From Actinomycetes bacterium (GTDB lineage: Bacteria > Actinomycetota > Actinomycetes > Streptosporangiales > Streptosporangiaceae), in NCBI GenBank assembly GCA_021792405.1, contig JAJYUU010000049.1, positions 1-33,789 of the forward strand: a stretch of 33,789 nucleotides of DNA, in the 5' to 3' direction. Below the pieces are notes generated by a model that was given only the letters and a program-made list of their open reading frames with translations, was not told the DNA's origin and searched no databases. The first letter of the stretch is position 1; the number at the start of each line of letters is the position of its first letter. The translations under genes and the position numbers were made by a program. Positions 1-33,789 of this stretch are shown in pieces.

Positions 1-144
1 CATCATGATCGCCGGCCCTCCGTAGTCAACACGACACGCTGGGCCGGCTCACAGAAGATCACGCAGCCAGGCACTCACAACAGGTAACACCCGCACGCCA
101 ACCAGTCAGGTGACCTGAATGCTTACCTTATAAGCCGTCTTACC
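1..144. other. Left edge, no gene called
   Basis: No convincing gene is visible. One plus-strand frame is open from the first base to a TAA at 85-87, but it has no recognisable content. A short palindrome, TCAGGTGACCTGA, lies at 107-119, about 25 nt before the start of the Shedu-like gene, and could be an operator or chance. The base composition is already mixed, as in the low-GC gene that follows. Confidence 0.4.
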
Positions 145-1020
145 TTGGGAGCTCTCGGGCCAACCCTAGATCTCGATATCCGTGACGCGCAGTCAGAGTT
201 CTGGGTACCAAGGGTCATCAGGGGGCTTGGTATAACGACCGCCGATCGCTCCATTAAGAGGTGGTTTAACTACCTTGAAATAGGATTCCACGTGGAAAGT
301 GCGGCCTGGGATCGGCGGGCAATTTGGGCCCGTGTGAGCATCGACTTGCGGCGACACTTTCTTCAAGCTGTGGCCGCCGCCGATAAGCAAGGTGCATCTA
401 TATCTCTCGACGCGGCCACAGCGCCGTTGGACTTGCTGACGGTTATTCCGGATAGACTTGCTAAGGTCAAGGACGCCATTGACGGCTTTACAGATCTACT
501 GGATAAGCACGGATCCGATGCGGAAAGCACGTTCCATCAGTACATCGCCAAGCATCCAGTCCTGCTGGATGTCTACGGTACCGCGGAGTCTAAGCCACGA
601 TTGGAGTACCCTCTGGGCGAGTCCCCTCTAGGTAAGAGATACGTGGAGCCTGACTTTCTGATTCGTTATCCTGGCAACAGATACAAGCTAATTGAACTTG
701 AAAGGCCCTCGAAGCGACTGGCGACAATTAAGGGTGAGCCCCGTAGTGGTGTCACGCAGGCAGCCTGGCAAATTGGCGAATGGAAGGATTACATCCAGAA
801 CCACTATGAGTTGATCCGCGAACGCTATCCGGGTATTTCTTCGATGCCGCGCACGGAAGTAGTAATCAGTCGTTCCACGGCCGAACAGTCGGGAGTCTCG
901 GACGTGAGCCGGTATCTTGCGATGGTAAGGCAGCAATTGAACGTTGATGAAGTGATCACTTATGACCTACTTCTAGAACAGGCTCGCGAAGCTTATGCCC
1001 GCTTGTCGGGCACGCTATAG
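145..1020 (+). CDS. sduA-like: Shedu-like (DUF4263) putative anti-phage nuclease
   Basis: This 291-residue protein has a C-terminal half matching the DUF4263/SduA nuclease family of the single-gene Shedu defence system. Visible features are a family-typical stretch around residues 129-145 (FHQYIAKHPVLLDVYG), the PDF motif with Asp170, the strand LIELERP with Glu184 and Glu186, glutamines 205 and 209 in QAAWQIGEWKDY, and the closing TYDLLL segment near residue 273. Together these form a PD-(D/E)xK-like nuclease core in which the last motif residue is E or R rather than the usual K. Residues 1-110 are not recognised and may be a sensor domain. The start is TTG at 145; an upstream CTG at 115 is in frame, and a stop at 85 limits extension. 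Two sampled 60-nt lines are 45-47% GC and a third is 58%, against about 70% in most of the window, which suggests transfer. No partner defence gene adjoins it. The domain is confident; the defence role is inferred from family. Confidence 0.72.
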   Translation: MGALGPTLDLDIRDAQSEFWVPRVIRGLGITTADRSIKRWFNYLEIGFHVESAAWDRRAIWARVSIDLRRHFLQAVAAADKQGASISLDAATAPLDLLTVIPDRLAKVKDAIDGFTDLLDKHGSDAESTFHQYIAKHPVLLDVYGTAESKPRLEYPLGESPLGKRYVEPDFLIRYPGNRYKLIELERPSKRLATIKGEPRSGVTQAAWQIGEWKDYIQNHYELIRERYPGISSMPRTEVVISRSTAEQSGVSDVSRYLAMVRQQLNVDEVITYDLLLEQAREAYARLSGTL

Positions 1021-1051
1021 CGGGCGCTGGAGTTGGTTGGGTAGCTAAAGG

Positions 1052-1378
1052 GTGACCCGGATACCCTGCGACCATGAACCGCCGCTGCGGCACCTCGAAG
1101 GGCTCTACCAGCCGCGGTTCGGGATCGGCAAGGACACTCCCGAAGGCAAGGCATTCAAACTTGTCTACAACTCGGTGTACGGCAAGTTCGCGCAGTCTGT
1201 CGGTGAACCCGTCTACGGCAACCCGGCATACGCGTCACTGATCACCAGGGGATGCCGGACCCGGATACTCGACGCCATCGCTACCCACCCGCGGCGAAGC
1301 GCCGCGGTAGCGATGATGGCCACCGGCGGAGTCTACTTCCTGACTCCGCACCCTCAGATCGACGCCCGGCGGGCCGCA
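1052..1378 (+). pseudogene. Fragment of phage/plasmid-type family B DNA polymerase
   Basis: The reading frame from GTG 1052 encodes a stretch with the family B polymerase motif B, KLVYNSVYGKFAQ, followed by a segment typical of viral/organellar-type polymerases (NPAYASLITRGCRTRILDAI). The expected TDG/TDS metal-binding motif C then appears as ATGGVYF, so the catalytic aspartate is missing. There is no exonuclease domain, N-terminal palm or thumb. The frame runs on to 1480, but after about 1378 its content is out-of-frame transposase sequence. It is therefore a remnant cut on both sides, presumably of a phage, linear plasmid or integrated element. The polymerase assignment rests on motif B and its flanks; I am fairly sure of it, and certain the gene is not functional. 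Confidence 0.6.
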
Positions 1379-1403
1379 TGGCTCGCTGCCAACCCGCGGG
1401 AGA

Positions 1404-1935
1404 GAGACGACGAACGATCGCCTGGCGGTCCGGCGGTTCTTCTGCTCGTCCGCCCGGTGCCCTGCGCGGACGTTCGCTGAGCAGATCGAGGGTCTGACCG
1501 CGGCGTATGCTCGGCGCACTCCGTTGCTGCGCCGGATGCTGGAATCGATCGCGCTGGCGCTGGCAGGCCGGTCCGGGGCGCGGCTGGCCGGCGGGCTGGG
1601 GATCTGCGTCGGACGCAGCACGATGCTGCGACTGATCCGCGCCCTGCCAGATCCGTGCTCCGGAACGATCGAGGTGCTGGGCGTGGATGAGTTCGCGCTG
1701 CGCCGCGGTCATTCCTACGGCACGTTACTGGTCGGCATCGCGACCCGGCGGCCAGTGGACGTGCTGCCGGAGCGGTCCGCGGACTCCTTCTATGCCTGGC
1801 TGGATGCCTATCCTGGTGTCGCGGTCATCGGCCGGCTGCTATGCCGACGGCGCCGACAGCCGCCACCCGGTCGCCGGCGGCACCGGCGGGCTTTGGTCCG
1901 CGATTCCTCCTTGCCGCCGTCCTGCAGGGCTGTGA
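1404..1935 (+). pseudogene. Truncated, frameshifted ISL3-family transposase
   Basis: Starting near 1413 the frame reads as the middle of an ISL3-family transposase: RRFFC...[14 protein letters not shown], then [35 protein letters not shown], and the core [23 protein letters not shown] with the first catalytic aspartate, followed by [19 protein letters not shown]. Near 1840 the match moves to the +1 frame ([16 protein letters not shown]), marking a frameshift. The N-terminal zinc-binding part and the C-terminal half with the remaining catalytic residues are absent. The element abuts the polymerase fragment, so the insertion or a later deletion destroyed both. Terminal inverted repeats were not found. 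The family assignment is solid; the exact ends are approximate. Confidence 0.75.
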
Positions 1936-2206
1936 GCCAACTGAGGAAATTGTCCTCGAAGTGTCCAGCTTGCTTTCTGGCGGTTGGATTGATCACAACT
2001 GTCGATCCGCAGCGGCTAGCCATTGAACACGCGGGCAAGGTCGCCCGTCGCCAGAGCGAGTTTCTGTTTCCATGTCGTCATGCGGGTGAGCGTAGAACGC
2101 AGGTATGACAGTCACCCGCCGCGTCAGCGCGACTGGCCCGGCAGCCGCCAGCAACGGCACGAGGGTGTCAACCTGACAGCGAACGTGACCACCGCCACTT
2201 CCTCGG
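1936..2206. other. Unassigned debris between two broken genes
   Basis: No intact gene is recognised. Open frames exist on both strands, but none has a clear start signal or a family I know. A 21-codon minus-strand frame (ATG at about 2077 to a TAG at about 2012, reading [21 protein letters not shown]) looks protein-like but is too short to call. The stretch is probably remnant mobile-element sequence. Confidence 0.3.
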
Positions 2207-2483
2207 CTAGAAGGCGAGCTTCAGGCGCTGTCACTTGTGCTCGCGCAGGTAACAGCCGAGCAGCAGGCCGTGGGAGTTTGTTACGGCGCGGCTGCCCGGC
2301 ACTGGTTTCGGCGCGGCACCACAGCGGCACCTGAATCAGGAAGTACCCGCCAGCCGCAACCGATAGGACCAGGGTCACCAGGACCAGAAGCGTGGCAGTG
2401 ACAGTGCCTGCGATGAGCCCGGCCCAGCAGGCGATGGATAAGACGAGACCGACGATTCCCCAGTAGCCGCGTAACGCACCCAT
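2207..2483 (-). pseudogene. Broken small two-helix membrane protein
   Basis: From ATG 2483 the minus strand encodes two hydrophobic helices (residues about 7-28 and 30-52) followed by QVPLWCRAET. One extra T in the run at 2277-2279 then shifts the frame. In the +1 frame the sequence continues NNSHGLLLGCYLREHK, then TGA at 2231-2233, then QRLKLAF and a stop at 2207. I recall actinobacterial small membrane proteins ending CRNNSHGLLLGC...HKWQ, so the TGA appears to replace a tryptophan TGG. One indel and one nonsense mutation make it a recent pseudogene. The family has no function known to me. The decay pattern is seen directly; the family comparison is from memory. Confidence 0.55.
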
Positions 2484-2833
2484 ACCCGGAGGTTAACTCC
2501 GGGCGGGGAGCCTGCCGAGACGCCTTTCCCGCAGCGTCCCTCTCTACGCACGAGCGCGTCTGTCGTCGGGCGCGTCTCTCGGCGTAGCGGGGAAGCGTAG
2601 CGGAAAGTGACGCGAAAGCCCCGGAACGCTGTGTCCGCGCGCCCACGAGGCGGTTATGCACTGTGCGTGCCGGTCGCTGTGTGTAGTTGAGGCCCTCATG
2701 GGTCATCAAGATCAAGTCTCAGGAGGTCGCTCCACTCCAAGGGTTTGATTACGATAAATCGGTCATAACGGTCGCGGGAGCCGCCAGAAGGCCATGAACG
2801 GTGTCACCGAACCCATGAAAGGACCGGAGCGCG
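2484..2833. other. Intergenic stretch, no gene seen
   Basis: About 350 nt separate the broken membrane-protein gene from the methyltransferase. I see no coding frame with plausible content, no tRNA and no clear terminator. The right part (2740-2800) is less GC-rich and could carry the promoter of the methyltransferase gene. Confidence 0.35.
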
Positions 2834-3572
2834 GTGATCAATGACCCGTACCGGGACGCAGACCTCGTCGGCCTGTACGACCACGACAACCCTGGTGGTG
2901 AGGATCACGCCTTCTTCCGCGCCCTCGCCGACCAGATCGACGCGCACTTGATCATTGACTTGGGCTGCGGCACCGGGCTGCTGACTCGGTCCCTGGCGCG
3001 GCCAGGACGAACCGTGATCGGGGTCGACCCGAGTCGCACCATGTTGAACTACGCCGTCGGTCAGCCCGGAAGCAAGTCGGTGGCCTGGATCCATGGCCGC
3101 ATCGGCGCTCCCGCCGACCGGAGCAGCGGACCTCGTGCTATGCACCGGCAACGCGATCATGCACGTGAGCCCAGCGGAACTACCCGCCACGCTGATCTCC
3201 GTCGCGCTAGCCCTTCGCGCCGAAGGGATGTTCAGCTTCGAAAGCCGGACCCCGGCCCACCGTGCCTGGCAGCAATGGACGCCCGAAGCCACTGACAGCG
3301 AGCGCGTCATTTCGGCAGGGCGCCTGCGAGAGTGGCTTGAGGTCGTTGACGTCGACGATGGCCGCGTGGTGTTCGACGCCCATAACGTGTTCCCCGACGG
3401 CGAGCACCGGGTCTACACCAGCATTCTGTCTTTCCGCGGCGCGGAGGAGCTTCGGCGGGAGCTTGAAGCGGTGGGCTTCACGGACGTCACATGGGCCGGC
3501 GACTGGCACGGCGCACCGGTCCAGGAGGAGTCACGGGTCCTGGTGTTTCCGGGCACGGCGCGCTTGACGTGA
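2834..3572 (+). pseudogene. SAM-dependent methyltransferase split by a frameshift
   Basis: The first part, from GTG 2834 with GGAG just upstream, encodes LIIDLGCGTGLLTRSLA, the class I methyltransferase SAM-binding motif I, and VIGVDPSRTMLNYA, motif II. Around 3090-3100 the homologous sequence passes to the +1 frame and continues with ALPPTGAADLVLCTGNAIMHV, the motif IV region, and on to the stop at 3572. The two halves add up to a normal length of about 245 residues. A single frameshift divides them, so it is either a recent pseudogene or a sequencing error. The substrate is unknown. The methyltransferase family is clear, and whether the gene is really broken needs read-level confirmation. 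Confidence 0.7.
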
Positions 3573-3609
3573 TTGTCAGCGCAAGCGGTGGCAAATGCCA
3601 GCAGCGCGG

Positions 3610-6600
3610 TTAGCCGCGGAGCCGCAGGCCGCGCGGGGTCGGCCGGAAGCCCGCCGCGGCGAGCGCGCCAGCCAGGGGCGAGTCGTAGACCTCGGCGCCG
3701 TCGGCGCGCTCGACCGTGAGCCTGCCGAGTGCGCCGGCCCGGATTGCCGCCGCCAGGGCGGCTGCAGCCGGCTCGAGCAACTCCGGCTCGCTGGTCCAGG
3801 ACAGCAGCGTCTTGCCGCCGCGCTCCACGTAGAGGATCAGGTCGCCGTCGGCGAGCACTACCAGCGCCCCTGCCTTGCGGCCGGGCCGGTGTCCGGTCGA
3901 GCCGTCGGTGCCGGACCGGTCCGGCCACGGCAGGGCAGCGCCGTAGGCATTCGCCGGATCGGCGGCCGCAAGGACCCTGATCTGCGGGCCGCGGCTCGCG
4001 CGAGCATTCGCCTGGGTGTCCCACGGGTCGCCGGCCCGATCCGGCTCGCGCGCGGTGTCAGCCACAGCGCGCATCCGGTCCACCGCGCCAGTGAGCGCGA
4101 ACTGGGCGGCGCCGAGACCCTCCACGAAGTACCCGCGACGGCACTGGCCGCCGTCTTCGAGCGCGCGCAGCACCGGGTACAGCGCGCCGAACCCGCCTTC
4201 GACGCGCTCGGCGGCAACTGAGCCGCGGATCAGGATGCCGTACCGGTCCAGCAGCGTGAGCGCCTGAGCGTGCAAGCGGCGCGTCGGGTCGCTGGCCGAC
4301 GCCGGCACGGCCGACCAGCGACCGCTCACTGTCGGCGGCCCGGTATGCGAGGGCATCGCGCCGCGGCCGAAATGCGGCCGCCTCGACACCACGGAACCTG
4401 GCCGGGCCGGCACCTGGCGCTGGCCGTGGTCGCCGTCGGACATCACCGGCCGCCCGGCACGCAGCACCGTGCGCAGCGGCGCGAGCGTGTCATTGGTGAG
4501 CCGGCCAGCCCAGACCAGATCCCAGATCGCGCTCGCGACGTCGCGGTCGCTGACCGCAGCCGGCTTGCCCGCGTCGACCGCGAGTGCGGCCTGCACTCGC
4601 TCGGCGATCGTTCGGAAGAACAAGGCGCCGCCGCCGGCCAGCGCGCCGAGTACGGCCTCGTGCACCAGCGTGGTCGTGATGTCCGCGGGCTCTGGCAGCA
4701 GCAGCGGCGCCGCCCCGGCCGGCGTCAGGATGAGCCAGCCGTCACTGCCCGGCAGCGCACCCGCGCCCGACCAGACGATCTCACCCGCCGCGGTCAGCTC
4801 GTCGAGCAGCGCCGGAGAGTAACCGGGCACCCGCTGTGGCAGTACCAGCGTCTCCAGCGCAGAAGCCGGGATGGCTGCGCCGGCAAGCTGGTCGATCACC
4901 TCGTACACGGCGTCCGCGCGGGCGGCGCGCGGGCGGGCGCCGCCCGCGGCTGCCGGGCTCGCGCCCGCATTGCCGACAGCCGCTCTGTCCGCGTGCTGCC
5001 AGGCGGGCAGGAACGCGGCATAGACAGCCGGCGGCACCGCCTCGACCTCCTTGCGGAGCCTGGCAAGGCACCGGCGGCGCAGCAGCCGCAGCATGCCGAC
5101 CTCGCACCACTGGATGCCGGCGGCTGGCTGGAAGTCTCCCTCGGATAGTGCGCCTTCGGCAGTCAGCCGGTGCAGCGCCCCGGCTACGACGGCGACGCCG
5201 AGCCCGTACCGTTGCGCGACCTCGGCCGCGCCGAACGGGCCGTGCGTTCGCGCGTACCGCACTACCAGATCCCGCAGTGGATCGGGAAGCGGCTCGGTGA
5301 ACGCATCCGGCACTCCGGGCGGCAGCGCCACTCCGAGCGCGTCGCGGAGGCGGCCCGCGTCCTCGATCGCACTCCAGCGCTGCTGCCCGGCAATGCGCAG
5401 ATCGAGAACGCGCCGCTGAGCGGCCAGGCTGGCCAGGAAGGACGGCGCCTGTGCCGGGTCGGCGGAACGTTCCGCCACCTCGGCAGTGGTCAGCGGGCCA
5501 AGAGCGCGCAGCATGTCCGCGACGGCCTCGGCGTCCCGGCAGACCCGGCCAGGGGCAAGCCGTTGCAACTCGCGCTCGGTCTCGCCGACGACCAGCGGGT
5601 CGAGCAGCTCACGGAGCTCCGCCTGCCCCAGTAGCTCGGCGAGCAGAGCCGAGTCGAGCGCGAGGGCCTGAGCCCGTCGCTCGGCAAGCGGCGCGTCGCC
5701 TTCGTACATGAACGCGCCCACGTAGCGGAACAGCAGCGACTTGCTGAACGGCGAGGCGGTCGGCGTCTCGACCTCCACCAGCCGGATGCGCCGGGCGGCG
5801 ATATCGCGCATCAGCGCAGTCAGGCCGGGCACATCGAACACGTCCTGCAGGCACTCCCGCATGGTCTCCAGGCAGATCGGGAACGTGCTGTACTGGCTGG
5901 CCACCGCGAGCAGCTGCGCGGATCGCTGGCGCTGCTGCCATAGCGGTGTGCGCTTGCCCGGTTGCCGCCGCGGCAGCAGCAGCGCGCGAGCGGCGCACTC
6001 CCTGAATCTGGAAGCGAACAGCGCCGAGCTGCCCACCTCGGCAGTCACCAGGTCGGCAACCTCGTCGGGGTCGATCATGGCGATTCCGGCTGGCGGCGGG
6101 TCGTCGGCGTCAGGGACCCGGATCACGATGCCGTCGTCGGTGTGCTGAGCCTGGACGTCCATGCCGCCGTACCGGTCGCGCAGCCGCGCGGCGATCGCCA
6201 GCGCCCAGGGTGCGTGCAGCGCAGCGCCGTACGGGCTGTGCAACACGAGCCGCCAGTCGCCGAGTTCGTCCCTGAACCGCTCGAGAACCAGAGTCCGGTC
6301 GTCGGGCAGGTAACCGGTAGCCTCGCGCTGCTGATGGAGATAGGAAACCAGATTGGCGGCGGCAAGCTCGTCCAGGCCGCCGTTGCGGAGCCGGGAGATC
6401 GCCTCCGGCCTCGCTACCGAGCCGAGCTCACGGCAGAACGCGCCGATCGCCGCGCCGAGCTCAGCCGAACGGCCGGGCGCGTCGCCCTTCCAGAACGGCA
6501 GCCTGCCCGGCTGGCCCGCGGCGGGCGACACGAGCACCTGATCCGCGGTGATGTCCTCGATCCGCCACGACGTCGCACCGAGCACGAACACGTCGCCGAC

Positions 6601-8529
6601 CCTGGACTCGTACACCATCTCCTCGTCCAGTTCGCCGACCCGGCGCGAGTGCCGGCCTGGCCGGTCGCTCTGCCCGCTGGCCAGGAACACCCCGAACATA
6701 CCCCGGTCCGGGATCGTGCCGGCGTTGCTGACGGCCAGCCGCTGGCTGCCCGGCCGGCCGCTGAGCGTTCCGGTAGTGCGATCCCAGACCAGCCGCGGCC
6801 GCAGGCCAGCGAAGTCCTCGCTCGGGTACCGGCCGGACAGCATGTCCAGCACGGCCGCGAGCACGGGCCTGGTCAGCCCGCTGAACGGGGCCGCGCGCCG
6901 GATCACCTGCTCAAGCTCGCCGATCTCCCAGTCATCCAGCGCGGTCATCGCGACGATCTGCTGGGCCAGCACGTCGAGTGGGTTGCGGGGCATCCGCACT
7001 TCCTCGATCTGCCCCGCGCGCATCCGCTGGGTGACGACCGCGGTCTGGACCAAGTCGCCCTGGTATTTCGGGAAGAAGACGCCACGGGACTCATCGCCCA
7101 CGTGGTGCCCGGCGCGCCCGGTCCGCTGCAGCCCGCTGGCAACCGATGGCGGCGACTCGACCTGGATCACCAGGTCGACCGCGCCCATGTCGATGCCGAG
7201 CTCGAGGCTGGACGTCGCAACGACTGCGGGCAGCGTTCCGGCCTTCAGTGCCTCCTCGATCTGGCTGCGCTCCTGGCGGGAGACCGAGCCATGGTGGGCA
7301 CGTGCCACGATGGCGGGTGCCCCGGCGCTGGCGCCGGCCTCACCCATGAGCTGGGCCGGCGGCCTGGTGTAGCTGTCGCCGAACCCGGCAGCCAACTCGT
7401 CAGCACCCTCTGCGGCCCGTTCGGCCGCCAGGTCGTTCAGCCGTGCGCAGAGCCGCTCGGCGAGCCGCCGGGAGTTGGCGAACACGATCGTCGACCGGTT
7501 GCCCTGGATCAGGTCGAGCACCCGCTCCTCGACGTGCGGCCAGATCGAATGCTGCCGGACCGGGTCGGTGTCACCGGGGAGAGGTGCACCGCCGGGGCCG
7601 GCCGCCCGGATGACCCGGCCGTCAGCCATCGGCACGCGAGCACCGGCCCGCGCGGCGGTTGCTCCGGCAGCGTCAAACCCGTCGCTGCCCTGCAGGTCGG
7701 CCATGTCTTCGACCGGGACGACAATCTGCAGGTCAAGCCGCTTCTCGCTGGGCGGGGCGACGATCGTGACCGGCAGCGCACCGCCGAGGAACGCGGCGAC
7801 TTCCTCCGGTGGCCGGACCGTTGCCGACAGCCCGATGCGCTGCGCGGGCCGCATACTCACCGGCCCGGCGCTCACCGGCCTGGTGCTTACCGGCCCGGCG
7901 CTTGCCGGCGCGCGGGCGTTCGGCCGGGCAGCGCCGGCGCGCAGCGCGTCGAGCCGCTCCAGCGACAACGCGAGATGCGCGCCGCGCTTGCCGCCCGCCA
8001 GCGCATGTACCTCGTCGACGATGACAGTCTCGATGCCGCGCAGCCCCTCCCTGGCCTGTGACGTCAGCATCAGGAACAGTGACTCGGGCGTGGTGATCAG
8101 GATGTCTGGCGGCTTGCTGGCCAGCTTCCGGCGCTCGTCCGCTGCCGTATCGCCGGTCCGGACCGCGACGGTGATCTCTGGCTCTGGCAAGCCAAGCCGC
8201 CTGGCCGCGTGGGTAATCCCGGTCAGCGGCGAGCGCAGGTTCCGCTGGATATCGGTAGCAAGAGCCTTAAGCGGCGATATGTACAGCACCCGGCAGCGCC
8301 GCTTCGGGTCGGCCGGGACTGCCTCGCCGGCCAGCTTGTCGATCGCCCACAGGAACGCGGCGAGCGTCTTGCCTGATCCGGTCGGGGCGATGACCAGGGT
8401 GTGGTCGCCCGCCCCGATCGCACGCCAGGCCTGCGCCTGGGCCGCTGTCGGCTCGGCGAATGCCGAGGTAAACCACGACCTCGTCGCCTCGCTGAAATCG
8501 GCAAGCCCAGGGCTCGCTACCGTTGCCAC
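3610..8529 (-). CDS. lhr: Lhr-family ATP-dependent helicase
   Basis: This large superfamily 2 helicase of about 1639 residues belongs to the Lhr family, DNA/RNA-DNA translocases linked to DNA repair. N-terminal RecA-like domain: Walker A APTGSGKT (residues about 48-55), TTPESL, the DEVH box in IVDEVHALAGGKRGAHL, and the SAT motif. Domain 2 has SSLELGIDMGAVDLVIQ and QRTGRAGH. The Lhr-specific winged-helix and C-terminal region follow to the end. The chosen start is GTG 8529, shortly before the conserved ADFSEATRSWF; its SD-like GGAGG is unusually close, so the start is uncertain by a few residues. The frame stays open for a further 178 codons upstream, but that part overlaps the divergent GNAT gene and lacks family content. 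A Pro/Ser-rich tandem repeat sits between the DEVH box and the SAT motif. It is slightly longer than the roughly 1500-residue mycobacterial homologue. Confidence 0.92.
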   Translation of the reverse strand: MATVASPGLADFSEATRSWFTSAFAEPTAAQAQAWRAIGAGDHTLVIAPTGSGKTLAAFLWAIDKLAGEAVPADPKRRCRVLYISPLKALATDIQRNLRSPLTGITHAARRLGLPEPEITVAVRTGDTAADERRKLASKPPDILITTPESLFLMLTSQAREGLRGIETVIVDEVHALAGGKRGAHLALSLERLDALRAGAARPNARAPASAGPVSTRPVSAGPVSMRPAQRIGLSATVRPPEEVAAFLGGALPVTIVAPPSEKRLDLQIVVPVEDMADLQGSDGFDAAGATAARAGARVPMADGRVIRAAGPGGAPLPGDTDPVRQHSIWPHVEERVLDLIQGNRSTIVFANSRRLAERLCARLNDLAAERAAEGADELAAGFGDSYTRPPAQLMGEAGASAGAPAIVARAHHGSVSRQERSQIEEALKAGTLPAVVATSSLELGIDMGAVDLVIQVESPPSVASGLQRTGRAGHHVGDESRGVFFPKYQGDLVQTAVVTQRMRAGQIEEVRMPRNPLDVLAQQIVAMTALDDWEIGELEQVIRRAAPFSGLTRPVLAAVLDMLSGRYPSEDFAGLRPRLVWDRTTGTLSGRPGSQRLAVSNAGTIPDRGMFGVFLASGQSDRPGRHSRRVGELDEEMVYESRVGDVFVLGATSWRIEDITADQVLVSPAAGQPGRLPFWKGDAPGRSAELGAAIGAFCRELGSVARPEAISRLRNGGLDELAAANLVSYLHQQREATGYLPDDRTLVLERFRDELGDWRLVLHSPYGAALHAPWALAIAARLRDRYGGMDVQAQHTDDGIVIRVPDADDPPPAGIAMIDPDEVADLVTAEVGSSALFASRFRECAARALLLPRRQPGKRTPLWQQRQRSAQLLAVASQYSTFPICLETMRECLQDVFDVPGLTALMRDIAARRIRLVEVETPTASPFSKSLLFRYVGAFMYEGDAPLAERRAQALALDSALLAELLGQAELRELLDPLVVGETERELQRLAPGRVCRDAEAVADMLRALGPLTTAEVAERSADPAQAPSFLASLAAQRRVLDLRIAGQQRWSAIEDAGRLRDALGVALPPGVPDAFTEPLPDPLRDLVVRYARTHGPFGAAEVAQRYGLGVAVVAGALHRLTAEGALSEGDFQPAAGIQWCEVGMLRLLRRRCLARLRKEVEAVPPAVYAAFLPAWQHADRAAVGNAGASPAAAGGARPRAARADAVYEVIDQLAGAAIPASALETLVLPQRVPGYSPALLDELTAAGEIVWSGAGALPGSDGWLILTPAGAAPLLLPEPADITTTLVHEAVLGALAGGGALFFRTIAERVQAALAVDAGKPAAVSDRDVASAIWDLVWAGRLTNDTLAPLRTVLRAGRPVMSDGDHGQRQVPARPGSVVSRRPHFGRGAMPSHTGPPTVSGRWSAVPASASDPTRRLHAQALTLLDRYGILIRGSVAAERVEGGFGALYPVLRALEDGGQCRRGYFVEGLGAAQFALTGAVDRMRAVADTAREPDRAGDPWDTQANARASRGPQIRVLAAADPANAYGAALPWPDRSGTDGSTGHRPGRKAGALVVLADGDLILYVERGGKTLLSWTSEPELLEPAAAALAAAIRAGALGRLTVERADGAEVYDSPLAGALAAAGFRPTPRGLRLRG
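7856..7915 (-). repeat. 15-nt tandem repeat inside lhr
   Basis: Four consecutive 15-nt copies of a CTCACCGGCCCGGCG-like unit (7856-7870, 7871-7885, 7886-7900, 7901-7915) show increasing divergence. They encode a GPVS(T/A/M)RP-rich linker in the helicase, between the DEVH box and the SAT motif. The insertion keeps the frame and lies in a loop-like position, so it is probably tolerated slippage. Confidence 0.75.
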
Positions 8530-8649
8530 CCCTCCATACTGCCCGCTGCCGCCGACAGTCCGGGTCGGGTGAGCATGTCCGGCGCCGCCGCGCGGTGGCG
8601 GCTCGCGACCTGGCAGACTTCCTGGGTGGGCGAGCGTAGTGATCCGCTG

Positions 8650-9171
8650 ATGAGCCAGGTGACCAGCCCGGAGCAGGTCACCGCTGACCTGAGACGGGAG
8701 GTTATCGACTGCTGGGTCCTGGTCAGCAACGCCGGAGGGGCGGTCGGGTTCCCCTTTCTTCCTGTCGATATCACCCATGTCGCACCCGTTGCTGACAAGC
8801 TCTTCGCTGGCCTCAGCCCTGAATGCAGCCGGCTCCTCATCGCGCGGACCGGGGATAGCCTGGCCGGCTGGGTGCACCTCCATCGCAATCCGAGCCCCGT
8901 CATCGCTCATTGGGGCACCATCAGCCATCTGCAGAGCCTTCCTTCTGTACGCGGCCAGGGGGTCGGAAGTGCCCTGATGGTGCGTGCCAGGCAGGTCGCG
9001 CGAGCAGAGATGGGCCTGGAGCAACTGCGCCTCGCCGTACGCGGCGGGACCGGACTGGAGCATTTCTACGCCAGGCTCGGCTGGACTGTGATCGGCGGTT
9101 GGCCCGGTGCGCTCAGGCTTGCCCCAGGTGACGACCGCGATGAGATACTTATGATCCTCAGCCCGCTGTGA
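8650..9171 (+). CDS. GNAT-family N-acetyltransferase
   Basis: This protein of about 173 residues has the GNAT acetyl-CoA-binding signature VRGQGVGSALM (Q/RxxGxG/A type), followed by the usual helix and the C-terminal LEHFYARLGWTVIGGWPGAL segment. The substrate cannot be told from the sequence. The N-terminal part, ADLRREVIDCWVLVSNAGGAVGFPF, resembles stand-alone actinobacterial GNAT proteins. The start is taken at ATG 8650, where family-like sequence begins; ATG 8575 is in frame but adds unlikely residues. The ribosome-binding site is weak for both. It is divergent from lhr with about 120 nt between starts, so the two probably share a promoter region. Confidence 0.82.
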   Translation: MSQVTSPEQVTADLRREVIDCWVLVSNAGGAVGFPFLPVDITHVAPVADKLFAGLSPECSRLLIARTGDSLAGWVHLHRNPSPVIAHWGTISHLQSLPSVRGQGVGSALMVRARQVARAEMGLEQLRLAVRGGTGLEHFYARLGWTVIGGWPGALRLAPGDDRDEILMILSPL

Positions 9172-9354
9172 CGCGCGCTGGTAGCACGCGACTCACAGCA
9201 TGAGCGCAATGGCGGCGACGGAGGCGTGCGTATTCGTCAGGCAAGGCCCGTTCCCGCCGTAGAACGTCCGGTAGGGGACCGACGGTACGGTCCGCGACCG
9301 CAGCGTCCACGGGAACGACGCCGACGAGCACCGCGCTGGAGGAGGGCTTGCCGG

Positions 9355-9846
9355 ATGGCACGTCAGCTGATGACGGTGGAGCAGATCCTCGCCATCCTGC
9401 GCGATACCCCTGACCGTCTCGGGGGGTTGACCGGCGACCTGACCGAGGCCAGACTGCATGCCGCGCCTGAGCCTGGCGAGTGGTCGGTCACCGAGATTGC
9501 CGCTCACCTGCGGTCGTGCGCGGACGTGTGGGGTCAGGCCATCGAGATGATTGCCGTGACCGACCGCCCAACCATACGAGCCATCAGCCCGACCACCTGG
9601 ATCGACCGCACGGACTATCGCGAGCTGGCGTTCGCGTCGTCCCTGCAGGCGTTCAGCAGGCAACGTGATCGGCTGCTCGCTCTGCTCGGAGATCTGCCAG
9701 ACCAGGGCTGGTCGCGAAGCGCCACCGTGCTCGGGGGCGGCAGGCCGCTAGAGCTCACCGTGCACTCGTATGCGAACCGCCTGGCCCGTCACGAGCGGAC
9801 GCACTGGAGACAGGTGGCGAAGACAGTGCGGGCACTTGTGGACTGA
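9355..9846 (+). CDS. DinB-like (DUF664-type) four-helix protein
   Basis: This 163-residue protein is of the DinB/YfiT-like metal-binding four-helix-bundle superfamily. Visible markers are PEPGEWSVTEIAAHLRSCADVWG near the N-terminus, which carries the first metal-ligand histidine, and ARHERTHWRQ near the C-terminus, with the HxxxH-like pair. Many actinobacterial members are thiol-dependent, but the reaction here is not known. ATG 9355 is preceded by GGAGGAG at 9338-9344, a good ribosome-binding site. It is followed by another DinB-superfamily gene, so the two may be functionally related. Confidence 0.82.
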   Translation: MARQLMTVEQILAILRDTPDRLGGLTGDLTEARLHAAPEPGEWSVTEIAAHLRSCADVWGQAIEMIAVTDRPTIRAISPTTWIDRTDYRELAFASSLQAFSRQRDRLLALLGDLPDQGWSRSATVLGGGRPLELTVHSYANRLARHERTHWRQVAKTVRALVD

Positions 9847-9933
9847 ACCGGCGCCTGCCGGCGCTGCGGGGCCGGGCAGGCTTACAGCCAGGGTGGCTCG
9901 GCTAGCCGCCGCAGGCCGCCGGGAAGGAACGCC

Positions 9934-10713
9934 ATGCCGCCGCTGAGTGCCGGCCGGTACGTCGCCGAGATCGAGGCAAGCACAGCAGGGCTGGCGGAGA
10001 TCGTGGCTGAGCATGATCAGGGCCTGCCGATCCCGACCTGCCCGGAATGGACGCTGCGTCAGCTTGTCACCCATGTTGGCAGGGCGCACCGGTGGGCGGC
10101 AGAGATCACGCGTACGAGGTCGGCGGAGTTCATTCCGTTCCGTGCGGTACCGGACGGCAAGCTGCCGGATGATCCCGCCGGGCAGCGCGCGTGGCTGCGG
10201 GCCGGCGCGGCGCGGATCGTCGGCGCTGTGCGGGAAACGGGCAGTGCTCTGGTCTGGTCGTTCACCGGGCCGGTGCCGTCCGGCTACTGGCTGCGGCGGA
10301 TGGCGCACGAGACCCTGGTGCACCGGGCCGATGCCCAGCTTGCTGCGGGTGACGAGCCCGAGCCGGTCATTGACGCGGAGGTAGCTGCCGACGCCATCGA
10401 TGAATGGCTGATGCTGGTGACCGGCGGGCTCGGCGACGCCGGCGATCGGGCCGGGGCCCTGCCCGCCGGCGCTGGCCTGCACGTTCACGCGACCGATGAC
10501 GGGCTGGGCGGCCGCGGTGAGTGGATGATCCGGCACGAGGGGGGCGGTCTGACCGTTGCGCCAGGTCCCGGCGAGGGCGATGCCGCCCTGGCCGGCCCGG
10601 CCGCGAGCTTGCTGCTCGTGCTGATGCGGCGACGGCCGGTTTCCGATCCGGCGGTGACCGTTCACGGGGACGGCGCCCTGGTGGATGGCTGGCTGGCAGG
10701 CACAGCTTTCTGA
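9934..10713 (+). CDS. Maleylpyruvate isomerase-type mycothiol-dependent enzyme
   Basis: This 259-residue protein has an N-terminal mycothiol-dependent (MDMPI_N, DinB_2) domain: PTCPEWTLRQLVTHVGRAHRWAAEI near residues 34-58, with a metal-ligand histidine, and later WLRRMAHETLVHRADAQ, with Glu and His ligands. The C-terminal MDMPI-type domain spans roughly residues 155-259. Family members use mycothiol, the main low-molecular-weight thiol of actinobacteria, as cofactor; the substrate is not predictable. A good SD (GGAAGGA) lies just before ATG 9934. It lies 87 nt after the DinB-like gene on the same strand and may be co-transcribed with it. Confidence 0.85.
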   Translation: MPPLSAGRYVAEIEASTAGLAEIVAEHDQGLPIPTCPEWTLRQLVTHVGRAHRWAAEITRTRSAEFIPFRAVPDGKLPDDPAGQRAWLRAGAARIVGAVRETGSALVWSFTGPVPSGYWLRRMAHETLVHRADAQLAAGDEPEPVIDAEVAADAIDEWLMLVTGGLGDAGDRAGALPAGAGLHVHATDDGLGGRGEWMIRHEGGGLTVAPGPGEGDAALAGPAASLLLVLMRRRPVSDPAVTVHGDGALVDGWLAGTAF

Positions 10714-10797
10714 CGACTGACCTTCTGTCTGCTGCCCGCCTGGGCGCCGGACAGGTCCCCGGCCGCGTGGGCGGACCGCCGCGCCCCATGTAGAGAA

Positions 10798-11664
10798 TCA
10801 GTCGCGTGACCGTTTGCTCTTGGTCGCTATGACGAGTTCGGTGTCACCGGGCCAGTCCCAGAACAGGCCAGATGGCGAGTGCTCGCGCAGCAGGTGACGT
10901 AGATCGGACTCAAAGTCGGCTCGGCGGGTCCCGAACCATCGGGGCGCGGCGTACGACAGCGAGAAGTAGCCGGCCACAACGGTGTCGATGTCGCAGATCA
11001 GGTCGGGGCGGCCAGGCGCGTAGATGGTGCGCGAGCCGCCGAACCGGGTCTGCGACAGGGTGTCCTCAAAGCGGGCCGGCTGGCCCTCGTCCCAGGTGGC
11101 GAGGTAATGGCGCGTGCCCTCACCGAGGTAGTCGAGGATGAGCTTCCGCACCGCTGCATGAGGAATCTGCGGGTACCCCGGATCGGCAGGCCGCGGGCGG
11201 CCGTCGATGTGGTGTGAGATCAGGACCAGCGAGCCGCCCGGCATGAGCAGGTCGTACACGGCCTCGGCAACCGCCAGCCGCCGGACCCGGTGAAACGACT
11301 GCCCGAAGGTCACCACTCGGCACGAGCCGCAGCTCAGCGCCGCGATATCTTCCGCGACCCCCTGCACCCAGCGCACGTTGGCGACTCCCGCCTGCTGGCA
11401 ACGCCGCTGGCCGGCGTCCAACATGCCGGGCTCGGGATCAAGCGCCGTCACCTGGCCGAACAACCGGGCCAGGGGCACTACCAGGACGCCGGGCCCGCAG
11501 CCCACATCGAGCAGCTGGCCGGTGCCATCAAGCGACAGCTCCCGGGCCATCGTGTCCGCCAGTTCCGCGGAATACGCAGGACGCCCGGCCGCGTAGTACT
11601 CGGCCGTCCCCTCAAACGCCCGCGGATCGAACACCGACGGCGAAGGCGTAACCATGCCTGCCAT
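10798..11664 (-). CDS. Class I SAM-dependent methyltransferase
   Basis: This 288-residue protein has the SAM-binding motif LLDVGCGPGVLVVPLARLF at about residues 51-69, the acidic motif II loop VTALDPEPGMLD, and the post-motif segment LLMPGGSLVLISHH. The overall layout fits the Methyltransf_11/25 families seen in UbiE-like and secondary-metabolism enzymes. The substrate is unknown. Two candidate starts, ATG 11664 and ATG 11655, are three codons apart, with no decisive ribosome-binding site. It is convergent with the mycothiol enzyme gene and separated from the siroheme operon by about 150 nt without a clear gene. Confidence 0.88.
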   Translation of the reverse strand: MAGMVTPSPSVFDPRAFEGTAEYYAAGRPAYSAELADTMARELSLDGTGQLLDVGCGPGVLVVPLARLFGQVTALDPEPGMLDAGQRRCQQAGVANVRWVQGVAEDIAALSCGSCRVVTFGQSFHRVRRLAVAEAVYDLLMPGGSLVLISHHIDGRPRPADPGYPQIPHAAVRKLILDYLGEGTRHYLATWDEGQPARFEDTLSQTRFGGSRTIYAPGRPDLICDIDTVVAGYFSLSYAAPRWFGTRRADFESDLRHLLREHSPSGLFWDWPGDTELVIATKSKRSRD

Positions 11665-11814
11665 CCTGACGCATGCATCACGGTGCCGCGCGCGTCACTG
11701 CGTTCCTCCGCGTCAGATATGCGCTATCTGGTCGGGCGCTTGCGGATGGCGCGCGATCAGCGGCAGCTGGGCGCGCAGGATGCCAAGGCACTTCTCAGGC
11801 TGGACGCAGCGTTG

Positions 11815-12564
11815 TTAGATCTCGCCGCCGCGTGCTGACGGGAGCCGAAGATGCGGTGCGGCCTTCGCCGTCTCGAGGCGGGCTGGCTGCCGGGCGGTGG
11901 CCGCCCGCCGGTAACGGTCGATGACGAGACCGGCCAGCGCCGGATGGCTGCCGAGCGGCTCGGTGATCCAGTCGGCGCCGCTGCGGCGGAGCTGATCCTG
12001 GAAGTGGCCGGGCGCGAGCAGGTAACTAGCCACCGCGACCGGTCCGCCGGTCGCAGCCCGCAGTTCGGCGACCGCCGCGGGCACTGTCGGCTCGGTGCCG
12101 GTCGCGAACGCGCCGAGTACCGGCCCGCCGAGCTCGGCGGCCAGCAGGTCGGCCTGCCGCCGCACCTGGCCGGCGGCTGCCGGGTCGGACGAGCCGGCCG
12201 CCGCGAGTACCACCGGCGTTCCCGCGGGAACGCCGGCTTCGGCCAGCCGGGCGGTGAGCACCGTCAGCAGCAGGTCGTCGGGGCCGAGCGGGCCGGCGAC
12301 CAGGGCACCGGCCGAGGTAGCCGCGTCCGCGATGTCGGCTGACAGGTGATAGCCGGAGGACAGCAGCAACGGCACGATCACCGCGTTCGGGCCAGCCGCG
12401 CCGAGCTCGTCGGGCAGCGACGGCTCGGCATGCCCGATGAACGCGACGCGGACCTCGAGCATCGGCGCCAGCCTGCGGACCTGCCGGGCCAGCGCGCTGA
12501 TCACCTCGGCCGCCGCCGGATCCCGGCTGCCGTGCGCGACCGCGACCAGCGCCGGCCGGCTCAC
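11815..12564 (-). CDS. cbiX: Sirohydrochlorin chelatase, CbiX/SirB type
   Basis: This 249-residue protein inserts a metal, most likely Fe2+, into sirohydrochlorin to make siroheme. The class II chelatase signature VAVAHGSRDPAAAE is at the N-terminus with metal-ligand His11; GHAEPSL follows near residue 44 and LLLSSGYHLSADI gives His73. The second half repeats the fold but has AAAGSSDP where the first half has AHGS, so the second active site has lost its first histidine; LAPGHFQDQL retains His187. This is the usual asymmetry of long CbiX proteins. The start GTG 12564 overlaps the cysG stop by 4 nt (GTGA), indicating translational coupling. It is the last gene of the sulfite-reduction operon, which supports iron rather than cobalt chelation; cobalt remains possible. 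Confidence 0.9.
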   Translation of the reverse strand: MSRPALVAVAHGSRDPAAAEVISALARQVRRLAPMLEVRVAFIGHAEPSLPDELGAAGPNAVIVPLLLSSGYHLSADIADAATSAGALVAGPLGPDDLLLTVLTARLAEAGVPAGTPVVLAAAGSSDPAAAGQVRRQADLLAAELGGPVLGAFATGTEPTVPAAVAELRAATGGPVAVASYLLAPGHFQDQLRRSGADWITEPLGSHPALAGLVIDRYRRAATARQPARLETAKAAPHLRLPSARGGEI

Positions 12565-13910
12565 GCTGCCGCTCCGGGCATGGCCGGCAGCAGCAGCTCG
12601 CGCAACCGGACGACCTCGCCGATGACCACGACCGCGGGCGGCCGTACCCCGGCGGCTTGCGCATCAGCCGTCAGCCGTTCCAGAGTCGAGGTCAGCACCT
12701 GCTGGTCCGCCGTCGTGCCGTCGCGGATCACCGCGACGGGCGTGGCCGCCGCCCGGCCGCGCTTGATCAGCTCGGCCGCCACCGGGCCGAGGTGCCCGAC
12801 CGCCATCAGCAGCACGAGCGTGCCGGTGCCGCGCGCCAGCGCTTCCCAGTCCACGATCGCGCCCGGCTGCGACGGGTCCAGGTGCGCGGATACCACGGCG
12901 AAGTCCTGCGTCACGCCGCGATGGGTGACCGGGATCCCCGCGCAGGCCGGTACCGCAATCGCACTCGTTACACCGGGAACGATGTGCACGGGCACACCCG
13001 CTTGGACACAGGCCAGCGCTTCCTCGCCACCCCGGCCGAACACGAACGGGTCGCCGCCCTTCAGCCTGGCGACTCGTTGCCCGGCCCGCGCCCTGGCCAC
13101 GATCAGCGCATTGATCTGGGCTTGCGTCAGGTTGTGCGCGTGCGGTTGCTTGCCCGCGTCGATGATCTCCACGTCCGGATCAAGCTCGGCCAGCAATGAG
13201 CGCGGTGCCAGCTTGTCCGTGACGACGACGTCGGCCTCCGCCAGCAGCCGGCGTCCGCGAACGGTGATCAGGCCGGCATCACCCGGCCCGCCGCCGATCA
13301 GCGCGACGCTGCCGACGGCCCGCTGGCCGGGCCGGCCGGGGCCAGCCCGCCGCGGCCGGACCGGCAGTGTGCCCGCGGCCAGGGCACTGGCGATAGCCGC
13401 GCGGAGCCGCTGTGACCGGCCAGGGTCGCCCCCGGCGGTGACCGCGACGGTGACGTCGCCGTGCCGCGTCAGGGCTGGCGTCCAGGCCGCCGACACATCG
13501 GCGTCATCGGCTCGCACGCACCAGATCCGGCGGCGCTCGGCCTCGGCCGCCACCCGGGCGTTGACGGCCGGGTCGCTGGTGGCGGCGTGCGCGAGCCAGG
13601 CAGCCGACAGGTCACTGTCGCGGTACTCCCTGGCCAGCACAGCGACCGGCAGCCGGGCAAGTTCCGGCAGCACGGCCGGGGCGATGACGATGACATTCGC
13701 GCCCGCCTCGAGCAGAGCGCGGGTACGACGCAGCGCGACCGCGCCGCCGCCGACGACGACCGCGCGCCGCCCGGTGAGCGACAGCATCAGCGGATAACGA
13801 GCCTCACCAGTCGCAGCTCGCGGAGCGGCGTCGTCCGGCTGGGCGCTGTCGCCAGCCAGGTTCGCGCCGCTCTCGTGGCCGGCCTCGGAGCGCAGGTGAC
13901 CGACCGTCAT
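12561..13910 (-). CDS. cysG: Siroheme synthase-like fusion (precorrin-2 dehydrogenase + uroporphyrinogen-III methyltransferase)
   Basis: This protein of about 449 residues carries two activities of siroheme synthesis. Residues about 43-200 form a Rossmann domain (GRRAVVVGGGAVALRRTRALLEAGA) of the precorrin-2 dehydrogenase/CysG N-terminal type. The rest is uroporphyrinogen-III C-methyltransferase: VALIGGGPGDAGLITVRG, ADVVVTDKL, the GDPFVFGRGGEE motif, GVTSAIAVPACAGIPVTHRG. ATG 13910 overlaps the zinc-ribbon stop in ATGA. ATG 13788, at MLSLTG, would give a protein without the 41-residue Gly/Ala-rich N-terminal extension and is the main alternative start. A CbiX chelatase is encoded immediately downstream, so the N-terminal domain may act only as the dehydrogenase, as in SirC, with chelation left to CbiX. 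That division of labour is inferred. Confidence 0.9.
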   Translation of the reverse strand: MTVGHLRSEAGHESGANLAGDSAQPDDAAPRAATGEARYPLMLSLTGRRAVVVGGGAVALRRTRALLEAGANVIVIAPAVLPELARLPVAVLAREYRDSDLSAAWLAHAATSDPAVNARVAAEAERRRIWCVRADDADVSAAWTPALTRHGDVTVAVTAGGDPGRSQRLRAAIASALAAGTLPVRPRRAGPGRPGQRAVGSVALIGGGPGDAGLITVRGRRLLAEADVVVTDKLAPRSLLAELDPDVEIIDAGKQPHAHNLTQAQINALIVARARAGQRVARLKGGDPFVFGRGGEEALACVQAGVPVHIVPGVTSAIAVPACAGIPVTHRGVTQDFAVVSAHLDPSQPGAIVDWEALARGTGTLVLLMAVGHLGPVAAELIKRGRAAATPVAVIRDGTTADQQVLTSTLERLTADAQAAGVRPPAVVVIGEVVRLRELLLPAMPGAAA

Positions 13911-14086
13911 GACGTAGTCCGCGCTGCCGCGTGGTGCCGCAGCGGCCGCATCACGCCGACGAAGGTGAGGCTGAAGCTGCGGGCGCAGGCGCGGCACTCC
14001 CAGTCGCCGGCCTCGGCGCTTGCGGGACGGAGGTTCTCCTCGCCGCAGTACGGGCAGAAGAACGGCACCTGCCGCTCGCCGTTCAT
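13907..14086 (-). CDS. Small zinc-ribbon protein of the sulfite reductase operon
   Basis: This 59-residue protein is easy to miss because of its size. It has two Cys-x2-Cys knuckles: FFCPYCGEENL near residues 9-19 and WECRACARSF near residues 33-42, a treble-clef or rubredoxin-like zinc ribbon. ATG 14086 overlaps the sulfite reductase stop (ATGA), and its own stop overlaps the cysG start in the same way, so it is embedded in a translationally coupled operon. I recall similar small Cys-rich proteins next to ferredoxin-sulfite reductase genes in other actinomycetes. Its role is unknown; electron transfer, iron-sulfur or siroheme delivery, or regulation are possible. That it is a real gene is well supported by the overlaps and the four cysteines. 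Confidence 0.85.
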   Translation of the reverse strand: MNGERQVPFFCPYCGEENLRPASAEAGDWECRACARSFSLTFVGVMRPLRHHAAARTTS

Positions 14087-15852
14087 CCGGGCCTGCCCGC
14101 CTGCGCCGGCCTGTGCGCTTGCGCCGGCCCGTGCGCTTGCGCCGGCCCGTGCGCTTGCGCCGGCCCGTGCGCTTGCGCCGGCCCGCCCGTCCCGGCCAGC
14201 TCGGCCGGCCTGATCAGCAGTTCCGCGTCAGCGCGCCGCACCCAGGCGGCGAACTGCTCGCCCTCACCGCGGTCGGCCTGATAATTGCGCAGCAGGCCCT
14301 CGACGAAGTCCGGCAGCGCGTCGGCGGTGACCCGCAGGCCGCGCAGTTTGCGGCCGAAACCGGGGTCGGCACCGACAGACCCGCCGAGGTGCACCTGGAA
14401 GCCTTCGACACCGTCCACGATCGAGCCCTTCAGCCCGATGTCGGCAAGCTGGAAGCGGGCGCATGAGTTGGGGCAGCCGTTCACGTTGATCGTGATCGGG
14501 CTGTCGAAGCCGGGCAACCGCCGGCCTAGCTCCGTGTACAGGTCACGGGCCCGGCCCTTGGTCTCGACGATGGCCAGCTTGCAGAACTCGATGCCGGTGC
14601 AGGCCATCGTGCCGCGCCGGAACACGTCCGGGCTGGCTTGCAGGTCGACCGACTTTAGTTCTGCGACCAGCTCCGTCACGGCGCGTTCCGGCACGTCGAG
14701 GATTAGCAGCTTCTGCTCGGTCGTGGTGGCGACGCGACCCGAGCCGTAGGCCTCCGCCAGGTCAGCCACCTGCCAGAGTTGCGCACCAGACGTCCGGCCG
14801 GTGTGCGGGGCGACACCCACGTAATACCGGCCGTCGCGCTGGCGGTGCACGCCGATGTGGTCGCGCGAACCCGGCGCCGGTGCGGGCGGCGCCGGCCCGT
14901 CTGCAAGCCCGTTCCCGCCGAGGTACTCGCGCTCCAGGACTTCGCGGAATCGGTCGGTACCCCAGTCGGCGACCAGGAACTTCAGCCGGGCGCGGCTGCG
15001 CAGCCTGCGGTAGCCATAGTCGCGGAAGAGCCGCGCCACAGCCAGCCACACCTCGGCGACGCGGTCCGGCGGGACGAACGCGCGCAGGCGCTCCGCCAGC
15101 ATCGGGTTGGTGGACAGCCCGCCGCCCACCCACAGGTCGAAACCGGGCCTGCCGTCCGGGCCGGTCACGCCGACGAAGGAGACGTCGTTGACCTCATGCG
15201 CGGTGCACTGGCTGGCGCACCCGGAGATCGCGGTCTTGAACTTGCGCGGCAGGTTAGTGAGGTCTGTGTTGCTGGTCGCCGCATCTTCGGCCGCTCGCAA
15301 GGCCGCGCTGGCGTCCAGCACTTCGGCCGCGTCGATCCCGGCGACCGGGCAGCCGAGGATGTTGCGCGGCACGTCACCGCATGCCTGCTGGCTGGACAGG
15401 CCGACCTCATCGAGGCGCGCCCAGATGTCCGGGACGTCCTCGATCGAGATCCAGTGGAACTGCACGTTCTGGCGGTCGGTGACATCGGCCAGGTCACGGC
15501 CGTATTCCTTGGCAACCCCGGCGATCGCGCGCAACTGGCTGGCAGTCAGCTGCCCGCCGGGGATCCGGACGCGCATCATGAAGTACGGGTCCTCGATGTC
15601 GGCGTCGTCGAGCGCGCCGGTCCTGCCGCCGCCGATGCCGGGCTTGCGCTGGGTGTACAGGCCCCACCAGCGGAATCGTCCGCGCAGGTCAGACGGGTCG
15701 ATCGAGTCGAAGCCCAGGTGGGCGTACCGGTTCAGGATGCGGTCGCGGACGTGCAGTCCGTCGTCATCCTTCTTGAATCTCTCGGCGGGATTGAGCGGCT
15801 CACGGTGGCCGAGGGCCCACTGGCCCTGGCCGCGAAGCGGCTGAGGTGGCAT
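14083..15852 (-). CDS. sir: Ferredoxin-dependent sulfite (or nitrite) reductase
   Basis: This 589-residue siroheme/[4Fe-4S] enzyme has two ferredoxin-like half-domains and the four cluster cysteines in CTGIEFC and CPNSC. The N-terminal part has YFMMRVRIPGGQLTASQLRAIAG and DVTDRQNVQFHWI, also family signatures. It most likely reduces sulfite to sulfide for cysteine synthesis, as does the mycobacterial NirA/SirA enzyme; nitrite reduction cannot be excluded by sequence alone, but the sulfur-type leader peptide favours sulfite. ATG 15852 is preceded by AAGGA and begins at MPPQPLRG; the frame is open further upstream but overlaps the leader peptide in another frame. The C-terminus carries a GPAQAH tandem repeat tail not usual for the family. 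It is first in the coupled operon sir-zinc ribbon-cysG-cbiX. Confidence 0.93.
   Translation of the reverse strand: MPPQPLRGQGQWALGHREPLNPAERFKKDDDGLHVRDRILNRYAHLGFDSIDPSDLRGRFRWWGLYTQRKPGIGGGRTGALDDADIEDPYFMMRVRIPGGQLTASQLRAIAGVAKEYGRDLADVTDRQNVQFHWISIEDVPDIWARLDEVGLSSQQACGDVPRNILGCPVAGIDAAEVLDASAALRAAEDAATSNTDLTNLPRKFKTAISGCASQCTAHEVNDVSFVGVTGPDGRPGFDLWVGGGLSTNPMLAERLRAFVPPDRVAEVWLAVARLFRDYGYRRLRSRARLKFLVADWGTDRFREVLEREYLGGNGLADGPAPPAPAPGSRDHIGVHRQRDGRYYVGVAPHTGRTSGAQLWQVADLAEAYGSGRVATTTEQKLLILDVPERAVTELVAELKSVDLQASPDVFRRGTMACTGIEFCKLAIVETKGRARDLYTELGRRLPGFDSPITINVNGCPNSCARFQLADIGLKGSIVDGVEGFQVHLGGSVGADPGFGRKLRGLRVTADALPDFVEGLLRNYQADRGEGEQFAAWVRRADAELLIRPAELAGTGGPAQAHGPAQAHGPAQAHGPAQAHRPAQAGRPG
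14097..14186 (-). repeat. 18-nt tandem repeat at the 3' end of sir
   Basis: Four near-perfect copies of the unit GCGCTTGCGCCGGCCCGT occupy 14115-14132, 14133-14150, 14151-14168 and 14169-14186, with a degenerate fifth copy at 14097-14114. On the coding strand they give GPAQAH repeats, a Pro/Ala/His-rich tail after the last conserved sulfite reductase segment. The copies keep the frame, so copy number could vary between strains without breaking the gene or the overlap with the zinc-ribbon gene. Confidence 0.9.
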
Positions 15853-15908
15853 CGCGAAGGTCCTTGCTGCTGGCATGTCAACGGGCAGTTGGCAGGGTGC
15901 CGCCGCGG

Positions 15909-15965
15909 CGAGACACCGCGTCGAGACACCGCGGCGGGACGCCGGGGCGAAACGCCGGGGCGTTT
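15909..15965 (-). promoter_or_regulatory. Repeats and hairpin between leader peptide and sir (possible attenuator)
   Basis: Between the leader-peptide stop (15989) and sir (15852) lies a hairpin-forming sequence, AAACGCCGGGGCGTTT, at 15950-15965 and a perfect 12-nt direct repeat, CGAGACACCGCG, at 15909-15920 and 15922-15933. These could form mutually exclusive RNA structures in the leader transcript, or hide the sir ribosome-binding site. There is no U-run, so a simple intrinsic terminator is not seen; control of translation start or of Rho access is more likely. The structures are read by eye only. Confidence 0.45.
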
Positions 15966-15988
15966 GCAGGCTGCCGGGGAATCCTTGG

Positions 15989-16087
15989 TCAGCAGAAGGC
16001 GGTACAGATCGCGCTGGATACGCGCAGCAAGTCGATGTGACGGCGGCAGACAAGCCACGAGCCGCGGCTGGCGGTCGGGTGGATCAT
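15989..16087 (-). CDS. Cysteine-type leader peptide of the sulfite reductase operon
   Basis: This 32-residue open frame starts at ATG 16087, with GGGAGG six bases upstream. It contains RRHIDLLRVSSAICTAFC directly before the stop, matching the actinobacterial leader-peptide pattern (R)RHVDLLRVSSALC that I recall in front of sulfur-assimilation and sulfur-transport genes. Two of its three cysteines are at positions 28 and 32, the latter being the last codon, so cysteine starvation would stall ribosomes at the end of the peptide. It lies about 140 nt upstream of sir on the same strand. It probably senses cysteinyl-tRNA by translation and tunes sir expression through the RNA that follows. The peptide family is recognised from memory; the mechanism is inferred. 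Confidence 0.85.
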   Translation of the reverse strand: MIHPTASRGSWLVCRRHIDLLRVSSAICTAFC

Positions 16088-16127
16088 AGCTGCCTCCCGG
16101 CGGGCTAGGCCTGGACTGAACTTGACC

Positions 16128-16155
16128 GTAACATCCGCCACTAGCAGTCGCGCAA
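16128..16155 (-). promoter_or_regulatory. Candidate promoter of the sulfur operon
   Basis: On the minus strand TTGCGC (16155-16150) and TGTTAC (16133-16128) are separated by 16 nt and lie about 40 nt before the leader-peptide start. They resemble weak -35 and -10 boxes. The gap between AMP nucleosidase and the leader peptide is the only place for an operon promoter. No clear operator was identified. Confidence 0.35.
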
Positions 16156-16198
16156 GGGCAATTTTTCCTGCGGCCGGGCGCGCGGCAGGCGAGTCGGG

Positions 16199-17368
16199 CT
16201 AAGTCTGACCGAGCAGCGGCTCGTCGGTCGAGCGAATGTCGCCGGTCGGCAGCCCGCCCGGGTACAGTTCCCTGACCTTAGCCACGACCGAGATGGCGAT
16301 CTCAACGTGCTGGCGCCGGGTGGCCCGGTAGAACTGCTGTGCGGCGGCGCTGAGCTTCGGGCGGGCATGCAGCGGCTTGTCGCTGACGGCGAGCAGCGTC
16401 GCGGTCGGCACCCGGTACCGGAAGCCGTTGGCCGCTACGGTCGCCGACTCCATGTCCACGGCGAGGGCGCGGGACAGCCGCAGCTGGTCGGCGACCATGG
16501 ATAGCTGCAACTCCCAGTTCCTGTTGGCGGTGGTGAACACGATTCCCATCCGGCTTCGCAGGCCGCGTGCAGTCACCTCGTCGAGCAGCAACCTGTTCAG
16601 CGTGTAGTTCGAGATGATCGGCACGCTCAGCGGGAGAACGTCATCGAGCACGCCATCGTCACGCATGAACCCGGTGGCCAGAACCAGGTCGCCGAGGTCC
16701 TGGTGATTACGGAGCCCACCGCAATGCCCGATCATCAGCACCAGGTCAGGGCGGAGCACCGCCAGGTGGTCCGTGATCGTCTTGGCGTTGGACGGCCCGA
16801 CGCCGATGTTGATCATGGTCAGGCCGGCCCGGCCGGGCAGCTGGTGGTGCCAGGCCGGCATCTGCCTGCCCGTCGAGTCAGGGCCAGTGCAATCCGGCAG
16901 CGCTCCCCGGAACTCATCGACATGCCAGGCGTAGTTGGTCAGCAGCACGTAGCGCTGGAAGCACTCGGCCGTGGTGCCGGTGTAATGCTGCAGGCGGTCG
17001 ATAGACAGGGCCATCCGCTCCGGACCGAACAGGAAGAGCTTCTTGCGCCGCAGGTCTGACCGGGTTTCGTCGAGGGCCTGCGCGAACGCCGGGTCGTGCA
17101 CGTCGAGCGCGGTGCGGCCGGGGCTGACCGCGATCCGCGCGCCTGCCGCCGCCAGCCGCCCGAGTTCGCGTTCCAGGTACCAGCGGATCGCGCCGGGGGA
17201 GGCGAAGTCACCATCCAGCCTTGGGTTGTGCGCCGACCAGGGCCGCTCCACGGTCAGCCGGGCGTACCGGCCATCGGAGTCCGCTTGCTCCATGGCATCG
17301 CAAAGCCGCGTCACCTCCGCGGCGCGCCGCTCGGCCGGCAGGGCGGAGAAATCCACCGACACGATCAC
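16199..17368 (-). CDS. amn: AMP nucleosidase
   Basis: This 389-residue enzyme hydrolyses AMP to adenine and ribose 5-phosphate. Family hallmarks are INIGVGPSNAKTITDHLAVLRPD, LMIGHCGGLRNHQDLGDLVLATGFMRDDGVLDD, TTANRNWEL, AVDMESATVAANGFR (with the nucleoside-phosphorylase-type Glu) and LLAVSDKPLHA with the catalytic Asp. The N-terminal regulatory domain appears shorter than in the E. coli enzyme, which is about 480 residues; short forms are common in other bacteria. GTG 17368 has a G-rich SD just upstream, and a second GTG two codons later is possible. It lies upstream of the sulfur operon on the same strand, with about 110 nt before the leader peptide, so it is probably a separate unit. Confidence 0.9.
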   Translation of the reverse strand: MIVSVDFSALPAERRAAEVTRLCDAMEQADSDGRYARLTVERPWSAHNPRLDGDFASPGAIRWYLERELGRLAAAGARIAVSPGRTALDVHDPAFAQALDETRSDLRRKKLFLFGPERMALSIDRLQHYTGTTAECFQRYVLLTNYAWHVDEFRGALPDCTGPDSTGRQMPAWHHQLPGRAGLTMINIGVGPSNAKTITDHLAVLRPDLVLMIGHCGGLRNHQDLGDLVLATGFMRDDGVLDDVLPLSVPIISNYTLNRLLLDEVTARGLRSRMGIVFTTANRNWELQLSMVADQLRLSRALAVDMESATVAANGFRYRVPTATLLAVSDKPLHARPKLSAAAQQFYRATRRQHVEIAISVVAKVRELYPGGLPTGDIRSTDEPLLGQT

Positions 17369-17404
17369 CCCGCCATCATCGCAGCACCGGGTAGCTGCGA
17401 CTGG

Positions 17405-17716
17405 CTAGGCGACCGTCGACTGGACGACCAGACCGTGGACGCTGTCCTGCTGCTCGGACCGCTGTACCACCTGCCGCTGCGGGCCGATCGGGTACGGGCG
17501 CTGCGCGAGGCCAGCCGGCTTCTGCGGCCGGGCTTGCCGTCGCCGACCTGGTGTGCGTCGAAGGTGCCGGCCGCCTGCTTAGCGATCTTGAGGACCGGAT
17601 GGCCGATCAGCGCGACCGGCGGGTGGTGCTCGATGCTGCTGGGCGGTCGAGCACGTTCCCGAACTGCTGGGGAGGGGATCGGCTCGCACCTGATCGCGAC
17701 CGGGTTGCGGCGCTGA
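17405..17716 (+). pseudogene. Relic of a SAM-dependent methyltransferase
   Basis: The stretch 17420-17530 encodes DDQTVDAVLLLGPLYHLPLRADRVRALREASRLLRPG, in two adjoining pieces typical of the middle of a class I methyltransferase (GPLYHL and LRPG motifs). The frame then shifts near 17533 to LAVADLVCVEGAGRLLSDL and shifts back near 17650 to SHLIATG, which resembles the C-terminal end of the same family. The SAM-binding N-terminal part is absent. With two frameshifts and a missing start it is clearly dead. Confidence 0.6.
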
Positions 17717-17789
17717 GCAGCCGGCTTCGCGCCTGCCTGCCGATCGGCTGTCTCGCCGCTCTGCGCGGAGCCGACCGGCAGGCTTCTCG

Positions 17790-17975
17790 TCAGACGGTTA
17801 TGTGGTGCATGTTCTGGTAGAGCACGATCGCCCCGTAGCCGATCGCCGCGATGATCGCGGTGATTACCAGGATCAGGACCAGCCGGATCGCCGTCCGCCA
17901 GAACGCGACGATCGTGATCGCGCCTAGCAGCACCAGGACCCGGATGCCTTCCGCATTCTGAGCCGCAGCCTGCAT
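17790..17975 (-). CDS. Small hydrophobic membrane protein, function unknown
   Basis: This 61-residue protein starts at ATG 17975, preceded by GGGAGG at an ideal distance. It has a hydrophobic stretch from about residue 13 to 54 (VLVLLGAITIVAFWRTAIRLVLILVITAIIAAIGYGAIVLY), shown here only in outline, that probably forms two membrane helices broken by WRTAIR. It ends NMHHITV. I do not recognise a family. The strong ribosome-binding site and clean membrane topology support a real gene. An upstream in-frame start at 18098 would add a less likely Pro/Arg-rich extension. Confidence 0.6.
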   Translation of the reverse strand: MQAAAQNAEGIRVLVLLGAITIVAFWRTAIRLVLILVITAIIAAIGYGAIVLYQNMHHITV

Positions 17976-18514
17976 GCCCGCACCTCCCTCCGGCTGCTCC
18001 TCGGCGGAGGGCCTGGCCGGGCGGCGAACCGCATGGCCGGACGGGCATCTTGCATTCGGCTCTGGGCCGAGTAGCATCATCCCCATCACTAGACCCATCC
18101 TGCTGTGGACCCGGTCAGGTGACCTGGCACGGTCGATGCCCTAACATCGGCCGTGCTTTTGTGTTATCGCCTGTGCCTATCGGCGTCCTCACGTCACCAG
18201 GTGAGGCGCCAGGCAATCACCCCCCTTCCGCCGCTAGCGGCCATCCCCCGGGCCGTCCCGCATCGGCTCCTGCTATCACGGTCTCACAGCAAATGGCATT
18301 TGCCAATGGCGTTAGCCGTTCGAAGTGGCCAGGGCGGATACGGGCGTCTCCGCCGCAGCCGTGACGTTACCGTGAGGGGGTTTCGTGACGCCGTGCCGCC
18401 GTCGAAGTCCCGCGAGATTGGGCAGGTCATAGGTGCGGCGCACGATTGTCGAGTAAGCTGGGTCTATCCGCGTGTTCGTTATGCGGACAGGCCTGTTCGG
18501 TGTATCTTCGTCCC
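17976..18514. other. Long intergenic region upstream of the DUF5753 regulator
   Basis: About 540 nt between the small membrane protein (minus strand) and the HTH regulator (plus strand) hold no gene I can support. They contain a palindrome, GCAAATGGCATTTGC, at 18289-18303, the first copy of a repeated operator-like element (18294-18311), and a copy of CAGGTGACCTG near 18115-18125 that also occurs near position 108. The long AT-richer tract just before the regulator start may be its promoter. Confidence 0.45.
18294..18311. promoter_or_regulatory. Operator-like repeat, distal copy
   Basis: TGGCATTTGCCAATGGCG occurs here and, with only two mismatches, at 18516-18533 (TGGCAAGTGCCAATGGCG). Each contains the palindrome GGCA-nn-TGCC. 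Placed 220 nt apart in front of and across the start of a helix-turn-helix gene, they look like sites for autoregulation. No binding data exist, so this is inference from repetition and placement. Confidence 0.45.
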
Positions 18515-19441
18515 GTGGCAAGTGCCAATGGCGATGGTGAGAGGCCATTTCCGCGAGGGCGACGGCCTAGCCGGCGACCTGACCCCGCCGATGACGCTAA
18601 CCCGACCGTACGGCAACGCGAGCTCGGGATACGGCTGCGCGAGCTGCGCACCGGCCTCGGGCTCACCGTCGAGCAGGTTGGCACCGAGCTTCTGTGCTCC
18701 GCTACGAAGATCAGCCGGCTGGAGACGGGCGCACGGCGGCCGAGCCTGCGCGATGTCCGCGATCTCTGCCGTGTCTACGGCGTGGACGATCCGAGCGAGC
18801 TTATGGATCTTGCGAAGCAGGCGCGTGAGCCTGGCTGGTGGTCGCGGTTCGGCGACCCTGGGCTTGAGCCTTACGTCGGCCTTGAGCAAGAGGCAGTCGC
18901 GATCACCTCGTACACGATGTATTACGTTCCGCCATTGCTGCAAACCGCAGAGTACGCTCGTGCGGTTGTCAGGGGGATTGGCCGGAGAATGGATTCGCGC
19001 ATCCTGAGCGAGCGCGTCGAGGCTAGGCTGGTGCGGCAGCGGCGACTCGAAGGCAAGGACCCGCCCAGGTACCGAGCGCTGGCAGATGAGGCGGTACTCC
19101 GCCGAGAGGTGGGCGGTACCGCGGTCATGCGCGCTCAGTTGGACAAGATCTTGATGTGGGCGGCCCTGGACAGAGGCTCAATTCAGGTGATTCCGTTCAG
19201 CGCTGGCGCGCACGCGAGCGCGGACAGCAACTTTGAGCTGCTGGAATTTGGGGAGAACTCCAAGCAGGATCCGCTCGTCTACGTCGAAGGCCTGGTTAGC
19301 GCTCTCTACCACGAGCGCGCGAGCGATGTAGCGCGCTACCGCGAAGCGGTCGAGTACCTGCGTGAGTCGGCACTAAGCACGCAGGCATCGCTTGCGCTGA
19401 TCGCCGACATCCGCGCGGATTACTCGAACGAGAACCCATAA
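18515..19441 (+). CDS. XRE-type HTH regulator with DUF5753 (Scr1-like)
   Basis: This 308-residue protein has an N-terminal helix-turn-helix (residues about 37-92: LGIRLRELRTGLGLTVEQVGTELLCSATKISRLETG) and a DUF5753 domain from about 115 to the end (WWSRFGDP, LEQEAVAITSY, VPPLLQTAEYARAV, IQVIPFSAGAHAS). Such proteins are abundant in Streptomyces-like actinomycetes and are usually followed by a DUF397 gene, as here; some pairs affect development and antibiotic production, and they are annotated as toxin-antitoxin-like. GTG 18515 is chosen because the typical N-terminus starts soon after it. No SD precedes it, so a leaderless transcript is possible. Operator-like repeats lie upstream and at the start. 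Confidence 0.88.
   Translation: MASANGDGERPFPRGRRPSRRPDPADDANPTVRQRELGIRLRELRTGLGLTVEQVGTELLCSATKISRLETGARRPSLRDVRDLCRVYGVDDPSELMDLAKQAREPGWWSRFGDPGLEPYVGLEQEAVAITSYTMYYVPPLLQTAEYARAVVRGIGRRMDSRILSERVEARLVRQRRLEGKDPPRYRALADEAVLRREVGGTAVMRAQLDKILMWAALDRGSIQVIPFSAGAHASADSNFELLEFGENSKQDPLVYVEGLVSALYHERASDVARYREAVEYLRESALSTQASLALIADIRADYSNENP
18516..18533. promoter_or_regulatory. Operator-like repeat, proximal copy over the start codon
   Basis: This is the second copy of the element at 18294-18311 (16 of 18 bases identical). It overlaps the chosen GTG start at 18515, so bound protein would block transcription or initiation directly. As it also codes for protein, part of the conservation might be coincidental. 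Confidence 0.4.
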
Positions 19442-19492
19442 TATTCCACCAGAGAGATCGGCAGTTTAACGAGTAGGTCGAAAGGAGGTTAG

Positions 19493-19702
19493 ATGCTGCA
19501 CATGCCTCAGAGTCTGGGCGATTTGTCCTGGCGTGTCGCACGGAAGTGCAACAGCGGCGAATGTGTGAGAGTGGCCGCTCATGGCGACGAAATAGTCATC
19601 GGATCGTCAAAGCATCTCGACGGACCGGTCATCACCTATAGTCGCGCGGAGTGGGCGGCATTCGTGGAAGGCGTCCGGCAGGGCGACTTCGACGATCTTT
19701 AG
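19493..19702 (+). CDS. DUF397 protein, partner of the DUF5753 regulator
   Basis: This 69-residue DUF397 protein has the family pattern LSWRVARKCNSGECVRVAAHGDEIVIGSSKH...ITYSRAEWAAFVEGVRQGDFD, written in parts, with the SGECV motif and the closing W-x2-F. ATG 19493 has an excellent SD (AAAGGAGG). It lies 51 nt downstream of the DUF5753 regulator, the standard arrangement. DUF397 members are thought to bind or modulate the cognate HTH protein; the biochemical role is not established. A strong hairpin follows it. Confidence 0.9.
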   Translation: MLHMPQSLGDLSWRVARKCNSGECVRVAAHGDEIVIGSSKHLDGPVITYSRAEWAAFVEGVRQGDFDDL

Positions 19703-19723
19703 AAACAGAGCGGGAACCGGGCG

Positions 19724-19754
19724 GGGGGACCTCTGCGAGGTCTGTACGTCCCCC
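19724..19754 (+). terminator. Hairpin after the DUF397 gene
   Basis: GGGGGAC (19724-19730) pairs with GTCCCCC (19748-19754), and the enclosed CCTC/GAGG can form an inner stem. It lies 22 nt past the DUF397 stop. No T-run follows, so it may act as a processing barrier or a non-canonical terminator of the type common in high-GC actinomycetes. The remaining bases up to 19993 show no gene. Confidence 0.5.
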
Positions 19755-19993
19755 AGTTCGGCCCGAAGGGCAGGGACTTAGCACGGCGTTCGCCGCGGAG
19801 GCCGCGCGCGTTTTGATCGGGACTGCAAAATCCGTGGTTCCTGCCATACTGCCCGCGCCAGCGCGCAGTCGGCAGGCCGCCATCTTGCCGGTGCACCCAA
19901 CCGTGGCCTGCTGATGTACGCGGCCTGGGTGCTGGTCAGCCGCCCAGGGCCGTCCGGTTGTGCCGCTCAGCCGGGCGGGCTAGCCTGGCGCGA

Positions 19994-20188
19994 ATGCGGC
20001 TGACGGAGTTCTGGGAGCGAATGCGAGCGCACTTCGGTGACGTTTATGCCGAGAGCGTCGCCAAAGACTATGTCTTGTCCGCCTTGGGCAACCGAACGGT
20101 CAACCAGGCGCTGGCCGACGGTGCGGACGCCAAGACCGTCTGGCAGGCCGTGTGCGATGCCTTCAAAGTGCCAGAGCGGCAACGGTGA
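19994..20188 (+). CDS. DUF3046 protein
   Basis: This 64-residue protein matches DUF3046 throughout: MRLTEFWERMRAHFG, YAESVAKDYVLSALG, RTVNQALADG and AKTVWQAVCDAF. DUF3046 genes sit beside recA in mycobacteria and many other actinobacteria (the Rv2738c position), as here. No function is established. ATG 19994 gives the standard family start; an in-frame upstream extension lacks family content. The gene has no obvious SD, so its start may be leaderless. Confidence 0.9.
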   Translation: MRLTEFWERMRAHFGDVYAESVAKDYVLSALGNRTVNQALADGADAKTVWQAVCDAFKVPERQR

Positions 20189-20297
20189 CCTGCGACCCGG
20201 CGATTATGCCGCAACTGCACGCGCCCGGCTGTCCGGTATCGTGCGCGCTCGATAGCGCGGCGCCCGGCCAGGCCTGCAGACGCTGATCGGCCCTGCC

Positions 20298-20525
20298 ATG
20301 CGGCGGGTCGTGCTCGTCTCCGGGCCGACGGCCGCGGGCAAGTTGACGATTGCCGGGCCGCTTGCGACTGAACTCGGCTTCCCGCTGGTCGCCAAGGACC
20401 GGCTCAAGGAAGCGCTCCACGGCGCCCTCGGATCGGCCGTGGGCCTGGCGTGGTCACGGCGTCTCGGCGCTGCCGCGATGGAACTGCTCTGGGTCGTCCT
20501 GCGGCGGCGAGCCGTTCCGGCTTAA
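20298..20525 (+). pseudogene. Truncated P-loop kinase-like fragment
   Basis: The 75-codon frame has VVLVSGPTAAGKLTIAGPLATELGFPLVAKD, shown in outline, followed by KEAL and WSRRLGAAAMELLW, matching the N-terminus of AAA/adenylylsulfate-kinase-like proteins. The Walker A reads GPTAAGKL instead of GK(S/T), and the protein stops where a family member would continue for over 100 residues. No continuation is seen in other frames before the recA promoter. It looks like a decayed gene cut off by the recA region. Confidence 0.55.
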
Positions 20526-20871
20526 CTTACCGGCGTGTCCGCTTCATGATCGAACAATTGTTCGTTAGAGTGAACTCGCTGGCGCTCGCCTGGGCTGGCG
20601 AGACCGGGAATGGCCGGCCGGGGCGGGCTACAGGCGACGAAGGCGGTTTCACCAGGCGGGCAGTGTCAGGCCTGGCAGTGTCGAACAGACAAAGGCAGTG
20701 TCGGACCGAAACTGTCGGAGGGGCCGCGTAGCGTCGCTGCCAGCACAGTAACTACAGGCCAGCAGGTGAACAAGGCTGCGAGTCCGGCTGCCGGGTCACG
20801 CGGCGAGGTCAGGTCACGCGTACGCGAGCGGCTCGGCAAGGCCCTCGGTCCTTCCCCAACAGGAGCTTCAG
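20526..20871. promoter_or_regulatory. recA upstream region with three direct repeats
   Basis: This 346-nt region holds the LexA box and the recA 5' leader. Three copies of GGCAGTGTC occur at 20659-20667, 20674-20682 and 20694-20702, spaced 15 and 20 nt. Their role is unknown; an additional regulator site or an RNA element is possible. No gene is seen in it. recA itself has AGGAGC just before ATG 20872. Confidence 0.45.
20550..20565. promoter_or_regulatory. LexA (SOS) box of recA
   Basis: TCGAACAATTGTTCGT matches the actinobacterial/Gram-positive SOS consensus TCGAAC-N4-GTTCGA with one mismatch at the last base. It lies about 300 nt before the recA start, a distance consistent with a long leader. 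It predicts LexA repression and induction on DNA damage for recA and probably recX. Confidence 0.85.
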
Positions 20872-23082
20872 ATGGCACCGAATGACAAGGCGGGTAGCGG
20901 CAAGGGCGTTGGCGGTGACAGGGAGAAGTCCCTGGAGACTGCGCTCGCGCAGATCGAGCGGCAGTTCGGCCGTGGCGCCATCATGCGACTCGGCGATGAT
21001 GCCCGCACGCCAGTCGAGGTGATCCCGACTGGGTCAATCGCGCTGGATGTCGCGCTCGGGATCGGCGGCTTCCCCAAGGGCCGCATAGTGGAAATATACG
21101 GACCGGAGAGTAGCGGTAAGACATCGCTCGCGCTGCATGCTATTGCTAACGCGCAGAAGGCAGGCGGCATCGCGGCATTCATAGACGCCGAGCACGCACT
21201 CGACCCGGATTATGCCAAGAAGCTCGGCGTCGACACCGACGCGCTGCTGGTTTCCCAGCCCGACACCGGTGAGCAGGCCCTGGAGATCGCGGACATGCTG
21301 ATCCGCTCCGGCGCCATCGATGTCATCGTCATCGACTCGGTCGCCGCGCTGGTCCCGAAGGCCGAGATCGAGGGCGAGATGGGGGACAGCCACGTCGGCC
21401 TGCAGGCCCGGCTGATGTCGCAGGCCCTTCGCAAGATCGCCGGCGCGCTGAACCAGACGAAGACCACCGCGATCTTCATTAACCAACTGCGGGAAAAGAT
21501 CGGCGTCCTGTTTGGATGTATGTCCTATAATACCCGAATTACCCTAGCTGATGGCAGCCAGGAGAAGATCGGGAAAATCGTCAACCAGCGCATGGATGTG
21601 GAAGTCTTGTCCTACGACCCGGTGACCTGCCAGATCGTCCCGCGCAAGATCGTTAGCTGGTTCAACAACGGGCCAGCCGAACGGTTTCTGCAGTTCACCG
21701 TCACTAAGTCCGGCGGTAATGGCAGGTCTCAGTTCGCGGCGACCGAGAATCATCTGGTGCGCACGCCGGGCGGCTGGCGTGCTGCGGGCGAACTGATCGC
21801 GGGGGACAGGCTCCTAGTCAGTGAGCCGCATCGGCTGAGCGATCAGCAGATGCAGGTCGTGCTCGGCTCGCTGATGGGCGATGGGAATCTTTCACCTAAC
21901 CGTCACGGCAGGTCCGGGGTCCGGTTCCGACTCGGCCATAGCGCGAAGCAAGCTGCGTACCTGGACTGGAAGGTGTCCCTGCTCGGCAACATCAAGTGCG
22001 CCCGCTCGGCCAATGCGAAGGGCGCTGTTTTTGCCGACTTCACCCCGCTGGCAGAACTCGCCGAGCTGCATGACGTCGTCTACTTTGGTGCTGGCAAGAA
22101 GCACCTGACCTGGGACTACCTGAAGGCTCTCACGCCGCTCGCACTGGCGATCTGGTACATGGACGATGGCAGCTTCACCCTTCGCCCTAAAGGGCTGCAG
22201 GAGCGGACGCAAGGCGGTTCAGGCCGGATCGAGATCTGTGTCGAGGCGATGAGCGAGGGCTCGCGGGAACGACTTGTGCAGTACCTGCGGGACACTCACG
22301 GGTTGGATGTCAGGCTGCGTGCCGCTGGTGCGCTCAAGAAGGCAGTCTTGGTCTTCAGCACAGCCGGGACGGAGAAGTTCCAGAAGCTCGTCGCGCCGTT
22401 CGTGCATCCCTCGATGGAGTACAAGCTCTTGCCGCGGTTCCGGCAGCAGTTCAGCGTCCAGCCCGAGTACGCGGAGCCCGAACTGCGACTTCAGCCTGCA
22501 CGGATCTTGGACATCCATGTCAAGCCACGTACGCGATCCATGAACCGGTTCGATATCGAGGTGGAAGGCAACCACAACTACTTCGTTGATGGCGTCATGG
22601 TCCACAACAGCCCTGAGACGACGTCTGGCGGGAAGGCGCTGAAGTTCTATGCGTCGATCAGGTTGGACATCCGCCGGATCGAGACGCTGAAAGACGGCAC
22701 TGAGGCGGTCGGCAACAGGACTCGCGTCAAGGTAGTGAAGAACAAGGTCAGCCCGCCGTTCAAAGTGGCCGAAATGGACATCCTGTACGGGCAGGGTATT
22801 AGCCGTGAAGGCGGCCTTATTGACCTTGGCGTCGAGCAGGGCATAGTACGCAAGGCCGGCGCCTGGTACACCTACGACGGCGACCAGCTCGGTCAGGGGA
22901 AGGAGAACGCCAGGAACTTCCTGCGCGACAACCCGGACCTGAGCAACGAGATCGAGAAGAAGATCAAGGAGAAGCTCGGCGTCGGGCCCAGGCTCGACTC
23001 CGATGCTGCGGCAGCTGGCGGAGGCGCAGGGCCGGCGGCAGCGCCAGGGCTGGCTTCAGTGACGAACCTGCGCGGCCAGTAG
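20872..23082 (+). CDS. recA: RecA recombinase precursor containing an intein
   Basis: The precursor has 736 residues. The mature RecA (372 residues) is formed by residues 1-215 joined to 580-736. It pairs homologous DNA strands and activates LexA self-cleavage. The Walker [10 protein letters not shown] is at residues 77-85 and the Walker B VIVIDS at 151-156; the conserved [12 protein letters not shown] ends the N-extein, and [16 protein letters not shown] begins the C-extein. The C-terminal tail is Ala/Gly-rich. The start ATG 20872 has AGGAGC at a good distance. An SOS box is about 300 nt upstream, and recX follows 7 nt after the stop. Activity depends on splicing of the intein, whose catalytic residues all appear intact. 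Confidence 0.97.
21517..22608 (+). other. RecA intein, Mycobacterium leprae allele type, with LAGLIDADG endonuclease
   Basis: This 364-residue in-frame intein (precursor residues 216-579) lies between FG and SPETT. Splicing residues are present: Cys1 in [10 protein letters not shown], the block B TxxH in ATENH (His79), the penultimate His363 and final Asn364 in DGVMVHN, and Ser as first C-extein residue. Two LAGLIDADG-type motifs, LGSLMGDGN (116-124) and IWYMDDGSF (212-220), keep their aspartates, so the homing endonuclease may be active. Sequence, length and insertion point correspond to the RecA intein of M. leprae and relatives, not the M. tuberculosis RecA intein, which sits further downstream at the site before SPPFK. 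Two sampled lines are 57-58% GC, against 68% in a sampled recA line, consistent with horizontal spread. Confidence 0.95.
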
Positions 23083-23089
23083 GCAGCCG

Positions 23090-23749
23090 GTGGCTGGGCG
23101 GCGCGGCGTGCGCGAGGGCGGTCGGCGCGGCAGCGCTGAGTTCGGCGGCAGTCCTGGGTCCGGCGGCACCGTAGTCAGCGGCACCGGGCCCGGTGGCGCG
23201 GCCGAGGCTGATCCGGAGGCAGTTGCCCGGCAGATCTGCCTGCGCATGCTGACGACCGCGCCGCGGACCAGGACGCAGCTCGCGACTGCGCTGCGGCGTC
23301 GCGGCGTCCCGGAGGAGGCCGCAGCAGCCGTTCTCGCGCGGTTCACCGAGGTCAGTCTCATCGATGACGCGATGTTCGCCAGGGCATGGGTGGATTCCAG
23401 GCATCATGGCCGCGGCCTGGCCGGCCGCGCTCTTGGCGCCGAGCTGCGTCAGCGCGGCGTGGCGGACGATGACATCCAGGCAGCGCTGAGCGAGCTAGGT
23501 CCGGAGCAGGAACTCGCGACCGCGCGTGAGCTAGTCGCACGCCGCCTCGCGGCAACTGCTGGCTTGCCCGGTCCGGCCCGGATCCGGCGGCTCACAGGTG
23601 TCCTGGCCCGCAAGGGCTACCCAGCAGGGCTCGCGTACCGGGTAGTCCGCGAGGCACTCGAGCGGGCGGGCGGGGACGGCCGCGTTTCCTTTGATGATCT
23701 TGAAGTTCTGCCCGAGCCGGACGACGATCCGGAGGCCGCTGGAGCGTAG
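23090..23749 (+). CDS. recX: RecX, regulator of RecA
   Basis: This 219-residue protein inhibits or modulates RecA filaments. The RecX pattern of three-helix repeats is visible: RQICLRMLTTAPRTRTQLATALRRRGVPEEAAAAVLARF, in outline, then LIDDAMFARAWVDSRH, GLAGRALGAELRQRGV and ALSELGPEQELATARELVARRL. The first 40 residues are Gly/Arg-rich and variable. GTG 23090 lies 7 nt after the recA stop, so the gene is co-transcribed with recA and presumably SOS-induced. No strong SD is seen, consistent with coupling. A terminator-like hairpin follows about 65 nt downstream. Confidence 0.93.
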   Translation: MAGRRGVREGGRRGSAEFGGSPGSGGTVVSGTGPGGAAEADPEAVARQICLRMLTTAPRTRTQLATALRRRGVPEEAAAAVLARFTEVSLIDDAMFARAWVDSRHHGRGLAGRALGAELRQRGVADDDIQAALSELGPEQELATARELVARRLAATAGLPGPARIRRLTGVLARKGYPAGLAYRVVREALERAGGDGRVSFDDLEVLPEPDDDPEAAGA

Positions 23750-23814
23750 AGGAACGGGGCGTTCGCATCGAAGATCATCTGCAGGTGCTTGCTCAAATCG
23801 TTATAAGCGCTTAG

Positions 23815-23836
23815 CCTCACGGCAGCGAGGTTTTTT
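23815..23836 (+). terminator. Intrinsic terminator after recA-recX
   Basis: CCTC (23815-23818) pairs with GAGG (23827-23830), with one mismatch and a further C-G pair inside, followed directly by six T residues (23831-23836). It is a short but canonical hairpin plus T-run, rare in this GC-rich window, placed to end the recA-recX transcript. Confidence 0.65.
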
Positions 23837-24336
23837 GCTCCGTGCAACGAAGTTCGGTACGTGAAGGCGTTCTAGATACCAATGGCATGACGGCAGCCGG
23901 GCCAGGCGGGCTGCCGGAGGGTCCTGACAGTGGCGAACGAGCAAGCTAGCCGGGCACCGGCCCGGCTCGACGGAAGGAGAGCGGCACCGGGTTAGCGCGC
24001 CAGTCGCGTGCGGCTATCGGCAGGCACCGAAGCGGTCCGCGGGCCCGAACGGCCCGCAGGCCCGGTGGGAGGCGAAGCAGGAAAACGCCGCACGCCGCAG
24101 CCTGGCCTGCGGGCGGCGATGGCTAGCTCGCGGTGTCGGGGCTGCACGGTGCCGGGTTTGTGCAGTGCCGGTATGCCCGAACCGGGTGCACGGTACCGGG
24201 ATCCGCCGCTGTGCAGTTCACGGCACGTGCTGCGGGACGCCGGCCGGCCGTTGCACGCGCAGAACCCCTCGCTGCGGGCAGAAATGCGCGCGATCGGCCA
24301 GCGACAGACGCGGGCCAAGTGCGGAGAGGGGCGGTC
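23837..24336. other. Intergenic region before the RNase Y gene
   Basis: About 500 nt without a supported gene. Frames are open on the plus strand, but the translated content is Arg/Pro/Ala-rich and unlike any family I know. Between 24140 and 24230 the motif GTGCxGTxCCGG and close variants recur several times, suggesting RNA structure or simple repetition. A G-rich SD (GGAGAGGGG) at the right end belongs to the RNase Y gene. Confidence 0.4.
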
Positions 24337-25947
24337 GTGAGTAGCGGCGGGGCTGTGCTTGCGGTAGTGATAGTCGGCTGCCTGGCCGCGCTGGGTGCTC
24401 TGGGCGTCTTGGTTGTCCTGCTGCGCCGCGGTAGCGGCGTACCGTCGGTGCCTCCTGGACGGCCGGAGGCCGTCGGGCTGACCGAAGCGGACACCGCACG
24501 GCTGCAGGCCGAAGCCGACGTTCATGCAGCTCAGCTGACGGCCCAGGCTGAGCGCGAGGCGGCTGAGATTCTCGGTAAGGCCGCTGCGGCGGCTGCCGCG
24601 GCAGCCGAGACGACGCGGGACGCCGAGGCAGCGGCCAAGGCGGCGATGGACGAGGTCAGGCGGCTGCGCGCGGACCTTGAACGGCGCGAGGATCGGCTCG
24701 GGCAGCGCGAGCAGCGGATCGACGAGCTCGCCAGGAAGGCCGACGAGCGCTCGGCGGACCTGGACGCGCGCAAGGCCGAGCTCGACCGCCTCGATGCTGA
24801 TCGCCGCGCAGAGCTGGAACGGGTCGCGGGCCTGACCGCCGAGGCCGCGAAGGCCGAGCTAGTCGCCGCGATCGAGAACCAGGCCAAGCGCGACGCCGTG
24901 CGCATCGTCAGGGATATCGAGGCCGACGCGCAGAAGGAGGGCGGCAAACGGGCCCGCAAGATCGTGACGCTCGCGATCCAGCGGATCGCCAGTGAGCAGA
25001 CCAGCGAGTCGGTCGTATCGGTGCTGCATCTGCCCGGCGATGAGATGAAGGGGCGGATCATCGGCCGCGAGGGTCGCAACATCCGTGCCTTCGAGTCGGT
25101 GACCGGCGTGAACCTGATTATCGATGACACTCCTGAGGCGGTGCTGCTGTCCTGCTTCGATCCGGTCCGCCGTGAGGTTGGCAGGCTGACGCTGGAGCGG
25201 CTCGTGCTGGACGGCCGGATCCACCCGCAGCGGATCGAGGAGGCCTACGAGCGCAGCAAAGCGGAGATCGAAGCGCTGTGCGTGCGCGCGGGCGAGGACG
25301 CGCTAGTGGATGTCGGGATCACGGACATGCACCCGGAGCTCACGAACTTGCTTGGCCGGCTGCGCTACCGCACGTCCTACGGTCAGAACGTGCTCAGGCA
25401 CCTGATCGAGTCGGCGCACATCGCCGGCATGATGGGCAGCGAGCTCGGCATGGACCCGGCGCTGATGAAGCGCTGCACACTGCTGCATGACATCGGCAAG
25501 GCGCTCACCCATGAGGTACAGGGCAGCCACGCACTGATCGGCGCAGAGATCGCCCGCAAGTACGGCGAGCCGGAGGATGTCGTGCACGCGATCGAAGCGC
25601 ACCACAACGAGGTCGAGGTGCGCACCGTCGAGGCGGTTCTCACCCAGGCGGCCGACGCGATCAGTGGCAGCCGGCCTGGTGCGCGCCGGGAATCGCTCGA
25701 GGCATATGTGAGGCGCCTCGAGCGGCTGGAGCAGATCGCGCTGGCGCAGGACGGGGTCGAGAAGGTGTTCGCGATGCAGGCCGGCCGGGAGATCAGGGTG
25801 ATGGTCAAGCCCGGCGAGGTCGACGACATCCAGGCTCAGGTCATCGCCCGCGACGTAGCCAAGCGGGTCGAGGACGAACTCACCTACCCCGGCCAGATCC
25901 GGGTCACGGTGATCCGCGAGTCGCGAGCCATCGAGTTCGCCCGCTAG
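24337..25947 (+). CDS. rny: Ribonuclease Y
   Basis: This 536-residue membrane-anchored endoribonuclease initiates mRNA decay. Layout: one N-terminal membrane helix (residues about 6-30), a long charged coiled coil (about 50-200, rich in Ala, Glu and Arg), a KH RNA-binding domain around the GRIIGREGRN motif (239-248), and an HD phosphohydrolase domain with LLHDIGKALTHEV (His384-Asp385) and later the AHHNEVE segment. The length matches typical RNase Y. GTG 24337 with GGAGAGGGG upstream is chosen because the membrane helix follows at once; the frame extends 68 codons further upstream without family content. It follows recX in the genomic order and is convergent with the S9 peptidase gene (19 nt apart). 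Confidence 0.94.
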   Translation: MSSGGAVLAVVIVGCLAALGALGVLVVLLRRGSGVPSVPPGRPEAVGLTEADTARLQAEADVHAAQLTAQAEREAAEILGKAAAAAAAAAETTRDAEAAAKAAMDEVRRLRADLERREDRLGQREQRIDELARKADERSADLDARKAELDRLDADRRAELERVAGLTAEAAKAELVAAIENQAKRDAVRIVRDIEADAQKEGGKRARKIVTLAIQRIASEQTSESVVSVLHLPGDEMKGRIIGREGRNIRAFESVTGVNLIIDDTPEAVLLSCFDPVRREVGRLTLERLVLDGRIHPQRIEEAYERSKAEIEALCVRAGEDALVDVGITDMHPELTNLLGRLRYRTSYGQNVLRHLIESAHIAGMMGSELGMDPALMKRCTLLHDIGKALTHEVQGSHALIGAEIARKYGEPEDVVHAIEAHHNEVEVRTVEAVLTQAADAISGSRPGARRESLEAYVRRLERLEQIALAQDGVEKVFAMQAGREIRVMVKPGEVDDIQAQVIARDVAKRVEDELTYPGQIRVTVIRESRAIEFAR

Positions 25948-25966
25948 CCGGGGCGGCTCACGTTCG

Positions 25967-28108
25967 CTACCGATCCTGGTCGGTCCGGCCGGCAGTGATC
26001 TCGAGCTGAGGGATGCCAGGCGGGTTGAAGCCGAGGATCTGGCCGTAGAACGAGAGTTCAGCCTCGAGCGCGGCGACGACCGTCTCCGCCTTGCGGAAGC
26101 CATGCGACTCACCCTCGAAGGCGAGGTAAGCGTAGCTCGTCCCGTGTGCCGCCAGATCGGCAGCGATACTCTCGGCCTGCGCGGGCGGCACCACCGGGTC
26201 ATCGAGACCCTGTAGCAGCAGGATCGGGCATGTCGCCGCGGTCACGTGCCCGGCCGGCGCACGCTCGGTGTAGGTGACCTCGAAACCGGGCAGCGGCCCG
26301 ATCAGCCCGTCGAGATAGCGCGACTCGAAATCGTGCGTCGTCGCGGCGAAGCTGCGCAGGTCGGAGACGCCGAAGTAGGATGCGGCGGCACTGAACACCC
26401 GGCCGCGGCTCGTGCCCGTCGTGACGGCGGCCAGCGTGGTCCATCCCCCGGCCGAGCCACCGCGGATGGCTAGCCTGGCCGGGTCGGCGCCCGCCGACTC
26501 GGCGACCCAGCGCGCGGCCGCGATGGCATCCTGCACGTCAACGATTCCCCAGGCGCGGCGCAGCCGCTCACGGTACTGGCGGCCGTAGCCCGACGAGCCA
26601 CCGTAGTTCACGTCGATGACGCCGATGCCGCGGCTGGTGAAGTACGCCTTGCCGAGGTCGAGGACCGCGGAGGAGATGCCTGTGGGCCCGCCGTGCACCC
26701 ACACCACATACGGCGGCCGCTCCCCGGCGGGCCCGGTCACGTCGGGGTTAGCCGGCGGATAGAGGAACGCGTGGACCACCTGGCCGTACGGCCCCTCGAA
26801 GTCCACCTCCTGCGGGACCGGCAGGTAAGCCTCCTCGGGCTGGCCGGCCGGGCCGGCGCTGACAACCGAGGCTGTGCTGGTCCGGGTGTCGAAGAGGACG
26901 ACGGCAGCCGATGTGGTCGGCCCGCCGCCGATCGCGGCCACCGAGTCGCCGTCCGCCGACAGATCGAAGGTGACCTCCGCGACTGGCAGGTCGAGATCGG
27001 TCAGCTCGAACGACTCCGGGTCCAGGATGCCCAGGCGAGCCAGGCCTGCACCGTGCGCGACGGCCAGCCTGCCGTCGCGCAGCATCGCGAACGGCCGCGC
27101 GCCCAGCTGCCAGAGCGGCGCGGCGAACTCCTCGTCCGCGGGGAACAGGGCCAGCGGTGGCTCGCCGGCCAGCCCGACCTGGTAGATGTTCCACCATCCG
27201 GGCCAGTCGGTCGCCACGTAGAGGCTGGCGTTGTCGCGCCATACTGGCGCCAGCACGGACTCACGCTGGCCGCCCATCAGCGGCCTGCCCTTGCCCGGCA
27301 GGCCGTCCTTGACCGGCGCAACCCGCAGTTCAGTGCCGTCCCAGGGCATGTGCGGGTGATTCCAGCAGATCCAGGCAAGCCTCGTCCCGTCGGGAGAAGG
27401 TGTCGGGAATGCGAAGAAATCGAAGCCATCGACAAGAACGCGGATCGCCTCTGCCTTGCCAGCCGCAGAGCCGTCCAGTGGCACGGCCACGATCGCGCGG
27501 CTGACCTTGCCGCCGTCGTGCCGTTCCTGCACGCACCAGACCTCGGTCCGGTCCGGCGAGAGGACGAAGTCGGCGAAGCGCAGGGCCGCGCTGCCGAGCG
27601 GGCCCCCGCCGCTGCCCACTAGCACCTCGGCCGGGTCCGGCGTCAGCGGGGCCGGCTCGCCGCCGCCAGGCCCGGCCAGGTACAGGCGCTGGTCGGCGTA
27701 GTTGGCGAACAAGATGGAATAGCCGCCGCCGGAAGCGGTCGTAGTGTCCGGCCCGGCCTCGGTGCCTGGGATGGGCAGGTACGCCCGGCCGCCGTACTCG
27801 TGCACGCGAGTCCTGGCGTTCCAGGGCGCAGGCAGGAGCATGGCCGGCTCGCCGCCGCGGCTGTGCATCACCGTGATGCGCCCGCCCTGGCCGGGCAGCC
27901 CCTGCTGCCACCACACGTCGCTGCCGAGCACGGTCGGGGAACTGACCCTGACCTGGCCGGTCGCGGCCTGTTCGGCCGTGATGGGTGATGGCCATTCGCC
28001 AAACGGGACAGCGGGAACACTGGCCTGCGCACCGACGGATTCTGCTGACGGGCCGTCCGGCCTGATCGGGCCGACGGCGGCCTCGTTACCGCTGTCTGTC
28101 ATACGCAT
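25967..28108 (-). CDS. S9-family prolyl oligopeptidase-like serine peptidase
   Basis: This 713-residue protein has an N-terminal beta-propeller-like region (residues about 40-420, with repeated DG and WSPDG-like turns such as FPTPSPDGTRLAWICW) and a C-terminal alpha/beta-hydrolase domain. The catalytic triad is visible: Ser in GGSAGGWT (about residue 552), Asp in GLDDPV (about 637) and His in GESHGF (about 669). It resembles dipeptidyl aminopeptidase/acylaminoacyl peptidases and has no signal peptide, so it is probably cytoplasmic. Substrates are unknown. ATG 28108 and ATG 28102 are both possible starts; neither has a strong SD. It is divergent from miaB with about 155 nt between starts. Confidence 0.9.
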   Translation of the reverse strand: MRMTDSGNEAAVGPIRPDGPSAESVGAQASVPAVPFGEWPSPITAEQAATGQVRVSSPTVLGSDVWWQQGLPGQGGRITVMHSRGGEPAMLLPAPWNARTRVHEYGGRAYLPIPGTEAGPDTTTASGGGYSILFANYADQRLYLAGPGGGEPAPLTPDPAEVLVGSGGGPLGSAALRFADFVLSPDRTEVWCVQERHDGGKVSRAIVAVPLDGSAAGKAEAIRVLVDGFDFFAFPTPSPDGTRLAWICWNHPHMPWDGTELRVAPVKDGLPGKGRPLMGGQRESVLAPVWRDNASLYVATDWPGWWNIYQVGLAGEPPLALFPADEEFAAPLWQLGARPFAMLRDGRLAVAHGAGLARLGILDPESFELTDLDLPVAEVTFDLSADGDSVAAIGGGPTTSAAVVLFDTRTSTASVVSAGPAGQPEEAYLPVPQEVDFEGPYGQVVHAFLYPPANPDVTGPAGERPPYVVWVHGGPTGISSAVLDLGKAYFTSRGIGVIDVNYGGSSGYGRQYRERLRRAWGIVDVQDAIAAARWVAESAGADPARLAIRGGSAGGWTTLAAVTTGTSRGRVFSAAASYFGVSDLRSFAATTHDFESRYLDGLIGPLPGFEVTYTERAPAGHVTAATCPILLLQGLDDPVVPPAQAESIAADLAAHGTSYAYLAFEGESHGFRKAETVVAALEAELSFYGQILGFNPPGIPQLEITAGRTDQDR

Positions 28109-28264
28109 ATCGTGCCCTATCGGCCAGCCGCCGGTAGCGCTGAATGAGCACTCTCGCCACAATCCATGCGGCCGCAGGTAAACCGCCGGGCCCGGTCGCC
28201 CGTCTAACGGGGTTAGCCAGTCGGCGGTCCGCCGCCGCTCCTGCGGGCGTCTAACCTTGTCACC

Positions 28265-29755
28265 ATGGCCGGCGCAACCGCGGAGCGAAGTTTCGAGATC
28301 CGCACCTACGGGTGCCAGATGAACATGCATGACTCCGAGCGGCTGGCTGGCTTGCTGGAGGCAGCCGGCTACCGTCGCGCTGCTGCCGGGGTCGGCGCTG
28401 ACGTCGTCGTCTTCAACACCTGCGCGGTCCGGGAGAATGCCGACAATCGGCTCTACGGAAACCTCGGCCACCTGCTGCCGGTCAAGAACTCCCGGCCCGG
28501 AATGCAGATCGCGGTCGGCGGATGCCTGGCGCAGAAGGACCGGGCCGCGATTACCGAGCGCGCGCCGTGGGTGGATGTCGTCTTCGGCACTCATAACATC
28601 GGGTCCCTGCCCGTCCTGCTGGAGCGTGCCCGGGTGCGCCAGCAAGCGCAGGTCGAGATCCTGGAATCGCTGGAGCGCTTTCCCTCGGTACTGCCGGCCA
28701 GCCGTGAGTCGCCGTATTCAGCCTGGGTGGCCATCTCGGTCGGCTGCAACAACACCTGCACGTTCTGCATCGTGCCCAGCCTGCGCGGCCGGGAGGAGGA
28801 CCGCCGTCCGGGCGAGGTGCTGGCCGAGATCGGGGCCCTGGCCGCCGAGGGAGTGCTCGAAATCACCCTGCTGGGGCAGAACGTCAATTCCTACGGGGCG
28901 GGGTTCGGGGACCGGCTCGCTTTCCCCAAGCTGCTGCGCGCGTGCGGGAACGTAGCTGGCCTGGAGCGCGTCCGGTTCACGTCGCCGCATCCGCGCGATT
29001 TCACCGATGACGTCATCTCCGCGATGGCCGAGACGCCGAACGTGATGCCGCAACTGCACATGCCCCTGCAATCGGGCTCGGACGCGGTACTGCGCTCGAT
29101 GCGGCGCGCCTACAGGCGGGAAAAGTACCTTGCGATTCTCGACCGGGTCCGGTCGGCGATGCCGGAGGCCGCGATCACCACCGACATCATCGTCGGCTTT
29201 CCGGGCGAGACCGAGCAGGACTTCGCCGACACCCTTGACCTAGTCCGGCAGGCGCGGTTCGCGGGCGCCTTCACATTCCAGTACTCGATCCGGCCGGGCA
29301 CGCCCGCAGCGGACATGGCCGGCCAGGTCCCCGCCGATGTCGTCGCCGACCGCTACGAACGGCTGGCCGCCCTCGTCACCGAGGTGGCGCTGCAGGAGAA
29401 CCAGAAGCTGATGGGGCGCGAGGTCGAGGTCATGGTGGCTGACGGTGAGGGCCGGAAGGACAATGCCACGCACCGGATGTCCGGCCGGGCCAGAGACAAC
29501 AGGCTCGTGCATTTCACTCCCGCCGAGCCCGAGCCGCGACCGGGTGACGTGATCACCACGGTGGTGACCGGAGCGGCACCGCACTACCTGCTCGCCGATG
29601 GCGGCCCGGTGAGCGTGCGGCGCACCCGCGGCGGGGACGCATGGGAGGCGCGGCACGCGGGCGACGCCGACCCGGCAGGCGATCGCGAGATGGTCGCGGC
29701 AGCGGGAGGCAGCCCGGTCCTGCTCGGCATGCCAGCCCGCCGCCCGGGCCCGTGA
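28265..29755 (+). CDS. miaB: tRNA-2-methylthio-N6-dimethylallyladenosine synthase
   Basis: This 496-residue radical SAM enzyme adds a methylthio group to i6A37 of tRNAs. The N-terminal UPF0004 domain supplies three cysteines for the auxiliary [4Fe-4S] cluster: Cys17 (TYGCQMN), Cys53 (FNTCAVRE) and Cys87 (GGCLAQ). The radical SAM motif CNNTCTFC is at residues 161-168. The sequences [33 protein letters not shown] and [12 protein letters not shown] are MiaB hallmarks. A TRAM domain lies near the C-terminus, followed by a variable tail of about 45 residues. The start is ATG 28265. miaA, which makes the substrate i6A37, is encoded 280 nt downstream on the same strand. Confidence 0.96.
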
Positions 29756-29797
29756 CCGCGGAGGCTCACGCTTCCTGCCGCGCATTAGCCTCCATGA

Positions 29798-29956
29798 TCA
29801 CGACCCGTCGTCGTCCTCGTCCTCGTCGTCGAAGTCGTAGTCGTCGTCTTCCTCATCGAACTCGTCGTCGAGGTCGAGTTCGTCCTCGTCCAGCTCATCG
29901 CCAAGGCCGAGGTCGTCCTCTTCGGCGGGCATGTCGAGGTCATCGGCGTACGTCAT
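29798..29956 (-). CDS. Highly acidic 52-residue protein, unknown function
   Basis: On the strand opposite to miaB and miaA an ATG at 29956, preceded by GGGGGA six bases upstream, opens a 52-residue frame ending at TGA 29798-29800. More than half of its residues are Asp or Glu (MTYADDLDMPAEED at the start, runs such as DEEDDDYDFDDEDEDD near the end), and it has no lysine or arginine. Such a protein would be disordered and could mimic nucleic acid or bind cations. The opposite strand is Arg-rich and looks non-coding. I recognise no family. The start signal and the clean frame support a real gene, though low-complexity DNA can mimic one. Confidence 0.6.
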   Translation of the reverse strand: MTYADDLDMPAEEDDLGLGDELDEDELDLDDEFDEEDDDYDFDDEDEDDDGS

Positions 29957-30034
29957 ATTTCCCCCAAGCGCTGGGTGGCCATCCAGCCACCTCGCCTGTG
30001 CAGGGACCTACCCTGCGCCTGCCAGAATGAAGCA

Positions 30035-30940
30035 ATGCTACGGCCAGTCATCGCTGTCGTGGGGCCGACGGCCGCAGGCAAGTCGGAACTCTCGCTGACG
30101 CTGGCTCGTACGCTCGGCGGCGAGATCGTGAACGCCGACTCGATGCAGCTCTACCAGGGCATGGACATCGGCACCGCGAAGCTGACCGAAGCCGAGCGGG
30201 CCGGCGTCCCGCATCATCTGCTGGACATCTGGCCGGTTACTCAGCCCGCTAGCGTGTCGGCGTATCAGCGGCTCGCCCGGCAGGCCATCGACGACATCAG
30301 GAGACGCGGCCGGACCGCGATCCTGGTCGGCGGCTCCGGGCTCTACGTCCGGGCCGCGATCGACAAGCTCCAGTTCCCCGGTACCGACGCCGGACTGCGC
30401 GCAAACCTGGAACGTGAGCTTGAGCGGGCGGGCGCGGCAGTCCTGCACTCGCGGCTGGCGGCGCTGGACCCGGCCGCCGCTGCGGCGATCCTGCCTGGCA
30501 ACGGACGGCGCATCGTCCGTGCGCTCGAGGTCATCGAGCTGTCTGGCCGGCCATTCAGCGCGACATTGCCGGCGTATGAGTCGGTCTATCCGGTGACACA
30601 GATCGGCGTGGCCGTGCCGCGGCCCGAACTCGACCAGCGGATCGCCGAGCGGGTTCGCCGGATGCGGCAGCTCGGCCTGGTGGCGGAGGTCCGGCGACTT
30701 GAGCTAGCCGGGCTGCGGGCCGGATTCACCGCCAGCCGGGCGCTCGGCTACGCCCAGGTGCTCCGTTTCCTTGCTGGTGAATGCACCGAGGATGCGGCAT
30801 TCGCGCAAACCATCACGGCAACGCGCCGGTTCGTCCGGCGCCAGGAGTCATGGTTCCGGCGGGACCCTAGGATCACCTGGATCCCGGCCGGACCGGACAG
30901 CGCGGACCGGGCGCTGAGCGTTATCCGGGCCGCAGGCTAG
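30035..30940 (+). CDS. miaA: tRNA dimethylallyltransferase
   Basis: This 301-residue enzyme transfers a dimethylallyl group to N6 of A37 in tRNAs reading codons that start with U; MiaB then acts on the product. The P-loop GPTAAGKS is at residues 10-17, followed by VNADSMQLYQGMDIGTAK, GVPHHLLDIWPV, LVGGSGLYVRAAID and the C-terminal SRALGYAQVLRFLAGE and TRRFVRRQESWFRRD. ATG 30035 is chosen because the family start is a few residues before the P-loop; an in-frame upstream extension of 20 codons lacks family content. dapF follows 35 nt downstream, suggesting a miaA-dapF unit. Confidence 0.96.
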   Translation: MLRPVIAVVGPTAAGKSELSLTLARTLGGEIVNADSMQLYQGMDIGTAKLTEAERAGVPHHLLDIWPVTQPASVSAYQRLARQAIDDIRRRGRTAILVGGSGLYVRAAIDKLQFPGTDAGLRANLERELERAGAAVLHSRLAALDPAAAAAILPGNGRRIVRALEVIELSGRPFSATLPAYESVYPVTQIGVAVPRPELDQRIAERVRRMRQLGLVAEVRRLELAGLRAGFTASRALGYAQVLRFLAGECTEDAAFAQTITATRRFVRRQESWFRRDPRITWIPAGPDSADRALSVIRAAG

Positions 30941-30975
30941 CCAGCCGGGCCGGCCGGGCGGCTAGCATCGGGCAC

Positions 30976-31833
30976 ATGCGGTTCGCCAAGGGGCACGGGA
31001 CCGGCAACGATTTTGTGATCGTGCCCGACCCGCAAGGTCAGCTTGACCTGACGGTCGGGCTCGTGCGCGCCTTGTGCGACCGGCACTACGGCATCGGGGC
31101 GGACGGCGTGCTCCGTGTTGTCCGCTCGGCCATGGCCGGCACCGACGCGGCAGGGCAGAGCGCCGAGTGGTTCATGGACTACCGGAATGCCGACGGCAGC
31201 CTCGCCGAGATGTGCGGCAACGGCGTGCGGGTGTTCGCCCGTTACCTGCTTACTGAAGGGCTGGCTGTCGGACCGGAACTGGCCGTTGCCACCAGGGCAG
31301 GGACTAAGCCGGTCCGGGCTGAGGCAGACGGCCAGTTCACCGTGGACATGGGGGCCGCCGCTGTGCTAGGCGACGGCCAGGTGCAAGCGGGCGATCGGCG
31401 GATCGGCGGGCTGGCGATCTCGGTCGGGAACCCGCACCTGGCTTGCATCGTGACCGAGCCGCTGGCGGCCATCGACCTGACCGGTCCCGCCGTGCTGCGC
31501 CCGGCCGCGCTGCGCGCGGGGGCGAACATCGAAATCATCAGGGTGCTCGGCGACCGCAAGGTCGAGATGCGCGTGCACGAGCGCGGATCGGGGCTGACGC
31601 TGTCCTGCGGGACCGGAGCAGTCGCCGCCGCGGTTGCGGCAGCGGTGTTCACAGGGGAGTGGCCAGCGGAGACGACGGTGCCCTGGACCGTGCAGGTGCC
31701 GGGCGGCAAGCTCGCCGTGACACCGAGCATCACGGGCAGCTTGCTGACCGGCCCCGCGGAGATCGTGGCCACGGGGGAGCTGGCGGACGCCTGGCTGGCC
31801 GGCCACCTGCCCGCTGGGCTCCGCGCGGGCTGA
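30976..31833 (+). CDS. dapF: Diaminopimelate epimerase
   Basis: This 285-residue PLP-independent epimerase converts LL- to meso-diaminopimelate for lysine and peptidoglycan synthesis. It has FAKGHGTGNDFVIVPD at the N-terminus, the catalytic Cys80 in AEMCGNGVR and Cys211 in LSCGTGA, plus MDYRNADGS, SVGNPHLA and HERGSGLT. The gene starts at ATG 30976, 35 nt after miaA. It is convergent with the small minus-strand gene at 31847, the stops being 13 nt apart. Nothing appears damaged. Confidence 0.97.
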   Translation: MRFAKGHGTGNDFVIVPDPQGQLDLTVGLVRALCDRHYGIGADGVLRVVRSAMAGTDAAGQSAEWFMDYRNADGSLAEMCGNGVRVFARYLLTEGLAVGPELAVATRAGTKPVRAEADGQFTVDMGAAAVLGDGQVQAGDRRIGGLAISVGNPHLACIVTEPLAAIDLTGPAVLRPAALRAGANIEIIRVLGDRKVEMRVHERGSGLTLSCGTGAVAAAVAAAVFTGEWPAETTVPWTVQVPGGKLAVTPSITGSLLTGPAEIVATGELADAWLAGHLPAGLRAG

Positions 31834-31846
31834 GCCGGCTTCGATA

Positions 31847-32113
31847 TCACGACCGGGCCGGGCGAGCCGCAGCCGCGGCACGCGGGTCTGGCTGGACGGC
31901 GAGCTTGAGGCCGAGGTCGACGAGCTTCCAGCCGGTTCTCGTCCGCAGTGACTGGCGTGTCTGGCGTGTCCGCAGTGACCGGCGCGCCCGCAGTGACTGC
32001 CCGGCGCCGGCGCGCTGAGTTCGCGGCTGCCGCCCGCTGATGCGGCCGCCACTCAGCCGGTGCATCTCGGCGTGGCGCTGGCGGGCTAGCTCCTCGAACA
32101 TTCGCTGATTCAT
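31847..32113 (-). CDS. Small basic protein downstream of the DUF4097 gene
   Basis: This 88-residue protein starts at ATG 32113 with AGGAAGG upstream. It begins MNQRMFEELARQRHAEMHR and ends with RTGWKLVDLGLKLAV, an amphipathic or hydrophobic helix. The middle is Arg/Ser/Gln-rich, partly from short repeated DNA (CGCAGTGAC-like units near 31944-31996). I recall small actinomycete proteins with a similar layout (an N-terminal ELARxRxAEM helix and a C-terminal GWxLVxLGLRL helix), but no function. It lies 74 nt downstream of the DUF4097 gene on the same strand and may belong to its operon. Confidence 0.6.
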   Translation of the reverse strand: MNQRMFEELARQRHAEMHRLSGGRISGRQPRTQRAGAGQSLRARRSLRTRQTRQSLRTRTGWKLVDLGLKLAVQPDPRAAAAARPARS

Positions 32114-32187
32114 CTGACTTTGCCTTCCTGGTCGTCCCCCGGCCGTTGTGACGGCTGCGGGGAGCTGCGGAGATGCATCTGGACTGC

Positions 32188-33036
32188 CTACGGAACCACC
32201 GGGCTCGCGGCGTGGCCGGCCGGCCGGGCGGCGGATTCCGCCGCCTTGGTGACCCGGATGTCGCCACTGAGTGACTGGCACGCGATCCGCATCGCCGCGC
32301 CTGGCTCGGCCAGGTCATCCTCGCTGCCTGGGTCCAGGTCGCTGCGGATGCTGCCGGAGGTGCTGGCGAGATCGAGGTAAACGCCGATGCCCGGCACGAC
32401 GCCGACCTGCAGGTCACCTGACACGCTGCGGAGTTCGACCTGGCCGGCCGCGACGGCCCGGAGCTCGATGTCCCCACTGGCCGTCTGCGCGGTCACCGAA
32501 CTGGCGCAGTAGCCGATCGCGACGTCGCCGCTGGCGGTGGTGATCCGGGCGGGACCGTCGGCCCTCGCGAGCCGGACGTCACCTGACGCGGTGCGGATGG
32601 CGACGTCGTCGCCCGCCGTGTCGATGAGCACGTCCCCGCTGGCGGACTGCACGGTAACGGCACCGCTGATTGCCGCAGCGGTGAGGTCGCCGCTGGCGGT
32701 CTGCACGGCCAGGCCGCTGAGGCTGCCGACGCAGGCCAGGTCTGCTGAGGCGGTCTTGGCCGCGCAGGTAGATCCCTCCGGTGCCTTGATGGTCAGGTCC
32801 AGCCCTTGCCTGCGGCCGAATGCGCCCGTGCGCGGACCGCGGATGTACAGCTGCCCGTCCTCGAAAGCCACCTGAACGTGCGCCAGCAGGTCGCTGACGT
32901 CCGCGCCGGAGCGGCTGGGGGTAACTTCGACGGCGATCGTGCTGGTCGGCTCGCCGGACACCACGATGCTGCCGGAGATCCAGGAATCGATGCTGATGTC
33001 GACCGGATCAGGACATGCGAAATCCCACGTAGTCAT
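32188..33036 (-). CDS. DUF4097-family beta-repeat protein
   Basis: This 282-residue protein has a DUF4097 domain of right-handed parallel beta-helix type, with repeated T/SASGDV/I units (TASGDLTA, SASGDVLI, TASGDVRL, TASGDVAI, TASGDIEL, SVSGDLQV and SLSGDIRV). No signal peptide or membrane helix is seen, so it is probably cytoplasmic. DUF4097 proteins lack an established function; in Firmicutes some act with sensor systems. ATG 33036 has AGAAAGG upstream. It lies downstream of the ribbon-helix-helix gene and is likely expressed with it. Confidence 0.88.
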   Translation of the reverse strand: MTTWDFACPDPVDISIDSWISGSIVVSGEPTSTIAVEVTPSRSGADVSDLLAHVQVAFEDGQLYIRGPRTGAFGRRQGLDLTIKAPEGSTCAAKTASADLACVGSLSGLAVQTASGDLTAAAISGAVTVQSASGDVLIDTAGDDVAIRTASGDVRLARADGPARITTASGDVAIGYCASSVTAQTASGDIELRAVAAGQVELRSVSGDLQVGVVPGIGVYLDLASTSGSIRSDLDPGSEDDLAEPGAAMRIACQSLSGDIRVTKAAESAARPAGHAASPVVP

Positions 33037-33102
33037 GCTGGTGCCTTTCTGCTGGAACGCTGGTGCCTGAATGCGTGCGGGAACTGCTGGGCGGGCCGGC
33101 CG

Positions 33103-33615
33103 CTAGCTGCGGGCGAACCCGGTGTACCGCTTGCCCGTTCCGGGCCTGCCCGGCGAGGAAGGCGGGAACGGGGAGCGCTTGGCCGGGCCGCCGGGGGGAT
33201 TCTCCAGGGCCCGGCTGATAGCCCGGACGAGCCAGGAGTTCACCGACTGGCCTGCCGACAGCGCCGCGGCCTCCACCCGGGCCTTCATGCCCTCCGAGAT
33301 TCGCAGCGTCACGCGGCTGGTTCCCGCCTCGTCGCCGGCATCGGCCGTCTCCGGCGCCGCGTCATCCTGCGCCCGCGTGGTGCTGACGACGAACTCAGGC
33401 TCGGTGCCGGTCAGCCGGACGTCGACGGTCGCGCCGTCGAGGCTAGCGGTGATCTCGTCGGCCGCGGCCGACAGGACGTCGAGCAAGGCGAGTCGCACCG
33501 TGGAATCCAGGGTCTCCGACAGCATCTCGGCGGCCTTGGCTATGTCCGCACTGGCGAACCTGGTGATGGCGGTCAGTTCCCGCCGGAGCGATTCGGCGTA
33601 CTCGCTGAGATCCAT
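33103..33615 (-). CDS. Ribbon-helix-helix (HicB/Arc-like) regulator
   Basis: This 170-residue protein has a C-terminal ribbon-helix-helix DNA-binding segment (residues about 100-137: RVTLRISEGMKARVEAAAL then QSVNSWLVRAISRAL), as found in HicB- and Arc-type antitoxins and repressors. The N-terminal 90 residues are helical with a beta segment (VDVRLTGTEPEFVV). ATG 33615 lies inside a palindrome, ATGACGTCAT, and just beside further TGACG-type inverted repeats, so autorepression is likely. No HicA-like toxin gene is seen next to it; instead a DUF4097 gene follows, 66 nt downstream. It is probably the regulator of that cassette. Confidence 0.85.
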   Translation of the reverse strand: MDLSEYAESLRRELTAITRFASADIAKAAEMLSETLDSTVRLALLDVLSAAADEITASLDGATVDVRLTGTEPEFVVSTTRAQDDAAPETADAGDEAGTSRVTLRISEGMKARVEAAALSAGQSVNSWLVRAISRALENPPGGPAKRSPFPPSSPGRPGTGKRYTGFARS

Positions 33616-33688
33616 GACGTCATGATGACGCCAAAAGTGGCGTCAGTCAAGTCCATTTCCGGCGTCAAACTTGGCGCTACCTGACGCC
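33614..33688. promoter_or_regulatory. Cluster of TGACGCC-type palindromic operators
   Basis: Within 75 nt upstream of the ribbon-helix-helix start are TGACGCCAAAAGTGGCGTCA (33626-33645, a perfect 8-nt inverted repeat with 4-nt centre), GGCGTCA...TGACGCC (33661-33667 and 33682-33688, 14 nt apart), and ATGACGTCAT (33614-33623) overlapping the start codon. The half-site TGACG(C) recurs at least five times. Ribbon-helix-helix dimers bind such paired sites cooperatively, so this is probably its own operator. Confidence 0.75.
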
Positions 33689-33719
33689 ATGCACCGCCAG
33701 GGCGGGTGCGGGCTCCTTG

Positions 33720-33788
33720 TCAGCCCGGCAGCGACTCAAGCGGAACGCCGCGGATCGAGGCGTCGAGGACCTCGGCGACATGCGCCAC
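33720..33788 (-). CDS. C-terminal end of a gene entering from the right edge
   Basis: The minus strand encodes VAHVAEVLDASIRGVPLESL then PG and a TGA stop at 33720-33722. The frame is open to the edge of the window, so only the last 22 residues are present. The codon use looks genuine, but the family cannot be told from so little. Confidence 0.45.
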   Translation of the reverse strand: MAHVAEVLDASIRGVPLESLPG

Positions 33789-33789
33789 C

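Follow-up and report, generated by a model that had tools for sequence, protein, structure and literature searches.

Palindromic boxes over the promoter and start codon of an actinomycete ribbon-helix-helix gene: a predicted self-controlling switch of a small DUF4097 operon

Introduction

What does a ribbon-helix-helix (RHH) regulator control when a dense cluster of short repeats lies before and over its own start codon, and when its neighbours are a DUF4097 (Toastrack) gene and a gene for a small basic protein? The locus in question is located close to the end of a 33,789-nt stretch of actinomycete DNA, referred to below as the window. The earlier note, made from the letters of the window, had suggested for this locus a possible undescribed regulatory or toxin-antitoxin-like cassette, with a regulator resembling HicB-type antitoxins. 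The features of the locus, all on the minus strand, are as follows.

33682-33689 and 33660-33667, minus strand: outlying boxes within 33660-33689, the former exact (TGACGCCA), the latter imperfect
33638-33645, minus strand: putative operator box 1, TGACGCCA on the minus strand, adjoining the -35 element; register -29
33626-33633, minus strand: putative operator box 2, TGACGCCA, reading TGGCGTCA on the minus strand, overlapping the -10 element; register -18
33615-33622, minus strand: putative operator box 3, TGACGTCA, with the A of the regulator's ATG as final base; register -7
33622-33650, minus strand: predicted sigma-70-type promoter, TTGACT-17 nt-CATCAT, from a promoter scan, ending 6 nt before the ATG
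33103-33615, minus strand: RHH regulator, 170 aa (open reading frame, alignment, structure model, RHH matches)
32188-33036, minus strand: DUF4097 (Toastrack) protein, 282 aa (PF13349, E 4.8e-19)
31847-32113, minus strand: small basic protein, 88 aa, stop included (open reading frame 31850-32113; profile matches, alignment A2)

Results

Box array, promoter and start codon

Six TGACG/CGTCA 5-mers are present in one 76-bp stretch, at 33615-33686, while any other 76-bp stretch of the window contains at most three, and this density was reached in 0 of 200 first-order Markov simulations. The half-site cluster noticed earlier before and over the start codon is thus real and beyond chance. As a refinement of the palindromes described with it, each box is an 8-bp palindrome of its own (TGRYGYCA, for instance TGACGTCA) and not one half of a larger palindrome, and the boxes follow each other at a spacing of about one helical turn.

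A promoter scan of positions 31800-33789 returned a single site, 33650-33622 (mean of 0.0 in shuffled sequences), and the three boxes lie exactly on this promoter-like site, box 1 at the -35, box 2 over the -10 and box 3 at the ATG. With the array on the promoter and the A of the ATG as the final base of box 3, the mRNA of the regulator is probably leaderless. An SD-like motif (GGAG, GAGG or AGGA in -18 to -5) was found before the RHH start in 0 of 119 homologous loci. For the DUF4097 frame, such a motif precedes the first ATG in 58 of 79, a rough control because the first ATG may differ from the true start. The same array could in principle serve activation of the operon by the RHH protein, for which the outlying upstream boxes at 33660-33689 would be suitable; the conserved boxes, however, cover the spacer, the -10 and the start, which is the position of occlusion, and we regard an activator as very unlikely.

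Conservation of the regulator and its boxes

Of 100 relatives, the window's own genome among them, 47 have a homologue of the regulator; across the phylum a homologue was detected in 46 of 396 sampled genomes (E <= 1e-15). For comparison of the upstream regions, 119 distinct loci were collected, the window being excluded. Relatives contributed 40, and the best 80 of 468 named loci contributed 79 after removal of one duplicate protein (L077, identical to L038). The genera among the named loci include Streptomyces, Kitasatospora, Nonomuraea, Actinomadura, Cellulomonas, Cryobacterium and Blastococcus. Relatives with split or the weakest matches were left out (G013, G014, G016, G026, G029, G037, G056, G062, G063, G064 and G094). 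As a later sample from the phylum, 40 of the 46 matching genomes were taken, without G000, G081 and G094, which had been met earlier, and without G357, G363 and G397; one locus lacked a start, leaving 39. The box pattern was derived from the first 40 loci, and both the named loci and the phylum sample are independent of this derivation.

Among the 118 loci with enough upstream sequence, an exact box starts at -18 in 97 and at -7 in 93, and exact box 1 starts at -29 in 63 and at -30 in 8; box density in -32 to -6 is about 22 times that in -300 to -81. Two or three exact boxes within 36 nt were found in 100 of the 119 loci, while base shuffles of the same loci gave 0.62 loci with one box and none with two. 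In many operators one box departs from the pattern.

Of the 39 loci in the phylum sample, 20 have one exact box or more, and an SD-like motif precedes none of these; among the 19 loci without a box, 9 have such a motif. For the most part the box-less loci are distant homologues, the majority with DUF4097 adjoining. As these distant homologues keep the RHH-DUF4097 pair with SD starts and without boxes, the gene pair can do without the operator and is more widespread than it. With gene order and operator both kept across Actinomycetota, the idea of a regulatory cassette is supported.

Location of the boxes on the genome

The exact triple-box pattern gave 10 matches in 8 of the 16 genomes searched and none in the other 8; the reversed control pattern gave one. 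Nine of the 10 matches are at an RHH start codon (one operator being counted on both strands), and the tenth is about 40 bp farther upstream of one of the same RHH genes. A pair of loci, L166 and L169 (G007:C298:4451-4520), represents two triple-box arrays that precede a single N-type RHH gene and are separated by about 40 bp.

With the looser two-box pattern, the window genome yielded its own operator and single isolated matches on contigs C40 and C285, and a wider regulon in this genome was set aside. Further two-box matches exist in relatives, for example on G001:C226, G008:C128 and G008:C288. In G007 and G008, conserved matches occur some 880 bp downstream of the RHH start; by their position they appear to be coding repeats inside the DUF4097 frame.

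The confinement of triple boxes to, or beside, the regulators' own start codons points to the RHH protein as a local autoregulator. Various other factors commonly bind TGACGTCA, and the boxes might accordingly belong to another transcription factor that counts the RHH gene among its targets. We consider this highly improbable: in the 16 genomes every triple box is located at or next to an RHH gene, and the letters of the box change together with a residue of the RHH strand, also between paralogues within one genome.

Strand residue and box type

RHH homologues share the strand pattern R-x-[T/S/N/A]-x-R. Thr or Ser at the third strand residue goes with TGA..TCA boxes, Asn with TGG..CCA boxes and Ala with TGATATCA. 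Of the Asn loci, 65 have boxes mostly of the GC type (TGG..CCA) and none mostly of the AT type; of the Thr, Ser and Ala loci, 43 are of the AT type (TGA..TCA) and 3 of the GC type; 30 loci were undecided. Four genomes (G003, G006, G007 and G027) contain both T-type and N-type paralogues, each preceded by its own kind of box. At two loci with Ala at the recognition position (L205 and L210), TGATATCA boxes are located upstream of the RHH start, and these loci perhaps form a third specificity class.

Kinship could explain the pattern. Asn was gained or lost about three times on the tree, giving 1 to 3 independent pairs, so that the match between residue and box loses significance when kinship is taken into account; moreover, 23 of the 39 phylum-sample loci were added to this tree, picked by score or visible boxes, a choice that favours the match. 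If the residue does read the box, Thr103Asn would shift the preference of the regulator from TGACGTCA toward TGGCGCCA.

Operon partners and neighbourhood

The two partners had been named correctly: the DUF4097 protein scores 69.1 bits against the PF13349 cut-off of 22.9, and the small basic protein corresponds to the frame best read as 31850-32113. A DUF4097 frame follows the regulator in 111 of the 119 loci (one of the eight exceptions is cut by a contig end), while the small protein was detected at the RHH-DUF4097 operon in 9 of 60 genomes by profile search. The small protein (MNQ..ELARQRHAEM....RTRTGWKLVDLGLKLAV) has a conserved GW....GLxL segment (alignment A2) and no Pfam match. Relatives of it (MHPxL...GWxLVxxGLRLA) also occur unlinked to the operon, at 3256 in L170, 3341 in L171 and 3401 in L173, where they adjoin unrelated genes, one of them after a MerR-like regulator.

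A DrrA-type ABC ATPase is found within 4.2 kb in 75 of the 119 loci. No ABC ATPase or permease gene lies between DUF4097 and the downstream gene in the window; the window lineage has the conserved small basic protein where most relatives have an ABC exporter. The operon is bounded downstream by a convergent gene (30976-31833) which we take to be dapF. Upstream, the window contig ends at 33789, and its last 127 bases (33663-33789) recur unchanged at the end of contig C100 of the same genome; this identity represents an assembly join, so that the window can be read onward into glcF-glcE-glcD. The upstream gene, on the same strand and ending near 33720, is presumably glcF of a glycolate-oxidase cluster. 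Several near relatives likewise hold the operon on the chromosome between glcF-like and dapF-like frames. Elsewhere in the window, the frame at 20872-23082 (plus strand, 736 aa) is presumably recA with an apparent intein (13 protein letters not shown ... VHNS) and a homing-endonuclease-like middle, and the 1817-aa frame at 3610-9063 (minus strand) resembles a large Lhr-type helicase.

The regulator is unlikely to be an antitoxin

The regulator is composed of an N-terminal domain (about 1-80), a flexible linker, the RHH domain (about 100-138) and a basic tail. Its RHH strand is R101-V-T-L-R105, of which R101 and R105 are invariant in the 39 rows of alignment A1. The structure model gives helices at 108-121 and 125-138 and leaves the strand unassigned; only the helices were used because the pTM of the model is 0.36. 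The two-helix model, together with matches to AtaR, Arc and Mnt at weak E-values, agrees with the RHH (Arc/MetJ) superfamily. In the fold search nothing reached E <= 0.001, the best RHH matches being at E 0.6-1.0, and no PDB match was obtained for the N-terminal domain. The top-ranked match, a viral glycoprotein chain, was discarded as meaningless by rmsd.

The regulator had been likened to HicB-type antitoxins. Pfam HicB matches it over a 31-residue RHH stretch (103-133) at 20.3 bits, below the cut-off of 21; 37 of 39 family members match HicB at E <= 0.01, and outside the RHH stretch of the regulator no Pfam match to a HicB-type N-terminal domain was found. The name HicB goes back to a weak match that covers just the RHH stretch, and membership in HicB is unsupported. 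The locus was also said to be devoid of a toxin partner, and this was borne out: no HicA is present near the locus, the three HicA matches in the genome being on contigs C90, C281 and C73 and none on C26 or C100, and PADLOC matched none of the regulator, the DUF4097 protein and the small basic protein.

These results bear on a toxin-antitoxin-like cassette, in which the RHH protein would be the antitoxin and the DUF4097 or small protein the toxin. The nearest RHH among solved structures is the antitoxin AtaR, and RHH autoregulators whose operators cover their own promoters are typical of type II antitoxins. On the other hand, besides the results of the HicA, PADLOC and Pfam searches, the partner is a beta-repeat scaffold, often accompanied by an ABC exporter as the usual downstream partner, the chromosomal position between glcF-like and dapF-like genes recurs in several near relatives, and usual RHH antitoxins have only about half the length of this 170-aa regulator. 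The toxin-antitoxin reading, to which we give very little chance, was set aside.

Discussion

Proposed mode of regulation

As the boxes lie over the regulator's own promoter and start codon, in a layout common to many actinomycete relatives, the regulator is most likely a self-controlling switch of a small envelope or efflux operon and not part of a toxin-antitoxin pair. We put at roughly 0.8 the probability that the RHH protein represses its own leaderless envelope/efflux-stress operon through the box array. The boxes, their register, the promoter match, the gene order and the confinement of triple boxes in the genomes searched are observations, from which binding, repression, leaderless start, signal and output are distinguished as inferences, as follows. 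RHH dimers would occupy 8-bp palindromes one turn apart, forming an Arc/MetJ-like array over the spacer between -35 and -10, the -10 itself and the A that opens the start codon; in this proposal RNA polymerase would be shut out by the array over promoter and start. Relief would probably follow when a signal from the envelope or from a toxic compound is sensed, either by the N-terminal domain or by the Toastrack protein encoded in the same operon, and would turn on Toastrack together with a DrrAB-like ABC exporter in most relatives or with the small basic protein in the window lineage.

The nature of the operon is suggested by its gene content and by two papers. Ravi et al. 2024 (PMC11237479) proposed that Toastrack acts inside the cell as a scaffold for membrane stress signalling, and in the lunaemycin cluster DrrA, a permease and DUF4097 are found together (Lun25-27; PMC9866976); the assignment to envelope or efflux stress is drawn from all of these. 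A bolder version of the proposed repression would have strictly local switches throughout the phylum, with an operator fused to the start codon, a binding specificity changed by a single strand residue (Thr, Ser, Asn or Ala), the co-encoded Toastrack as the sensor that itself pulls the RHH protein off DNA, and a window branch in which a new small basic effector has taken the place of the exporter. Taken as a whole, this version is doubtful.

With the self-repression proposed here, a family resembling "HicB antitoxins" becomes a class of local regulators that is open to testing, and its DNA signature predicts the start codon and promoter of these RHH genes. The natural operator variants with their matching protein residues provide material for the study of RHH recognition, and the locus indicates a control element for the DrrAB-like exporters of actinomycetes.

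Comparison with known systems

The cassette had been called undescribed. Its neighbourhood is already in print, since section 27 of PMC11237479 (Ravi et al. 2024) mentions an actinobacterial operon of RHH factor, Toastrack, ABC ATPase and permease. Most homologues described here share this general neighbourhood, but the window branch differs from those operons in having no ABC ATPase and permease genes; the operator, the promoter, the residue code and a version without ABC genes are not described in that section. In the lunaemycin cluster, a gene for a 177-aa hypothetical protein adjoins a DUF4097 gene (Lun1-Lun2; PMC9866976), a likeness in gene layout. Searches of open-licence papers turned up no description of the operator, of the way in which it overlaps the start codon or of the match between residue and box.

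With HicB and the AtaR/TacA-type antitoxins the regulator shares the RHH fold and, likely, autoregulation. It differs from them in that no toxin gene was found, no HicB-like N-terminal match was obtained and the partner is Toastrack.

The half-sites of Arc are 11 bp apart, and the met boxes are 8-bp palindromes. Like Arc and MetJ, the system described here combines a C-terminal RHH domain with short sites, the boxes being 8-bp palindromes 11 bp apart. Unlike Arc and MetJ, the regulator carries an extra N-terminal domain, and its third box is built into the start codon.
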